From the IMG/VR virus record IMGVR_UViG_3300028394_000086, positions 1 to 58,473 of that record: a stretch of 58,473 nucleotides of DNA; one strand, written 5' to 3'. Positions 1 to 58,473 of this stretch are shown in pieces. The notes under the pieces were generated by a model, which did no database searches, was not told where the DNA came from, and saw only the letters and a program-made list of their open reading frames with translations. The stretch is from a virus. The translations under genes and the position numbers were made by a program. Positions within the stretch are counted from its first letter, which is position 1; every line of letters begins with the position of its first letter.

Positions 1-954
1 GAAGGTAATAGCGAATATGCGCCAGTTGAAATTAACTGGTCGGAGGTCCCAGGGCGTGATGAAGAATGGAAAAAACAGACCATCGCTAATACTAGCGAAG
101 AACAGTTTCGTCAGGAATTTGAGTGCGAGTTTATCGGTTCGTCTAGCACCCTCATCAACCCTATGAAGCTTCGCGAACTAACACACGTTCGCCCACAAAA
201 AGATAAATTTAATCTTGATTACTATGAAGCACCAGATCCAAAGAAATCTTACATTATGGTATTCGACGTGTCCGAAGGTGTAGGTGGCGACTATTCTGCG
301 CTATCTGTCTTTGATGTGTCGCAAGTCCCATATCGGCAGGTAGCTAAATATAGGGACAAAAATGTCTCGCCACTTTTGTTCCCAGACGTAATTTACCGAT
401 TTGCTCGCTGGTACAATAACGCATATGTTTTAGGTGAAACAAATAACATTGGGCAGCAGGTTGTCAATTCGTTGTTTATGGATCTGGAATATGAAAATGT
501 TATTGCTACGTTTAGTAAGAACAAAGCAATCAAGATTGGTGGTGGGTTTGCCACTAAATCGGCTTTCGGTGTGCGTACCACAAAACAGGTCAAAAAGATC
601 GGGTGTTCGAATCTGAAGACGATTATCGAAAGCAATAAGCTATTGATAACCGACTTTGACACCATTGAAGAACTTACCACTTTTGTTGAAGACAAAGACA
701 CCTACAAAGCTGAAGAGGGCTGCCACGACGATTTGGCTATGACGTTGGTTCTTTTTGGGTGGCTCATAACGCAGACATATTTCAAAGACCTGATGAACAG
801 TGATATTAGGCAAAATTTAGCCCGCGAAACAATGAAAGATGTGCATGACGACTTACTTCCGGTAGGGTTTATAGACGATGGTAGACAGGAAATAGAAGCC
901 ATTGATGACCCAATTCCGACTGGAATGGGCTTCAGCGATTTCAGATTTGGGTAA
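1..954 (+). CDS. 17: Terminase large subunit gp17, C-terminal part (5' truncated)
   Basis: Frame 1 is open from the first base, so the gene begins upstream; the first internal ATG at 163 is not the real start. The opening residues read PGRDEEWKKQTI then SEEQFRQEFECEF, typical of the end of the T4 gp17 ATPase region. After that comes the RNase H-like nuclease domain with acidic motifs FDVSEG, LGETNN and CHDDLAM, which match the expected metal-binding D/E/D set. The enzyme pumps DNA into the prohead through the portal and cuts the concatemer. It is followed by sheath, tube and portal as in T4. Identity is clear; only the C-terminal 317 residues are in the window. Confidence 0.95.
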   Translation, partial: EGNSEYAPVEINWSEVPGRDEEWKKQTIANTSEEQFRQEFECEFIGSSSTLINPMKLRELTHVRPQKDKFNLDYYEAPDPKKSYIMVFDVSEGVGGDYSALSVFDVSQVPYRQVAKYRDKNVSPLLFPDVIYRFARWYNNAYVLGETNNIGQQVVNSLFMDLEYENVIATFSKNKAIKIGGGFATKSAFGVRTTKQVKKIGCSNLKTIIESNKLLITDFDTIEELTTFVEDKDTYKAEEGCHDDLAMTLVLFGWLITQTYFKDLMNSDIRQNLARETMKDVHDDLLPVGFIDDGRQEIEAIDDPIPTGMGFSDFRFG

Positions 955-969
955 CAAAAGTCTCGTTTT

Positions 970-977
970 TATAAATA
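970..977 (+). promoter_or_regulatory. T4-type late promoter before tail sheath
   Basis: Exact TATAAATA box, the gp55 late promoter element. Predicted +1 is near 983, giving a leader of about 47 nt. It lies in the short gap between terminase and sheath. Confidence 0.8.
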
Positions 978-1029
978 AAAGAACAAGAATGAATCGAAGA
1001 ATACCTTCGTCTATAGAGGAGATAAGTCT

Positions 1030-2982
1030 ATGCCATTTCAAATCTCTCCCGGAGTTAACGTAAGTGAGATTGATCTTACTACGATTATTCCGGCAGTCAG
1101 CACAACAACAGGAGCTTTTGCGGGACATTACTCTTGGGGTCCTGTAGGCGTTCGCGTTCTTACTGACTCAGAAGATACGCTTGTAAATAATTTCCGCGTG
1201 CCAAACACAAACACTGCTATTGACTTCTTTACCGCTGCAAATTTTTTGTCTTACGGTAATGCGTTATATGTAGCTCGCGTGGTTCGCGATGCAAACGCAG
1301 CAAATCGTTCAACTGATGTCACAATTGCTCGTAATTCTGTAAGTAACAACTCTCTAGCTACAAACATAATTATCAAAAACATAGATGATTATAATCAAAA
1401 TTATTCAAGTGGCATTGTTTCTGCCGGATTGTGGGTGGCTAAGTACCCAGGTAACATCGGCAACACCCTTCGCGTATCTGTTTGCCTTTCATCAAATGCT
1501 TACGAGTCTACGCTTACTGGAACCGTAGCTTTTGCTAACGGATCAACATCTGCGACAGCATCAGCAAATCAGGCTTCTCGATTGTCAGTCGGTGATGTTT
1601 TGCTTGCTGGTCCAGATAAAACTGAAGTAATTGTTGCTGGTATTTCAGGCACTGGTACTGTAATTACTTTAAAAAATGCTTATGTTGGCAACAACATTAC
1701 ACAATCTTCCGTAGTTCGTCGTTGGGAATTTCATAAGAATGTGAATGGACCACCTGGAACATCTCAAGATGCTGCTCGTCATGGTGGTAGCAATGATGAA
1801 ATGCATATTATTGTTGCCGACGAAGATGGTGTCATCACAGGTTATGCCAATACGGTTCTTGAAGTACACCAAAATATTTCAAAGGCTATTGATACGCAAA
1901 GCGAAAATGGTACAAATATTTACTTTAAGGATTATATCAATCAAAATTCTCGTTGGATTTGGTGGACTTCTAACCCAACAGGATTCCGTGCAGGCCTCGC
2001 TATTAAATCATCGGTCAACTTTAATGCCGCAACTGGAAGTACCAACAAACCAGTAAACTCTTCACTAGGTAAAGGGCGTGATGGATCACTTCCACGTGAA
2101 GCAGATTATATTAATGCATATAATCTATTCAGAAGTGCGGAAGATATTGATATTTCACTTGTTCTTGGTGGTGCATCGACACAAACACGCGCAATTCACA
2201 TCATTAATAACATTGTTGAATATCGCAAGGATTGTGTAGCCGTATTATCACCACCATCGGCTTCTGTAGTAAACAACAACGCATATTCTGGTAAAGAGCA
2301 AACTGATATCATTACATTCCGCAATTTGCTACCATCAACATCTTATGCTATCATGGACTCTGGATGGAAGTATCAATATGACAAGTACAATGACGTTTAT
2401 CGTTATATACCTTGTAACGGCGACGTTGCTGGTCTCATGGTTCGTACAGACAATGATCGTGATCCTTGGTGGTCTCCTGCTGGCTACAATCGCGGTGGCA
2501 TTAAGAATGCTATCAAGATGGCTTATAACCCAGGTAAGGCTGATCGTGACCAGCTATACAAGAACGGTATCAATCCAATTGTGACGTTCCCAGGTCAGGG
2601 TACAATTTTATTTGGTGATAAGACAATGCTTTCAAAGCCATCAGCTTTCGACCGCATCAATGTTCGTCGTCTATTCATTGTGCTTGAAAAAGCCATTGCA
2701 ACTGCTGCTAAGTTCACATTGTTTGAATTCAACGATGCATTCACACGCGCACAGTTCAAGGCTCTAGTAGAACCATTCCTTCGTGACGTTCAGGGGCGTC
2801 GTGGTATCACGGACTTCCGTGTGGTTTGCGACGAAACAAACAACACAGGCGAAGTTATCGACCGCAATGAGTTTATTGGTGATATCTACATCAAGCCAGC
2901 TCGTTCAATTAACTTCATTCAGCTTAACTTCGTGGCAGTACGTTCAGGCGTAGATTTCACCGAAGTGGTAGGAAAGTTCTAA
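1030..2982 (+). CDS. 18: Tail sheath protein gp18
   Basis: 650 aa, close to T4 gp18 (659 aa). The N-terminus FQISPGVNVSEIDLTT and the C-terminal block around RRLFIVLEKAIATAAKFTLFE and GVDFTEVVGKF are sheath hallmarks of contractile tails. It polymerises around the tail tube and contracts during DNA injection. The start ATG is preceded by a GAGGAG ribosome site. It sits between gp17 and gp19 as in T4 and has its own late promoter box. Confidence 0.95.
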   Translation: MPFQISPGVNVSEIDLTTIIPAVSTTTGAFAGHYSWGPVGVRVLTDSEDTLVNNFRVPNTNTAIDFFTAANFLSYGNALYVARVVRDANAANRSTDVTIARNSVSNNSLATNIIIKNIDDYNQNYSSGIVSAGLWVAKYPGNIGNTLRVSVCLSSNAYESTLTGTVAFANGSTSATASANQASRLSVGDVLLAGPDKTEVIVAGISGTGTVITLKNAYVGNNITQSSVVRRWEFHKNVNGPPGTSQDAARHGGSNDEMHIIVADEDGVITGYANTVLEVHQNISKAIDTQSENGTNIYFKDYINQNSRWIWWTSNPTGFRAGLAIKSSVNFNAATGSTNKPVNSSLGKGRDGSLPREADYINAYNLFRSAEDIDISLVLGGASTQTRAIHIINNIVEYRKDCVAVLSPPSASVVNNNAYSGKEQTDIITFRNLLPSTSYAIMDSGWKYQYDKYNDVYRYIPCNGDVAGLMVRTDNDRDPWWSPAGYNRGGIKNAIKMAYNPGKADRDQLYKNGINPIVTFPGQGTILFGDKTMLSKPSAFDRINVRRLFIVLEKAIATAAKFTLFEFNDAFTRAQFKALVEPFLRDVQGRRGITDFRVVCDETNNTGEVIDRNEFIGDIYIKPARSINFIQLNFVAVRSGVDFTEVVGKF

Positions 2983-3025
2983 TTTAGGCGAATAAATAGA
3001 AAGAAAAGGTAGGGAGACAAATAAT

Positions 3026-3634
3026 ATGCCCTTTAATGTTAATACATTCGCTTCGCTAGGACTTCCGTATGGTGGCGCAAGAGCATCTCTTTTCGAGGTG
3101 TTCTTGACACTACCACAGGGCCTTTCAAATCCTACGGCAGAAGCACAGTTTCGATTTGTCTGTAAAGCCTCGTCGATTCCACAATCAACAGTAGGGCAAA
3201 TTGAAGTGCCCTACTTCGGTCGCAAAGTTAAAATGGCTGGTAATAGAACATTTGATAATTGGACCGTAACTATTATGAACGACGAAGATTTTGAAATGCG
3301 TCATGCGTTCGAAGAATGGTCAGCAGCAATTAATAGTCATGTAAATAATCTTCGTGACTCTGCTCTTATCTTTGAATCTGGACAGGCAGCATATCGCTCA
3401 CGCGCTACTGTTCGTCACTACGCAAAGACAGGTGTATATGGTTCTGGTACAGCAGCCGGTGATGCAGCTATTCCAACACGCCAATACACATTCAATAACA
3501 TCTTCCCTCTAAACATTTCAAACATTGATCTAAACTGGGAAACAACAGACGCGATTGAAGAATTTACCGTGGAGTTCGCATACGATTATTGGACAGTTGA
3601 GGCTGATCTACTCGGCAACTTGATTGACAATTAA
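3026..3634 (+). CDS. 19: Tail tube protein gp19
   Basis: 202 aa, compared with 163 aa for T4 gp19. The FVCKASSIPQSTVGQIEVPYFGR segment and the TFDNWTVTIMNDEDFEMRHAFEEW block are diagnostic of the T4 tail tube family. It forms the inner tube under the sheath. The gene follows sheath by 43 nt, with GGGAG ahead of the ATG. A weak late-box variant AATAAATA lies at 2991. Confidence 0.93.
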   Translation: MPFNVNTFASLGLPYGGARASLFEVFLTLPQGLSNPTAEAQFRFVCKASSIPQSTVGQIEVPYFGRKVKMAGNRTFDNWTVTIMNDEDFEMRHAFEEWSAAINSHVNNLRDSALIFESGQAAYRSRATVRHYAKTGVYGSGTAAGDAAIPTRQYTFNNIFPLNISNIDLNWETTDAIEEFTVEFAYDYWTVEADLLGNLIDN

Positions 3635-3683
3635 GATCGCTTTAGTTTTCCTATATAATTGATTAGACCTTGAAGGAAAATAA

Positions 3684-5525
3684 ATGGCGATTGAACTTTT
3701 TGGATTCCGTATTGGGAAAGCAGACGATGGTACTGAGGTCAAACAGGCCGAACAGATACCTTCGTTTGCTCCTCCACCAAATACCGATGGTGCGCTTGAA
3801 GTAGCGCCTGGCGGCGCATACGGCACTTACGTCGATTTCGAAGGTACTGCAAAAAGCGAAGCGGATCTAGTAACCCGCTATCGCGAAATGGCGTTGTATC
3901 CGGAAGTAGAAGCAGCCATTGATGATATCGTCAATGAAGCAATCATCACTGATGATAATGCTGAACCCGTATCGCTGGATATGGATGATTTAAAACAACC
4001 AGAATCAATCAAAAAGAAAATTGAAGAAGAGTTCAAGACAGTCCTTGAGCTATTGGACTTTTCTAATCTTGCTTACGATATCTTCCGTCGTTGGTATGTT
4101 GATGGGCGCATGTTCTATCACATCATGGTAGACGTAAAGAATCCACGCGCAGGTATCCAAGAACTTCGCTACATTGACCCAAGACGCATTCGCAAGATTC
4201 GCCAGCCAATCAAGCGCACACCAATCGTTGGTACCAATGCGAAGCTTATCGTTCCACCATACGAAGAATACTTCCTTTATAACGTAGCGGGTCTTCAGTC
4301 TGGTACAGCCACACAAGGCGTAAAGATTGCTAAGGATTCTATCTGCTACACACACAGTAGCATTATGGATCATCGTAATCGTATGGTCCTTTCTCACCTT
4401 CACAAAGCAATCAAACCACTCAATCAGTTGCGTATGTTGGAAGATGCGGTAGTTATCTATCGCCTCGCTCGCGCACCCGAGCGTCGCATTTTCTATATTG
4501 ACGTTGGTAACTTGCCTAAAGCAAAAGCCGAGCAGTATGTCCGTGATATGATGGTTCGTCATAAGAACCGTCTTGTCTATAATGCTGAAACTGGTGACGT
4601 ACAAGATACCCGTAAGTTCATGACAATGTTGGAAGACTATTGGCTTCCCCGTCGTGAAGGTGGTCGTGGTACTGAAATTACTACACTACCAGGTGGTGAA
4701 AACCTTGGGCAGATGGACGATGTTGAATACTTCCGTAAGAAACTCTATAAGTCACTAGCCGTTCCTGTGTCTCGTCTTGAGCCAGAAGGCACATTCTCTA
4801 TGGGTCGTCAAGGAGAAATTACTCGTGACGAAGTAAAATTTGCTAAGTTCATTGATCGTCTACGTCACAAGTTTGCTCATCTGTTTGACCATCTTCTAGA
4901 AATTCAGCTCGTTCTCAAGGGTGTAATGACCCGTGAAGAGTGGAAAGAATTGAAGAACGATATCCGCTATGATTTCCAACGCGATAACTATTATTCAGAA
5001 ATGAAGGAACAGGAAGTTCTTAACCAGCGTCTTGCAACTCTACAAGTCGTTGATAATTACGTTGGTAAATATTATTCTGTCGAGTGGATCCGTAAGCACG
5101 TTCTTCGTCAGACTGAGGAAGAAATCAAAGAAATGGATAAACAAATTGCATCTGAACCAGATCCTCAGGCTAATGAAATGGAAATGCAGAAGCAAGATCA
5201 TCAACAGCAAATGCAAAAAACTCAGCAACAGATGGACATGCGAGACATGGAAATTAGAGGCAAAGAGTTGGATGTTAAAGCTGCTTCGCTAGGTTCTAAG
5301 AATGGTCCAGCTAATGTAAAACCGGCACCAGCAAAAACACAGAAAGTTGAGATCAAATTATCTGGTGATAAGAAAGCCTCTGTCAAGAAAGAAGAATACG
5401 AACCGTTTGTGCCAAAGCCTCTTACCGAAGAAGATAAACGTCTTATTGAAAGAATGACTGCGGTTATGGAACACGTGGCACATGAGGACCTTGAAGAAGT
5501 GGAAGAGATCAAGGATGCCATCTAA
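3684..5525 (+). CDS. 20: Portal vertex protein gp20
   Basis: 613 aa. The core carries YPEVEAAIDDIVNEAI, an ELRYIDPRRIRKIR stretch and RLEPEGTFSMGRQGEITRDEVKFAKFI, all characteristic of T4-like portals. It makes the dodecameric DNA gate of the head and docks the terminase. Roughly residues 490-560 are rich in Gln, Met and Lys and probably form a flexible or coiled-coil C-terminal tail. Gene order 19-20 is as in T4. A GAAGGAAA ribosome site precedes the ATG. Confidence 0.95.
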   Translation: MAIELFGFRIGKADDGTEVKQAEQIPSFAPPPNTDGALEVAPGGAYGTYVDFEGTAKSEADLVTRYREMALYPEVEAAIDDIVNEAIITDDNAEPVSLDMDDLKQPESIKKKIEEEFKTVLELLDFSNLAYDIFRRWYVDGRMFYHIMVDVKNPRAGIQELRYIDPRRIRKIRQPIKRTPIVGTNAKLIVPPYEEYFLYNVAGLQSGTATQGVKIAKDSICYTHSSIMDHRNRMVLSHLHKAIKPLNQLRMLEDAVVIYRLARAPERRIFYIDVGNLPKAKAEQYVRDMMVRHKNRLVYNAETGDVQDTRKFMTMLEDYWLPRREGGRGTEITTLPGGENLGQMDDVEYFRKKLYKSLAVPVSRLEPEGTFSMGRQGEITRDEVKFAKFIDRLRHKFAHLFDHLLEIQLVLKGVMTREEWKELKNDIRYDFQRDNYYSEMKEQEVLNQRLATLQVVDNYVGKYYSVEWIRKHVLRQTEEEIKEMDKQIASEPDPQANEMEMQKQDHQQQMQKTQQQMDMRDMEIRGKELDVKAASLGSKNGPANVKPAPAKTQKVEIKLSGDKKASVKKEEYEPFVPKPLTEEDKRLIERMTAVMEHVAHEDLEEVEEIKDAI

Positions 5526-5527
5526 CC

Positions 5528-6814
5528 ATGGAAGAGCTGGAAAAAGCTAAACTCCTTGCCGTTGCACAAAAGATTGCAAAATCCGAAGTTGCCGAAGTTC
5601 GCAATGAGTTAATAGAACAAATCAATAAAATTCAATCAATTACTCCTGCGTCTGGTATTCCCGGGCGGGGGATTATTGACGTTGCACTAATTGAAGAGGA
5701 GTTAGTTCTTCAATTCAACGACGGATCATTTGCAAATCTTGGGCGCATAATCGGTGAGCAAGGCATCCAAGGAATTCGCGGAGATCAAGGTTTACAAGGC
5801 AAGCAGGGTATCACTGGTGAGCAAGGTATTCAAGGTGAGCAGGGTATTCCTGGAATTCAAGGCGAGCAAGGTATTCAAGGAGATAAAGGTAACCGTGGGG
5901 ATCAAGGACCTCGCGGTGAAAAGGGAGAGAAGGGAGATACCGGTGACAGAGGCGAACAAGGAATTCCTGGTAAACGCGGAGAACGCGGAGAACAAGGACC
6001 AGCAGCTATTGACGGAGCCGCTGGACGTGATGGAGCAAAAGGCGCAACAGGAGCGCGAGGGGATCAAGGTCTTCCTGGCAGAGATGGCAAAGACGGAAAG
6101 AGCGGCAAAGACGGGCTAGCAGGACCAAAAGGTGATAAGGGAGATGCAGGAGAAAAAGGTGATAAAGGTGATCCTGGCTCTGACGCAGAAGTATCTAAAC
6201 TAGAAAAGAAACTAAGTGAATTTAGTGAACAGGTTGATAAGAGACTATCAAAGGTAGCTTTCAATGTGGCTGCTAAAGGCGGTCCTGCTGGTTCTGGTGA
6301 AGTTAAGCTTTATCGCTTAGACGATGTTGATTACACTAGTGTTCGCGCACCAACAAATGGGCAAGCACTTGTTTGGAATGTGTCTGTTGGGAAATGGGCA
6401 GCTGGTACTATTGCTGCTAGTAGTGGTGGTGGAAATACTGGAGGCGGTGGTACAACTAATGTCTCATCATATCTTCAAGTAGCTAATGCTAATGCAAAGT
6501 TTGCTACCAAAGCATATGCAGCAGCAAACTCGTATGTTAAATCTACATTAGCAAATACCAATTCTTATATCGCAACTAAAGCTTCGTGGTCTTCTCTTAC
6601 TGCAACCAACACCGCAGTTCGCGCACTTGCAATAACAAAGCTTGCTGTTGCAAACGCATTTAGTTCGCTTACCAAGTATGCAGCAAATACAGGAACAATT
6701 ACCGTAAGAACAGATGATGTAAAAATAAACGACGCGATTCCTATCAACCCTGCTGGGCTATTGGCTATCGTTTTGCCAGACGGAACCACGGTAAAGATTC
6801 CATATTGGACATAA
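5528..6814 (+). CDS. Collagen-like virion fibre protein
   Basis: 428 aa. Residues 1-35 look like an alpha-helical or coiled-coil start. Residues about 76-218 are Gly-X-Y triplets (motifs such as GEQGIQ, GDKGDP, GKRGER) with one short break near residue 160 (GPAAIDGAAG), predicting a collagen triple helix. A coiled-coil-like stretch (about 220-242), Gly/Ser linkers and an Ala/Asn-rich C-terminus follow. Part of the middle (LYRLDDVDYTS, QALVWN) resembles phage fibre proteins. It begins two bases after the portal stop and lacks a strong ribosome site nearby, so it is probably coupled. It is likely a trimeric head, neck or tail fibre; the exact location in the virion is unknown. Confidence 0.75.
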   Translation: MEELEKAKLLAVAQKIAKSEVAEVRNELIEQINKIQSITPASGIPGRGIIDVALIEEELVLQFNDGSFANLGRIIGEQGIQGIRGDQGLQGKQGITGEQGIQGEQGIPGIQGEQGIQGDKGNRGDQGPRGEKGEKGDTGDRGEQGIPGKRGERGEQGPAAIDGAAGRDGAKGATGARGDQGLPGRDGKDGKSGKDGLAGPKGDKGDAGEKGDKGDPGSDAEVSKLEKKLSEFSEQVDKRLSKVAFNVAAKGGPAGSGEVKLYRLDDVDYTSVRAPTNGQALVWNVSVGKWAAGTIAASSGGGNTGGGGTTNVSSYLQVANANAKFATKAYAAANSYVKSTLANTNSYIATKASWSSLTATNTAVRALAITKLAVANAFSSLTKYAANTGTITVRTDDVKINDAIPINPAGLLAIVLPDGTTVKIPYWT

Positions 6815-6829
6815 ATATTCATGAGTTTT

Positions 6830-6837
6830 TATAAATA
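6830..6837 (+). promoter_or_regulatory. Late promoter before gp67
   Basis: Exact TATAAATA box in the 46-nt gap after the collagen-like gene. Predicted +1 is about 6843, 18 nt before the gp67 start, with GAAAGG in the leader as ribosome site. Confidence 0.8.
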
Positions 6838-6860
6838 GATTATTATAGAAAGGTTTAATT

Positions 6861-7058
6861 ATGGAAGAGATTCAACAAGCAATTCAAGCAGCCGCTTCAT
6901 CAGATGCCAACGCATTTCGCGAGCATATTGGTGCTGCATTGTCTGCAAAGATTTCAGACGCTCTTGATCTGAGACGAATCGAAATTGCGTCCAACATGCT
7001 TGCACCTCAAGAAGAGGCTTTAGAAGATCAGGAGATCGTATCAGATGAAGACGTTTAA
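6861..7058 (+). CDS. 67: Prohead core protein gp67-like
   Basis: 65 aa, acidic at the C-terminus. The opening MEEIQQAIQAAASSDANAFREHIGAALSAKI resembles T4 gp67 (80 aa) in its short helical N-terminus and acidic tail. gp67 is a minor internal core protein needed for correct prohead shape and is cut by gp21. Position between portal and gp21 matches T4. The 3' end overlaps the next gene by 14 nt. Assignment rests on position, size and weak similarity. Confidence 0.7.
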   Translation: MEEIQQAIQAAASSDANAFREHIGAALSAKISDALDLRRIEIASNMLAPQEEALEDQEIVSDEDV

Positions 7059-7623
7059 GCAACTCCGCGAAGCGGTAACAAAGAAAGATGCAGAATCTGA
7101 TGCTCTAAAGCCTCGTGCTAAGGGTGAACAAAATTTTGCAAATGCACATGCACAAACAGTAACAGATTACCCAGCAGAAGGCGATGCTTTTGAGACCGAC
7201 GACAAGATTGCAAAATCAAAGCATCATGGTGTAGGTGGTGAGCGTAGTGTTATCAAGCAGGGCACATCGGACCTAGCAGATAAGTCTGGCTTCAAGGGGC
7301 AACAAACAAAGACACGCGCAAACGCCACAAATGCGTCTAGCGATAAGACACCAATCCGTGGTCCATCATCCGTGCAAGCGTATGCGGAAGAAGTATTCAG
7401 CGAGCGTTCTACCATCACAGAATCAAGCGAAGACACATATGAGATCGAGCTTGAAAATGGTGACGTTGTAGAGGTAAACGAAGAAACACTTGATATCATT
7501 ACCGATACTTACTCAAGACTAAATGTTGAAAATCAGGAAATGTTCCGTGATATGATTAACCAGAGCGCCGATTCATTCTCAACGATTATGGATTTCGTTG
7601 CTTCAAACGTAGAAGTGGAGTAA
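7045..7623 (+). CDS. 68: Prohead core protein gp68-like
   Basis: 192 aa, hydrophilic. The MKTFKQLREAV start is a common opening of head-internal proteins in this phage group. An acidic C-terminal region (YEIELENGDVVEVNEETLDI) is followed by a helical end. It overlaps gp67 and sits where T4 gene 68 lies, so it is probably a prohead core protein removed or cut by gp21. T4 gp68 is 141 aa. Sequence identity alone would not establish this; synteny carries most of the weight. The ribosome site GGAG is 10 nt before the ATG. Confidence 0.5.
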   Translation: MKTFKQLREAVTKKDAESDALKPRAKGEQNFANAHAQTVTDYPAEGDAFETDDKIAKSKHHGVGGERSVIKQGTSDLADKSGFKGQQTKTRANATNASSDKTPIRGPSSVQAYAEEVFSERSTITESSEDTYEIELENGDVVEVNEETLDIITDTYSRLNVENQEMFRDMINQSADSFSTIMDFVASNVEVE

Positions 7624-7626
7624 CTC

Positions 7627-8040
7627 ATGGCTGCTAATAACGAAGGCATTATGAACAAGCAAACCAAAGGTGGTTGGATTATTGCTAAGTTTCATAACAG
7701 CGGCGGAATCAAACCAAATGCGGTAGACGCAACGACAAACGGCACTCCAGTATGGGGTGCTAATTCTGCTGGTGAAACAGTTCGTTCAATGAATATTATT
7801 TCAGCCGAAGTTAATTGTGGTGGTGCTAATAATGTGTATTTTGAAATCAAGCGCGGCGCAAGCATGGTTCTTGTCCTTTCTGGTCAAGCTTATCACGATT
7901 TATCAGATAGTCGTTTGATTGACAATACAACCGCAATGTCAACGTCAAACGTGACAGTTACCAAAGTAAATACTGGTCCCGGCACTCTTATTTTAAAATT
8001 ACATAAGACAGTAGCTATTTCAGGGGGCTCTGCTTACTAA
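7627..8040 (+). CDS. Unrecognised head-region protein
   Basis: 137 aa, rich in small and beta-prone residues (GGWIIAKFHNSGG, VNCGGANNVYFEIKRGASMVLVLSG). It has no signal peptide or membrane segment. It looks like a compact all-beta virion protein, perhaps a capsid decoration or fibre knob, but I do not recognise the family. It lies between the gp68-like gene and gp21, and its stop overlaps the gp21 start (TAATG), so the two are translationally coupled and expressed late. Confidence 0.6.
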   Translation: MAANNEGIMNKQTKGGWIIAKFHNSGGIKPNAVDATTNGTPVWGANSAGETVRSMNIISAEVNCGGANNVYFEIKRGASMVLVLSGQAYHDLSDSRLIDNTTAMSTSNVTVTKVNTGPGTLILKLHKTVAISGGSAY

Positions 8041-8696
8041 TGAAGCTAATCTGTGAACTAAACGAAAGCGATATTCAAATCGTAACAGAGGCTACCGAGT
8101 CTGGTGAAAAGAACTTCTACATCGAAGGCATTTTCATGCAAGCTGGTATTCAAAACAAAAACGGTCGAGTTTATCCCGTTGATGTTGTCTCACGCGAAGT
8201 CGATAGGTACCGTGGTGCATATATCGACACTAACCGTGCATATGGTGAACTAGGCCATCCTGCAGGTCCAAACATTAATCTAGAGCGCGTATCACACATG
8301 ATAAAAGACCTTCATATGGAAGGTTCTAATGCTATTGGTCGTGCGAAGATCATGGACACACCATACGGTAAGATCGTCAAGGATCTTATGAAGGAAGGCG
8401 CCAATCTTGGTGTCTCGTCACGCGGTATGGGAACACTCACAAAGAGAAATGGTATCATGGAAGTAGGTAGCGATTTCTATCTTGCTACCGCTGCTGATAT
8501 CGTTGCTGATCCTTCTGCACCACAAGCGTTTGTTCGTGGTATCATGGAAGGCAAAGAATGGATTTGGGAAAACGGCGTTCTGCATGAACGCGAGATTGCT
8601 GAGATTCGAGACGACATTGAAGACGGTTATGCTACCACTCGCAACAAAGAAGAGGTAATGATTGAGGCTTTTAAAAAGTTCTTATCAAAACTCTGA
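8040..8696 (+). CDS. 21: Prohead core protease gp21
   Basis: 218 aa, matching T4 gp21 (212 aa). Catalytic His is seen in YGELGHPAGPN (H73) and the catalytic Ser in NLGVSSRGMGTL (S126/S127), the His/Ser arrangement of herpes-assemblin-like prohead proteases. It degrades the core and trims gp23 after L/I-x-E sites once the head is built. It is coupled to the upstream gene by TAATG overlap and followed by scaffold 22. Confidence 0.93.
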   Translation: MKLICELNESDIQIVTEATESGEKNFYIEGIFMQAGIQNKNGRVYPVDVVSREVDRYRGAYIDTNRAYGELGHPAGPNINLERVSHMIKDLHMEGSNAIGRAKIMDTPYGKIVKDLMKEGANLGVSSRGMGTLTKRNGIMEVGSDFYLATAADIVADPSAPQAFVRGIMEGKEWIWENGVLHEREIAEIRDDIEDGYATTRNKEEVMIEAFKKFLSKL

Positions 8697-8699
8697 TTT

Positions 8700-8707
8700 T
8701 ATAAATA
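8700..8707 (+). promoter_or_regulatory. Late promoter before scaffold gene 22
   Basis: Exact TATAAATA box just after the gp21 stop. Predicted +1 is about 8713, which leaves a leader of about 37 nt with a GAGGAG ribosome site. Confidence 0.8.
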
Positions 8708-8749
8708 ACATAAGAAACATTTTTTGATAACACCTGAGGAGAAATGAAT

Positions 8750-9841
8750 ATGTCAGTTCAGGACACAAATGTCGATAAGCTCGACGTACAAGAAGCAAAG
8801 AGAGCGAGCTTCGGCGTTAATGCTGAGGTTCCTGAGCCTACTGGAGCAAATGCATCACCTCCCGGTGGTTCACAGAATTCTGGTGATAGAACAAACCCAA
8901 TGCAGGGTTCTAGCGTTAAGCCATATACAAAGGTTGGTATGATTAACAATATGATCCAAGCTCTTTCAGGAATGAAGAAGGCCGAAGTATCCATGGCTTA
9001 TGATTCATTCAATGGCGATAAGACAAACCCAATGCAGGGTTCATCTGTTAATCCAAAGGGTCGCATGGCTGAGTCCAAGATTGCCCGTCTAACAAAGGAA
9101 GACCTCGACGTGTCCGATGATATCAAGGCCATTTTTGAAGGCACCGACGTTTCTGCTGATTTCATTGCTCGCGCAACTGAAGTATTTGAAGCAGCCGTTC
9201 TAACCAAGGTCAATGAGCAGATTTCTGTTCTTGACGAAAGATTTGAATTGGCTCTATCCGAAGAAACAGAAAGCCTAGGCGAGTCACTAGTTGAGCGCGT
9301 AGACACATATCTTGACTATGTTGTTGAGAGTTGGATGGAAAATAATGCCGTTGCTGTAGAGCGCGGTCTAAAGGCTGAGATCGTAGAAGGTTTCATGAAG
9401 GGTCTTAAGGATCTATTCACAGAACACTACATCGACATTCCAGATGAAGCCGTTGATGTAACCGAAGAACTAGCTGACCAGGTTGAAGTTCTCGAGGCTG
9501 TTATCAACGAAGAAATCGAAAAGAATATTGAGCTAACAGCTCAGATCAAAGAATTTGAGCGTGTAATTGCGTTCAATGAAGTTTCAGAAGGTCTTGCAGA
9601 TACGCAGTACGCAAAACTACAATCGCTTTCTGAAGCAGTTGACTTCGATGACATTGAGTCATACCAGAAGAAGATTGCTACCCTTCGTGAGAGTTACTTC
9701 CCAACAAGGGGTTCGGCCGGCCCCCTAAACGAAAGTGTAACACTCGATGAGGAACCAGTGGGCGAAGAAATCGCTGAAAAGCAGGTTCCAGGCGAAATGG
9801 CTGCTTACATGTCTGCGATTACTCGCGGTATCAGAAAGTAA
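8750..9841 (+). CDS. 22: Prohead core scaffold protein gp22
   Basis: 363 aa, very acidic and helical, as expected for the major core scaffold. I chose ATG 8750 because GGAG (8738-8741) is 8 nt upstream of it but only 2 nt from the earlier in-frame ATG at 8744. The N-terminal 110 residues contain two copies of TNPMQGSSV (around residues 46 and 93) in similar surroundings. L-x-E sequences such as SLSEAV are candidate gp21 cleavage sites. It is placed between gp21 and gp23 as in T4. Confidence 0.88.
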   Translation: MSVQDTNVDKLDVQEAKRASFGVNAEVPEPTGANASPPGGSQNSGDRTNPMQGSSVKPYTKVGMINNMIQALSGMKKAEVSMAYDSFNGDKTNPMQGSSVNPKGRMAESKIARLTKEDLDVSDDIKAIFEGTDVSADFIARATEVFEAAVLTKVNEQISVLDERFELALSEETESLGESLVERVDTYLDYVVESWMENNAVAVERGLKAEIVEGFMKGLKDLFTEHYIDIPDEAVDVTEELADQVEVLEAVINEEIEKNIELTAQIKEFERVIAFNEVSEGLADTQYAKLQSLSEAVDFDDIESYQKKIATLRESYFPTRGSAGPLNESVTLDEEPVGEEIAEKQVPGEMAAYMSAITRGIRK

Positions 9842-9881
9842 GTTTTTATAACATTAGTTGAAATCAATAAGGAGAACTAAC

Positions 9882-11273
9882 ATGCAATCTCTGAATGAAC
9901 AAGTTCAGAAAAAGTGGCAGCCAGTCCTGGAGCATAATGACCTTGCTCCAATTCAGGACGCGCATCGCCGCTCAGTAGTAGCACAGCTTCTAGAAAATCA
10001 GGAAAAGTCTGCTCGCGAACAAGGTTTTGGATCTGGTGGTTACCAGGCTCCATCACTACTAGGTGAAACAGCTCCAACAAACGCTATGGGTGCTTCGTCA
10101 TCTTCAGCCGCAGCTGGTTCTATCGACACATTTGATCCAGTGCTTATCTCATTGGTTCGTCGTTCTATGCCTAACCTAATTGCGTATGATATCTGCGGCG
10201 TTCAGCCAATGACAGGTCCAACAGGACTTATCTTTGCAATGCGTTCACGTTACACATCACAGACTGGCACAGAAGCTCTCTTCAACGAGGCTAACACAAC
10301 CTTCTCTGCATCTGCTAAGGGTAATACAGCATCTTCATTCGTTGTTGCTAACACCTCAGTACGTTCACAGTCTGGTTCTGATCCAACTGGTCGTGTTACA
10401 GCCGGTGCTGCTGGCTATAACATGTCAACAGGTATGACTACTGCTCGTGCAGAAGCTCTTGGTGACGGTCGTGGTAACGATTTCCAGGAAATGGCATTCA
10501 GCATTGAGAAGGTTGCTGTAACCGCAGTTAGCCGCGCTCTCAAGGCAGAATACACAATGGAACTTGCACAGGATCTTAAGGCCATTCACGGTCTTGACGC
10601 TGAGCAGGAACTATCAAACATTCTTGCTGCTGAAATCCTTGCTGAAATCAACCGTGAAGTTGTTCGTACAATCAACTACACTGCTACAGCCGGCGCTCAG
10701 GAAAACGTAACTTCAACTGGTACGTTTAACCTAGACGTTGACTCTAACGGTCGTTGGATGGTAGAAAAGTTCAAGGGGCTATTGTTCCAGATTGAACGCG
10801 AAGCTAACCAAATTGCCAAGGCAACTCGTCGTGGTAAGGGTAACGTAATCATCTGCGGTTCTGACGTAGCTTCGGCTCTTCAGATGGCAGGCGTTCTTGA
10901 TTACACTCCAGCTCTTGCAAACAATCTAAACGTGGACGACACAGGCAATACCTTCGCTGGTGTTCTTGGTGGTCGTATCAAGGTTTACATTGATCCATAC
11001 TTCTCTTCTGCATCTGGTAAGCAGTATTTCACAATCGGCTATAAGGGCTCTTCAGCATTCGACGCTGGTCTGTTCTATTGCCCATACGTACCACTTCAGA
11101 TGGTTCGTGCGGTTGGTGAAAACACCTTCCAGCCAAAGATCGGCTTCAAGACTCGTTACGGAATGGTTGCAAACCCATTTGCAACGACAGATGCCACTGG
11201 TGCTATCGGTGCGTTCGGCGATGCCCGCGCAAACCTTTACTACCGCTTTGTGCAGGTCACAAACCTTATGTAA
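9882..11273 (+). CDS. 23: Major capsid protein gp23
   Basis: 463 aa. Start ATG 9882 follows AAGGAG; a longer reading from TTG 9858 would run through that ribosome site and is rejected. The N-terminal propeptide ends at a gp21-type site, SLLGE|TAPTN, near residue 62, comparable to the cut at residue 65 in T4. Typical capsid stretches include FDPVLISLVRRSMPNLIAYDICGVQPM, TGLIFAMRSRY and the C-terminal GFKTRYGMVANPF. It assembles hexamers of the head. A weak late-box variant (TATAACAT) lies at 9847 and a double-hairpin terminator region follows. Confidence 0.96.
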   Translation: MQSLNEQVQKKWQPVLEHNDLAPIQDAHRRSVVAQLLENQEKSAREQGFGSGGYQAPSLLGETAPTNAMGASSSSAAAGSIDTFDPVLISLVRRSMPNLIAYDICGVQPMTGPTGLIFAMRSRYTSQTGTEALFNEANTTFSASAKGNTASSFVVANTSVRSQSGSDPTGRVTAGAAGYNMSTGMTTARAEALGDGRGNDFQEMAFSIEKVAVTAVSRALKAEYTMELAQDLKAIHGLDAEQELSNILAAEILAEINREVVRTINYTATAGAQENVTSTGTFNLDVDSNGRWMVEKFKGLLFQIEREANQIAKATRRGKGNVIICGSDVASALQMAGVLDYTPALANNLNVDDTGNTFAGVLGGRIKVYIDPYFSSASGKQYFTIGYKGSSAFDAGLFYCPYVPLQMVRAVGENTFQPKIGFKTRYGMVANPFATTDATGAIGAFGDARANLYYRFVQVTNLM

Positions 11274-11275
11274 TA

Positions 11276-11301
11276 AAAACCTCGCTGATTCAAAGGCGAG
11301 G
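11276..11301 (-). terminator. Leftward intrinsic terminator
   Basis: CCTCGC and GCGAGG pair across a 10-nt loop (11280-11301). On the + strand no T-run follows, but AAAAA precedes the stem, so read leftward it is a stem followed by TTTTT. It would end a minus-strand transcript from the promoter at 11945-11973. Confidence 0.6.
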
Positions 11302-11330
11302 CAATACAAGACGGGTTCAAACCGCAAACT

Positions 11331-11358
11331 GGGAGGGCAGAAATGCTCTCCCTTTTTT
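11331..11358 (+). terminator. Intrinsic terminator after gp23
   Basis: GGGAGGGCA and TGCTCTCCC pair (one G-T pair) around a GAAA-type loop and are followed by TTTTTT. It ends the capsid transcript just before the next late promoter. Confidence 0.88.
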
Positions 11359-11360
11359 AT

Positions 11361-11368
11361 TATAAATA
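11361..11368 (+). promoter_or_regulatory. Late promoter giving a leaderless mRNA
   Basis: Exact TATAAATA. With the T4 late spacing (box at -13 to -6) +1 falls at 11374, which is the A of the start codon of the next gene. Confidence 0.8.
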
Positions 11369-11373
11369 GTCGT

Positions 11374-11919
11374 ATGTCAGTATATCAGAATCAACCAGAT
11401 AACATCAATATGCTCGGGCAAAATGGTTTTCAGTTTGCTATCAAGCGACTGCCAACCGTGAACTATTTTGCTCAAGCTGTTTCTATTCCAGCCATCTCTA
11501 TGAATGCTATTGAGTCACCAACTCCATTTGCGTTTGTACCACGCCCAGGAGATAGATTGACTTATGATCCATTGTCTGTTACATTTAAGGTTGATGAGGA
11601 TCTAAAGAACTATTTTGAAATTCAGAAGTGGCTTGTTGGTCTTGGGCACCCTGACGATCTTGGGCAGACACGCGACCTATCAAAAGACATTCGTAATAAC
11701 TCAGTTGGTTTTAGACCAGTTGGTAATGCAACAACATTCGTATCAGACGCAGTTCTTTCTGTCTTGACCAGTGCTAAGAATTTAAATATCAATATCTTCT
11801 TTTATGATTGCTTCCCAATCTCACTTACAGAACTAGCATTTACGTCTACCAATACAACAATTGATTATCTCGAAGCGACAGCGGTATTCAGATATCGTAA
11901 ATATGCCCTAGACGAGTAA
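11374..11919 (+). CDS. Tail-tube-like virion protein (gp19/gp54-type)
   Basis: 181 aa. The sequence GFQFAIKRLPTVNYFAQAVSIPAISM, RLTYDPLSVTFKVDEDLKNYFEI and the C-terminal beta-strand pattern resemble tube and baseplate-tube proteins of marine and rhizobial T4-like phages. It may be a tube initiator or a second tube-like protein; which one is uncertain. An open frame runs in from within gp23, but the late promoter and terminator place the start at ATG 11374. There is no ribosome site and no room for one, so translation is probably leaderless. Confidence 0.7.
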   Translation: MSVYQNQPDNINMLGQNGFQFAIKRLPTVNYFAQAVSIPAISMNAIESPTPFAFVPRPGDRLTYDPLSVTFKVDEDLKNYFEIQKWLVGLGHPDDLGQTRDLSKDIRNNSVGFRPVGNATTFVSDAVLSVLTSAKNLNINIFFYDCFPISLTELAFTSTNTTIDYLEATAVFRYRKYALDE

Positions 11920-11944
11920 TAGACTGACCCGATACAACATCCTT

Positions 11945-11973
11945 ATTATACCTCAGATATAGTCGTTTGTCAA
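11945..11973 (-). promoter_or_regulatory. Leftward consensus sigma70 promoter (antisense)
   Basis: On the minus strand: TTGACA, 17 nt, TATAAT, a perfect match. It fires against the 3' end of the tail-tube-like gene. The first bases downstream (AAGGATGTTGTA) recur exactly at the second leftward promoter, 43281-43309. Confidence 0.75.
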
Positions 11974-11986
11974 TACAAATAATGCA

Positions 11987-12015
11987 TTGACAAAGCTCAA
12001 ACTTAATGGTATTAT
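11987..12015 (+). promoter_or_regulatory. Early promoter of uvsY, leaderless
   Basis: TTGACA, 17 nt, TATTAT. Six bases separate the -10 box from ATG 12022, so +1 is the A of the start codon. The -35 is only 13 bp from the -35 of the leftward promoter, forming a divergent pair. Confidence 0.85.
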
Positions 12016-12021
12016 ATACAT

Positions 12022-12459
12022 ATGAAACTTGAAGATATCCTTGAGAACTGGTCAAAAGACGCGCTATATGACGATCTTAACCTAGATCGCGATAGCCTCG
12101 CAATCTCTTCCCTTCACGCCAAATATATTCAAATCTTAGCCATTGAAAGGTCGCTTCTGAGATCATGCATGGCTAAGAAAAAAGGTCTGTATAAGGACTT
12201 GCGTGAGTATTACCTTGGTTCACTAAACAATCCCGATGACCTCGAGCGCATGAGCCGTGAACCTTTTCTTCACAAGGTGTTGAAGAATGAGGTTCATAAC
12301 TATGTGGATTCTGATAGCGAATTGATGAAGCTAGACAACCGCATCTCTATGCAGGAAGAAAAGGTAGAGACACTAACCTCAATCATCAAAGCAATTCATC
12401 AGCGTGGTTATGATATCAAGTCCGCTATTGAGTGGAGAAAGTTCACGAATGGATTCTGA
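12022..12459 (+). CDS. uvsY: Recombination mediator UvsY
   Basis: 145 aa (T4: 137 aa). The N-terminus MKLEDILENWSKD matches T4 MRLEDLQEELKKD, which fixes the start, and the helical end (SIIKAIHQRGYDIKSAIEWRKF) matches T4 AIKSRGFAIKHIQDMRAF. UvsY loads UvsX recombinase onto gp32-coated single strands. It heads a uvsY-uvsW-55-47-46 operon, and its end overlaps uvsW by 11 nt. The mRNA is predicted to be leaderless. Confidence 0.9.
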   Translation: MKLEDILENWSKDALYDDLNLDRDSLAISSLHAKYIQILAIERSLLRSCMAKKKGLYKDLREYYLGSLNNPDDLERMSREPFLHKVLKNEVHNYVDSDSELMKLDNRISMQEEKVETLTSIIKAIHQRGYDIKSAIEWRKFTNGF

Positions 12460-13939
12460 TATCAGATTGCACAAAGTAAATGAAGCTTTTATTAGTGTTG
12501 AGTGTGACCCTGGTATTGCAAGAGAACTGGCTGAGCATCTTACGTTTGAAGTGCCTGGTGCTAAGTATAGCCCCGCATTCAAAGCAAAACATTGGGACGG
12601 TAAGATCCGTCTATTCAACTCTCGCAACAATCAAATCTACCACGGCCTCTCACGCGAGGTAATGCGTTGGGGGCAAGAGCATGATTACACCGTAGAGTCG
12701 GTTGATGGTTTTGACGCAACAGAAGAATTCTCACTGGCTGAAGCTAAAGAATTTGCACATTCGCTCGGGCTTCCGTTCGAACCCCACGATCATCAACTAC
12801 GCGCATTTGCTCTTGCTGTTAGGAACAAACGCTGTGTTTTGGTTTCTCCTACTGGTTCTGGTAAATCACTTATCATCTATCTTTTGACGAGGTACTATGA
12901 CTGCCGTACTCTTATTATTGTGCCAACTATTTCTTTGGTGCACCAGTTGTATTCTGATTTTGCCGACTATGGTTTTGTATCTGATGAGTTCGTTCACCGA
13001 ATTTTTGGAGGGCAAGACAAACAAACAGATAAACCAGTTGTTATCTCAACCTGGCAATCCGTTTACGAAATGGATAAAAGATTTTTCGAATCTTTTGAGT
13101 TGATTGTCGGTGACGAAGCACATCTGTTCAAAGCACAGAGCCTTACTAAGATTATGACGTCCATGGTCAATACTCAGTATCGCTTTGGTCTCACGGGTAC
13201 GCTTGATGGCTCACAGGTCAATGAATTGGTACTCGAAGGTCTGTTTGGTCCAGCAACCAAGATCATCTCCTCACGCGAACTAATGGATAAAGGCACACTT
13301 GCTGATTTGAAAATCAAAGTTCTGGTGTTGAATCATCCTGTTGCAGAAGCAAAGAAACTAAAAGGTGGTACATATCAAGATGAAATTGCACACATTATTT
13401 CTTTTGAACCTCGCAATAAATTCATTCGTAATCTTGCTGTATCTCTCGCGGGGAATACACTGATCCTTTATTCATATGTTGAAAAGCACGGTGCTATTTT
13501 GTATGATATGATCGGTGAGAAAGCAGGCAATCGCAAGGTGTTTTTCGTTCACGGTGGCGTTGATGGTGAAGAGCGTGAGGCCATCCGCGCTATCGTTGAG
13601 AAGGAAAAAGATGCTATCATCGTTGCGTCCTACGGCACCTTTAGTACAGGCATAAATATCAAGAACCTACATAATGTCATATTCGCAAGCCCAACTAAAA
13701 GCCGCGTTAGAACTATGCAATCAGTCGGGCGCGGCTTGCGCGTATCGGATACCAAAGACAGTATGACACTATTTGATATTGCAGACAATCTTACTATCGG
13801 CAATAATAAGAACTTCACATTGAACCACCTTATTGAACGTGTGAAGATGTACAACTCTGAGGGGTTTGCATATGAAATGCACACCATCAAACTAAAGGAG
13901 AGTTCTAATGACCGAAGTGTATTATTTGAAGATGAATAA
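12449..13939 (+). CDS. uvsW: Recombination helicase UvsW
   Basis: 496 aa superfamily 2 helicase (T4: 587 aa). It has a small N-terminal DNA-binding region with KHWDGKIRLFN, Walker A SPTGSGKS (about 133-140), DEAH box GDEAHLFKA and motif VI VGRGLRVSD. It drives branch migration and R-loop removal in the shift from origin- to recombination-dependent replication. ATG 12449 overlaps the uvsY end and has GGAG upstream; the frame extends to 12404 without support. It overlaps the next gene by 32 nt. Confidence 0.93.
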   Translation: MDSDIRLHKVNEAFISVECDPGIARELAEHLTFEVPGAKYSPAFKAKHWDGKIRLFNSRNNQIYHGLSREVMRWGQEHDYTVESVDGFDATEEFSLAEAKEFAHSLGLPFEPHDHQLRAFALAVRNKRCVLVSPTGSGKSLIIYLLTRYYDCRTLIIVPTISLVHQLYSDFADYGFVSDEFVHRIFGGQDKQTDKPVVISTWQSVYEMDKRFFESFELIVGDEAHLFKAQSLTKIMTSMVNTQYRFGLTGTLDGSQVNELVLEGLFGPATKIISSRELMDKGTLADLKIKVLVLNHPVAEAKKLKGGTYQDEIAHIISFEPRNKFIRNLAVSLAGNTLILYSYVEKHGAILYDMIGEKAGNRKVFFVHGGVDGEEREAIRAIVEKEKDAIIVASYGTFSTGINIKNLHNVIFASPTKSRVRTMQSVGRGLRVSDTKDSMTLFDIADNLTIGNNKNFTLNHLIERVKMYNSEGFAYEMHTIKLKESSNDRSVLFEDE

Positions 13940-14270
13940 CGGTGATGATCTCCTATGCACCTACGAAGGTGAGGACGAGGATTGTCTTTATGTTTGTCAG
14001 CCATTCGTCGTTGATGCCACACCAAATCTTGACACTGGCATATTGACAACAACTATAATGCGTTGGATTCCATTTGATTCGCTCATGGAAACCAAAATAA
14101 CTATTGACAAATGCAACGTAATGGTGTATTCTCAAGTAGAATTAGATATCGCAGAACGCTACCAACGCACCCTTATTATGCTGGAAGAGAAGCGTAAGTA
14201 TGAAGCGCGCCAAGAAATGATTCGCGATATGGCCGAATCTGCAAATGGCATTAGCTTATCAATCCACTAG
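13908..14270 (+). CDS. Small Sm-like-fold candidate protein
   Basis: 120 aa, starting within the end of uvsW after a strong AAGGAG. The body is beta-rich: YYLKMNNGDDLLCTYEG, then LYVCQPFVV, a spacer, RWIPFDSL, and ITIDKCNVMVYSQVELDIAERYQ; the tail is a charged helix. It aligns nearly without gaps to the 103-aa protein at 33720-34031, so the two are paralogues of a family common in T4-like phages. The strand pattern suggests an Sm-like barrel, but function is unknown. Confidence 0.7.
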   Translation: MTEVYYLKMNNGDDLLCTYEGEDEDCLYVCQPFVVDATPNLDTGILTTTIMRWIPFDSLMETKITIDKCNVMVYSQVELDIAERYQRTLIMLEEKRKYEARQEMIRDMAESANGISLSIH

Positions 14271-14279
14271 GAGTATATT

Positions 14280-14870
14280 ATGACTGAAGAATTAGCGCCA
14301 ATTACCTATGCCAAACCACCTAAGAAGAAAAAGCATTATGTGAATAATGTCGATTTGTTTGATGCCTTGGTAATTCATAGAGTTAAGGTGCAAGAGGCTA
14401 AGGAATCTGGTAAGCAATTGCCTCGCATCCCGCATTATATCGGCGAAGCGATTATGAAGATTGCGACACACCTTGCGTACAAGCCAAACTTCTCAAACTA
14501 CACATTCCGCGAGGAAATGATTTCAGATGGCATCGAGAATTGCCTGCTGTATCTGAATAACTTTGACCCTGCGAAATCTAAGAACCCATTCGCATACTTC
14601 ACACAGATTATTTACTTTGCATTCCTTCGCCGTATTCAGCGTGAGAAGCGTCACCTATATACCAAGTATGCAGCCATCGAGCAAGCAAACATTATGGGTG
14701 CTACATCTGAAAATCAAGGCGGTGATATTAGGTCTTATGATACGGACATCAAGTATGGTGAGTGGTCACAAGAACAGATGGAACGCTTTATGAAAGACTT
14801 TGAAGATTCCAGCATTGCTAAGAAAGCTAAGGCGGCTGAAACTAAAGAAGCGAAGGTGAATCCACAATGA
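14280..14870 (+). CDS. 55: Late-transcription sigma factor gp55
   Basis: 196 aa (T4: 185 aa). The RIPHYIGEAIMKIATHLAYKPNFSNYTFREEMISDGIENCLLYL block is the conserved gp55 core related to sigma region 2, followed by NPFAYFTQIIYFAFLRRIQREKRH. It directs host RNA polymerase to TATAAATA late promoters, several of which occur in this window. Its stop overlaps the gp47 start (ATGA). Confidence 0.95.
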   Translation: MTEELAPITYAKPPKKKKHYVNNVDLFDALVIHRVKVQEAKESGKQLPRIPHYIGEAIMKIATHLAYKPNFSNYTFREEMISDGIENCLLYLNNFDPAKSKNPFAYFTQIIYFAFLRRIQREKRHLYTKYAAIEQANIMGATSENQGGDIRSYDTDIKYGEWSQEQMERFMKDFEDSSIAKKAKAAETKEAKVNPQ

Positions 14871-15925
14871 AGATTGCACTTATCACTGATACGCACTGGG
14901 GTGTGCGTAATGACAATTCCACATTTCTCGACAACAACAAGAAATTCTTAGATGACATTTTCTTTCCGTATCTCGATACTCATGGCATTGACACTGTTAT
15001 CCATCTCGGTGATTTGGTTGACCGTCGTAAATATCTTAATATCAATACAGCTAAGCGACTACGAGAAGATTTTATTAGACCGCTACACCAAAGAGAAATC
15101 CGCCCTCATCTTATCATCGGAAATCACGATACCTATTTCAAAAATACCAACTCTGTAAATTCAATCAGAGAAATCTATGGAAATGATTTCTGTATCTATG
15201 AGTCCGCTAGAGAGGTAAAAGTTGATGGCGTTCCAATTCTTTTCATTCCATGGATCTGCGATGATAACCGCGATGAAACGCTACAGCTTATCAGCACAAC
15301 AAACGCTCAAATCTGCATGGGCCACCTCGAGCTTGCAGGTTTTGAAATGTATCGAGGTAGTCCAGTCAGCCATGGAGATGATCGTGGTTTGTTTGGTAGG
15401 TTCGACATGGTACTTAGCGGTCATTATCATCACAGGTCTTCTGCTGGGAACATTCACTACCTTGGTAGCCATGCTGAGTTTACTTGGAGCGACTACGATG
15501 ACCCCAAAGGATTCCATATCCTTGATACGGAAACTCGTGAACTGGCGTTTATAGAAAACCCATTCAAGATGTTCCGCAAAATGTGGTACAATGACAAAGA
15601 CATTACCACCGAAGCTTTGCTTGACAGAGACTTTTCAAAATACGCAGGTGCGTATGTGAAGCTTATCGTGCAGGGTAAAGATAATCCTTTCGCGTTCGAT
15701 TTGTTTACCACGAAACTTTATGAAGCCAATCCTATCGAAGTGGTAATCGTTGAAGACCATCGCAACATGGACACCATTGACGAGAATGACCTATTGAACG
15801 AGGCCGAAGATACCCTTACGATTTTGTCTAAGTATATTGGCACACTAGAAACAAGCGTTGACACAAAAGAGCTTGACAATCTAATGCATTCTCTATACAA
15901 TGAAGCAATGAAAATGGAAGTTTGA
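14867..15925 (+). CDS. 47: Recombination nuclease subunit gp47 (SbcD/Mre11-like)
   Basis: 352 aa (T4: 339 aa). Metallophosphoesterase motifs appear in order: DTHWG (residues 8-12), LGDLVDRR, GNHDTYF, GHLE and GHYHHR. With gp46 it resects DNA ends to start recombination and host DNA breakdown. It is coupled to gp55 upstream and gp46 downstream by overlapping ATGA/TGATG codons. Confidence 0.95.
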   Translation: MKIALITDTHWGVRNDNSTFLDNNKKFLDDIFFPYLDTHGIDTVIHLGDLVDRRKYLNINTAKRLREDFIRPLHQREIRPHLIIGNHDTYFKNTNSVNSIREIYGNDFCIYESAREVKVDGVPILFIPWICDDNRDETLQLISTTNAQICMGHLELAGFEMYRGSPVSHGDDRGLFGRFDMVLSGHYHHRSSAGNIHYLGSHAEFTWSDYDDPKGFHILDTETRELAFIENPFKMFRKMWYNDKDITTEALLDRDFSKYAGAYVKLIVQGKDNPFAFDLFTTKLYEANPIEVVIVEDHRNMDTIDENDLLNEAEDTLTILSKYIGTLETSVDTKELDNLMHSLYNEAMKMEV

Positions 15926-17634
15926 TGATACATTTTACATCCGTTCGTTGGAAGAATTTTCTATCCACTGGCAACGCCTTCACAGAGATTTCACTAGATG
16001 CCAATCCATCAACGCTCATTGTTGGTGAGAATGGTGCTGGTAAATCTACTGTGTTGGATGCATTGTGCTTTTCATTGTATGGTAAGCCATTTCGTAAGAT
16101 CAAAAAGGATCAGCTAGTCAACTCGGTCAATGGCCGAGATGTTATCGTTGAAGTTGAGTTTACTATTGGTGATAAGCAATATCTAATTCGGCGTGGTATC
16201 AAGCCAGCTATCTTTGAAATCATAGAGAATGGCAAGCTCCTAGATCAGGAAGCTGCTGCGCGTGATTATCAAGAGATGCTTGAGAAGAATATTCTGCGGT
16301 TGACAATGAAGTCCTTCACGCAGGTTGTCATTCTTGGTTCGTCATCGTTCGTACCATTCATGCAGCTATCAACTAACAATCGCCGTGAGGTCATTGAAGA
16401 CCTGTTGGACATCCGTGTGTTCTCGTCAATGGCCTTGCTATTGAAGGATCGCGTCACGGGTGCGCGTGAGAACTACAATCTAAACGAACGCGATATGACA
16501 TCCACATCCGATTCCGTTCTTGTCCAAGAAAAGCTTCGCAAGCAGCAAGAGGATCATAAGGGTGAAAAAATCCAAGAGCGCCGTGAGCGCATTGCTGAGC
16601 TGGAACAAGCTATTGATAGTGCGATGGTCAATGCACAGGAAGAGCAAGAAACTATCGCACAGCTAACCGAGTCTACAGATGACCACGATTCTGTGATTGA
16701 GAGGCAACGCAAGCTCCTCGCGTTAGAGAAAAGCTTGACACTAAAGAAGACTAACGCAAAGAAGTCAATCGCATTCTACCACGATAACAATGAGTGCCCA
16801 ACATGCACACAGGATATCGACCAAGCAATCAAGTGTGAGAAGATAGATGAAAAAGAAAAAACAATTGCAGAGATCGAAGCTGCGCTCACTAAGCTATCTG
16901 GAGAAATTGCAACATGCGAAGCTCGTAGAGAAGCGATTGAGCGAGTACTTCGGCAAATCCATAAACATCAATCGAGCCTCAATAGCATCCAAGCCGATGT
17001 TCGCACAAGCCAAAAAGAAATCTCTATCTGGCAAAAAGAAATTGAAGGCCTCGAGAAAGAGACCGTCATTACCAGTCACGACGAAATCATCAAAGACCTA
17101 CAAGAGAAATATAGCAATCTCTTGGAACGCAAAAAGCATCTACTTGCACAGAGAGAAATGCACGATCTGGCAGGAATAATTCTGCGCGACTCAGGTATCA
17201 AGTCTCGAATCATCAAGCAATATGTGCCCGTTATCAATACGCTTGTCAACAAGTACCTTGCTGCTATGGATTTCTTTGTCAAGTTCGAACTAAACGAGCA
17301 ATTTGAAGAAAAGATTTTGTCACGCCATCGCGATGATTTCACATACGATTCATTTAGCGAAGGCGAAAAAATGCGTATCGACCTTTCGCTATTGTTTACA
17401 TGGCGTTCCATCGCTCGTATGAAGAATAGCGTCAACACCAATCTACTTATCCTCGATGAGGTTTTTGATGCCTCGCTTGATGCTAACGGTTGTGACGAGT
17501 TTCTGAAGCTTATACATAATGTGGAAGACACCAACATCTTCGTCATCTCTCATAAGGGCGATGTTCTACAAGATAAGTTCACAAGCACACTCCGATTCAC
17601 AAAACAGAAAAACTTTAGTAGGATGATATCATGA
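15925..17634 (+). CDS. 46: Recombination nuclease subunit gp46 (SbcC/Rad50-like)
   Basis: 569 aa (T4: 560 aa). Walker A GENGAGKST (about 33-41), a long coiled coil, the zinc-hook CPTC (about 291-294), the ABC signature FSEGEKMRIDLSLL and Walker B LLILDEVFD are all present. ATG 15925 overlaps the gp47 stop, so it is preferred over the TTG three bases earlier. It is the ATPase partner of gp47. Confidence 0.95.
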   Translation: MIHFTSVRWKNFLSTGNAFTEISLDANPSTLIVGENGAGKSTVLDALCFSLYGKPFRKIKKDQLVNSVNGRDVIVEVEFTIGDKQYLIRRGIKPAIFEIIENGKLLDQEAAARDYQEMLEKNILRLTMKSFTQVVILGSSSFVPFMQLSTNNRREVIEDLLDIRVFSSMALLLKDRVTGARENYNLNERDMTSTSDSVLVQEKLRKQQEDHKGEKIQERRERIAELEQAIDSAMVNAQEEQETIAQLTESTDDHDSVIERQRKLLALEKSLTLKKTNAKKSIAFYHDNNECPTCTQDIDQAIKCEKIDEKEKTIAEIEAALTKLSGEIATCEARREAIERVLRQIHKHQSSLNSIQADVRTSQKEISIWQKEIEGLEKETVITSHDEIIKDLQEKYSNLLERKKHLLAQREMHDLAGIILRDSGIKSRIIKQYVPVINTLVNKYLAAMDFFVKFELNEQFEEKILSRHRDDFTYDSFSEGEKMRIDLSLLFTWRSIARMKNSVNTNLLILDEVFDASLDANGCDEFLKLIHNVEDTNIFVISHKGDVLQDKFTSTLRFTKQKNFSRMIS

Positions 17635-18158
17635 TTATTCCGGGCAACGATCCACGTTTGAAGCAAGTGTGTAAGCCATTCAATTTTGATGTTGGCTACA
17701 CAATGGAAGATGGTAGCATCCTCTCAGCCGAGAAGCTTTTCTATCTTCTCAAAGAACAGATGATTGCTAACAAAGGTGTAGGTTTGTCTGCTTGTCAGAT
17801 TGGCATTATGACACGCGCATTTGTTATTGGCAACTTTACCGACCCCGATAGTGTGATTTCTGTTTTCAATCCGCGCATCGTAACAATGAATGATGATACT
17901 GTTGTGTATGAAGAGGGTTGCATTTCATACCCTGGTTTGTTTATGAAAGTGAAGCGCCCCAAAGAGTTTGAGGTTCGTTTCTCTGGTTGGGATGGCGTTG
18001 CTGGTACCACGATGTTCAAGGGCTACACAGCCAGAGTATTTCTCCATGAGCTAGACCATCTCGATGGCATTACCTTTCAAAGTAAGGCTAGTCGTTTTCA
18101 TTTGGAACAAGCTATCAATCAATTAAAGAAAATGAATAGAATAAAGAAACATGCATAG
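17631..18158 (+). CDS. def: Peptide deformylase
   Basis: 175 aa. All three PDF motifs are present: GVGLSACQ (49-56), EGCIS (95-99, metal Cys97) and HELDH (139-143, metal His pair with catalytic Glu). It removes the formyl group from nascent proteins. Motif I has SAC instead of the usual AAP, seen in other phage and some organellar enzymes. It overlaps the end of gp46 (ATGA) and is thus expressed with the recombination operon. Marine T4-like phages also carry PDF genes. Confidence 0.93.
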   Translation: MIIPGNDPRLKQVCKPFNFDVGYTMEDGSILSAEKLFYLLKEQMIANKGVGLSACQIGIMTRAFVIGNFTDPDSVISVFNPRIVTMNDDTVVYEEGCISYPGLFMKVKRPKEFEVRFSGWDGVAGTTMFKGYTARVFLHELDHLDGITFQSKASRFHLEQAINQLKKMNRIKKHA

Positions 18159-18165
18159 AAAACGC

Positions 18166-18194
18166 TTGACAAACTCTTCAAATCTGTTTATAAT
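18166..18194 (+). promoter_or_regulatory. Perfect consensus early promoter before the C5-methyltransferase
   Basis: TTGACA, 17 nt, TATAAT. Predicted +1 is about 18201, leaving only 8 nt before the TTG start at 18209. Confidence 0.88.
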
Positions 18195-18208
18195 GCAAAT
18201 AATAGAGA

Positions 18209-19504
18209 TTGGACAAAACATTGACAAAATATATTCCATACACAGTTGACGATATCAAAAAGTCTTCAGCCCGAGAGCTATTCACCGTCGTATCCACTTT
18301 TGCTGGTGGTGGTGGTTCATCAACTGGCTATCGCATCGCCGGCGGTAAAGTTATTGCCATGAATGAATTTGTAGAAGAAGCCATAAAAACATATTCAACA
18401 AATTTTCCAGATACCAAGATTATCCCAGGCGATATCAAAAAGCTTACTGGGCTTGATTTTCTTCGTGAAGCAAATCTCAAGCCTGGTGAACTTGATATCT
18501 TCGATGGGTCACCTCCTTGCTCCGCGTTCTCTGTTGCTGGTAAACGAGAGAAGCAATGGAAGGGTGCTATAAAGAAAACCGATAGCTCGTTTGAGATTGA
18601 CGAATATGGTGAGCTAGAATTCGTCGAGGGTGAGACGTTTACGAAAACAGGCATCAAAACTTATAGTGATGGTATGGTTGTTGAAGCTATTGAAGATTTA
18701 TTCCTAGAGTTCGTTCGCATCGCAAAAGATATCAAGCCTAAGGTTATCGTTGCAGAAAACGTCAAGGGTATCACAATGGGCGAAGCGCGCAAGAAGCTTG
18801 TAGAGTTTCAGAACGCATTTGAAAACATTGAACCTGGTTATGTTGTCACGCATCACGTTTTGAGCGCCGCAAATTATGGAGTTCCGCAAGCGCGTGAGAG
18901 ACTGTTCTTTGTCTGTGTGCGTAGTGATGTTGCTAGTGTGATCGGTATGAACTGGATGAATGCCGAGACAATGACAAAGCCACCCGAAACAACTCCTATC
19001 ATTCGTTCTGGTGGGCGTCGTCTAAGCGAGAATAGTCAACACATCTCATTGCGCGAAGCAATTGAAGATATCGAAAATGATCCTGAAGAAATCCAGATGC
19101 TTAAGGATTATGTGATGGGTGGCTTTCAAAAAGATTGGATCACGAAGCTTCCATTTAATCCCAAGCGTCATACCAAGCCGAGCGATACTGAGTATCGGTC
19201 ATGGAATCCTACAGGTTCATGTTTCAATATGATTCGCCCTTGCCCAGAACTTCCATGCCCTACTCTAACGCAGAGAGGGCAACAGCTTTCTGTGTCTGGT
19301 GTGTTTCATTACGCAGAGAATAGAAAGTTTACCATCAAAGAGTTGAAACGAATCATGAGTCTTCCAGAAGACTACATATTGTCTGGAAACTTTGATAAGC
19401 AAGCAGAACGAATCGGGCGCATGGTTGCTCCTAAAATGATGGGTGCGCTTGCGTCTAACATCTACAATAAAATATTGAAACCCTATAAGGAAGCTACACA
19501 ATGA
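18209..19504 (+). CDS. DNA cytosine C5-methyltransferase with altered motif X
   Basis: 431 aa. It shows motif I FAGGGGSS (31-38), motif IV SPPCSAFS with catalytic Cys104, motif VI AENV (182-185), motif VIII QARER (227-231) and a motif IX/X region ending QAERIGRMVAP. In ordinary C5 enzymes the last block reads GN; here the Asn is Arg404. That Asn lies at the cofactor pocket, and Asn-to-Lys in M.MpeI is known to allow carboxy-SAM. No ATG occurs before motif I, so TTG 18209 (or TTG 18221) is the start, with a leader of only about 8 nt. It overlaps the CmoA-like gene (ATGA). The target site cannot be read from the sequence. Confidence 0.93.
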   Translation: MDKTLTKYIPYTVDDIKKSSARELFTVVSTFAGGGGSSTGYRIAGGKVIAMNEFVEEAIKTYSTNFPDTKIIPGDIKKLTGLDFLREANLKPGELDIFDGSPPCSAFSVAGKREKQWKGAIKKTDSSFEIDEYGELEFVEGETFTKTGIKTYSDGMVVEAIEDLFLEFVRIAKDIKPKVIVAENVKGITMGEARKKLVEFQNAFENIEPGYVVTHHVLSAANYGVPQARERLFFVCVRSDVASVIGMNWMNAETMTKPPETTPIIRSGGRRLSENSQHISLREAIEDIENDPEEIQMLKDYVMGGFQKDWITKLPFNPKRHTKPSDTEYRSWNPTGSCFNMIRPCPELPCPTLTQRGQQLSVSGVFHYAENRKFTIKELKRIMSLPEDYILSGNFDKQAERIGRMVAPKMMGALASNIYNKILKPYKEATQ

Positions 19505-20193
19505 CAGGTCAGTTCACGTTCGCGACACGCGAAGAAGGCTTTGATACGCACATCGACACATCCATTCGCGGCTACAGTGATCTGTGGCAAGACGTTGTGG
19601 ATATCTCCCAGTACTTTGTTGAGAATGATACCAGCGTGGTCGATATTGGTTGCTCGACAGGTAAGATGTTAAAGAGTATGATTAACCAGAACACGTTTGC
19701 ACCTAACGCAATTTATACAGGTCTAGAGATTGAACCTGAGTTTTGGGGACCATACGATCAGGACGAAAAGGATTTCGACAACCTCACATATCACAAGGGT
19801 GATGCTAATGGGTATTATTTCGACAACTGTTCATATGTCACGTCCATCTTCACACTTCAGTTCATGCCGTACCATGATCGTATGCATCTAATCAGTCGCG
19901 TATTCAATGGATTGAACCCTGGTGGTGCTTTTGTCTTCGCGGAGAAGACGATGCCTGAGAATGTACGAATCCATGAAATTCGCACCTTTACCTATTATGA
20001 TTACAAGCGCCGCACGTTTACCACCGACGATATCATGGACAAGGAGCATCAGCTCCGTCATATGACCAAACCAAACACCCGTGGCGAGCTAATCAAGGTC
20101 TGTCTAGACGCCGGCTTTCAAGCGGTTGACACCTTCTGGCAGAACCACGCCTTTACAGGGTTCATTGCGTTGAAGGGAACGACACAAAAGTAA
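19501..20193 (+). CDS. CmoA-like (carboxy-SAM synthase family) protein
   Basis: 230 aa class I SAM-binding fold. It aligns end to end with E. coli CmoA (247 aa): SIRGYSDLW with SVPGYSNII, VVDIGCSTG with VYDLGCSLG, FTLQF identical, GLNPGGAFVFAEK with GLNPGGALVLSEK, DYKR with DFKR, and DAGF and FIALK near the end. CmoA converts SAM plus prephenate to carboxy-SAM, normally for tRNA wobble uridine. Here no CmoB is seen and the gene overlaps a DNA C5-methyltransferase by 4 nt. The CmoA carboxylate-binding Arg199 aligns to Glu or His in my hand alignment, so the donor may differ. A plain methyltransferase remains possible. Confidence 0.75.
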   Translation: MTGQFTFATREEGFDTHIDTSIRGYSDLWQDVVDISQYFVENDTSVVDIGCSTGKMLKSMINQNTFAPNAIYTGLEIEPEFWGPYDQDEKDFDNLTYHKGDANGYYFDNCSYVTSIFTLQFMPYHDRMHLISRVFNGLNPGGAFVFAEKTMPENVRIHEIRTFTYYDYKRRTFTTDDIMDKEHQLRHMTKPNTRGELIKVCLDAGFQAVDTFWQNHAFTGFIALKGTTQK

Positions 20194-20259
20194 CATAAAA
20201 TGTTTCAAAAATAATTGAAAAAACACCAAAATACCTGAAAATAATTGGCAAACAATTTC

Positions 20260-20298
20260 AATGGCTTAGCGGAGATGATCCCTAAGCCATTGTTTTTG
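20260..20298 (+). terminator. Intrinsic terminator after the CmoA-like gene
   Basis: AATGGCTTAG and CTAAGCCATT form a perfect 10-bp stem with a 12-nt loop, followed by GTTTTTG. It isolates the methyltransferase pair from the next operon. The 186-nt gap to 20380 otherwise holds only AT-rich sequence and the next promoter. Confidence 0.88.
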
Positions 20299-20313
20299 CT
20301 TGTTTTTCTAGCC

Positions 20314-20342
20314 TTGACAATGAGGTGGTTCTTTGCTATTAT
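20314..20342 (+). promoter_or_regulatory. Early promoter of the small-gene cluster
   Basis: TTGACA, 17 nt, TATTAT. It drives five short genes up to 21635. Confidence 0.85.
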
Positions 20343-20379
20343 AAGAATATAAGATGAATTGAAAGACGAGAGACACACC

Positions 20380-20586
20380 ATGAGCGTAGCAACAAACCCC
20401 AACCGCCGTCAAGCCCTTCGCGAAGCAACCCAAGATGCTATTGCTCAGTTCATGCAGAACGGCGGCTATGTGACCCGTTGCGAGACTTCTACTGCTAAGG
20501 TCAAGACGTTTCGCCACTTTGCTTCCATTGCCTCGCAAGGCCGCAAATTGACCACCCTCCGCAATGCCGGCTTTGCTTCTCGCTAA
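20380..20586 (+). CDS. Small unrecognised early protein
   Basis: 68 aa, basic, Ala/Arg/Thr-rich (MSVATNPNRRQALREATQDA...). No family recognised. ATG 20380 is preferred over the in-frame TTG at 20359. It is the first gene of a cluster with clearly higher GC than the rest of the window. Small basic early proteins of T4-like phages often act on host machinery, but nothing here proves it. Confidence 0.65.
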   Translation: MSVATNPNRRQALREATQDAIAQFMQNGGYVTRCETSTAKVKTFRHFASIASQGRKLTTLRNAGFASR

Positions 20587-20601
20587 TTGAAAGGTTCAAC
20601 C

Positions 20602-20949
20602 ATGTTCTCCATTCGCAAGCTCGACCTCTACCTTGCCGCTATCCGCGCTGATTATGCCGCTTTCAAGTTCCGCGGCGAACATGCCAACTCTCCTTGGACC
20701 GCTGAGATGGTTGATGAATTCAACCGTACCCTGACCTACGAGATTGGTAGCCGTTATGTGAAGGTCGTCAAATACGCCGGCACACCCAACGCCTCTGTCC
20801 ACTCCTTCATTTGCATGAACGATATGGGCAAATTCTGCAAGGGCGATATCCTGAAGGCCGCAAGCTGGAAGGCTCCCGCTAGGAATCATGCTCGCGGCAA
20901 TGTAGTGCTCCGCGATTACCCCACCGTCCAATGGACCGGCATCATCTGA
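20602..20949 (+). CDS. Small unrecognised early protein
   Basis: 115 aa, mildly basic, soluble (MFSIRKLDLYLAAIRADYAAF...). ATG 20602 follows GAAAGGTTCAACC, a leader nearly repeated before the next gene. GC is high: I counted 34 of 60 in 20641-20700. The end overlaps no other chosen start. No family recognised; a phage host-takeover or anti-defence role is only a guess. Confidence 0.65.
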   Translation: MFSIRKLDLYLAAIRADYAAFKFRGEHANSPWTAEMVDEFNRTLTYEIGSRYVKVVKYAGTPNASVHSFICMNDMGKFCKGDILKAASWKAPARNHARGNVVLRDYPTVQWTGII

Positions 20950-20963
20950 GAAAGGTTTACACC

Positions 20964-21236
20964 ATGAGAAAAGTCCTTCGCAAGACCGTCCGCGCTTCTA
21001 CCCTCACCGAGATTGCTAACCGTCTGTTGGCTTCGCCCTCGTCCACGCGGGATGAGCGGGTCGGTGTTATCGTTCTCTTGGAGTCTTCACTTCTCACCGA
21101 CGACGCCTACCGTGGCTATAACTACCTTGATGCCGAGCAGATTGGCTTTGAAGGTGTGCAGCCCGGCATTCGGCCCGAGCGTGGCGTTACCAACCAGTTT
21201 GCCGACACCGACAACACCCGCCGTGTTTACCTCTGA
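20964..21236 (+). CDS. Small unrecognised early protein
   Basis: 90 aa (MRKVLRKTVRASTLTEIANRL...). ATG 20964 is preceded by GAGAAAGGTTTACACC, like the leader of the previous gene. The N-terminus is basic and helical; the C-terminus is Gly/Asp/Asn-rich. No family recognised. Confidence 0.6.
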   Translation: MRKVLRKTVRASTLTEIANRLLASPSSTRDERVGVIVLLESSLLTDDAYRGYNYLDAEQIGFEGVQPGIRPERGVTNQFADTDNTRRVYL

Positions 21237-21246
21237 GGAGAATCCT

Positions 21247-21426
21247 ATGACCCAGTTGGAACACAAAATGAACGAGGGTATTGATGCTCTCATCAAGCAA
21301 CTCGAAGCCGCTAAAGATGGGCAGGGTTTCAAGTCTAAGGCGTGGGCTGTGGAGAAAGTGGCTGAGGAAGCCAAGAACTACGCCGACTATTGGAACTACA
21401 AACTGGACGATTGGGCTTCCGACTGA
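21247..21426 (+). CDS. Small helical early protein
   Basis: 59 aa, mostly helical (MTQLEHKMNEGIDALIKQLEAAKDG...EKVAEEAKNYADYWNYKLDDW). ATG 21247 follows CTGAGGAGAAT, the same ribosome site as the next gene. The open frame extends back to 21013 inside the previous gene without support. Function unknown. Confidence 0.65.
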   Translation: MTQLEHKMNEGIDALIKQLEAAKDGQGFKSKAWAVEKVAEEAKNYADYWNYKLDDWASD

Positions 21427-21437
21427 GGAGAATTGAG

Positions 21438-21635
21438 ATGGACTTTTCTTACGCCGAAATAATGGATCAGATCCGCATGGCTGAAATGACCGGTGATGTT
21501 GACGCCGAAGAATATTGGCATGAAATGCTGGAATGTGTCATGCAAATTGACGCGATTAACGAAGGCGATGATTATGAGGATGATGGTCAGCCATCCGAGA
21601 TGCAAGAATGGCAAGATTATGACCGAGATTGCTAG
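21438..21635 (+). CDS. Small acidic early protein
   Basis: 65 aa, strongly acidic (MDFSYAEIMDQIRMAEMTGDVDAEEYWHEM... EGDDYEDDGQPSEMQEW). ATG 21438 follows GAGGAGAATTGAG. The acid-rich, DNA-mimic-like composition could suit an inhibitor of a DNA-binding host protein, but this is a guess. It is the last gene before a new promoter. Confidence 0.65.
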   Translation: MDFSYAEIMDQIRMAEMTGDVDAEEYWHEMLECVMQIDAINEGDDYEDDGQPSEMQEWQDYDRDC

Positions 21636-21664
21636 TTGACAAACCGCGCGCCATGTGGTACTAT
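21636..21664 (+). promoter_or_regulatory. Early promoter of the VWA/HExxH gene
   Basis: TTGACA, 17 nt, TACTAT, starting at the stop of the previous gene. A GAGGAG ribosome site follows in the leader. Confidence 0.82.
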
Positions 21665-21688
21665 ACATAATGAATTGAGGAGAAGGTA

Positions 21689-23986
21689 ATGGCTGAGAAA
21701 CTGGTATCGCCTGGCGCGCTTGACAAGTTGGCTAAACTGCTTGCGGCTGAGAACATTGCTGTGGAACATGCACCCGTGGTCACCGCGTCTTTTGATGTTA
21801 AGAACCGCGTCCTACGTCTGCCTATGTGGCAGGAAATGACCGAAAGCTTGTACCATCTGCTGGTGCTTCACGAGGTCGGTCATGCACTGGAAACTCCGTG
21901 CGATGGCTGGAAAGGTGCTATTGACGCCGTTGAGGAATCAGACGGCCGCCGTGTGTCGCGCACATTCCAAGGCTATTTGAATGTTGTTGAGGACGCGCGG
22001 ATTGAGCGTAAGATTAAGGCTAAGTTCCCCGGCTCGCGCCGTGATTTTCACGATGGCTACAAGTGGCTTTTTGAGTCGGACTTTTTCAATGTGAAGTCTA
22101 CCAATCCCGATGAACTGTCAACCATTGACCGTATCAACCTTTACTTCAAGGTTGGTTCTCATATGCAGGTGCCGTTCTCGGATGAAGAACAGGTGTTTGT
22201 AAAGCGGGCTGAGGACATCCACACATGGGATGAGGCCGTCCAGCTTGCTAATGATCTCCTTGCTTTTGCCAAAGAAAAGGCGGAGCAGGAAGAGGAAGAC
22301 CTGGATGAAGAAAAGCGTGACGTTTCTACCCGCACCCTTGATGATGATGACGGCGAGGAAGGTGACGATTGGGAAGATGGTGAAGATGGCGATGAAGGGT
22401 TAAAAGGCGAGTCCGATCAAGATGAAGTCGGCGATGGTAATGATGAGGACAAACCGAAGCCCTCGCGCCGTAAGTCTGGTGGTCAGATAGAAGAGGCTAC
22501 CACTGATAAGGCTCTGTCTGATAAGATGCAGGATTTGGTTGATCCTACTATGCTCGGCAGGGAACTCCGTTATGTGGTGCTGCCGAAGGATATCAATTCG
22601 GATAACTTCATTGTGAAGTATGGCGATATCCTGAAGTATGCTCAGCATGATATCAACCTCGGCAAGGTGGCCGATTATCAAGCTTTTGCCAATCGTGTGT
22701 TCTCCAAGTTCCGCAGCGACAATAACAATGCCATCAATTATATGGTCAAGGAGTTTGAAATGAAGAAGGCTGCTACGGCCTATTCCCGTAGCAAGCAATC
22801 CAAGACTGGTACCATTGATACGACAAAGATCCATAGCTATAAGTTCAGCGAGGATATCTTCCGTCGTCTCACGGTACTGCCGACCGGCAAGAACCACGGG
22901 CTTGTCGTCTATCTCGACCTATCTGGTTCCATGTCTGGTCATATCCGCGGTGCGGTTGAACAGATGATTACCCTGGCTACTTTTTGTCGCCGTGCTAACA
23001 TCCCACACCGTATCTATGGTTTCTCGACCAGCCTGGCTGGTGCAGGTTACAATCATCCTGCTACTCTGAAATACCACGATATGCGGTCTAAAATCAATAC
23101 GGAATGGCGTAACATTGACAATCGTGTTGACAAGCATTTCGTATACCCTAACACGGAACTGTCACTGCTGGAATTGTTTCACGAGGGCATGAACCTGCGT
23201 GATTTTAATTTCATGTGTTCCACATTGCTTATTTCAGGTATGATCCAGAACTATACCACATGCGATCTGGTTCCTGCTGGCTATAATAATGTGAAGCATT
23301 ATGTCCGTGATGTTATCTTCAATAAATTCCGTGACCCGTTTGAGTTCCTCAGCCTTGGATCGACCCCGTTCAATGATTCCTTGATGCTTGGTCGCGATAT
23401 CATTACCAAGTTCACGAAGGAGAAGAACCTCGAGATTGTGAACATGGTAACTATCACTGACGGCGAGTCCGATCATCCATCATATATTCTGCACAAGCAG
23501 AATGGGCAACGTGGTAATTTGGCTGGTTCTAGTATCATCCACAATAACCGCACCTCGTTCCTGACCGACGAGCATAGCAGGCGCCAAATTCGTTTGAATT
23601 TTGAGCATAACCATCAATATACCTCAATGTATGCTAAACTCATCCGTGACACGATGAAGGTCAATCTTGTTGGCTTCTACATTACCAACAGTGCCCGTGA
23701 CGTTACCAGCGGCGCCCAGATGGCTGGGTCAAACTGGTATGATGCTGACCTGATGGCTAAGTCTTTCCGTTCTAATCAGTACGCAATTGTGCCTGGCTTG
23801 TATGGTCACAATGAGTTCTATTATATCAAGGGCGGCAAAGACTTGCGTACCGAGAGTTCTGGCATGGGTGATATTGCTGCGGATTCTTCGAAGGGTAAAC
23901 TGAAAACCGCGTTTGCCAACGCACAATCCAAGCGCGGTACGTCCCGTGTTGTGTTGGCTAAGTTTATCGACAAGATCGCCGTATAA
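21689..23986 (+). CDS. CobT-like protein with HExxH and VWA domains
   Basis: 765 aa. An N-terminal metalloprotease-like segment carries HEVGH (61-65) and a downstream NVVEDARIERKIK helix. A very acidic linker (about residues 208-255) leads to a C-terminal von Willebrand A domain with MIDAS motif YLDLSGSMSG (about 407-416) and a later ITDGESDHP. This layout matches CobT-like partners of MoxR/CobS AAA+ ATPases found in T4-like phages; the AAA+ gene lies just downstream. It may act with it as a metal chelatase for cobalamin or as a chaperone/protease complex. The first fits the B12-dependent RNR at 55090, but neither is proven. Confidence 0.8.
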   Translation: MAEKLVSPGALDKLAKLLAAENIAVEHAPVVTASFDVKNRVLRLPMWQEMTESLYHLLVLHEVGHALETPCDGWKGAIDAVEESDGRRVSRTFQGYLNVVEDARIERKIKAKFPGSRRDFHDGYKWLFESDFFNVKSTNPDELSTIDRINLYFKVGSHMQVPFSDEEQVFVKRAEDIHTWDEAVQLANDLLAFAKEKAEQEEEDLDEEKRDVSTRTLDDDDGEEGDDWEDGEDGDEGLKGESDQDEVGDGNDEDKPKPSRRKSGGQIEEATTDKALSDKMQDLVDPTMLGRELRYVVLPKDINSDNFIVKYGDILKYAQHDINLGKVADYQAFANRVFSKFRSDNNNAINYMVKEFEMKKAATAYSRSKQSKTGTIDTTKIHSYKFSEDIFRRLTVLPTGKNHGLVVYLDLSGSMSGHIRGAVEQMITLATFCRRANIPHRIYGFSTSLAGAGYNHPATLKYHDMRSKINTEWRNIDNRVDKHFVYPNTELSLLELFHEGMNLRDFNFMCSTLLISGMIQNYTTCDLVPAGYNNVKHYVRDVIFNKFRDPFEFLSLGSTPFNDSLMLGRDIITKFTKEKNLEIVNMVTITDGESDHPSYILHKQNGQRGNLAGSSIIHNNRTSFLTDEHSRRQIRLNFEHNHQYTSMYAKLIRDTMKVNLVGFYITNSARDVTSGAQMAGSNWYDADLMAKSFRSNQYAIVPGLYGHNEFYYIKGGKDLRTESSGMGDIAADSSKGKLKTAFANAQSKRGTSRVVLAKFIDKIAV

Positions 23987-23989
23987 ATA
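23982..23989 (+). promoter_or_regulatory. Late-box match overlapping the stop of the VWA gene
   Basis: Exact TATAAATA spanning the stop codon. It could allow late transcription of the small gene and the AAA+ gene, but may be chance. Confidence 0.35.
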
Positions 23990-24000
23990 CAAAGCAAAAA

Positions 24001-24022
24001 TGAGGGGTTGACAAATCCCTCA
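24001..24022. repeat. Inverted repeat around a -35 box
   Basis: TGAGGG and CCCTCA flank a 10-nt loop containing the TTGACA of the next promoter. Read leftward it is a stem followed by TTTTT, so it could be a leftward terminator or an operator. Confidence 0.5.
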
Positions 24023-24036
24023 TTACCAACTACAAT
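24008..24036 (+). promoter_or_regulatory. Early promoter of the 50-aa gene
   Basis: TTGACA, 17 nt, TACAAT. AAAAGGAGAT ribosome site downstream. Confidence 0.8.
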
Positions 24037-24064
24037 GGTAACATGATGACAAAAGGAGATGGCT

Positions 24065-24217
24065 ATGTTTAAAGTATCATATACTCTCAAGGATGAAAAC
24101 AAGCTTCTGTCGGACGAGACGGCCAAGTTTCGTTACCTACAGGATGCTTTCGATTTCATGCGTCGTTTGTTGGCTTCTACTGGACTTGTTGGTAAACCCA
24201 CCATCGAGCGGCTTTGA
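24065..24217 (+). CDS. Small conserved-looking phage protein
   Basis: 50 aa: MFKVSYTLKDENKLLSDETA, then a helix (YLQDAFDFMRRLLA) and TGLVGKPTIERL. It has its own promoter and an AAGGAG ribosome site 6 nt before ATG 24065 (an in-frame ATG at 24059 overlaps that site). It lies between the VWA gene and the AAA+ gene and has coding bias like them. Function unknown. Confidence 0.7.
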   Translation: MFKVSYTLKDENKLLSDETAKFRYLQDAFDFMRRLLASTGLVGKPTIERL

Positions 24218-24220
24218 CCA

Positions 24221-24250
24221 TTGACAATCCGACCTAATCCGTGCTATAAT
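24221..24250 (+). promoter_or_regulatory. Early promoter of the AAA+ gene
   Basis: TTGACA, 18 nt, TATAAT, beginning 4 nt after the previous stop. Confidence 0.82.
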
Positions 24251-24281
24251 ACTTATATGATGATGAAAAGAGGGCGATGAA

Positions 24282-25484
24282 ATGAATACCAATCAGTCCA
24301 AGTTCCTTGAGAAAGCCATCAGCAAGTTCGGTACTGACGCAGTGGTAGCTCGTTCTGAGCTTTGCGATTTTGCTTTGGCAAGCAATTTCAAGCGGGGTTC
24401 TTATCGTTGGATTTTTAAAGACGAGTATCGTGCTAGCCATGGCAAGTACAAGCTGCCTGCCGTCTCTGGCGCTGCTAGTGTTGATACTACGTCCATTGCT
24501 GCTATGGCGGCCGATATCGTTCCCATTCGCAAGGCTCAGCCAGTGGTTACCACTACCAAGTTCGATCCTAACGCCGTGTCGGAGCATGATTATGCTGCGG
24601 TGCCCGAGAAGGACAAGAACTATGTGCCTTTTGGCGAGTTCAAGATGATCGAAAAAATCATTGCGTCTGGCAAGTTTTTCCCTGTGTTTATTTCTGGGCA
24701 TTCTGGCAACGGCAAGACTTTCATGGTTGAGCAGGCTTGCAGCAAAGCCAAACGAGCCATGATCCGTGTGCAGATGTCGCGTGAGACCGACGAGGACGAT
24801 CTGATCGGTGGTTTCCGTCTTATCAATGGCGAGACCAAGTTCATGAAAGGCCCGGTACTTCGTGCGATGGAAATCGGTGCTTTGCTTCTGATTGACGAGG
24901 CCGACCGTGCTGATCCTGGCAAGGCTATGTGCCTCCAGGGTATCCTCGAGGGCAAGTCTTACTATGTGAAGAAGACTGGTGAGATTGTAAAGCCAGCCGA
25001 TGGCTTTAATATCATGGTCACTGCAAACACCAAGGGCCGTGGCTCTGAGGATGGGCGTTATGTTGCTGCGACCATGCTTGACGATGCTTGGCTTGAGCGT
25101 TTCCCGATCACGGTCGAGCAGGAATATCCTACTGTCCAGATCGAAAAGAAGATCCTCGTCAACTATCTTGGCAAAGATTTGCCCGAGGCTGATGTTTCGT
25201 TCATCGACCATCTGACCGTCTGGTCTGAAATCATCCGCAAGACCTTTGCTGATGGTGCCATTGATGAACTCATTTCCACTCGCCGTCTGGTGCATATCGC
25301 ACAGACGTTCCTGATGCTCGGTGACCGCATGAAGGCCATCAAGTTCTGCATTAACCGTTTCGATGAAGAGACCAAGACCGCGTTCCTTGATCTCTATAGC
25401 AAGGTTGATCCTACGATCAATCCCATCCCCGCCACTCCGGCAGTTGATGCTGCCTCGGAGAAGTCTCAGGAAATTTCTTTCTGA
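24282..25484 (+). CDS. MoxR/CobS-type AAA+ ATPase
   Basis: 400 aa. Walker A GHSGNGKT (about 138-145), Walker B LLLIDEADRADPGK, sensor stretch NIMVTANTKGRG and an arginine-finger region ending in ERFPITVEQ are typical of the MoxR/CobS clade. Cyanophage cobS genes are of this type. It is presumably the motor partner of the VWA/HExxH protein. The long minus-strand frame opposite it is a codon-bias shadow. Confidence 0.85.
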   Translation: MNTNQSKFLEKAISKFGTDAVVARSELCDFALASNFKRGSYRWIFKDEYRASHGKYKLPAVSGAASVDTTSIAAMAADIVPIRKAQPVVTTTKFDPNAVSEHDYAAVPEKDKNYVPFGEFKMIEKIIASGKFFPVFISGHSGNGKTFMVEQACSKAKRAMIRVQMSRETDEDDLIGGFRLINGETKFMKGPVLRAMEIGALLLIDEADRADPGKAMCLQGILEGKSYYVKKTGEIVKPADGFNIMVTANTKGRGSEDGRYVAATMLDDAWLERFPITVEQEYPTVQIEKKILVNYLGKDLPEADVSFIDHLTVWSEIIRKTFADGAIDELISTRRLVHIAQTFLMLGDRMKAIKFCINRFDEETKTAFLDLYSKVDPTINPIPATPAVDAASEKSQEISF

Positions 25485-25515
25485 GATTAATATAACCTAA
25501 ATTATGGAGAAATAT

Positions 25516-25722
25516 ATGTCACAGTTGTCCTTGATTGAAAAGCACCTTCGTCGTAACAACACCGGTCCTGGTGTCACTGTCGCTAAGCTTTCTAAGCTCA
25601 CTGGCATTTCTAAGGAAGGTATCTATAAGCGTGTTAGTGACCTTCGCGAAGCGCACACAATCTACAGCAACTACCGCAAGGTAAATGGCGAGCGCAAGCT
25701 TTACTATCGCATCGCTGCCTAA
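25516..25722 (+). CDS. Small winged-helix DNA-binding protein
   Basis: 68 aa. It reads as a single winged helix: helices LIEKHLRRN, VTVAKLSKLTGISKEGIYKRVSDLREAH, then a wing YSNYRKVNGERKLYYRIA. The recognition helix is SKEGIYKRVSDLREA. ATG 25516 has TGGAGA upstream. It may regulate early or middle promoters. It ends just before a terminator. Confidence 0.75.
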   Translation: MSQLSLIEKHLRRNNTGPGVTVAKLSKLTGISKEGIYKRVSDLREAHTIYSNYRKVNGERKLYYRIAA

Positions 25723-25732
25723 TTTATGCTAT

Positions 25733-25764
25733 ATAGGGTGGGGAGCATTCCTCACCCTATTTTT
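25733..25764 (+). terminator. Intrinsic terminator between wHTH and bS21
   Basis: ATAGGGTG and CACCCTAT pair, with partial pairing inside the 12-nt loop, followed by TTTTT. It lies 15 nt before the bS21 start, so read-through could control bS21. Confidence 0.85.
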
Positions 25765-25778
25765 AATGGAGTCTAAAA

Positions 25779-26015
25779 TTGAATAACGATGAAATTCCCT
25801 ACGCCCATCTTCGTGGTCTGAGTGTTACAGTTCGGAACAATGATATCAATGGTGCATTGCGCGTCCTGAAGAAGAAAATTCAAGCTGATGGTATAATGCG
25901 AGACCTTTCTGAGCGCGAACATTACACGAAGCCTTCCATGCAACGCCGTCTGAATAAAATTCAGGCTATTCGCCGTTGGAAAAAGAAGCAGCAGGAAGCT
26001 GCTGAACAGCTTTGA
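25779..26015 (+). CDS. rpsU: Ribosomal protein bS21 homologue
   Basis: 78 aa. The segment LSVTVRNNDINGALRVLKKKIQADGIMRDLSEREHYTKPSMQRR aligns with E. coli S21 ([41 protein letters not shown]), and a basic tail follows. bS21 sits on the 30S platform near the anti-Shine-Dalgarno region and affects initiation. The start is TTG 25779, 7 nt after ATGGAG. Phage bS21 genes are known from metagenomes. It sits directly after a terminator. Confidence 0.88.
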   Translation: MNNDEIPYAHLRGLSVTVRNNDINGALRVLKKKIQADGIMRDLSEREHYTKPSMQRRLNKIQAIRRWKKKQQEAAEQL

Positions 26016-26056
26016 ATTTCCATATATATTATTGCAATTTTTAACATGGAGTCGTT

Positions 26057-26914
26057 ATGTCCGCACTAGAAGTTTCTGTAACAATTGAAGAACTACGCAA
26101 GCGTAAGATTTTAGTAGCCACACCTATGTACGGCGGTATGTGTGGTGGTACATATACAAAGTCAACTGCCGATCTTGCGTCCATGGCAGCACAGTATGGC
26201 ATGGATGTTCGCTTCTATTATCTCTTCAATGAATCCCTAATTACTCGTGCGCGAAATTACCTCGTGGACGAATTTCTGCGTTCTGATTGTACTCACTTGA
26301 TGTTCATCGACGCCGACATTGGTTTTGATCCGAATGATGTTATTGCATTGTCGGTCATTGCGGAAGCTGGCAGTGATAAGGAAATCGTATGTGGTCCGTA
26401 TCCCAAGAAATGTATTGCTTGGGAAAAGATCAAGCGCGCGGTCGACCGTGGCTTCGCTGACAAGGATCCAGAGAACCTCGAGAAGTATGTTGGCGATTAT
26501 GTTTTCAATCCTAAGGAAGGATCTGGATCCATTGCTCTCGATCAACCAGTAGAGGTGCTTGAAGGTGGCACTGGCTTTATGATGATCCAGCGTTCTGCGT
26601 TGGAAAAGTTTGCAGCCGCTTACCCACAATACACATATCTGCCTGACCATGTGCGTACCGCACACTTTGATGGTACCCGCGAAATCATGCAGTTCTTCCA
26701 GGCTGAGATTGATCCTAAGTCTAAGCGGTACCTATCAGAAGATTATTGGTTCTGCCAGAAGATGTGGGACATCAATGTGAAGACATGGCTTTGCCCATGG
26801 ATGAAGCTTCAGCACATGGGTTCATATGTGTTTGCTGGTTCTCTTATTGATCTGGCTCAGATCGGCGCTGGTGCTACCGCTGACGTAGGTGAATTAGCTC
26901 CTCGTAAAAAGTAA
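26057..26914 (+). CDS. GT-A-type glycosyltransferase-like protein
   Basis: 285 aa. The N-terminus KILVATPMYGGMCGGTYTKS, HLMFIDADIGF with the DxD-type motif at 85-87, VLEGGTGFMMIQRSALEKF and YLSEDYWFCQKMWD are typical of nucleotide-sugar transferases in T4-like cyanophages and rhizobiophages. The acceptor is unknown: DNA base, protein or cell surface. It is an early-region gene with a TGGAG ribosome site, which would fit a role in DNA modification, but that is inference. Confidence 0.7.
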   Translation: MSALEVSVTIEELRKRKILVATPMYGGMCGGTYTKSTADLASMAAQYGMDVRFYYLFNESLITRARNYLVDEFLRSDCTHLMFIDADIGFDPNDVIALSVIAEAGSDKEIVCGPYPKKCIAWEKIKRAVDRGFADKDPENLEKYVGDYVFNPKEGSGSIALDQPVEVLEGGTGFMMIQRSALEKFAAAYPQYTYLPDHVRTAHFDGTREIMQFFQAEIDPKSKRYLSEDYWFCQKMWDINVKTWLCPWMKLQHMGSYVFAGSLIDLAQIGAGATADVGELAPRKK

Positions 26915-26915
26915 C

Positions 26916-26944
26916 TTGACATTCGCATTCACACCTGCTATTAT
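26916..26944 (+). promoter_or_regulatory. Early promoter of the sliding clamp gene
   Basis: TTGACA, 17 nt, TATTAT, starting 2 nt after the previous stop. Confidence 0.85.
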
Positions 26945-26970
26945 GATTATCTTGAGTGAAGGAATATACC

Positions 26971-27642
26971 ATGAAAATCTCTAAGACCACAATCGACGTA
27001 CTAAAGAATTTTGCGACAATCAATCCCAGCATGTTGTTTTCTGCTGGCTCAGAATTGAAGACGGTCTCACCACAAAAGACCGTCTTCGCAAAGGTAAAGA
27101 TCGAAGATACAATCGACACTGAATTTGGTGTCTTCGATTTGTCTCAGTTCATTAATGTTTTGAGTGACTACGAAAATCCCGATATCTCTGTCAATAACAC
27201 GTTCATCTCCATCACAAATGGAACTGGCGATATCTCAGATATCGTTCGTGCAAAGGCAGAGCTTCTTCCCAGTCTTCCTACCAAGGAAGTTACTCTACCT
27301 TCGGTCGATGTAGCTTTTGTTCTGGAAGCAGCGAAGCTTCAAAGAGCATTGCGTCAAGCTTCGCTTCTCGTTCTGCCAGAAATTGCTCTTGTTGGTGAAC
27401 ATGGTAACGCATACTTCTGCGCTATTGATTCGCGCAGCGATTCCACGAATCGTTTCAAGAGCCCTGTAGGCAAGGCTGAGAAGAGTTATAAGATGATCTT
27501 CAAGGTTGATAACCTTAAGGTCATGGGTGGTAAGGACTATGATGTGAAGGTATCTTCAAAGGGTATCGCATACTTTGCATCCACTGATGGCATCTGTCAT
27601 TACTGGGTCGCAACGGAATCTGGTTCGTCTTTTGATGCCTAA
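26971..27642 (+). CDS. 45: Sliding clamp gp45
   Basis: 223 aa (T4: 228 aa). The start MKISKTTIDVLKNFATINPSMLFSAGS matches T4 gp45 (MKLSKDTTALLKNFATINSGIMLKSGQ). It is the trimeric ring that tethers polymerase and, with gp55, activates late promoters. ATG 26971 follows GAAGGAA. A strong hairpin follows the stop. Confidence 0.95.
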   Translation: MKISKTTIDVLKNFATINPSMLFSAGSELKTVSPQKTVFAKVKIEDTIDTEFGVFDLSQFINVLSDYENPDISVNNTFISITNGTGDISDIVRAKAELLPSLPTKEVTLPSVDVAFVLEAAKLQRALRQASLLVLPEIALVGEHGNAYFCAIDSRSDSTNRFKSPVGKAEKSYKMIFKVDNLKVMGGKDYDVKVSSKGIAYFASTDGICHYWVATESGSSFDA

Positions 27643-27646
27643 TCGG

Positions 27647-27664
27647 TGGGGGCGAAAGCCCCCA
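27647..27664 (+). terminator. Strong GC hairpin after the clamp gene
   Basis: TGGGGGC and GCCCCCA pair around a GAAA tetraloop, followed only by TCTTTC. It is a partial terminator or 3'-end stabiliser for the clamp mRNA. Confidence 0.65.
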
Positions 27665-27686
27665 TCTTTCGTTATGGATATGTGAA

Positions 27687-28145
27687 ATGACACAAGATAG
27701 CAAGCAGTCTAAGCTCGGCCGCGCGGGCGAGAGTATTGTGTTGAATTGGTATAGTGAACAGGGTATGAAGGTTAAGGCATCTATTGACCAATATGATAGC
27801 TACAAAGATGCTTTGATAGATGGTAAGTGGGCAGAAGTCAAGACACAGGTTCCATTCGTCTACCGAGATTCATTTACCATAAAGCCAAATCAGTTACGCA
27901 AATGCCAAAATGTTTGTCGATTGATTTTCGTTTCTGTACCAAACTCAAAAGAAAAACACTATAGCGCAGGAAAAGTGTATTGCATTTTTCCAGAAGATGG
28001 GTTACAATACAATAAGTATACCACCAAAGATGGGCGTGAAATGATACTCATTCCGATCAAGCAAGATGGTATGCGTGAAATTTTTGAAATGACCGAAGAG
28101 GAACAGAAGATCCTTCAGCGATATTCTGTGTCTTCTTGGAACTGA
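27687..28145 (+). CDS. PD-(D/E)XK nuclease-like protein
   Basis: 152 aa. The order E15 (GRAGES), D41 (YKDALID) and E50-V-K52 (WAEVKTQ), with predicted helix-strand-strand spacing, fits the PD-(D/E)XK nuclease core. The middle LRKCQNVCRLIFVSVPN continues as strands. It lies between clamp 45 and loader 44. The role may be DNA repair or host DNA degradation; the family is only inferred from motif spacing. Confidence 0.6.
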   Translation: MTQDSKQSKLGRAGESIVLNWYSEQGMKVKASIDQYDSYKDALIDGKWAEVKTQVPFVYRDSFTIKPNQLRKCQNVCRLIFVSVPNSKEKHYSAGKVYCIFPEDGLQYNKYTTKDGREMILIPIKQDGMREIFEMTEEEQKILQRYSVSSWN

Positions 28146-28155
28146 TGGAGCCAAC

Positions 28156-29097
28156 ATGCGTGAAGAATTTCTCTGGGTAGAAAAGTATCGGCCGCATAAG
28201 ATTGCCGATTGCATTCTACCTGATGACCTGAAGCAAACATTCCAACAATTCGTAAACGACGGCAGCATTCCTAATCTGTTGCTTGCTGGCACTGCTGGTG
28301 TCGGTAAGACAACGGTCGCTCGTGCTATGCTTGACGAGATCAATGCTGACTATTTAATTATCAATGGGTCAATGAATGGTAACATTGACACACTGCGAAA
28401 TGAAATTCGCAACTATGCAGGTACCGTATCATTTGGTGGAGGTCGTAAGTATGTTATCTTGGATGAGGCGGATTACCTCAACGCTAGTTCCACACAGCCC
28501 GCACTCAGAAACTTCATGGAGGAGTTCTCAAGTAACTGTGGATTTATTCTCACCTGCAATTTCAAGAACCGAATTATCCAACCACTACATTCTCGGTGCG
28601 CTGTTGTAGACTTTAAGATCCAGAAGAAGCAACTTGGTGGTCTTGCTGTTGAGTTTATGAAGCGAGCCATTTGGATCCTTGAGGCTGAGAATGTTGAGTA
28701 TGATAAAGGTGCAGTCGCAGAGGTAATCAAGAAGCATCTGCCCGATTGGCGGCGTGTACTCAATGAGTTCCAGAGGTATGCTGCGCGTGGTAAGATTGAC
28801 ACTGGTATCCTTGCGTCGGTCGATAATACCAATATCAGCGAACTTGTCAAGTGTTTGAAGAACCGCGAGTTTGAGAACATGCGAAAGTGGATTGGCACTA
28901 ACTCTAGCGCGGACGTGAATACTCTATTCCGTTCTCTGTATGATACCGCTTATGATATCCTAGATCAGAATTCTGTACCGCAGTTGATCCTCATTCTTGC
29001 GGACTATCAGTACAAAGCTGCTTTTGTTGTTGACCAAGAAATCAACCTTGCTGCATGTATGACGCAGATTATGATTGATTGTGAGTTCAAGTCATAG
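28156..29097 (+). CDS. 44: Clamp loader large subunit gp44
   Basis: 313 aa (T4: 319 aa). LWVEKYRPHKIADCILP, Walker A GTAGVGKT (about 45-52), Walker B VILDEADYLN and the arginine-finger HSRC are all present. It forms the ATPase part of the gp44/62 loader that opens and places gp45. TGGAG precedes the ATG. In T4, genes 44, 62 and regA are adjacent; here two AT-rich genes separate 44 from 62. Confidence 0.95.
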   Translation: MREEFLWVEKYRPHKIADCILPDDLKQTFQQFVNDGSIPNLLLAGTAGVGKTTVARAMLDEINADYLIINGSMNGNIDTLRNEIRNYAGTVSFGGGRKYVILDEADYLNASSTQPALRNFMEEFSSNCGFILTCNFKNRIIQPLHSRCAVVDFKIQKKQLGGLAVEFMKRAIWILEAENVEYDKGAVAEVIKKHLPDWRRVLNEFQRYAARGKIDTGILASVDNTNISELVKCLKNREFENMRKWIGTNSSADVNTLFRSLYDTAYDILDQNSVPQLILILADYQYKAAFVVDQEINLAACMTQIMIDCEFKS

Positions 29098-29107
29098 GAC
29101 AAATACG

Positions 29108-29665
29108 ATGGCAAAATACTTAGATAGATCAGCGATAGAAGACCTTGACTCTTATAGACAAGAGATATTTGCGATTAGAGAAAGAGCATATGCAAAGCAT
29201 GGTATTGATATATTGGATAACGATACTCTAAGCTCCGTATCAATCTACAATTTGGTTTCTCAATATGATCCAGATTACAATATCAACTTTGCTAGAAATG
29301 GTGAAGATGCGATTTCTAATCGAATTGAAATTGAACAGAAATGTAGCAGAGTCGAAAACGATAAGAAACTGGCTTCATTTATGTTTCATGCTATGGGTAA
29401 CCTTATCTATGATCGGTATATCTTTGTTGCGCGCCACAAAGACAATCTAGACCTACTCAGGATCTATGATATAAGTCAGAAAAAAAATCTGAAAATCATT
29501 CATAAGCATTTGACGGCAGAACGAGATGCTTGGTTAGAACGAGGCAGAAAAGATCAAAGCAAAATGAAAAGGGATGTCGTTTTGCTGTCTGAGAAAATGA
29601 TGAAAGAACAACTGACAAGCTTATCTAAAATCAAGATATATACATGTGAAGTTATTAGAGGTTGA
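29108..29665 (+). CDS. Unrecognised AT-rich cargo protein
   Basis: 185 aa, charged and helical (MAKYLDRSAIEDLDSYRQEIFAIRERAYAK...). The C-terminal half is very Lys-rich. ATG 29108 is chosen; the frame runs back into gp44. AT content is higher than in flanking replication genes. It overlaps the following methyltransferase frame closely (stop 29665, next ATG 29668), so the two form a unit, perhaps a modification cassette with an unknown partner. Confidence 0.65.
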   Translation: MAKYLDRSAIEDLDSYRQEIFAIRERAYAKHGIDILDNDTLSSVSIYNLVSQYDPDYNINFARNGEDAISNRIEIEQKCSRVENDKKLASFMFHAMGNLIYDRYIFVARHKDNLDLLRIYDISQKKNLKIIHKHLTAERDAWLERGRKDQSKMKRDVVLLSEKMMKEQLTSLSKIKIYTCEVIRG

Positions 29666-29667
29666 CA

Positions 29668-30918
29668 ATGGCAAATCTGATCTACACAGAAAATGAATTT
29701 CTATCGCTGTTCAGTTTTAACAAGACAGTCAGTTTTGAAGACTTTAGCAACCAAATTTCTGTGTTGAATGGTAGCGATACCTCAGGAAATTTCGTCGTCA
29801 GGAGCGACCTTGATACATTCATCGAAAGAGTTGCAAAAAGCGATGACAGAAAAGATAGACTGAACTTATACAAAGAACAAATGTATAAGATGCTCGTTCT
29901 AGAACCAGAGGTAGCTCTTACAGAATGGTTTCGTAAGACTGCTAAAATCGCAGAACCGATTGAGCATTATTTTCAAATACCACCCGCTCAGATTTTAAAT
30001 GGTGACACATTTGCTGGCCGTACATACAGCAAATATGGTCGTATCTGCAAAAACATTAATTTCGAAAAATTTTTCAGCACACGCAAACTTTACAGTAACG
30101 ATTTCGAGTACACTTTTGGTTTACTAAAAGTGATGTTTGAACAATTTAAAATACGCAACAGTTTAGCCAGCCCCGCTTTCTTTGACCATATATGCAAAAT
30201 TGAAAACAGTAACTATGGACAATTCTGGACCGATTTTATGATTGGTTGTAATAGGGCTAGCATTTTTAATCCAGCAACATACAAGGGCATCTTAGACGAA
30301 ATTCTTCCTGGTAAAATTTTGTTTGCTCCAGTTATGGGTTGGAATAGCTATCAGTTCGCATTTTATTCGAGCGGATTCGAGAAGTTTATCGCAACTGATG
30401 TTATACCTGAGGTTGTTGAAAACGGAAAAACATTGCACAAAGTCTGGCAAGATTTTTCAGACAAGAGTTTTTTTGGAGTAGCGGATAAGTCTGTCGATCT
30501 ATATTGTTGCCCCTCAGAAAAACTGAAGTCGATTGGATTCGAAGATACATATCGAGAGAAGGTAGATGCGGTTCTGTTTAGCCCGCCATATTATGACCTT
30601 GAAATTTATGATAGCGAAGATCAAAGTTTTACCAATTATCCTAACTATGAAGAATGGCTAGAAAAATACTGGGAAGCTACCGTCCTTACAGCAAAGGAAG
30701 TGATGAAGCCAGATGCCAATTTTGCGTTTGTTATCTCTAACTATAGAAATAAAGCCAAACAAGAAGTGAATATCAGCGAAGATATGATGAGAGTGGTAAG
30801 CAAGCACCTGAATCTTAAAGCCAGATATAAGATTCAGTGGTCAGCTATTGGAACTGGACGGCAAGCAAAAAAAACTAGAGGCGGAAATTTTGAAGACCTT
30901 TGGGTTTTCACAAAATAG
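29668..30918 (+). CDS. SPPY-type DNA amino-methyltransferase
   Basis: 416 aa. The catalytic motif LFSPPYYDLEIY (about 303-314) is of the (S/D/N)PPY amino-methyltransferase type; SPPY favours N4-cytosine but does not exclude N6-adenine. A SAM-binding region probably lies at PVMGWNSYQFAFYSSGFEKFIATDV, followed by a C-terminal FAFVISNYRNK strand. The N-terminal 200 residues are unrecognised. AT-rich, inserted with the previous gene between 44 and 62. AGAGG precedes the ATG. Confidence 0.75.
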   Translation: MANLIYTENEFLSLFSFNKTVSFEDFSNQISVLNGSDTSGNFVVRSDLDTFIERVAKSDDRKDRLNLYKEQMYKMLVLEPEVALTEWFRKTAKIAEPIEHYFQIPPAQILNGDTFAGRTYSKYGRICKNINFEKFFSTRKLYSNDFEYTFGLLKVMFEQFKIRNSLASPAFFDHICKIENSNYGQFWTDFMIGCNRASIFNPATYKGILDEILPGKILFAPVMGWNSYQFAFYSSGFEKFIATDVIPEVVENGKTLHKVWQDFSDKSFFGVADKSVDLYCCPSEKLKSIGFEDTYREKVDAVLFSPPYYDLEIYDSEDQSFTNYPNYEEWLEKYWEATVLTAKEVMKPDANFAFVISNYRNKAKQEVNISEDMMRVVSKHLNLKARYKIQWSAIGTGRQAKKTRGGNFEDLWVFTK

Positions 30919-30919
30919 C

Positions 30920-30948
30920 TAGACATTGAAAGTGTTTGGTGATACACT
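30920..30948 (+). promoter_or_regulatory. Early promoter of gp62-regA
   Basis: TAGACA, 17 nt, TACACT: weaker than the other early promoters but at the right spacing. Confidence 0.6.
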
Positions 30949-30980
30949 AATGGTTCTTCAAAAATACAAGAGAGTGTTTT

Positions 30981-31364
30981 ATGGCTAGTCCTTTTGATTA
31001 TGTAAACTCGATTATGAAGCCAAAACAACCAAACATGATGCGCGGACATGGAGAAGCAGAAGAGAAGGCTTATGTGCCTTTTCTCACTAACCGATCGCTG
31101 TCGTACCACCAAGACTGTGTACTGTATGCCAACGAGATGAACATGCGTGGGCATCTAGACAAATTACTCCAGTATGAGTATTTTATAAATATAATCAGGA
31201 AACAGAACCGTAAGTTTGCCAAGTGGCAAAAAGAAGAAAAGAACGATTCTGTCGACCTGGTTATGGAGTTCTTCGGCTATGGGCGTTCAGAAGCTAAACA
31301 AGCACTGACCGTATTGACACCCAGCCAAGTAGACCAGATCGGGTCGTTACTTGGCAAAAGGTGA
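30981..31364 (+). CDS. 62: Clamp loader small subunit gp62
   Basis: 127 aa, shorter than T4 gp62 (187 aa) but like the marine T4-like versions. The segments EKAYVPFLTNRSLSYHQDCVLYANEMNMRGHLDKLLQYEYFIN and VMEFFGYGRSEAKQALTVLT are characteristic. It completes the gp44/62 loader and lies next to regA as in T4. A TATAAATA inside the gene at 31184 is in coding sequence and is not taken as a promoter. Confidence 0.85.
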   Translation: MASPFDYVNSIMKPKQPNMMRGHGEAEEKAYVPFLTNRSLSYHQDCVLYANEMNMRGHLDKLLQYEYFINIIRKQNRKFAKWQKEEKNDSVDLVMEFFGYGRSEAKQALTVLTPSQVDQIGSLLGKR

Positions 31365-31369
31365 ACACA

Positions 31370-31780
31370 ATGCAATCCATTATTGAATCCATGATTGAGG
31401 TACGACTAAAGACACCAGAAGATTTCCTAAAGATTCGCGAAACGCTCAGCCGCATCGGTGTCGCGTCCGCAGAAAAATCAACACTCTATCAATCTTGCCA
31501 TATTTTCCACAAGCAGGGCCGCTACTATGTGGTTCACTTCAAGGAACTATTCGCGCTTGATGGCAAGCCAACCAACTTCTCTGATGATGATAAGGCTCGT
31601 CGAAACAAGATCGCTAATCTACTCGCTGAATGGGAGTTGATTGATCTCGTCGATCCTAAAGCATCGGAAGACCCTATTGCTTCATTAAATCAAATCAAAA
31701 TTCTCACACACAAGGAGAAGAGTGATTGGAAACTGGAAGCTAAATACAACATCGGTAAGAACCGCGGAAAGGTCGCTTGA
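31370..31780 (+). CDS. regA: Translational repressor RegA
   Basis: 136 aa. MIEVRLKTPEDFLKIRETLSRIG, LYQSCHIFHKQGRYYVVHFKE and DWKLEAKYNIG match T4 RegA (122 aa) closely. RegA binds early mRNAs at their start regions and blocks initiation. ATG 31370 has AAAAGG upstream; ATG 31391 (aligned with T4 Met1) is an alternative start. Because RegA acts at ribosome sites, the leaderless early genes seen here may escape or use another mode of control. Confidence 0.93.
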   Translation: MQSIIESMIEVRLKTPEDFLKIRETLSRIGVASAEKSTLYQSCHIFHKQGRYYVVHFKELFALDGKPTNFSDDDKARRNKIANLLAEWELIDLVDPKASEDPIASLNQIKILTHKEKSDWKLEAKYNIGKNRGKVA

Positions 31781-31843
31781 TCGACGCAGCTTCTACCCTC
31801 TTGAATTTATGTGTAGTGTTGGGGGTATATCTCCTTCGCTACA

Positions 31844-31851
31844 TATAAATA
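31844..31851 (+). promoter_or_regulatory. Late promoter of hsp20
   Basis: Exact TATAAATA. Predicted +1 is 31857, the first base of a hairpin (GTGA, 2-nt bulge, CCC, TCG loop, GGG, TCAC; 31857-31875). Confidence 0.78.
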
Positions 31852-31856
31852 AAACC

Positions 31857-31901
31857 GTGATGCCCTCGGGGTCACATAATCAACCTTGCCTAATAGGAGG
31901 T
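31857..31901 (+). promoter_or_regulatory. Structured hsp20 leader, possible RNA thermometer
   Basis: After the 5'-terminal hairpin, ACC-TTG-CCT pairs with AGG-A-GGT around loop AAT (31883-31901), so the AGGAGG ribosome site lies in a short weak hairpin opposite TTGCCT. ROSE thermometers of rhizobial small heat-shock genes also place a U-U/C-G-C-U motif opposite AGGA. The fold is by eye only. Confidence 0.4.
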
Positions 31902-31907
31902 CATACT

Positions 31908-32363
31908 ATGACTAAGAACGACTACGCACAAATCCCATCTCCATTCGCATCTTTCGATCCTTTCTCTGTCGGCTTCGACAAGACATTTAAGCTGCTATCT
32001 TCGCAGTTGGATGGCATCGGTAAGAACCTTCCTGGATATCCACCTTACAATATCAAGAAGGTCGATGATAACAAGTATGTTATCGAAATGGCTGTCGCGG
32101 GATTCGCAAAGACAGATATCGAGCTGACTCTCGATGGTGGTAAGCTAACCATCGCTGGTAAGACTAAAGACTCCAGTGATATGGATAAGGCTACCGAATT
32201 CTACTACTACAAGGGAATTGCAGAGCGTGCCTTCAATCGCACATTCACTCTTGCTGATACTGTAGTGGTAAACAATGCCGAATTGATGAACGGCATTCTC
32301 AAGGTGTGGTTGGAAAACTTTATCCCTGAGAACCAGAAGCCTAAGAACATCAAGATCGACTAA
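31908..32363 (+). CDS. Small heat-shock protein Hsp20 (IbpA-like)
   Basis: 151 aa. An alpha-crystallin domain runs from about 45 to 140: YPPYNIKKVDDNKYVIEMAVAGFAKTDIELTLDGGKLTIAGK, then GIAERAFNRTFTLADTVVV and the end GILKVWL. It is a holdase chaperone, known in marine and rhizobial T4-like phages, probably helping virion assembly. The late promoter agrees. ATG 31908 follows AGGAGG; the open frame extends back to 31722 without support. Confidence 0.93.
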   Translation: MTKNDYAQIPSPFASFDPFSVGFDKTFKLLSSQLDGIGKNLPGYPPYNIKKVDDNKYVIEMAVAGFAKTDIELTLDGGKLTIAGKTKDSSDMDKATEFYYYKGIAERAFNRTFTLADTVVVNNAELMNGILKVWLENFIPENQKPKNIKID

Positions 32364-32392
32364 TTACAACCCATTGAATCCTACATCATGCA

Positions 32393-32416
32393 AGCGAGCT
32401 GGGAAACTGGCTCGCT
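32393..32416 (+). terminator. Hairpin after hsp20
   Basis: AGCGAGC and GCTCGCT pair with further inner pairing around a GAAA loop, followed by ATTATTGTT. Terminator-like, possibly leaky. Confidence 0.65.
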
Positions 32417-32438
32417 ATTATTGTTCGGAGAAAGACAA

Positions 32439-32603
32439 ATGCAAAATATTTTTAACTTAATCGCAAAGAAAGTAGAAGACACACGCCGCTACTACAAGGC
32501 GTTGAATGAATTGAATCGTCTATCGGATAGAGAACTATCTGACATTGGATTATATCGTGGTGAAATTCCTATGGTTGCTATGACGGTACTAAATAGAAAG
32601 TAA
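32439..32603 (+). CDS. DUF1127 small protein
   Basis: 54 aa. RRYYKALNELNRLSDRELSDIGLYRGEI is the DUF1127 signature (L-x-x-L-S-D-R-E-L-x-D-I-G). Such proteins are frequent in alphaproteobacteria, and some small Arg-rich members bind RNA and affect RNA turnover and metabolism. ATG 32439 has GGAGAAAG upstream; a longer reading from 32388 would begin inside the hairpin. It was probably gained from an alphaproteobacterial host. Confidence 0.88.
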   Translation: MQNIFNLIAKKVEDTRRYYKALNELNRLSDRELSDIGLYRGEIPMVAMTVLNRK

Positions 32604-32620
32604 CTCAATAAGGAGTGACT

Positions 32621-33238
32621 ATGGCTATTACATTCGAACAGTTGAATGAGTTCTTCGAAGATACGGGCGAAGATGTTATTCAGAAATATGTGGAACCTCT
32701 AAATGAGGTTATGGATTTTTATGAAATCAACACCCCTCAACGTATCTCAATGTTCCTTGCTCAGGTAGGCCATGAATCTGGTGGACTAAGAACGATCAAG
32801 GAAAATCTAAACTATTCAGCAGATCGCTTGAAGGTAATTTTCCCTAAGTATTTTCGTGGAGTAGATACAGCACCGTTCGCTAAGAACCCACAGAAAATTG
32901 CCAATCGTGTCTATGCTTCGCGCATGGGTAACGGTGATGAAGCATCAGGAGATGGGTATCGCTACTGCGGACGTGGGCTTATCCAATTGACAGGCAAATC
33001 AAATTATGAAGCTTTTGCCAAAGACATGGGGTGGCCACTAGAAGAAGCAACCGAGTGGTTGAGTACAGAAGAAGGAGCTGCGTGGAGTGCTGGATGGTTC
33101 TGGGACTCGCGTGAACTAAACAATTGGGCTGATAAAGGTGACGTTGTTAATGTAACTAAAAAAATCAATGGTGGTACCATTGGACTTGAAGATCGTAAAT
33201 CTCATTATGCTGCTGCCCTGGAGATATTCACAGCATAA
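32621..33238 (+). CDS. Endolysin, GH19-type lysozyme/chitinase fold
   Basis: 205 aa. FLAQVGHESGGLRTIKENLNYSADRL carries the two catalytic Glu candidates (E52, E61), followed by YCGRGLIQLTGKSNYEAF, the conserved substrate-site block. It cleaves peptidoglycan at lysis. There is no signal peptide, so it needs the holin encoded next door. ATG 32621 follows AAGGAG. Confidence 0.93.
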   Translation: MAITFEQLNEFFEDTGEDVIQKYVEPLNEVMDFYEINTPQRISMFLAQVGHESGGLRTIKENLNYSADRLKVIFPKYFRGVDTAPFAKNPQKIANRVYASRMGNGDEASGDGYRYCGRGLIQLTGKSNYEAFAKDMGWPLEEATEWLSTEEGAAWSAGWFWDSRELNNWADKGDVVNVTKKINGGTIGLEDRKSHYAAALEIFTA

Positions 33239-33247
33239 GGAAATGCG

Positions 33248-33709
33248 ATGCCTAAATTTACAGTAGAAACGGATGAACCTAAACCAGCAATGGATCAGAT
33301 TCCCCCTGCAACTAAAGGAGCAGGCGCTTCAATCCAGACTACATATATCGACTCAACCCCTAGAGCAGGTGCACCATCAGCCCCACAGTTATCCGAAGCA
33401 GCTCAGCTTGCTAAGATTGAACTGGAAAAGAAACAGTGGGAAGCAGAGAACGCAAAGCAGAATGAAGACTGGATGGTCAAGAAGTGGCGACCCGCAATGG
33501 GTTGGTGCTACATGGTCATTTGTTGTTTAGACATGGCTATATTCCCAATCATGTGGAATGTGATTCAAGTTATGATGAAGCAACCACTAACCCAATGGAA
33601 TCCACTTACGCTGCAAGGCGCTGGTTTGTTCCATCTAGCAATGGGTGCAGTTCTTGGTATCTCTGCTTGGTCAAGAGGACAAGAGAAAATGCAAGGTGTA
33701 ACAAAATAA
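33248..33709 (+). CDS. Holin (GTA-type, 3TM superfamily-like)
   Basis: 153 aa. A hydrophilic N-terminal half ends in a helix with VKKWRPAMGW, the hallmark of this holin family. Two clear membrane segments follow (about 84-109 and 122-140). It makes the inner-membrane hole for the endolysin directly upstream. AAGGA precedes the ATG. Confidence 0.85.
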   Translation: MPKFTVETDEPKPAMDQIPPATKGAGASIQTTYIDSTPRAGAPSAPQLSEAAQLAKIELEKKQWEAENAKQNEDWMVKKWRPAMGWCYMVICCLDMAIFPIMWNVIQVMMKQPLTQWNPLTLQGAGLFHLAMGAVLGISAWSRGQEKMQGVTK

Positions 33710-33719
33710 GGATTTTAAA

Positions 33720-34031
33720 ATGAATGATGATGTTGAAAGTGTGATGGTCGTTAGGTTTTTCACTGGCGATGAAGTGATTGGTAAAGTGAGTGCGTTTGGT
33801 CAGCATAATATTGTAATCAAAAAGCCCGCCGCTATTGTGATGCAACAGGGCACAAATGGTAAAGCCAGTATGGGCCTTCTTGATTACCTACCAATGGCAA
33901 AGAGTAAAGAGATTGTGGTTAGTTCGTCCAATATTCTCTTTGTCTATGAGCCAATGCTTGATGTTGAAAATGCTTACAACACCTCATTTGGTTCTGGATT
34001 GGTATTGCCGAAAAGCGGGTTGACATTTTGA
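33720..34031 (+). CDS. Small Sm-like-fold candidate protein, paralogue of 13908
   Basis: 103 aa. VMVVRFFTGDEVIGKV, IVIKKPAAIV, LLDYLPMAKSKEIVVSSSNILFVYEPMLDVENAYN align in order with the protein at 13908-14270. Strand-rich and short, suggesting a small barrel. Function unknown; the position before DNA polymerase and the early/late borderline tell little. AAGGA precedes the ATG. Confidence 0.7.
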   Translation: MNDDVESVMVVRFFTGDEVIGKVSAFGQHNIVIKKPAAIVMQQGTNGKASMGLLDYLPMAKSKEIVVSSSNILFVYEPMLDVENAYNTSFGSGLVLPKSGLTF

Positions 34032-34048
34032 TGACGATGGTGTACTAT
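34020..34048 (+). promoter_or_regulatory. Early promoter of DNA polymerase, leaderless
   Basis: TTGACA, 17 nt, TACTAT, inside the end of the previous gene. Only 5 nt separate the -10 box from ATG 34054. Confidence 0.85.
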
Positions 34049-34053
34049 ACACC

Positions 34054-36585
34054 ATGAGCAAATTTTACACCAATGCGATGCAGTTCGGCAACAACATCTT
34101 GGTTCGCGGTTACGACCGCGGGCTACAGTTCAACGAAAAGATTCCCTACAAGCCCACGATGTTTGTCCAGTCAAAGCATGAGAATGCAAGCTGGACCGAC
34201 ATTCGTGGGCTTTCGCTTGAGCCAATCCAATTTGAATCCATCAATGAAGCTAAGGACTTTCTCAAGCAATATGAAGACGTAACCAATTTCAATATCTTTG
34301 GTCTACAGCGGTTCGTCTACACATACCTGAATGAAGAATATCCAACCGATGTGCCATATGATCGTGACCAAATCAAGGTCGCATATCTTGATATCGAAGT
34401 AAGTTCTGAGAATGGTTTTCCTGCGGTAGAGCGAGCATCGGATACCGTCACAGCCATCACGTTGAAGAAAGGCCCGATCTTTCATGTGTTTGGTTTAAAG
34501 CCATACACACCAACACGCAATGACGTTTTCTACCATCACTGTGTCAACGAAAAAGAATTGCTCATTCGTTTTCTGAGTGAGTGGGCGCACGATGGTTATC
34601 CCGATATCGTCACTGGTTGGAATATCACATGGTTTGATATTCCTTATCTTGCCAAACGTATGACAACGGTCATTGGTGAAAGTGAAATGAAGCGCCTCTC
34701 ACCATGGAAAAATGTCCGTGAGAGACGAGTTCAAATGACATTCAACAAGGTGCAGGTTGCATATGATATTGGTGGTGTGGCTACACTTGATTATCTTGAG
34801 ATGTATAAGAAATTCACATACTCTCAGCAGGAATCATATCGTCTTGACCATATTGCATTCGTTGAACTTGGTGAGAAGAAACTAGACCATTCTGAATTTG
34901 AGACACTCCACGAATTCTACATGAAAGATCATACTAAGTTTATTGACTACAATATCATCGACGTGGAACTTATCGTGAAGATGGACGATAAGATGAAACT
35001 AATTGATATGGCCCTCGCGCTCGCGTATGACGCGAAAGTTACCATCGCGGACGTGTTCACGCAGGTGCGTATGTGGGATGTTATCACGCACAACCATTTG
35101 TGGAAGAAGAGAATCGCAGTACCACTCAACGGTGGTGGTAGCAAGGACGAAGTGTTTGTTGGTGCGTATGTGAAAGACCCACAGGTTGGTTCGCACTCAT
35201 GGGTCATGTCTTTTGATTTGAACAGTCTGTATCCACATTTGATTATGCAGTATAACATTTCACCTGAAACCATTCATGTGAACGCGAAAGGCTATGCAAT
35301 CCAAGCAGACGTTACGATTGATGATCTGCTTGCTGGTAATATGCCAGAAGTGCCTGATGGTTATGGCCTTGCAGCTAACGGTTGTTTCTTTAGTAAAGCG
35401 AAGCAAGGGTTCTTGCCTACGATTATGCAACGCATGTACAATGACCGTGTGGTGTATAAGGACAAGATGATCCTTGCTCAAAAGGCCTACGAGAATGCAA
35501 AGACCGAAGCTGAGAAAAAACAGGCTGTTAAAGATATCTCACGCTACAAGAATATGCAGCTTGCAAAGAAAGTACAGTTGAACTCCGCATATGGCGCTAT
35601 CGGTAATCAGCATTTCCGTTTCTTTGATATTGACCAAGCTACCGCTATCACTCTTGGTGGGCAACTATCAATTCGTTGGGCTGAAAATGAAATGAATAAG
35701 TATCTCAACAAATTATTGAAGACGGAGGATTATGATTATGTTATTGCGTCTGATACAGATTCGCTTTATATTAGCTTTGATAAATTGGTACATAGCGTCT
35801 TTGAAAAGAGAATTGAGGCTGAAGGGCTTACTCCGGAACTCAAAGAAAAGATCATTAACTTTCTTGATAAGGTGGCTAGTGATAAAATGGAACCAGTTAT
35901 TGATCGCATCTATCAGGATCTTGCTGAACGTATGTGTGCCTTCCAGCAAAAAATGAATATGAAGCGCGAAGTAATTGCAGACCGTGGCATCTGGACCGCA
36001 AAGAAGCGATACATTCTCAATGTCCATGATTCCGAAGGTGTGCGATATGCTAAGCCAAAATTAAAAATCATGGGTATGGAAGCTGTAAAGTCCTCAACAC
36101 CAGCAGCTTGCCGCACGGCTATTAAAGATGTTCTTAACATCGTTATGACACAGAGCGAAGATGACCTGCATAGGTACATTGAAAAGTTCCGTAAAGAGTT
36201 TTGCAAGTTACCATTTGAAGATATTGCATTCCCTCGCAGTGTCCAGAACCTCACTAAATATCAGTACGAGACAAAAGGCGTTCCCATGCATGTGCGTGGT
36301 GCTATCGTATTCAATAAGAAGCTGCAACAGATGAAGCTTACGAAAAAATACGAGCAAATCAAAGACGGTGAAAAGATCCGCTTTGCTTATATGAAGATGC
36401 CAAATCCTATCCATGAGAATGTGATTGCCGTAATCTCTCAGTTGCCACCTGAGTTTAAATTAAACGCATATATTGACTATGATATGCAATTTGATAAGGC
36501 ATTTCTCGATCCACTTCGCACTATTCTTAACACCATTAATTGGCACACCGAAAAACAATCCACACTGGAGGCATTCTTCACATGA
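34054..36585 (+). CDS. 43: DNA polymerase gp43 (family B)
   Basis: 843 aa (T4: 898 aa). The N-terminus MSKFYTNAMQFGNNILVRGYD matches T4 MKEFYISIETVGNNIVERYID, fixing the start at the leaderless ATG. Exo I YLDIEVSS, pol A FDLNSLYPHLI, pol B VQLNSAYGAIGN and pol C ASDTDSLYIS are intact, so polymerase and 3'-5' exonuclease should both be active. The stop overlaps the next start (ATGA). Confidence 0.97.
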   Translation: MSKFYTNAMQFGNNILVRGYDRGLQFNEKIPYKPTMFVQSKHENASWTDIRGLSLEPIQFESINEAKDFLKQYEDVTNFNIFGLQRFVYTYLNEEYPTDVPYDRDQIKVAYLDIEVSSENGFPAVERASDTVTAITLKKGPIFHVFGLKPYTPTRNDVFYHHCVNEKELLIRFLSEWAHDGYPDIVTGWNITWFDIPYLAKRMTTVIGESEMKRLSPWKNVRERRVQMTFNKVQVAYDIGGVATLDYLEMYKKFTYSQQESYRLDHIAFVELGEKKLDHSEFETLHEFYMKDHTKFIDYNIIDVELIVKMDDKMKLIDMALALAYDAKVTIADVFTQVRMWDVITHNHLWKKRIAVPLNGGGSKDEVFVGAYVKDPQVGSHSWVMSFDLNSLYPHLIMQYNISPETIHVNAKGYAIQADVTIDDLLAGNMPEVPDGYGLAANGCFFSKAKQGFLPTIMQRMYNDRVVYKDKMILAQKAYENAKTEAEKKQAVKDISRYKNMQLAKKVQLNSAYGAIGNQHFRFFDIDQATAITLGGQLSIRWAENEMNKYLNKLLKTEDYDYVIASDTDSLYISFDKLVHSVFEKRIEAEGLTPELKEKIINFLDKVASDKMEPVIDRIYQDLAERMCAFQQKMNMKREVIADRGIWTAKKRYILNVHDSEGVRYAKPKLKIMGMEAVKSSTPAACRTAIKDVLNIVMTQSEDDLHRYIEKFRKEFCKLPFEDIAFPRSVQNLTKYQYETKGVPMHVRGAIVFNKKLQQMKLTKKYEQIKDGEKIRFAYMKMPNPIHENVIAVISQLPPEFKLNAYIDYDMQFDKAFLDPLRTILNTINWHTEKQSTLEAFFT

Positions 36586-36797
36586 AAGACGACGAATACG
36601 ATTTTGGCTTTACATTTTCTGACACCGAAGAAATTAAAAGTCAGGCTGTTGACAAGGCAGAAGGCTTGCGTAAGATGATTATGCCATTGCTGAATAACTT
36701 GATGAAGAATCCTGAAAAGGATACCATCGTATGGCCTAACCGGGATAAGACAATCAAAACTTTCATCAAGAAGATGGATGACTACATGAAGTCCTGA
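36582..36797 (+). CDS. Conserved small T4-like protein (WPNR motif)
   Basis: 71 aa: MKDDEYDFGFTFSDTEEI, then helical LRKMIMPLLNNLMKNPEKDTIVWPNRDKTIKTFIKKMDDYM. The NPEKDxIxWPNR stretch recurs in marine T4-like phages beside polymerase or uvsX. It is coupled to gp43 by ATGA overlap. Function unknown. Confidence 0.8.
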   Translation: MKDDEYDFGFTFSDTEEIKSQAVDKAEGLRKMIMPLLNNLMKNPEKDTIVWPNRDKTIKTFIKKMDDYMKS

Positions 36798-36808
36798 AGG
36801 GCAATCGT

Positions 36809-37393
36809 ATGACACAACTCTGGAGCATAGATTATAATGATTATACAAAAAATAAAGATTTAAAATGGCAGCATTGTTCCAGAACAAATAGATATGTTTA
36901 TGTCACGCCTAATGGCATAAAAGATATCTACAACTTCTGTAAAATTTATAAAACTATATCAATTTTAGATTATGGATGTGGCTTTGATTATAGCTATGCA
37001 AAAGATGGATCGCATCAAAAAAAAATTACTGATAATATCAATGTTACTAGATATGACCCCTTTATCGAAGAATATTCTATTCAGCCTTCACAAGCTTCAG
37101 ATATCGTAGTATGCAATAATGTATTAAACGCGATTGAACCTGATTTTTTTGATGAGGTTATGAAAAACATTTATAATTTGACAAACAAGGCCGTAATATG
37201 TAACATAATTGTTCCCGGGATGCACATATCAACAGCCGAAGAATTTATCAAGAAAATAGCAAAAAGTAAATTCACGATCAAAGAATTTACATATAAAACT
37301 CTAAATGAATGGAAAAATATCGTGGGCTACGCCACCCACGATTCTGATAATGATAGCAATGAAAAAGTTTTGTATATGTTGCTAGAAAAATAA
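36809..37393 (+). CDS. SAM-methyltransferase-fold protein, AT-rich
   Basis: 194 aa. ISILDYGCGFDY resembles SAM motif I (DxGCG), then VTRYDPFIEEY, ASDIVVCNNVLNAIEPDFFDEVMKNIYNL and AVICNIIVP follow the class I methyltransferase strand order. The target is unknown. It is very AT-rich (14 G+C of 60 in 36841-36900), unlike polymerase and uvsX on either side, so it is probably recent cargo. GAAGGG precedes the ATG. Confidence 0.65.
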   Translation: MTQLWSIDYNDYTKNKDLKWQHCSRTNRYVYVTPNGIKDIYNFCKIYKTISILDYGCGFDYSYAKDGSHQKKITDNINVTRYDPFIEEYSIQPSQASDIVVCNNVLNAIEPDFFDEVMKNIYNLTNKAVICNIIVPGMHISTAEEFIKKIAKSKFTIKEFTYKTLNEWKNIVGYATHDSDNDSNEKVLYMLLEK

Positions 37394-37399
37394 TTGTGG

Positions 37400-37428
37400 T
37401 TGACAATCTAATAAACTTGTGATATGAT
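37400..37428 (+). promoter_or_regulatory. Early promoter of uvsX
   Basis: TTGACA, 17 nt, TATGAT. Leader with TGGAGG ribosome site follows. Confidence 0.85.
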
Positions 37429-37449
37429 GTTTATATTAATGGAGGTAAT

Positions 37450-38502
37450 ATGTCACTCAAAGATAAGCTAATCAAAAATTCTACAATCGCTTTCACGTCC
37501 ACATTGGCTGATAGCAAAATCTTCGCGAAGAAGGATATGATTCCTACTTCTGTTCCCATGATTAACGTAGCACTATCTGGCAGCGTTGATGGCGGTATTG
37601 TACCAGGCCTTACAATGCTCGCTGGTCCATCAAAGCATTTCAAGACTGGCTTTGCTTTGCTTATGGCTTCATCGTTTCTAAAGAAGTATCCTGATGGTAT
37701 CGTACTGTTTTATGATTCTGAGTTTGGTACTCCTCAGTCTTATTTTGAAACATTTGGTATTCCGTTTGATAGTGTGGTGCATACACCGATCACTGATATC
37801 GAGGAACTAAAGTTTGATATCATGCAGCAAATGAAAGAGATTACTCGCGACGAACATGTTATGATTGTTATTGATTCTATTGGTAATCTTGCATCAAAGA
37901 AAGAAGTGGACGATGCGCTAGACGGTAAGTCGGTCGCTGATATGTCCAGAGCAAAGCAGTTGAAGTCTTTGTTCCGTATGATTACGCCACACTTGACGCT
38001 CAAGGATATGCCTATGATCGTCGTCAATCATACCTATAAAGAGATCGGTCTATATCCAAAAGATATCGTTGGCGGTGGTACCGGCTCGTACTATTCATCC
38101 GATGCTATTTGGATTCTTGGTCGTCAGCAAGACAAGGACGGTACTGAGATCCAAGGTTACCATTTCGTTATCAATGTTGAGAAGTCGCGCTATGTCAAAG
38201 AGAAGTCCAAGATCCCAATTACCGTCTCTTTCGAAGGTGGTATTAATCGTTGGTCAGGCCTCCTTGATGTTGCTCTCGACGGCGGTTATATTATTAAGCC
38301 TAAGAATGGATGGTATGCAACAGTCGATAAGGAAACTGGAGAAGTCCATACACCAAACTTCCGAGCAGGAGATATTGTCAACAACAAAGAGTTTTGGCTA
38401 AAAATGTTCAAGGAAACGGATTTCTCTCAGTACATTGAAAGCAAGTACAAGATGGCTATGGGTGCTATCATGGAAGATAGTGGTGATGACGATGCCGAAT
38501 AA
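37450..38502 (+). CDS. uvsX: Recombinase UvsX (RecA-like)
   Basis: 350 aa (T4: 391 aa). Walker A GPSKHFKT (59-66, T4 GPSKSFKS), VMIVIDSIGNLASKKEVDDA and VNHTYKEIGLYPKDIVGGGTGSYYSSD are diagnostic. It forms the strand-exchange filament loaded by UvsY. TGGAGG precedes the ATG. The end overlaps the next gene. Confidence 0.95.
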   Translation: MSLKDKLIKNSTIAFTSTLADSKIFAKKDMIPTSVPMINVALSGSVDGGIVPGLTMLAGPSKHFKTGFALLMASSFLKKYPDGIVLFYDSEFGTPQSYFETFGIPFDSVVHTPITDIEELKFDIMQQMKEITRDEHVMIVIDSIGNLASKKEVDDALDGKSVADMSRAKQLKSLFRMITPHLTLKDMPMIVVNHTYKEIGLYPKDIVGGGTGSYYSSDAIWILGRQQDKDGTEIQGYHFVINVEKSRYVKEKSKIPITVSFEGGINRWSGLLDVALDGGYIIKPKNGWYATVDKETGEVHTPNFRAGDIVNNKEFWLKMFKETDFSQYIESKYKMAMGAIMEDSGDDDAE

Positions 38503-38866
38503 TGTTATTGACAATCCCGTTGCACCACGCTATAATCACTTAGATCATCCAAGCGTACAGAATTTCACATGCATCCATGTTCAAGATGGTGAGTTCGAAG
38601 GTTTGGTATATCACTATGAGAACCTAAAGATTGGCGCACCAGATGAAGAAGGTGCATTGCTTACCTTCAATTATCATATCGTTGAAGGTTCAACACCGGA
38701 AGATCCTGAAGTGAAGCGCCGTATGGAAGATGTTATTGCTTCCATCATTTATCATATTTTATCTGACAGTGTAGGGAAGATTGGATCCGATGAGAATAGA
38801 ACAGACAATCCTGAAGAATCTGGTGCACAACGAGGACTTCGCACGGAAGACCCTGCCGTTTCTTAA
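38486..38866 (+). CDS. Conserved protein between uvsX and helicase 41
   Basis: 126 aa. HPSVQNFTCIHVQDGEFEGLVYHYENLKIGAPDEEGALLTFNYHIVEG looks like a compact beta domain, followed by an acidic helical region (VKRRMEDVIASIIYHIL). It overlaps uvsX by 17 nt and helicase 41 by 77 nt. Start ATG 38486 or 38492. The position is shared by many marine T4-like phages. Function unknown. A perfect promoter lies inside it. Confidence 0.7.
   Translation: MTMPNNVIDNPVAPRYNHLDHPSVQNFTCIHVQDGEFEGLVYHYENLKIGAPDEEGALLTFNYHIVEGSTPEDPEVKRRMEDVIASIIYHILSDSVGKIGSDENRTDNPEESGAQRGLRTEDPAVS
38508..38536 (+). promoter_or_regulatory. Consensus promoter inside an open frame
   Basis: TTGACA, 17 nt, TATAAT within codons 8-17 of the gene at 38486. 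It can only serve helicase 41 (start 38790) and glutaredoxin, with a leader of about 247 nt. Confidence 0.7.
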
Positions 38867-40211
38867 AGACGAGTATTTTACCAATGGTAGTGAACGCGCG
38901 GTATTCCTGCGCGTTCATGATTTTATGATGAAGTATAATTCTAGGCCCACACGCGAAGCTCTTGCAGTTGAGTTGGACAATGCAACCAACATGCCAGAAG
39001 AAGAGCATAAGCGGGCTCTTGAGGTAGTTGCTAATCTTAGCGAACCAGAACCTACTGACATTCAATGGTTGCTTGACAACACCGAAAAGTTTTGCCAAGA
39101 GAAAGCTGTCCATAATGCAATCATGGAAAGCATTACCATTCTTGATGGTAAAGATAAGAACCGCTCGTCTAGTAGCATCCCTGAGATCCTATCAGAGGCC
39201 CTCGGCGTATCTTTTGATTCTCATGTTGGTCACGATTTCATCGAGGACTTCGGTGAGCGATATGATTTCTACCATCGCGTAGAAGAAAAGATTCCGTTTG
39301 ATCTAGGTCTGATGAACGATATCACTCGTGGTGGTCTATCTCGTAAGTCTCTCAACATCATCCTCGCTGGCACCGGTGCTGGTAAAACTTTGATGATGTG
39401 CCACTTCGCAGCAAATAATCTTGCGTCTGGTAAGAATGTTCTCTATATCACGATGGAAATGGCCGAAGAGAAAATCGCAGAGCGCATTGATGCCAACCTG
39501 CTGAATGTGCCACTAGAAGACCTTGGGCAGCTACCGCGTGATATGTACGAAAAGAAGATTGAACGCCTTCGTGCGAAGACAACTGGTAAGCTTATCATCA
39601 AGGAATATCCTACTGCATCCGCACACGCGGGACATTTTAGGCATCTCCTGAATGAGCTAAATCTAAAGCGAAATTTTATGCCAGATATCATCTATATTGA
39701 TTACCTGAATATCTGCATGTCCGCACGAATCAAACCTGGTGCAAATGTGAATAGTTATACATACATTAAGGCTATTGCAGAAGAGCTTCGTGGCCTTGCG
39801 GTAGAGAAAAATCTACCCATCGTATCAGCCACACAGACAACCAGGTCTGGCTATACTTCAAGCGATCCTGGGCTTGAAGATACATCTGAGTCGTTTGGTT
39901 TACCAGCCACGGCCGACTTTATGATTGCTCTTATCCGTACCGAAGACGCAGACGAGCGTGGGCAGGTAATGGTAAAGCAATTGAAGAACCGCTATGCTGA
40001 TCCAGCTATCAATAAAAGGTTTATGCTTGGTATTGATAGAACCAAAATGCGTCTCTTTGACGCTGAGGATAGCGCACAGGATGATCTGATTGATGATAGT
40101 CGTGGTGGTAAGACCAAGCGGTCTGACTCCGTAATGGACAACTCTAAGTTTGGTATGGAAGACCGTGAGCGTACCAAACCAAAGTCAAAGTTTGGTAATT
40201 TCAAATTCTAA
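38790..40211 (+). CDS. 41: Replicative DNA helicase gp41 (DnaB-like)
   Basis: 473 aa (T4: 475 aa). FLKDEYFTNGSERAVFLRVHDF matches the T4 N-domain; Walker A GTGAGKT (about 194-200), ISFDSHVGHDF-like VSFDSHVGHDFIEDF, ITMEMAEEKIAERIDAN and YIDYLNICMSARIK follow. It unwinds the fork with primase gp61. ATG 38790 is preferred over TTG 38781. Confidence 0.95.
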   Translation: MRIEQTILKNLVHNEDFARKTLPFLKDEYFTNGSERAVFLRVHDFMMKYNSRPTREALAVELDNATNMPEEEHKRALEVVANLSEPEPTDIQWLLDNTEKFCQEKAVHNAIMESITILDGKDKNRSSSSIPEILSEALGVSFDSHVGHDFIEDFGERYDFYHRVEEKIPFDLGLMNDITRGGLSRKSLNIILAGTGAGKTLMMCHFAANNLASGKNVLYITMEMAEEKIAERIDANLLNVPLEDLGQLPRDMYEKKIERLRAKTTGKLIIKEYPTASAHAGHFRHLLNELNLKRNFMPDIIYIDYLNICMSARIKPGANVNSYTYIKAIAEELRGLAVEKNLPIVSATQTTRSGYTSSDPGLEDTSESFGLPATADFMIALIRTEDADERGQVMVKQLKNRYADPAINKRFMLGIDRTKMRLFDAEDSAQDDLIDDSRGGKTKRSDSVMDNSKFGMEDRERTKPKSKFGNFKF

Positions 40212-40241
40212 ATAGATATTCGACGGCTGGAGAATTAAGTA

Positions 40242-40469
40242 ATGCAGATTAAGATGTTCACAAAGGACGTGTGCAGTTATTGTGCTGCGGCCAAAGATTT
40301 CTTCAACGACCGCCATCTTGAGTTCACCGAGTTTAAGATTGGCAAACATATTACCCGTGAAGATTTCGTTAAGCAGTATCCTGACTATCGTACAGTACCT
40401 CAGATTTTTATCAATGACGAACATGTTGGTGGTTACGACGATTTAGTTAAGGATCCTAGATTTAAATAG
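40242..40469 (+). CDS. Glutaredoxin
   Basis: 75 aa. The redox site CSYC (11-14) with the following VPQIFINDEHVGGYDDL (cis-Pro and glutathione-binding GGYDDL) defines a glutaredoxin. It can supply electrons for deoxynucleotide synthesis, though class II RNRs more often use thioredoxin. CTGGAG precedes the ATG; a weak late-box variant lies at 40207. Confidence 0.93.
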   Translation: MQIKMFTKDVCSYCAAAKDFFNDRHLEFTEFKIGKHITREDFVKQYPDYRTVPQIFINDEHVGGYDDLVKDPRFK

Positions 40470-40478
40470 GAGACTAAA

Positions 40479-41342
40479 ATGTTAAAAACAACCATGGCTG
40501 TACTCATGCTGGTGTTCTTATGTAACACCGCAGAAGCCGAACCCAAGAAGAAAGTTTCAGCGAAGACCGCGGAACGCTACTGTAACCTAAGCGTACAAGA
40601 CAGATACGCACATCTTGCAAAATTCTGCAAGCAGTTGCAAGCAAAGAGAGTAGTCCCAGCCGCAGCTGCTATTGTTGCGTCTACATATGATGACGACACG
40701 CCTGCAAATTTCTTCAGACAGGATAGGGAGAGAGCCGAAGCATCACAGTTTTTTGCTGGTTGGCAAAAGCTAGATGCGCCACCGGTAGAGCATAAGAAGC
40801 CTAAAGCTAAACCGGTAATGGCTGTTATTGATTTGAATACCGAGCTTCCTAAGGGTAACACCAATGTATCTCAGTCGCATCCAGAACAACCTATGCGCCG
40901 TGAAAATCCACGCCCTGTGTTTGCACCAGAACCAGTGCGGATTGCGAGAGAGTGGGAAGGGCTAAATGTAAGAAACGACCGTTCCGATCTTACCAAGCTA
41001 CTATCAGCTGGTAATGATATGAAGGTGGACCCAGTTCGTATTCCATGGTGTGCAGCTTTCGCAAATGCGGTATTAAATAAGGCTGGATACCAGGGCACAG
41101 GTTCTCTATTAGCTCGCAGCTTTTTAGGGTACGGAATTCCTACTACATATCCAAGAGAAGGTGATATTGCGGTGTTTTCACGAGGCAAGAATAGCTCAGC
41201 AGGCCATGTTGGGTTCTATGTCGGTGAGGAAACTGTTGATGGTGTTAGATACATCAAGGTTCTTGGTGGTAACCAGAACAAAGAGGTTAGCGTAGCTTAC
41301 TACCCAGCAAACAAGTTGCTGGGCTACAGAAAATTGGGCTAG
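40479..41342 (+). CDS. Secreted TIGR02594-type cell-wall hydrolase
   Basis: 287 aa. An N-terminal signal peptide (MLKTTMAVLMLVFLCNTAEA, cut likely after AEA) is followed by a disordered middle and a C-terminal NlpC/CHAP-like domain with PWCAAFANAVLNKAGYQGTG (Cys about 191), GDIAVFSRGK, GHVGFYVGEE (His about 242) and VLGGNQNKEV. This fits the TIGR02594 family. It would act in the periplasm, beside or instead of the cytoplasmic GH19 endolysin. TAGGAG precedes the ATG and a terminator follows. Confidence 0.82.
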   Translation: MLKTTMAVLMLVFLCNTAEAEPKKKVSAKTAERYCNLSVQDRYAHLAKFCKQLQAKRVVPAAAAIVASTYDDDTPANFFRQDRERAEASQFFAGWQKLDAPPVEHKKPKAKPVMAVIDLNTELPKGNTNVSQSHPEQPMRRENPRPVFAPEPVRIAREWEGLNVRNDRSDLTKLLSAGNDMKVDPVRIPWCAAFANAVLNKAGYQGTGSLLARSFLGYGIPTTYPREGDIAVFSRGKNSSAGHVGFYVGEETVDGVRYIKVLGGNQNKEVSVAYYPANKLLGYRKLG

Positions 41343-41374
41343 CATACAAGGAGGTGCCTTTTATTATGTTAGTC

Positions 41375-41406
41375 AGGGGGAAGCAATAACGCTTTCCCCT
41401 TTTTCG
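41375..41406 (+). terminator. Intrinsic terminator after the wall hydrolase
   Basis: GGGGGAAGC and GCTTTCCCC pair with one bulge and a 6-nt loop, followed by TTTTT. It sits just before a late promoter. Confidence 0.85.
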
Positions 41407-41412
41407 TTTTAT

Positions 41413-41420
41413 TATAAATA
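41413..41420 (+). promoter_or_regulatory. Late promoter giving a near-leaderless mRNA
   Basis: Exact TATAAATA. Predicted +1 at 41426, only 2 nt before ATG 41428. Confidence 0.8.
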
Positions 41421-41427
41421 GGGTACG

Positions 41428-42036
41428 ATGCTAAAATTCCGCGAGTTCATAGCTGAGGATGTTTCTGGTAGTCTGTCGGTGTTTGACATTGACGACACGC
41501 TATTCAGCACCACGACACAAGTCCTCGTCAGAAAAGATGGCAAGGTTGTTGAGAAATTAACACCAGCCGAGTTCAATGTGTACAAGCTAAAAGACGGTGA
41601 GGAATTTGACTTCGCTCAATTCCGATCATCTAAGGTGTTCGCTGATACCGCAAAGCCAATTGAGACTGTATTCAAGACGGCTAAGAAAATGATTAGCAGA
41701 TTCCGTGCGCATCCTAACAAGCGCATTATCATCTGTACCGCTCGCGCGGATCTAGACGATAAGAAGCTGTTCCTTGATACGTTTAAAAAGTATGGCTTTG
41801 ATATCACGCAGGTGCATGTGTATCGCGCAGGCAATATTAAAGCCCCAGGTGCAGAAGCCAAAAAGCAAATTGTTCGTGACCAACTAAAAGCTGGTAAGTA
41901 TCAGGTAGCTAGAATGTTTGATGACGCTAAGGCCAACCTTGATAAGTTCATTGAACTGCATACCGAGTTTCCAAAGATTAATTTTGAAGCATTCCTAATC
42001 CATGAGGATGGAAGAATAACACGTTACAACGGATAA
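41428..42036 (+). CDS. HAD-superfamily phosphatase-like protein
   Basis: 202 aa. Motif I is VFDIDDTLF (D20, D22), motif II IICTARA, motif III region VARMFDDAKANLDKF. This resembles polynucleotide-phosphatase or nucleotidase HAD enzymes of T4-like phages. The N-terminal MLKFREFIAED is shared with head-associated late proteins of these phages. No ribosome site is possible in the 2-nt leader. Confidence 0.85.
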   Translation: MLKFREFIAEDVSGSLSVFDIDDTLFSTTTQVLVRKDGKVVEKLTPAEFNVYKLKDGEEFDFAQFRSSKVFADTAKPIETVFKTAKKMISRFRAHPNKRIIICTARADLDDKKLFLDTFKKYGFDITQVHVYRAGNIKAPGAEAKKQIVRDQLKAGKYQVARMFDDAKANLDKFIELHTEFPKINFEAFLIHEDGRITRYNG

Positions 42037-42052
42037 CAAGAAAGGTATAAGC

Positions 42053-42439
42053 ATGACATATATTCTAACACCAAATGGTCGTAGACCAATTGTTCCTATC
42101 AATGAATCCGCTGAGCAGGTAAATGATACCGAAATGGACATTGATTTTGATGTAGAACACTTTCTTGATTATGTCATGGAAAATTTCCCTGAGCTAACCG
42201 AAAAGTACATTGAAGAAAACTACGAGCAGGTAGATGAGCTATCAAGAAAGACACTTGGTTCATATGCTTACAAGGCAGACAATCAGCTTGGTAAAGTTGA
42301 TGCAACTGGTCCTAGTCACAAGGCTGGTATTCCAAGTCATTACAGAGGCAAGAACAAGGAACTTGGTAAAGATCCTGCGGATAAAATGAGAGCTAGAAAA
42401 GCAGGCATCAAGCTTGCAGTTAAGAAGTTGGATAGATGA
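42053..42439 (+). CDS. Single-unit version of the VDELS repeat
   Basis: 128 aa. Residues 54-75 contain YEQVDELSRKTLGSYAYKA and the end has RARKAGIKLAVKKL. Both halves match the repeating unit of the 676-aa protein at 48349. The N-terminus (MTYILTPNGRRP) and an acidic helix precede it. It is in the late region, so it is probably a head-internal or virion protein. GAAAGG precedes the ATG. Confidence 0.75.
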   Translation: MTYILTPNGRRPIVPINESAEQVNDTEMDIDFDVEHFLDYVMENFPELTEKYIEENYEQVDELSRKTLGSYAYKADNQLGKVDATGPSHKAGIPSHYRGKNKELGKDPADKMRARKAGIKLAVKKLDR

Positions 42440-42452
42440 GGTATAATGGCAA

Positions 42453-43256
42453 ATGGCAAATAAAGGTTTACAATTTGAATGGTGCATCTACCATCTCGTA
42501 GCTAAAGTGGATCCTAAAAAATTTGCTAACGATGCAAATGCCAAAACAGCCAAGGCCAATTACGCCACGGCTGATGCAGATGTAAAAAAAGATGCCGAAT
42601 ATGCTATCGTTATGATACAAAAAGCGTATGGTAAAATCAAAGATATCGAAAAAACATCTGGTGGTGGGGTAGAACCGAAAACTGATCTATATATTACATG
42701 CGCTAAGAAAGCAATCAAATGCTCTCTAAAGCATGGTGGTTCTATTCAACTATCATCTGGTGGTATTAAAACGACAGTAAAATTTCTCAATGGTGTATTG
42801 AAGAATGTGTCAAAGAAGCCTGGGTATGACGCTAAAAAAATCAAATCAATAATGTCTGTTCTAGCTGAATTAGATGAGGGATATGGTGATCTTGGGAAAA
42901 TGCGTAGAACACAAGCTGACGTTGTGTTAGGGAAAGCACAGCGATACAATGACCTTCTTCAAAATATTTTAGGATCTGGTAAAAATCCTGTGGTTTCAAA
43001 AGAGTATGAAAAAATAAAATTAGCTATTATTGAAGAAGCGATAACAGGGAAATACACTTTTGGTGCAACATCAAAATTGGCAGCAGATCATATCTTATCC
43101 GACAAAAAACTAGAATTGGTTACACCAGCACTCATCAAAACCGTTTCAGATAAAACTTCAGTTAGAATTAGACTTAAGGGTCGTGGTAAAGAAATGGTTG
43201 CCGGTAAAGAAGTTAGATTGAATGAAGTGGTAGTTAGCTTTGACACTAAAGCGTAG
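42453..43256 (+). CDS. Late protein with nuclease-like EPKTD...SLK motif
   Basis: 267 aa, Lys-rich. The stretch GGVEPKTDLYITCAKKAIKCSLKHGG (D78, K93) resembles the D-(x)n-(S)xK core of restriction-like nucleases seen in some T4-like late proteins. The remainder is helical with a C-terminal beta region. It could be a packaged nuclease; evidence is motif-level only. The 3' end lies under the second leftward promoter's antisense transcript. Confidence 0.55.
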   Translation: MANKGLQFEWCIYHLVAKVDPKKFANDANAKTAKANYATADADVKKDAEYAIVMIQKAYGKIKDIEKTSGGGVEPKTDLYITCAKKAIKCSLKHGGSIQLSSGGIKTTVKFLNGVLKNVSKKPGYDAKKIKSIMSVLAELDEGYGDLGKMRRTQADVVLGKAQRYNDLLQNILGSGKNPVVSKEYEKIKLAIIEEAITGKYTFGATSKLAADHILSDKKLELVTPALIKTVSDKTSVRIRLKGRGKEMVAGKEVRLNEVVVSFDTKA

Positions 43257-43280
43257 TATCTGACCGGTTACAACATCCTT

Positions 43281-43309
43281 ATTATACCATGGAAATATTA
43301 ATTTGTCAA
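43281..43309 (-). promoter_or_regulatory. Second leftward consensus promoter (antisense)
   Basis: Minus strand: TTGACA, 17 nt, TATAAT, then AAGGATGTTGTA, identical to the one at 11945. It points back into the gene at 42453. Its -35 is 4 bp from a rightward late box. Confidence 0.75.
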
Positions 43310-43313
43310 GTAT

Positions 43314-43321
43314 TATAAATA
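43314..43321 (+). promoter_or_regulatory. Late promoter of the ligase-like gene
   Basis: Exact TATAAATA; predicted +1 about 43327, leader about 63 nt ending in AGGAG. Confidence 0.8.
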
Positions 43322-43389
43322 GACGAGCAGAAAGCTAAGGCAGTCCTGCATGGTCGCGGTTAGGGTACGCCAATCCCGCTAGGAGTATG

Positions 43390-44571
43390 ATGAAAAGATT
43401 CAAGAGCTTCGTGGTAGAAGCTGCGTTTTCGTCTGAGGAAGACAAGTCGCACTATACCCACATTGAAGACGAGATTTATGTTTCTGGAAAGAAGTCCATT
43501 GCTAAGATCAGTGGTTACTTCCATGACCTCATAAAGGGCATTCCTGAAACTGTAAATCAAACTAAGATCGACGGTGCTCCTAGCGTATTCTATGGCTATC
43601 AGAATGGTAAGTTCTTTGTAGCGACCAAATCAATCTTCAACAAAGATCCTAAGGTCAATTTCACCGTAGACGACATTGAGCGTAATCACGGCCACGCACC
43701 AGGGCTCGTAGCTAAACTAAAGCTCGCTCTAGAATATTTCCCCTACATTACAAACAACAAGAATGAGATCCTTCAAGGCGATATGATGTTCGCTAAGGTT
43801 GACCTGAAGAAGGTTGACATTGAAGGTGTCCAGCACTGGTTGTTCAAACCAAACACAGTTATCAATGCGGTACCTGTGAACTCGGTGCTTGGTAGAGAGA
43901 TTGCTAAGTCGGTTGTTGGATTCGCACCGCATACTAAGTACAATGCATCTGGTAGTCGCGTGACAATTCAAGCGCGTGACATGAAGAAAAACTCACATGT
44001 GTTCCTGATGCCAATTGATGCGCCATCGTTGGATCATGTTGGTCATTTGAAGGCCCATATCACAGAGGTCGATAAGCTCCTTGCATCTATACCGGGTGAT
44101 GCGTTTGCATACATTTCATCCGAAGAGATGAATCCACATTTTCTTGCATATGCCAACTATGTGATCCGTAATAACACCGATCAGTCGTATGCTGGTTTCC
44201 TTGCGTATATGAAAGAGAAGCTTCAGAAGTTCATTGACAAGGCTGCTAGTGAAAAAGGTAAAGCTTCAAAGCAGGTGGTATATGATACCATTACCAGCCA
44301 AATTGAATCCAATAAAAACCTAATCACAAATGTCCTTGATGTTCACAACAAGCTTGCTGATATCAAGGACAAGATTATTGACGAGCTAGACACATATCAA
44401 CCTATTCGTAGATATTTTGAGAATGAGTTTGGTGCGTTGGTAAAGACAAATCCAGAAGGTTATGTTCTTCTCGGTAAGCACGGTACTGCAAAGCTAGTCA
44501 AGCGCCGCGTATTCAGTATGCAGAACTTTGCTCAGGGTTCATTCAGAAAGGCGGCACCGAAAGATGAGTAA
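43390..44571 (+). CDS. KxDG nucleotidyltransferase/ligase-like late protein
   Basis: 393 aa. TKIDGAPSVFYGYQNGKFFVATKS (K59-x-D-G) looks like motif I of covalent nucleotidyltransferases (DNA/RNA ligases), and ILQGDMMF and HWLFKPNTVINAV could be later motifs. The family is widespread in T4-like phages without known function. ATG 43390 has 4 nt from AGGAG; ATG 43387 is too close. It overlaps an NMNAT-like gene by 8 nt, so the two probably act together. Confidence 0.65.
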   Translation: MKRFKSFVVEAAFSSEEDKSHYTHIEDEIYVSGKKSIAKISGYFHDLIKGIPETVNQTKIDGAPSVFYGYQNGKFFVATKSIFNKDPKVNFTVDDIERNHGHAPGLVAKLKLALEYFPYITNNKNEILQGDMMFAKVDLKKVDIEGVQHWLFKPNTVINAVPVNSVLGREIAKSVVGFAPHTKYNASGSRVTIQARDMKKNSHVFLMPIDAPSLDHVGHLKAHITEVDKLLASIPGDAFAYISSEEMNPHFLAYANYVIRNNTDQSYAGFLAYMKEKLQKFIDKAASEKGKASKQVVYDTITSQIESNKNLITNVLDVHNKLADIKDKIIDELDTYQPIRRYFENEFGALVKTNPEGYVLLGKHGTAKLVKRRVFSMQNFAQGSFRKAAPKDE

Positions 44572-47362
44572 ATCTATCGTTATCGTACCGCTTGGTCGTT
44601 TCAATCCGCCACACAAAGAACACGCGCACCTAGTTGACGCAGTTATCAAGCTTGCTAAATCAACACACAGCGATGCCAAAGTTTTTGTTTCGCGCACCGT
44701 CAATAAGAAGAAAGATCCACTGACACCACAGGAAAAGATCCGATTCCTGAATAAGATGTTTCCTGGTCATAAGAAACTATTTGATGTGCCACCGATTTCT
44801 AATCCATCAATGGTTGGCGTACTAAAGAGTTTGTCTGGTAAATATGATACCATGCATATCGTATTGGGTGACGATAGAGTTGCAGAAATAAAAGCGTTTG
44901 TTGATAAGTACAACGGAACAGATTACAACTACGATAAGATCGAGGTTCATTCTCGCCACTCTATCGTAAACACTCGCGTTGGTGATCTTGATGGCGTTCA
45001 CGCATCCGACATTCGCAAGTGGGCCCAAGCTGGTGACTTTGCTAAGGTCAGAGATGCTATGTCGGAACATCTTACCGATGCAGATGTAAAGCAAATGATC
45101 CGCATCATCCAATCGCGTCTAGGAAAAACAATGAATGAATCCGTAGTTGCTGAGGAAGAAATTCCACTACCATCTGACGCTGAGATTGATAGATATCTTG
45201 ACAAGCTAACCGATATGAGTGAGCTGGATCTTCGCGATGAAGATGCTATGATGTTGGATATGATTGCGTATGATGATGAACCAAAGAATGTTCATGAAGG
45301 CCTAACATCTCAGCAACGCCAGAAGCGTTCACAAAAGATGAAATCTATGAGCAAGCGTCTTGCTCGTCTGCGTAAGCTTAAATCAAAGCAGATGCCAGCT
45401 GGGCAACGCCTACGCCTTCGTGCGCGTAAGGCTGCTATTATGATCCTTCGCGCTCGCGCAAGCGGCCGCAAGAACCTAGATTATAATGCGCTATCACGTT
45501 CGCAGCGCATCTCAGTTGATAATGCATTGACACAGCGTTTTGGTAAATCACTAAAGGGTGCTATCAATAGAATAGCCACACGCATTCTTCCACGTATCCG
45601 TAGCAAAGCGCAGGCTTCTGTAGCGCAGGCTCGCTCATCTACAAACGAGGCATTTCACATGTTCCTAGAAGGCAAAGAAGGTTCTGCAAAAGACAGAGCA
45701 ACAGATATCAAGCAAGCAAAAGCAAAGAAGATTTCGGTATCAGATTGGGAAAAATCAAAAGCTGATGTCGCACATGATAGCCCATTGCATATTGACGCAA
45801 CAAAAATTGTTTCAACAGATGTTGACCCTACAACGGTTGATCGTTCAGCGCCAAATCCAAAGCATACAACACATGGTGGTGGTAAGCGTCTTGCTCAATT
45901 TCGTATGCGTACCGAAGCACGTTCAAGCGCAGCCGATGCTGTAGATGCTGGCGATACCAATATCATCTATCAAATGCGTAAGGTTATCATCGCTCGCGGT
46001 GAGCATGAGGTGGTATTTGGTGATAAGCACAAGGTAAAGATTTCTGTGGTTGATGCGAGAAAGATGTTGGATCTATTTGATAGAACACGTTTGCCAGCTG
46101 ATAAACAAAAGCTAACCGTTGCAGCTAGTAAGAGTTTGACTGCATTTAGAAATGTTTTGTCACATGGTATTCCAAAAGACAAGCCAAAAATTTCTCTTGG
46201 TGGCAGAAAGCTTGATGAGGTATCATTCAATGCTCGCAATTGGAATCCAAATGATTCTGATGCACCTCCTGGTATCACACAAGCTAATGAAAAGAAGAAG
46301 CCAGCAGTAAAGGAAGATTCGGAAGATCCAAATCAGTCGCGTCGTCTGAATCAAAAGATGGATGTTCTATTGCGTCTCGGCCTTGTTGACACAACCGAGC
46401 TTCAAGGTTATCGTCGTGCGTTGCGTAGTAGCAAGCAGTTTGCTTTGCAAAGCCCACAGCTTCGTAAGAACCTTGCTGATCTATTAGACAAGCTTATTGA
46501 TTTGACTACGCAAGATCCTGCAACATATTCTCGCGTTCGTTATAACGTAGTGAATAAGGAACTTGATAGTCAACCAAATCCTGATCTACGCAAGAAAGCA
46601 AAGAAGTCTGGTGTATCTGAAGGTGTTTTGAATCAGGTGTTCGCTCGTGAAATGGCTGAATCAAACAATGTCAGTCGCGCATATAATCGCGTGGACTCAT
46701 TTATTGCTGGCGGCTTCGCTGCTAAGTTGGATGAGGATCTAGCTGAAGATGGCGGGTATAAGAGTCCAACCGGTGGGTTAACTCAAAAGGGCCGAGATCG
46801 CTATAATAGAGAAACTGGTGGTAATCTGCAAGCCCCAGTTACTACACCACCATCTAAATTAAAAGCTGGATCAAAAGCCGCTGGTCGTCGTAAATCATTC
46901 TGCGCTCGCATGAGTGGTGTTGACGGACCGATGAAGAAACCAAACGGTGAGCCATCTCGTAAAGCCTTAGCATTGCGTAAGTGGAACTGCCGTAGCGAAG
47001 AAACAAGCGTTGACGAAAAGCGTGGACTATGGGATAATATTCACGCTAAACAGAACCGTATCAAGAATGGTTCTGGCGAGCATATGCGTAAGCCAGGTTC
47101 TGAAGGATCTCCATCAAACAAGGATCTCAGAGTTTCAAGAACAGAAGATATTACGGCCCGCCATGCATCCCATAAAGTGATTCGCGTGAAAGACGGCAGT
47201 AACTTCAGATATCGTAAGGTATATGAAGAACCTATTAGTATAGCTAAATATTCAGTTGACAAGCCGATTGTTGGCGATGCAGCCGATGGTCCAGATAAGG
47301 TCACAAAGACACCAGCACATTTCAAAGAGATTCGTAAGGCGCTTGCTGGTAAACGAGAATAA
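44564..47362 (+). CDS. Large late protein with NMNAT-like cytidylyltransferase domain
   Basis: 932 aa. The N-terminal domain has PLGRFNPPHKEHAHL (11-23; H17-K-E-H20 in place of HxGH) and VHASDIRKW (about 143-151), typical of the NadM/RibF-type nucleotidyltransferase fold. Residues about 248-350 are extremely Arg/Lys-rich. Near residues 772-806 KSFCARMSG...RKALALRKWNC and RGLWDNIHAK (about 819) recur in other T4-like late proteins. Likely a virion or head-internal protein with DNA-binding tail. ATG 44564 is preferred over the frame start at 44528. Confidence 0.75.
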   Translation: MSKSIVIVPLGRFNPPHKEHAHLVDAVIKLAKSTHSDAKVFVSRTVNKKKDPLTPQEKIRFLNKMFPGHKKLFDVPPISNPSMVGVLKSLSGKYDTMHIVLGDDRVAEIKAFVDKYNGTDYNYDKIEVHSRHSIVNTRVGDLDGVHASDIRKWAQAGDFAKVRDAMSEHLTDADVKQMIRIIQSRLGKTMNESVVAEEEIPLPSDAEIDRYLDKLTDMSELDLRDEDAMMLDMIAYDDEPKNVHEGLTSQQRQKRSQKMKSMSKRLARLRKLKSKQMPAGQRLRLRARKAAIMILRARASGRKNLDYNALSRSQRISVDNALTQRFGKSLKGAINRIATRILPRIRSKAQASVAQARSSTNEAFHMFLEGKEGSAKDRATDIKQAKAKKISVSDWEKSKADVAHDSPLHIDATKIVSTDVDPTTVDRSAPNPKHTTHGGGKRLAQFRMRTEARSSAADAVDAGDTNIIYQMRKVIIARGEHEVVFGDKHKVKISVVDARKMLDLFDRTRLPADKQKLTVAASKSLTAFRNVLSHGIPKDKPKISLGGRKLDEVSFNARNWNPNDSDAPPGITQANEKKKPAVKEDSEDPNQSRRLNQKMDVLLRLGLVDTTELQGYRRALRSSKQFALQSPQLRKNLADLLDKLIDLTTQDPATYSRVRYNVVNKELDSQPNPDLRKKAKKSGVSEGVLNQVFAREMAESNNVSRAYNRVDSFIAGGFAAKLDEDLAEDGGYKSPTGGLTQKGRDRYNRETGGNLQAPVTTPPSKLKAGSKAAGRRKSFCARMSGVDGPMKKPNGEPSRKALALRKWNCRSEETSVDEKRGLWDNIHAKQNRIKNGSGEHMRKPGSEGSPSNKDLRVSRTEDITARHASHKVIRVKDGSNFRYRKVYEEPISIAKYSVDKPIVGDAADGPDKVTKTPAHFKEIRKALAGKRE

Positions 47363-47389
47363 GTTCAAAATAAAAAAGGAGAAGTGAAA

Positions 47390-47662
47390 ATGGATATGGA
47401 TGTAATTATTGGTTGCGTTATTTTTCTAGCTATTGTTGGGTATTTGGTATATGCAAAGCCATGGAAAAATGAAGAGTTTATTGTTGCTGATGAGCAAGAA
47501 GCTAAAGCAGCAGTTGAAGAAGTAAAGGCTGAAGAAACGGTTGTCGTCGTTGTACCAGAGCCAGAGCCTGTTGTGGAAGCTGTTGTGGAAGAAGCACCAG
47601 TCGTTGTTATTGAGCCAGAAGATGCGCCTAAGCCTAAGAGAGGCAGAAAAGGGAAGAACTAA
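47390..47662 (+). CDS. Small membrane-anchored acidic protein
   Basis: 90 aa. One N-terminal membrane segment (VIIGCVIFLAIVGYLVY), then a Val/Glu/Pro-rich stretch (VVVVVPEPEPVVEAVVEEAPVVV) and a basic tail KPKRGRKGKN. ATG 47390 follows AAAGGAG. It resembles a single-span inner-membrane protein with a periplasm-sized linker; function unknown. The stop overlaps the Dps start. Confidence 0.7.
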   Translation: MDMDVIIGCVIFLAIVGYLVYAKPWKNEEFIVADEQEAKAAVEEVKAEETVVVVVPEPEPVVEAVVEEAPVVVIEPEDAPKPKRGRKGKN

Positions 47663-48099
47663 TGGATGAGCTTTCAGAACTACTCAAGAAATCACTCGCT
47701 ACAACCTTTGCGTTTTATCTGAAGGCTCATAACTTTCACTGGAACGTAGAAGGTCCATTCTTCTCGCAGTACCATGAATTTTTTGAAACTCTATACACCG
47801 ATGCGTTTGAAGCTACCGATGGCCTTGCAGAACACATTCGCGCATTGAATGTTTATGCGCCAGGTTCATTCAAGCGTTTTGGTGAGCTATCAACCATTCA
47901 GGATGAGCTAACAGTTCCTAATGCTGCTGGTATGTTAAATCGTTTGTACGATGATAACAATGCAGTTATTGCTACGCTTGTTCCTGCACAGAAAGCAGCG
48001 GAGGTTGCTGGTGCGGTAGGAATTGAAAACTACCTACAAGACCGTATTGATATTCATAACAAACACGCTTGGATGTTGAGAGCGACAAAGAAGAGCTAA
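47662..48099 (+). CDS. dps: Dps-like ferritin-fold DNA-protection protein
   Basis: 145 aa. AHNFHWNVEGPFFSQYHEFFETLYTDAFEATDGLAEHIRALN is the Dps ferroxidase-site signature (His, Asp, Glu at the dimer interface), and LQDRIDIHNKHAWMLRA closes the bundle. Dps cages bind and protect DNA and oxidise iron. A phage copy expressed late could protect packaged or newly made DNA. Coupled to the previous gene by TAATG. Confidence 0.9.
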   Translation: MDELSELLKKSLATTFAFYLKAHNFHWNVEGPFFSQYHEFFETLYTDAFEATDGLAEHIRALNVYAPGSFKRFGELSTIQDELTVPNAAGMLNRLYDDNNAVIATLVPAQKAAEVAGAVGIENYLQDRIDIHNKHAWMLRATKKS

Positions 48100-48110
48100 G
48101 AAAGGTAATT

Positions 48111-48347
48111 ATGTCATATCGTAGCTTAGAAAACACAATTCGTTTTGGCCCTATCAAAGAAGAAAAGGACTACGAAGGGCAGATGGCCCGCGCACAGTTG
48201 CAGATAATTGCACAGCGCGCCTCCGCTCTTGCTGATATGATGAAAGACGATATGCAGCTAGAAGCTTGGGTACAGAGCAAGATCACAATGGCTGAAGATT
48301 ATGTAACAACAGTCCACGATTATATGACTACTAGAAAGGGTAACTAA
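48111..48347 (+). CDS. Small conserved late protein
   Basis: 78 aa, helical. MSYRSLENTIRFGPIKEE and LEAWVQSKITMAEDYVTTVHDYM; the latter helix is common at the ends of T4-like late proteins. ATG 48111 follows GAAAGG. Function unknown; probably a head-associated partner of the next gene, which starts 2 nt after its stop. Confidence 0.7.
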   Translation: MSYRSLENTIRFGPIKEEKDYEGQMARAQLQIIAQRASALADMMKDDMQLEAWVQSKITMAEDYVTTVHDYMTTRKGN

Positions 48348-48348
48348 A

Positions 48349-50379
48349 ATGTCTATTGATAAGAAAGCATTTGGTCTTAGCGATTCGCTAATCAGTGCGG
48401 TAAGCGAAGCACTCAAGGGTGGTCAAGTCAAAATCGACAAGAACCACAACGGCAAGATTGATGGGCAAGATTTCAAGATGCTCCGTAAGGAAGAAATTGT
48501 TGATGAAGGAAATCCTGCTAATAAGGAAAAGAAGAACGCAGCTGCGGCGGCTGTCGGTGCTAAGAACAGAGATAGTCAGTACCTAAGCAGAATGAATCCA
48601 TCTGTGGCTGATAAGATTCGTGGTCGCGAAAAGATGTCAGGCAATGATCGTAAGCAGTTCGAAGAAGTCGAGCAGGTTGACGAGAAGGCCGTATCAAAGG
48701 CTCAGCAACATGCAGCTGGCGCAGCACTTGCTACACAGCGCGGTGAGTATGATGGTGGCAAGAAGGGCGGCGCAATCAACCGCATGGCTTCTATGAAGAC
48801 TTCAGAGCTTCGTAAGTTTGCTGGTACAAAGACAAAGAGCCTTCCTACACACAAGGAAGAAGTCGAGCAGGTAGACGAGCTATCAAAGAAGACCATGGGT
48901 TCGTATATTAAGAAGGCTTCACATGATGTGGCAACTAAGTCTGCTGCAACTGGTCGTTATGCTGATCGTGCCAATGCGGTTAAGGATCAGATGAAGAAGG
49001 GCGACTATTCAAATTACCAGCAAGGTAAGAAGGATGATGCAACCGCTGATAAGATGTTCAACAAGTCATGGAAGCGCCGCGCGGGTATCGCTAAGGCTAC
49101 CGACAAACTAACTAAGGAAGAAGCCGAGCAGGTAGACGAGCTTTCAAAGGCTACTCTTGGTTCTTATGTAAACAAATCAGCAGCAAGTCTCGGAAAGGCT
49201 GGTTACAACGCCGGCAGTACCGATGGCACTGCGGCTAAGTTGGATCCACACATTCATACTATAAACAAGAGATCAGCTGGCATCAAAAGAGCTGTAGGTA
49301 AATTGGCTAAAGAAGACACTCAAATTGATGAGCTATCAACTGATACATACCACAGCGCAGCACACAAGGCTGCTAAGAAAGCTATGGGTGATGCTCAGGG
49401 TCGTTCTGGTCCTATCTTCAAGAAGTATGCTGGAATGGCTAATAAGTTCCGTGATAAGGGTATGGATCAGGAGAAGAAAGAGAAGGCGTCTAAGGATGCT
49501 AAGTCTGCAAAGATGAAAGCCTATCGTGCTGATCGTGATAAGAATATGGAAGAAGAGATTCAGATTGATGAAATCTCGAAAGGAACTCTTGCATCTTATG
49601 GTTATAAGGCCGGTAGACAAATGCAAGGTAATCAACCATCTGATCCTGATAAGTTTCGTAAGCGCACCAATCGTGAAAAGGGTTCTAAGTTGGCTTACGG
49701 TAAGTATTACGGCCACAAGGTAAAGGTTCCTGCTACTGAAGAAGTAGAATCTGTTGATGAACTATCAAAAAATACTCTTGGTAATTATGCTCTAGCAGGA
49801 GTAAGAGACATTGCTTCTCGTCAGTATGCTCTTGGTAAAGGCGACAAATCTAATACAGGCAAGCTTATGAATCGTCGTAAAGGCGTTGATAAAGCAATCA
49901 GTAAACTTACTAAAGAAGAGACTGATCCAGGATTTGCTGAAGCTAAGACCATGACTAAAGTGAAGACAACAAAAGACATTGGGTATAAGGTTGTCGATGT
50001 TGGTCCTGGTCAAAAAGAGAAAATAGTGAAGGCACACAATTGGACTGAGCCAAAAAAGAAGTTACCTAATGGAGCAGATTATGCGGCACAAAGACGCAAA
50101 GAGAGACTTGCTGCTAATGGTCGTATGGATGAAGCCACTGAGAATCCAATGGCAAAGCAATTGGCTGCAAAGAAGGCTGCGATTCAGAAGACAATCGTTC
50201 AGAAGAAAATGCAGGTTATGCAGTCTAAAGCTAATAAGCAAATGTCTTCAATGAAAGAGGGTAAATGCTCTTGCACTGAAGGTAAAAAGTCTATGACATG
50301 TGAGACACACGGTGATAAAGCAAAGGGAATGAAGGGTGGCAAAGAGCCAATCCTAATGAACCCACCACTCAGAGACTAA
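48349..50379 (+). CDS. EF-hand plus VDELS-repeat late protein
   Basis: 676 aa. Residues 30-41 (DKNHNGKIDGQD) are a full EF-hand calcium loop. Five copies of (E/D)xxxQ(V/I)DE(L/I)S-xxTxxSY follow at about 170, 257, 322, 401 and 464, with a degenerate one at 105. Units often end in RR-x-G-(I/V)-x-x-A-x-x-K-L-(T/A)-K-E. IDE and VDE sites resemble the gp21 preference for I/L-x-E, so it may be cut during head maturation. The C-terminus has CSC...C..H (640-654). Basic overall; probably packaged. Confidence 0.75.
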   Translation: MSIDKKAFGLSDSLISAVSEALKGGQVKIDKNHNGKIDGQDFKMLRKEEIVDEGNPANKEKKNAAAAAVGAKNRDSQYLSRMNPSVADKIRGREKMSGNDRKQFEEVEQVDEKAVSKAQQHAAGAALATQRGEYDGGKKGGAINRMASMKTSELRKFAGTKTKSLPTHKEEVEQVDELSKKTMGSYIKKASHDVATKSAATGRYADRANAVKDQMKKGDYSNYQQGKKDDATADKMFNKSWKRRAGIAKATDKLTKEEAEQVDELSKATLGSYVNKSAASLGKAGYNAGSTDGTAAKLDPHIHTINKRSAGIKRAVGKLAKEDTQIDELSTDTYHSAAHKAAKKAMGDAQGRSGPIFKKYAGMANKFRDKGMDQEKKEKASKDAKSAKMKAYRADRDKNMEEEIQIDEISKGTLASYGYKAGRQMQGNQPSDPDKFRKRTNREKGSKLAYGKYYGHKVKVPATEEVESVDELSKNTLGNYALAGVRDIASRQYALGKGDKSNTGKLMNRRKGVDKAISKLTKEETDPGFAEAKTMTKVKTTKDIGYKVVDVGPGQKEKIVKAHNWTEPKKKLPNGADYAAQRRKERLAANGRMDEATENPMAKQLAAKKAAIQKTIVQKKMQVMQSKANKQMSSMKEGKCSCTEGKKSMTCETHGDKAKGMKGGKEPILMNPPLRD

Positions 50380-50448
50380 ATAGGGTATAGCGAATAAAAT
50401 CTATATTATGCCGAGTAGTCACAACGAAAAGCGAAAAGGAATAAGAAA

Positions 50449-51195
50449 ATGGCACTATGGGGTTTTAGTAGAGAAAGCACACAGGTAGCTTCCGGAGCAA
50501 ATACGGAAGCTGCTATCCGCAAAGGTTATCGCCCACTTCCACTAGCAGGCGGTATTGGTCACTCATTTGATTTACCAGATGGTGGTAGTTATGCAAACAA
50601 GCGTAACGTCATCGCAACATCTGCTGGATGGGTTCGTCGCACCAATCGCGTATCAGATGGCAATCAACGTCAGTTTGATGAAATTTTGGTTGCAGCAAAT
50701 CCAGGCAGTGGATTTAGATATACATCTAATACATTTCTTGGTAGTCCAGACATTGTAGAAATCTTCGTGAAGCTAAATGCTAACGGAGTTATTTCTGCAA
50801 ACGCATCTGGTGCTAACCTATATGTTGTGTTTAATATGCCAGTTCATAAGCGCCCATCAGGTAACCTTATGTCAATTAGCATTGCAAACACTGCTGGTGG
50901 TAACAACGCAGTTGCTCGTATCACAGCAGCTTCGGCCGCTCGTGCAAACGTGGCCAATAACGTAATGATCTTCACTCTACCTGCAATGCGTGGTGGTGTT
51001 GGTTCTGCGAAGGCTACATATCATGTGAACGCACAATCAATCTCAGTAACCGGTGGTGGTAATCCACTTTATAATCCAGACTTCGGTGTTACGATTACAG
51101 CTAACCTTGTAATCACAGGCGCAGTTGCTAACAATCTTACTCGCTTCAACGGCGAGCGTATTACCAACTTCACAGTATCACCAGGCGGACGCTAA
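50449..51195 (+). CDS. Virion structural protein
   Basis: 248 aa. MALWGFSRES and TSAGWVRRTNRVSDGNQRQFDEILVAAN are typical of a structural protein found in marine T4-like virions. The rest is beta-rich with repeated Ala/Asn/Gly strands (ISIANTAGG, SISVTGGGNPLY). Its exact place in the particle is unknown. AAAGGA precedes the ATG; a late-box variant ACTAAATA lies at about 50375. Confidence 0.75.
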   Translation: MALWGFSRESTQVASGANTEAAIRKGYRPLPLAGGIGHSFDLPDGGSYANKRNVIATSAGWVRRTNRVSDGNQRQFDEILVAANPGSGFRYTSNTFLGSPDIVEIFVKLNANGVISANASGANLYVVFNMPVHKRPSGNLMSISIANTAGGNNAVARITAASAARANVANNVMIFTLPAMRGGVGSAKATYHVNAQSISVTGGGNPLYNPDFGVTITANLVITGAVANNLTRFNGERITNFTVSPGGR

Positions 51196-51216
51196 TAAAG
51201 GATCGGGAGCTGAATA

Positions 51217-51597
51217 ATGGCTGACAAGAAAGTATCTCAACTACCATCAGCGACAACGGCTGCATCTCCCGATTTGCTCCTGATTGTTACTGACGCTAAT
51301 GGAACACCTACATCTAAACAGATTACTGTAAAGAAGCTATTTGGTGCAGTTCCATCCAACACCGTGTTCAGTGGGTCAACACTCACTGTACGCGCACGTA
51401 CCACAACTACAGCAAACGTCAATGTTACAAAAACTCTCACTGCAAATATTGTCAACGTCACATTAGGTAGCACACCAGCTTCCAATAATGCGACAACTGT
51501 TGGTATGGCTGTAGGAGAGATGCGTTTCACTAATACATATATCTACATTGCAGTCAACGCAACTACCATAAAGAGAGTTGCGCTTAATACATTTTGA
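51217..51597 (+). CDS. Small fibre-like virion protein
   Basis: 126 aa. The start KKVSQLPSATTAASPDLLLIVTDANGTPTSKQITVKKLFG is the common N-terminal attachment motif of phage tail-fibre and baseplate proteins. Thr/Val/Asn-rich beta repeats and GEMRFTNTYIYIAVN follow. It is probably a fibre or adaptor. GGGAG precedes the ATG. Confidence 0.75.
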   Translation: MADKKVSQLPSATTAASPDLLLIVTDANGTPTSKQITVKKLFGAVPSNTVFSGSTLTVRARTTTTANVNVTKTLTANIVNVTLGSTPASNNATTVGMAVGEMRFTNTYIYIAVNATTIKRVALNTF

Positions 51598-52049
51598 GGT
51601 GTGATTTGATTCATAAGGTAATTGAGTTTCTTTTAGATAATGGCGCCGAAGAAAATAATCACAGCCAAAGATCCTTATTAGAGCATCTAACCGGTACAGC
51701 AAGTTTACTTATGGACTGGGGATGTTCTAGTGACGTTGTATATGCTGGATTGTGTCACTCAATTTATGGTACAGATTCATATCATACGGTTACCATAGAT
51801 CCATCAAAGCGCGATGAAGTCCGTGCCTTGATCGGAGAGAAAGCAGAAGCATTAGCGTGGGAGTTCGGCAATCGCAAGAACCCACGCATTGTTTCGTTTA
51901 TACAAAACCAAGAAACAGATTTAGTTGTTATTGAGTGCGCGAACCTTATAGAGCAGAAAGTTGAGCCACACCATTTGGCTGCTGCTCTTGCTATATCATT
52001 ACCACATGAAGTTCGCAAGAGCGTAATCAATTATTTAAAGGTCTACTAA
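51594..52049 (+). CDS. DUF6817/HD-like domain protein
   Basis: 151 aa. HSQRSLLEHLTGTASLLMDWGCSSDVVYAGLCHSIYGTD carries the H-x(n)-H...HS pattern of HD-like phosphohydrolase relatives known as DUF6817. The start is TTG 51594 or, better spaced from GAGGT, TTG 51606. It overlaps the previous stop. The substrate is unknown. Confidence 0.75.
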   Translation: MRCDLIHKVIEFLLDNGAEENNHSQRSLLEHLTGTASLLMDWGCSSDVVYAGLCHSIYGTDSYHTVTIDPSKRDEVRALIGEKAEALAWEFGNRKNPRIVSFIQNQETDLVVIECANLIEQKVEPHHLAAALAISLPHEVRKSVINYLKVY

Positions 52050-52432
52050 TGGTCGGTGCAACAGAAAGAATCGAAGCTGCTATAGACAAGCTCACTGATA
52101 TTTCCAGTGATCTAAAGGCTATGATTGCAGTTCAAGAAGCCAGACTGACTCAGCACGAAAAGCAAGCTGAGGTTATTGAAACCAAATTGGAAAAACGTCG
52201 TGAAGAATTGGATCAGAAATTGAAAGATGTTTATGATACGATCCGCACACAAGACAAAGCCATATTAGACGAAATAAAAGCAGTAAGAGAAGAACAAAAT
52301 AAACATTATGCATGTTTGAATGAAAAGATAGCTGCTATTCAGAAATACATATGGATGGCTATTGGAGGTGGTACTGTACTTGGCTATGGGTTTTCGTTTA
52401 TAGCCACATTTTTTAAGGTACTTGGGCACTAA
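52049..52432 (+). CDS. Coiled-coil, C-terminal membrane-anchor protein
   Basis: 127 aa. A long heptad coiled coil covers about residues 4-95, then one membrane segment (IWMAIGGGTVLGYGFSFIATFF). It starts at TAATG on the previous stop. It may be a lysis accessory or membrane tether. Confidence 0.7.
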   Translation: MVGATERIEAAIDKLTDISSDLKAMIAVQEARLTQHEKQAEVIETKLEKRREELDQKLKDVYDTIRTQDKAILDEIKAVREEQNKHYACLNEKIAAIQKYIWMAIGGGTVLGYGFSFIATFFKVLGH

Positions 52433-52443
52433 GTGAAAGAGAT

Positions 52444-52833
52444 ATGAAAGGTACCTTGGACGAATCAAATTTTTTTCTGTTTGCCGCAAAGCATTATACC
52501 AATCCGTGCATTGACGAAATAGAGTTCAACGAAGACCTAGATAGAATTAAAAATCTGCGTCGATTGTTTAATCGCTATGAAAAGAAAGGTGAGTTGAAGG
52601 AACGGTTGATACTGAATCACTTGGTGGTTCTTTACAATGTGTTTGAGCCAGAAGCTTTGACGCGAATGCTGACATTTAAGTTATATGATTACCTTGAGTA
52701 TCTAAAACCATTCTTGTTGTTATTGAATTATTGGCCCGAAAATGTGTACGGCATTGGTCAAAGAAACGAGACAATTAGATCCACGGACGTTATGATGGAT
52801 CGTCAAATAATGGATGTTCTAAGGAAAATCTAA
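52444..52833 (+). CDS. Conserved T4-like protein of unknown function (DUF7207-like)
   Basis: 129 aa. NPCIDEIEFNEDLDRIKNLRRLFNRYEKKGELKERLILNHLVVLYNVF and YLEYLKPFLLLLNYWP are conserved in many marine T4-like phages. All-helical and soluble. Function unknown. The stop overlaps the next start. Confidence 0.85.
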   Translation: MKGTLDESNFFLFAAKHYTNPCIDEIEFNEDLDRIKNLRRLFNRYEKKGELKERLILNHLVVLYNVFEPEALTRMLTFKLYDYLEYLKPFLLLLNYWPENVYGIGQRNETIRSTDVMMDRQIMDVLRKI

Positions 52834-53165
52834 TGAGCGAAATCAAAGAAGATGCTCCAGGAAATGCCACAGGCGCAGCAGTCGCAGGCACAGGTGGCGG
52901 TGTTCATTGGAGTAAGAGACAACCAAAATTGGGCCTCAAAGGTACCATGAAAAAGTATGGGCAACCCATACTGTTCAAGACCCTTCGTCGTAAAGCTATA
53001 AAAGAAGCCAGACGCACAGAAGTGGATTACCAGCATGAATTAGATCGTAAGAAAGATGCTGGTGCAAATGAATCAAAATCCGTATATTACAAAGTCTTAA
53101 AGAAGCGTTTGCCTGCGGTCAGTCGCACAAGCGCAATGGGAGACGGTTCAGACGGGAGCGAGTAA
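52833..53165 (+). CDS. Small basic conserved late protein
   Basis: 110 aa. EDAPGNATGAAVAGTGGGVHWSKRQPK at the start is shared among T4-like phages; the rest is basic (KTLRRKAIKEARRTE). Function unknown. Coupled on both sides by TAATG overlaps. Confidence 0.7.
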   Translation: MSEIKEDAPGNATGAAVAGTGGGVHWSKRQPKLGLKGTMKKYGQPILFKTLRRKAIKEARRTEVDYQHELDRKKDAGANESKSVYYKVLKKRLPAVSRTSAMGDGSDGSE

Positions 53166-53638
53166 TGGGTATAGGTATCAAAGTCGCAATAGCGGCAATT
53201 CTTTTTTCCATCGTATCAGGTGGGTATTTCTACATTCAAGCATTAGAAGGTAAGTTAGAGGCTGCTGCGGAAGTTCAGCAGCGCATGGAAGGTGTTATCA
53301 ATCAGCAAAAAGCACAGATGGATAGGCAGAATGAAGATATCCAGAAGATGCAGGAAATCAACACCGAAATAACCAAAGACTTTATCAAGACACAACAGGA
53401 AGCATCTGACCTTCGCTCGAAGGTTGCAGCGCCAAGACTAACAGCCGCGTCTATCGCAAATGCTGATGATGTTCAAATGAAAATCAACCGTGGCACAAAA
53501 GCAGCGTTTCGTTGTAATGCGATTGCTACAGGTTCACCCTTGACAAAAGACGAGCGTTCTGGTACTATGAAAAATGCAATATGTCCAGAATTAATTTCTT
53601 CTCTTATGCCTAAGGGAGTGGCTGCAAATGCAAAATAA
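53165..53638 (+). CDS. Inner-membrane spanin-like protein
   Basis: 157 aa. An N-terminal membrane segment (VAIAAILFSIVSGGYFYI) is followed by a long coiled coil (about 25-105) and a short C-terminal domain with two Cys. This is i-spanin (Rz-type) architecture. The next gene encodes a lipoprotein and overlaps by 11 nt, as spanin pairs do. Confidence 0.75.
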   Translation: MGIGIKVAIAAILFSIVSGGYFYIQALEGKLEAAAEVQQRMEGVINQQKAQMDRQNEDIQKMQEINTEITKDFIKTQQEASDLRSKVAAPRLTAASIANADDVQMKINRGTKAAFRCNAIATGSPLTKDERSGTMKNAICPELISSLMPKGVAANAK

Positions 53639-53987
53639 AATCTTACTGCTATGCGCTACACTATTGTTGGCGGGTTGCAATTCAACACCCAAGGTATTTG
53701 ATAAGCCAGTTCTGATTGATCGCCCAGAACTTATTCTACCAACGGTAATGCCAGCCACACAAAACGATGTGGAGTGGATTGTTCTCACACCAAACAATAT
53801 CGAAGCTAAGATAAAAGAAATGGCTGCCAGTGGTGGTCCAGTTGTACTATTTGCTGTGACACCTGCAGGCTATGAAACTCTTGCAATCAATGCGGCTGAG
53901 ATGCGCCGCTATGTTGTACAACAAAATACCATAATTGCTGGCTACAAAAAATACTACCGTAACTACAAGCTAGAGGCTCAGAAATAA
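53628..53987 (+). CDS. Outer-membrane lipoprotein, o-spanin-like
   Basis: 119 aa. Signal peptide with lipobox LLAGC (Cys16), then Pro-rich and helical sequence. It overlaps the end of the i-spanin-like gene in another frame. Together they could fuse the two membranes at lysis. It is larger than most Rz1 proteins. AAGGGAG precedes the ATG. Confidence 0.75.
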   Translation: MQNKILLLCATLLLAGCNSTPKVFDKPVLIDRPELILPTVMPATQNDVEWIVLTPNNIEAKIKEMAASGGPVVLFAVTPAGYETLAINAAEMRRYVVQQNTIIAGYKKYYRNYKLEAQK

Positions 53988-53988
53988 C

Positions 53989-54017
53989 TTGACTAGTGCG
54001 ATAATTCTGATTATAAT
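53989..54017 (+). promoter_or_regulatory. Early promoter of primase, leaderless
   Basis: TTGACT, 17 nt, TATAAT, then exactly 6 nt to ATG 54024. Confidence 0.85.
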
Positions 54018-54023
54018 GAACCT

Positions 54024-55028
54024 ATGTCTAATATCACTGATTCGAAATACATAGCCCTCATCTCTCCCAAACTCTTGGTATTCAAGAAGAAGGGCGGCGC
54101 ATATAATTTTCGTTGTCCTTTCTGTGGCGATTCCCAGAAAAACAAATACAAAGCCCGAGGCTATCTTTTTCCAAAGAAAGATGGCTACATATTCAAATGT
54201 CACAACTGCGATCTAGGTACCTCACTGTACAAGGTGATTGATACCATTGATCCTAATCTCGCTCGCGCATACAAGCTGGAATCATTCAAGGAACGTGGCT
54301 TAGGTAACGAGCCATTGCAGTTCTCTATTCCAGATGTTCGCAAAGAAATCATAACCAAGACAGTTCTGGATGATATGCTGATAAAGATCAAGGATCTTCC
54401 GTCAGATCATTTTGCTGTGCAATATGTCAAGGGTCGCAAGATACCAAAGGATCGTTACGACGATCTATATTTCGCACGGGATATGAAAGCCCTAGAAACA
54501 CTTAACCCTGCATATGAGGGCCGCCTGGTATCAGATGCTCGCCTTGTCATACCGTTTCGTAATGCGAATGGTAAACTAACAGGCGTGTCTGGGCGTGCGC
54601 TCGGTACATCCACACTCCGATATGTCACTATGCGTATTGAAGACGAAGCCCTTGTCTATGGGCTCGATAAGGTAGATACAACAAAAACTATATACGTTGT
54701 AGAAGGTCCCATCGACAGCATGTTCTTACCGAACGCAATTGCTGCTGGTGGCACCGACTTCACACGCGCGGTACGAAGCATTCCTACCGATCGTGTGGTA
54801 CTTGTATTTGATAATCAACCGCGTAATCCACAGGTCGTAAAGAAAGTTGAATCATTTGTCGCTGGTGGGTACGGGGTCGTCATCTGGCCAGATCACTGGA
54901 AATATAAAGATATAAATGAAGCAATTATTGATGGTTTGTCGCCAGAAGCAATTCACTCTATAATAAATACAGCTACGCATACTGGCTTGTCTCTCAAGCT
55001 TGCGATACGTTCCTGGAAAAAGTGTTGA
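54024..55028 (+). CDS. 61: DNA primase gp61
   Basis: 334 aa (T4: 342 aa). An N-terminal zinc ribbon FRCPFCGD...KCHNCD (C31, C34, C59, C62) and a TOPRIM domain with VVEGPIDSMF and VLVFDNQPRN. It makes RNA primers with helicase gp41. There is no leader and no ribosome site. Confidence 0.95.
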   Translation: MSNITDSKYIALISPKLLVFKKKGGAYNFRCPFCGDSQKNKYKARGYLFPKKDGYIFKCHNCDLGTSLYKVIDTIDPNLARAYKLESFKERGLGNEPLQFSIPDVRKEIITKTVLDDMLIKIKDLPSDHFAVQYVKGRKIPKDRYDDLYFARDMKALETLNPAYEGRLVSDARLVIPFRNANGKLTGVSGRALGTSTLRYVTMRIEDEALVYGLDKVDTTKTIYVVEGPIDSMFLPNAIAAGGTDFTRAVRSIPTDRVVLVFDNQPRNPQVVKKVESFVAGGYGVVIWPDHWKYKDINEAIIDGLSPEAIHSIINTATHTGLSLKLAIRSWKKC

Positions 55029-55033
55029 AATAG

Positions 55034-55050
55034 CCGAGAGCAATTCTCGG
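55034..55050 (+). other. Hairpin in the leader of the RNR gene
   Basis: CCGAGA and TCTCGG pair around GCAAT. No T-run follows, so it is not a clear terminator. Confidence 0.45.
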
Positions 55051-55089
55051 AACGATGCCGTTTGTTCAAAAAGAAAATTGGAGAATTAT

Positions 55090-56997
55090 ATGTCTAACTC
55101 GTTACCTTCCCTCTATCAGCAGTTCATTCATCTATCAAGATATTCGAGGTTCATGTGGGATGAGGGGCGACGAGAAAGTTGGAGTGAAACGATCAGCCGC
55201 TTCTTTGATTTCTTTGAATCGCACCTGAAGACAAACCATGGTTATGATACTGCTCAGATTAGGGCCGAACTTGAAGATGCTGTTTTGTCTCTCAAGGTCA
55301 TGCCATCTATGCGTTGCATTATGACTGCTGGTGAAGCATTGAAGCGCGAGAATATCGCAGCTTACAATTGCTCTTATGTTGCTGTGAATAGCCCACGGTC
55401 ATTTGATGAGATCCTTTATATTCTTATGAATGGTACAGGCGTTGGATTCTCTGTAGAGTCCAAAGACGTAGAACAACTCCCCATCGTTTCCGAAGATTTT
55501 CATAACACCGATACCACAATCGTAGTTGCTGATTCAAAGCTTGGTTGGGCTAAGTCGCTCAAGGAGCTTATCGGTATGCTTTATGTTGGGCAAATTCCTC
55601 AGTGGGATGTGTCTAAGGTTCGTGCTGCTGGTACACCACTAAAGACGTTCGGTGGGCGTGCATCTGGCCCTGAGCCGCTTGAGGCTCTCTTCAAGTTCTG
55701 CGTAGAAACATTCAAGAAGGCCGCTGGTCGTCGTCTAAACACATTGGAAGCCCATGATATCGTTTGTAAGATTGCTGATATTGTCGTTGTCGGTGGTGTT
55801 CGTCGCTCCGCTCTTATTAGTCTCTCTGACTTGTCTGATGACCGTATGCGCGTGGCAAAATCTGGTCAATGGTGGATGGACCAATCACAGCGAGCATTAG
55901 CTAATAACTCAGCGGTCTATAAAGAAAAGCCTGATATGGGTCTTTTCATGGAAGAGTGGAAGTCTCTCTATGAATCAAAGTCTGGTGAGCGCGGTATCTT
56001 CAATCGTGCGAGCGCGAAGGCTACAGTTATCAAGCATGGTCGTCGTAACCCTGATTATGATTTTGGTACCAATCCATGTTCCGAGATTATCTTGCGCGAC
56101 AAGGAATTCTGCAATCTATCCGAAGTTGTTGTGCGCGATACTGACACGATGGAAACTCTCAAGGAGAAGGTCTATTGGGCTACCATTCTTGGTACATGGC
56201 AGTCAACACTAACTGGATTTAAATATCTATCATCATCTTGGAAGCGCAACTGCGAAGAAGAGCGTTTGCTCGGTGTGTCAATGACAGGAATCATGGACAA
56301 TGACCTCACAAATGGAAAACTCCCAGGAATTGAAGGCCGCTTGGCAGAGCTTCGTGAAATTGCAGTCGCCACGAATGCAAAGTTTGCTAAAGAATTGGGT
56401 ATTCCGCAATCTGCTGCTGTTACCTGTGTTAAGCCTTCTGGGACTGTTTCTCAGCTTACTGATGCTGCTTCCGGTATTCATGCTCGTCATAATCCTTATT
56501 ATATCCGCACCGTTCGTGCTGATAAGAAAGATCCACTGGCTGCTCTCATGATTGATGCTGGCATTCCAGTTGAAGATTGTGCGATGCGCCCTAATAATGT
56601 TTATGTGTTCTCGTTCCCAATGAAGGCACCAGAGAATTCGGTATTCCGTACAGATATGTCGGCTATTGAACAGCTTGAACTGTGGGTCACTTATCAGGAT
56701 CATTGGTGCGAACATAAGCCTTCGGTTACCATTTCTGTCAAGGAACACGAATGGCTTGAAGTTGGTGCTTGGGTCTATAAGCATTTTGACAAGATGTCAG
56801 GCGTGTCATTTCTTCCATTCTCTGACCATGTGTACAAGCAAGCACCATATCAAGACTGCACAAAGGAAGAATACGAGGCCTTCGCTGCTAAGATGCCTAA
56901 GGTAATTGATTGGTCTCGTCTTGGTCAATATGAAAAGACAGATAATACCACTGGTGCACAAGAATTAGCGTGTGTTGCAGGAGGCTGTGAAATCTAA
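55090..56997 (+). CDS. nrdJ: Class II (B12-dependent) ribonucleotide reductase
   Basis: 635 aa, RTPR-like single chain. SRYSRFMWDEGRRESWSETISRFFDFF, MPSMRCIMTAGEAL, NGTGVGFSVE, the active site TNPCSEI (Cys about 330) and the C-terminal redox tail ACVAGGCEI are present. It makes deoxynucleotides using adenosylcobalamin. ATG 55090 follows TTGGAGAA; the frame extends to 55000 into the primase end. The stop overlaps the next start (TAATG). Confidence 0.93.
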   Translation: MSNSLPSLYQQFIHLSRYSRFMWDEGRRESWSETISRFFDFFESHLKTNHGYDTAQIRAELEDAVLSLKVMPSMRCIMTAGEALKRENIAAYNCSYVAVNSPRSFDEILYILMNGTGVGFSVESKDVEQLPIVSEDFHNTDTTIVVADSKLGWAKSLKELIGMLYVGQIPQWDVSKVRAAGTPLKTFGGRASGPEPLEALFKFCVETFKKAAGRRLNTLEAHDIVCKIADIVVVGGVRRSALISLSDLSDDRMRVAKSGQWWMDQSQRALANNSAVYKEKPDMGLFMEEWKSLYESKSGERGIFNRASAKATVIKHGRRNPDYDFGTNPCSEIILRDKEFCNLSEVVVRDTDTMETLKEKVYWATILGTWQSTLTGFKYLSSSWKRNCEEERLLGVSMTGIMDNDLTNGKLPGIEGRLAELREIAVATNAKFAKELGIPQSAAVTCVKPSGTVSQLTDAASGIHARHNPYYIRTVRADKKDPLAALMIDAGIPVEDCAMRPNNVYVFSFPMKAPENSVFRTDMSAIEQLELWVTYQDHWCEHKPSVTISVKEHEWLEVGAWVYKHFDKMSGVSFLPFSDHVYKQAPYQDCTKEEYEAFAAKMPKVIDWSRLGQYEKTDNTTGAQELACVAGGCEI

Positions 56998-57152
56998 TGC
57001 CAGATAGAGATATTAGATGCCCTTGCGGCGAATATGAGTATACCGTTTCGTATGAGAAGAATGGTAAGAAAGACGAACCATCATTCTGCGCCTTTTGTGG
57101 CGCAGATGTAGAAGACGCGAAGATTGAAGAACTCGAGGAAGATGAGGAGTAA
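56997..57152 (+). CDS. Small zinc-ribbon protein
   Basis: 51 aa. IRCPCGEYEY (Cys 8 and 10) and FCAFCGAD (Cys 31 and 34) form a knuckle pair, followed by an acidic tail. It starts on the RNR stop codon, so it is coupled with it. Function unknown; possible RNR or DNA-enzyme accessory. Confidence 0.75.
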   Translation: MPDRDIRCPCGEYEYTVSYEKNGKKDEPSFCAFCGADVEDAKIEELEEDEE

Positions 57153-57155
57153 ATT

Positions 57156-57446
57156 ATGAAACAGTGGTTATATTATGGTTGGGTAACATTCAAACATTGG
57201 TTTCTCTTTACATCGTGGACAATTTTCCACAGTAAAGAGGACCGAGCAGAACTGATAAAGCTGTACAATGAAAGGCTTTTTCAGAAGAAGCAGATGGCAA
57301 TATATGTTGCATATCTTGGTCGATTGGCAAAATATGATGAAATCGAAGACTTTACCGGTCTAGATTTGTATATCGGTGATTTAAAAGCCGATAGGTTTGA
57401 TCTCGTAGACGAGTACTACAAAGCTAAGGAAAAGAAAGAAGAATAA
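57156..57446 (+). CDS. Unrecognised small protein
   Basis: 96 aa. The N-terminus is aromatic and hydrophobic (WLYYGWVTFKHWFLFTSWTIF), then a charged helix. Could be a membrane-surface protein. Followed without gap by GT2. Confidence 0.6.
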   Translation: MKQWLYYGWVTFKHWFLFTSWTIFHSKEDRAELIKLYNERLFQKKQMAIYVAYLGRLAKYDEIEDFTGLDLYIGDLKADRFDLVDEYYKAKEKKEE

Positions 57447-58147
57447 TGATTTCATTCATCATACCATGCTATAACGAAGAAGCGCATATCAAAGATTGCA
57501 TACGTTCTATTCGTAAACATGTGTGGTACGTGCCGTATGAAATCATTGTGGTTGATAACAATTGCACCGACAAGACTGCTGAAATCGCAGAACTAGAAGG
57601 TGCTTTTGTTATCAAAGAATCTCGCAAGGGTGTTGTGTTTGCGAGACAAGCTGGCTATGAAGCTGCTAAAGGTTTTCTGATTGCTAACATTGATGCTGAT
57701 TCAAAAATAACTGAAGGTTGGGTTTGGGAAGCATTGAGTTGCCTATCTAATGAAAATGTTGTCGCTGTAAGTGGGCCTCTTAAATATGACGGCGCTAGTT
57801 TGGGTTTAAGAATAATGACTAAGCTCTATTACTTGATTGCAAAACTCAGCAACGATTATATTGGTGTATTTCTTCAAGGTGGAAATGCTATGATTAAAAA
57901 ATCTGCTCTAGATAAAGTTGGTGGGTATGATTTAAATATTGCTTTCTATGGTGAAGATACTATGACAGCAAAGCGGATTCAGCATCTTGGTAAAATAGTA
58001 TTTAATATGTACATGATTACCACGACCTCACCTAGACGACTTGAAGAGCAAGGCGTCCTCAAGACGACTTGGCTTTATTTGACTAACTATTTTTCCGTGA
58101 CATTCAAAAATAAATCCACAACGAATGATTACAAGGATTATAGATGA
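57446..58147 (+). CDS. Family 2 glycosyltransferase
   Basis: 233 aa. ISFIIPCYNEEAHIKDCIRSI, VVDNNCTDKTAEIAE, ANIDADSKI (DxD) and GEDTMTAKRI are classical GT2 motifs. It has a hydrophobic C-terminal half near residues 120-140. The acceptor is unknown; the following LpxH-like gene suggests an envelope-lipid or LPS target. It overlaps that gene by 4 nt. Confidence 0.88.
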   Translation: MISFIIPCYNEEAHIKDCIRSIRKHVWYVPYEIIVVDNNCTDKTAEIAELEGAFVIKESRKGVVFARQAGYEAAKGFLIANIDADSKITEGWVWEALSCLSNENVVAVSGPLKYDGASLGLRIMTKLYYLIAKLSNDYIGVFLQGGNAMIKKSALDKVGGYDLNIAFYGEDTMTAKRIQHLGKIVFNMYMITTTSPRRLEEQGVLKTTWLYLTNYFSVTFKNKSTTNDYKDYR

Positions 58148-58473
58148 AGTCATACCGAACAGTATTCATCTCAGATATCCATCTGGGCACGAAAATGAGT
58201 CAAGCAGACCAGCTGCTTGAGTTTATGAAAACATTTGAGTGTGAGAAGATATATCTTGTTGGTGATATTGTTGATTGTTGGGCCATGTCAAAGAAAAACA
58301 TATGGTCTCAATTTCATAATGACGTAATTCAAAAGCTTTTGCGTCGAGCTAGAAAGGGCACAGAAGTTGTATATATCCCAGGAAACCATGACGACGTTAT
58401 GCGTAACTATTGCGATAACGAATTCGGTCATATTATTATGGTTAGGGAAGCCATACATGTGGGAGTCGATAGT
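58144..58473 (+). CDS. LpxH-like metallophosphoesterase (3' truncated)
   Basis: 110 codons are in the window and the gene continues beyond it. FISDIHLGTK, LVGDIVDCWAM and IPGNHDDVMR are the first three metal motifs of UDP-2,3-diacylglucosamine hydrolase relatives. It may alter lipid A precursor metabolism or act on another pyrophosphate. Confidence 0.85.
   Translation, partial: MKSYRTVFISDIHLGTKMSQADQLLEFMKTFECEKIYLVGDIVDCWAMSKKNIWSQFHNDVIQKLLRRARKGTEVVYIPGNHDDVMRNYCDNEFGHIIMVREAIHVGVDS

Follow-up and report, generated by a model that had tools for sequence, protein, structure and literature searches.

Leftward promoters with a common start signature at three fixed sites in an uncultured clade of T4-like phages

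Introduction

In phage T4, the replication origins are promoters: the RNA made from them forms an R-loop and serves as the primer of leading-strand synthesis, and the formation of these R-loops requires no specific sequence (PMC3016281). T4 oriE uses an early promoter, and the origin R-loops are removed late by UvsW (PMC3016281). In the T4 record, the primer RNA of oriG runs opposite to late gene 34, and oriF lies at the 25/uvsY junction. To our knowledge, the T4 origins have no local motif in common.

The present study concerns an uncultured clade of T4-like phages in which leftward promoters occupy three sites, A, B, and C. These promoters resemble T4 oriG, or ori(34), with its promoter P34i, where a noncoding primer RNA is also made opposite a late structural gene of a T4-type phage (PMC2988021). 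The promoter of oriG is a MotA-dependent middle promoter inside gene 34, whereas the elements described here have the full sigma-70 consensus in an intergenic gap, occupy three sites, have a common start signature, and are candidate origins. T4 oriF, or ori(uvsY), likewise has its promoter at uvsY, between this gene and gene 25, the two genes adjoined by sites A and C. However, the oriF primer is the uvsY transcript itself, and the element at site A points away from uvsY. The MotA-dependent middle promoters of oriF and oriG also differ from the present ones in that these carry a full -35 consensus; oriE does not need MotA. Iterons are present at oriE, and none were found at sites A and B.

Early antisense transcripts over structural genes, like those predicted here, are made by the virulent phage PAK_P3 (PMC4933390). 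PAK_P3 is an unrelated phage in which about 20 such RNAs were seen by RNA-seq, whereas our three promoters were recognized by sequence conservation only. CfrI of the cyanophage S-PM2 is also an antisense RNA of a T4-like phage, but it is about 225 nt long and belongs to a different locus, where it lies opposite psbA and a homing endonuclease gene (PMC2984593).

Results

Genomic setting of site A

The DNA analysed is an IMG/VR virus record of 58,473 bases (the window), a fragment of an uncultured T4-like phage. Near site A, the genes for the head scaffolding protein, the major capsid protein, the tail tube, UvsY, and a UvsW-type helicase follow each other rightward, the helicase being encoded two genes right of the site. 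The features are listed in Table 1. The gene at 11374-11919, called a late gene in the first-pass annotation, was identified as that of a phrog_45 tail tube protein, and its late promoter, TATAAATA, is at 11360. Of the T4-type late promoter core, TTATAAATA, the window has 7 copies, all on the plus strand, against 0.78 expected. Inside the window all accepted genes run opposite to the leftward promoter, as had been stated; a few minus-strand gene clusters exist in larger related contigs.

A search of 50,697 phage records turned up no isolate of this clade. In these records the capsid gene had matches of about 70% DNA identity across about 40% of the query, the relatives of the tail tube and UvsY were below 60% protein identity, and the 102-base gap between the tube gene and uvsY, which holds site A, had no match. 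The window gave no Rfam match and no tRNA or tmRNA.

Table 1. Coordinates of the features at sites A and B in the window
Feature	Position	Strand	Description
Major capsid protein gene	9858-11273	+	Left of the tail tube gene
Predicted leftward noncoding RNA	11270..11938	-	About 670 nt, antisense to the tail tube gene; predicted from promoter and hairpin only
Hairpin with leftward T-tail	11276..11301	-	Possible leftward terminator; also in the 3' UTR of the capsid mRNA
Tail tube gene	11374..11919	+	phrog_45, T4-type tail tube protein; opposite the predicted site A RNA; TTATAAATA late promoter at 11360-11368
Site A initial transcribed region	11924..11944	-	Predicted start at G 11938 in a TGT/TGTT core; GGGTCAG at 11930..11924
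Site A leftward promoter	11945..11973	-	-35 TTGACA 11973..11968, -10 TATAAT 11950..11945, 17-nt spacer; 12/12 match
Divergent rightward uvsY promoter	11987..12015	+	TTGACA-17-TATTAT, TG ahead of the -10; 11/12 match
uvsY	12022..12459	+	phrog_231, PF11056; right-hand neighbour of site A
Site B initial transcribed signature	43260..43280	-	AAGGATGTTGTAACCGGTCAG; string as at site A
Site B leftward promoter	43281..43309	-	TTGACA-17-TATAAT, 12/12 match; divergent from the late promoter at 43313-43321

Conservation of the leftward promoter at site A

The minus-strand TTGACA-17-TATAAT reported at 11973..11945 is exact, with all 12 positions matching. To assess its conservation, 46 distinct sequences upstream of uvsY were compared, from phages whose UvsY was about 61-99% identical. 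The results showed that the promoter was kept in 46/46 relatives, with a spacing of 17 in every one. TATAAT was intact in 45 of the 46, and the -35 was TTGACA (36) or TTGACG (9). Among 32 representatives of sites A, B, and C, chosen to differ by more than 25%, the hexamers were near maximum information and the middle of the spacer held almost none. In more distant relatives (UvsY about 42-46%), the tube stop codon mostly lies near the uvsY promoter, without the leftward element, and Cr30 and a Stenotrophomonas phage (UvsY identity about 33-39%) have different layouts at uvsY. The divergent uvsY promoter is conserved too, its -10 being more variable than that of the leftward promoter at site A, and the two -35 boxes form an inverted repeat at 11966-11994.

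An unused chance match to the promoter consensus is hardly credible. Four perfect sites were found in the window against 0.02 expected from shuffles, and a chance origin of the site A promoter is excluded because all 46 relatives retain it while the spacer has diverged. The conservation demonstrates strong selection on the promoters at A, B, and C. We infer that site A is a leftward promoter used by the host sigma-70 RNA polymerase early in infection. Sequence conservation strongly supports one part of the first-pass annotation, a selected leftward promoter whose RNA, if made, must be antisense to the tail tube gene.

Three sites with one start signature

Comparison of related contigs showed that the clade has three leftward promoters in fixed positions, among them that of site A. 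Site A lies before uvsY, site B before the DUF6267 gene, and site C, outside the window, before gene 25. In each of two long relatives, G001 (154.7 kb) and G002 (157.6 kb), the intergenic leftward promoters of near-consensus sequence and 17-nt spacing number exactly three, namely A, B, and C. In G003, sites A and C are present; site B was not found in this shorter contig. Sites C and B were also confirmed in further relatives. In the window, site B is 82% identical to site A across 50 bases (43309..43260), with the transcript start included. The right-hand gene of B is a homologue of the window 43387 gene (DUF6267, PF19782), and site B is conserved in 9 relatives of this gene. At sites B and C, the distance from the leftward -35 to the beginning of a late promoter is between a few bases and about 20. 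L163 and L164 fall outside the main clade, and in L164 the gene 25 homologue is preceded by a perfect leftward TTGACA-16-TATAAT whose start region differs; this promoter is possibly independent of the A/B/C family.

By the same comparison, an initial transcribed signature of about 20 nt is common to the three sites. Most have a TGT core at the predicted start, which at site A was placed at 11938 by its distance to the -10, and a GGTCA-type motif about 8-14 nt into the RNA (TGT...GGTCA). The string of site A recurs at 43260-43286, where none is expected by chance. In the window, the motif is found in both leftward promoters and in 0 of 16 rightward promoters of at least 10/12. Viral contigs scanned for promoter plus motif, with the neighbours ignored, gave 77 hits, and 41 of these adjoin uvsY, gene 25, or the B gene. 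The flank of another hit, L285, resembles a further site B. About 20 hits, judged by their similarity in sequence to examples in G002 and G003, look like a single sense early promoter that serves a 130-aa gene, and the remaining hits belong to other phages, some of them unrelated. In bacterial genomes the signature pattern gave 41 hits, nearly all in Clostridia with consensus-like promoters; they were taken as background and were not each traced.

The sense early promoter was located at 110160-110214 in G002 and at 12328-12381 in G003. It precedes a conserved 130-aa gene with a weak phrog_4593 match, its start region is TGT...GGGGTCAG, and the signature there overlaps the likely ribosome-binding site. 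L225, L261, L266, L279, and similar phage contigs carry a repeated promoter, TGTGTATAATGACTCTGTT..GGGTCAG, in two copies in some contigs; these are apparently a separate promoter family.

In many relatives a short perfect inverted repeat surrounds the predicted leftward start (11933-11944 in the window). Both arms vary, as in GAAC-TGT-GTTC, GAATT-TGT-AATTC, GGAT-GTT-ATCC, and CTGTG-TTA-CACAG. Arms of at least 4 were found in 11/32 representatives, where column-permuted controls averaged 3.0 (maximum 8 in 500 permutations), and arms of at least 5 in 6/32, where the controls averaged 0.5 (maximum 3); the representatives are related, so these counts do not give a strict probability. A 5' hairpin of the leftward RNA was rejected, since the left arm is upstream of the predicted start. 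For the same reason, the palindrome could be either a structure of the DNA around the start or a hairpin in which the late mRNA, transcribed rightward, ends.

The leftward RNA and the hairpin in the capsid 3' UTR

The statement that the leftward RNA holds no convincing ORF agrees with our search, in which no minus-strand ORF of at least 60 aa was found within 11328-11940. The terminator that had been matched to the promoter is as described in structure, but its T-tail is lost in most relatives. In this phage the minus strand reads GCCTCGC-10 nt-GCGAGGT and then TTTTATT, at about -10 kcal/mol, so that hairpin and T-tail are both present. Among the 22 relatives with the capsid-tube junction, the hairpin was kept in 18 and the T-tail was usable, by a lenient test, in 9; L033 has a strong hairpin without a T-tail. 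Another gene stands at the capsid-tube position in 6/28 distinct relatives (window included). Minus-strand terminator-like sites have a background of about 0.4 per kb, leftward terminators are not enriched, and no consistent leftward terminator was found downstream of sites B and C. Because the stem varies in sequence and yet stays paired, the hairpin looks more like an RNA structure of the capsid mRNA 3' UTR than a conserved leftward terminator. It could end the leftward RNA in this phage.

The structured 3' UTR of the capsid gene spans 11277-11352 and contains, in order, this hairpin, a nearly invariant motif GACGG(G/T)TTCAA(A/G)CCGCAAACTGGG at 11310-11333, a strong rightward terminator at 11331-11352, and then the tube late promoter.

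Genes behind the promoters

At site A, the tube gene is behind the promoter in 43/43 relatives with enough upstream sequence. At site B, the window and three relatives have a gene for a phrog_22045 protein of 267 aa behind the promoter; in G001, L206, and L207, the gene behind codes for a protein of 274, 400, and 266 aa, respectively, with no similarity detected to the 267-aa protein, and in G002, G006, L208, and L209 there are ORFs of 34-48 aa. At site C, the gene behind codes in some relatives for a PAAR protein of 97 aa and in others for a protein of about 470-626 aa that is unrelated to it. At each exchange the promoter and the first 20 nt are retained, and reach the stop codon of the new gene. 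The gene left of B (42453-43256 in the window) is swapped in L201-L209 although the right-hand gene is at least 95% identical, and this gene-swap spot stops at the leftward element.

Synonymous diversity in the tube gene was 0.78-1.02 of expectation, with no constraint and no dip near the promoter. This even diversity shows no trace of a sequence-specific element that overlaps the gene outside the promoter region, and nothing is conserved after about +20 of the leftward RNA. The exchanged targets and the even tube diversity indicate that selection acts on the promoter with its start region, whereas none is visible on the gene that is read through or on the length or end of the RNA. Leftward transcription itself seems to be under selection. 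The persistence of the promoters at A, B, and C across gene swaps suggests that transcription as such, perhaps as a way to start DNA replication, matters more there than the silencing of one tail gene. The earlier proposal of a defined 0.66-kb antisense RNA that silences the tube gene was not borne out: the terminator is not conserved, the targets at B and C are exchanged, and the tube gene lacks synonymous constraint. Interference with the tube gene at site A itself may occur, the tube being the constant neighbour there.

Discussion

We tentatively favour, without holding it more likely than not, the possibility that A, B, and C are R-loop primer promoters, and would thus be transcription-dependent replication origins like T4 oriF, oriG, and oriE. 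Early in infection, A, B, and C would yield noncoding leftward RNAs that work in cis through transcription itself. The nascent RNA would stay paired to the template as an R-loop and prime leftward leading-strand synthesis. Later, a UvsW-type helicase and the switch to late transcription would shut off the three promoters, and the antisense cover of the tail tube gene would be a by-product. Rather doubtful is the further claim that they form a sequence-defined set of dispersed origins, each with an early sigma-70 promoter and a start signature of about 20 nt, at fixed places and in one orientation, for which the read-through gene is irrelevant.

We lean to origins because the promoter is conserved upstream of uvsY in 46/46 relatives, because exactly three intergenic leftward sites exist in each of two long relatives, and because the promoters are kept at B and C despite exchange of the gene behind. 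The tube gene is unconstrained, as expected if R-loops need no specific sequence (PMC3016281), and sites A and C adjoin uvsY and gene 25, the genes that flank T4 oriF. The presence of gp59 (3/3 contigs), T4-type RNase H (2/3), and a UvsW-type helicase also argues for origins. MotA was not detected in G001-G003, while the T4 positive control was detected; T4 oriE has an early promoter, and one would be expected here as well. Against origins, plain and fourfold-site GC skew showed no switch at the sites, although a skew switch is not a required origin feature, being seen near some T4 origins and not at oriA or oriC, and sites A and B have no iterons. The first 100 nt downstream of the sites, at percentiles of about 7-71, were not consistently AT-rich or unstable and gave no clear unwinding element. 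T4 oriG, the control, was unremarkable by the same measure, and duplex stability was set aside as an uninformative test for an unwinding element. Also against origins, the start signature is not a T4 origin feature, and a similar one is present at the sense early promoter in relatives.

The main rival, a broader form of the first-pass proposal, is early antisense control, in which leftward transcription interferes with leaked rightward late transcripts behind A, B, and C, or its RNA pairs with them, and expression is delayed until the late switch. A strong consensus early promoter facing a late gene, the constancy of the tube gene at A, and the plausible leftward terminator of this phage all fit it, and PAK_P3 provides a precedent, with 15/20 antisense RNAs in the structural region, stronger early (PMC4933390). 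However, the poor conservation of the terminator, the limit of three sites per genome in long relatives, and the exchange of the genes behind B and C, even for small ORFs, while the promoter stays, make this control unlikely on balance. A role of the leftward promoter in tuning the right-hand gene's promoter (uvsY early at A; late at B and C), through polymerase occupancy, supercoiling, or a block to read-through from the left, would explain why it travels with the right-hand gene and not the left-hand one. The inverted repeat of the two -35 boxes at A and the closeness of the late promoters to the -35 at B and C are in keeping with such divergent or insulator action. We consider it improbable, because the right-hand promoters are of different classes and because the signature is inside the leftward transcript, where it should be irrelevant to a rightward promoter. 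Quite improbable is a short regulatory RNA or leader that is defined by 15-20 conserved nt at its start (GU..GGGGUCAG) and either acts in trans or titrates a binding protein. It would account for an initial signature common to three antisense sites and the sense early promoter in relatives, but conservation ends at about +20, no terminator lies near +20 to +100 at any site, and Rfam gave no match.

What was a single suspected antisense promoter is now a family of three sites, conserved within an uncultured T4-like clade, and offers a concrete target for mutation. If A, B, and C are interference promoters, the act of transcription, and not the target of the RNA, would be what is selected. If they are origins, the sequence of such phages would suffice to annotate where replication starts, which the motif-less origins of T4 do not permit.
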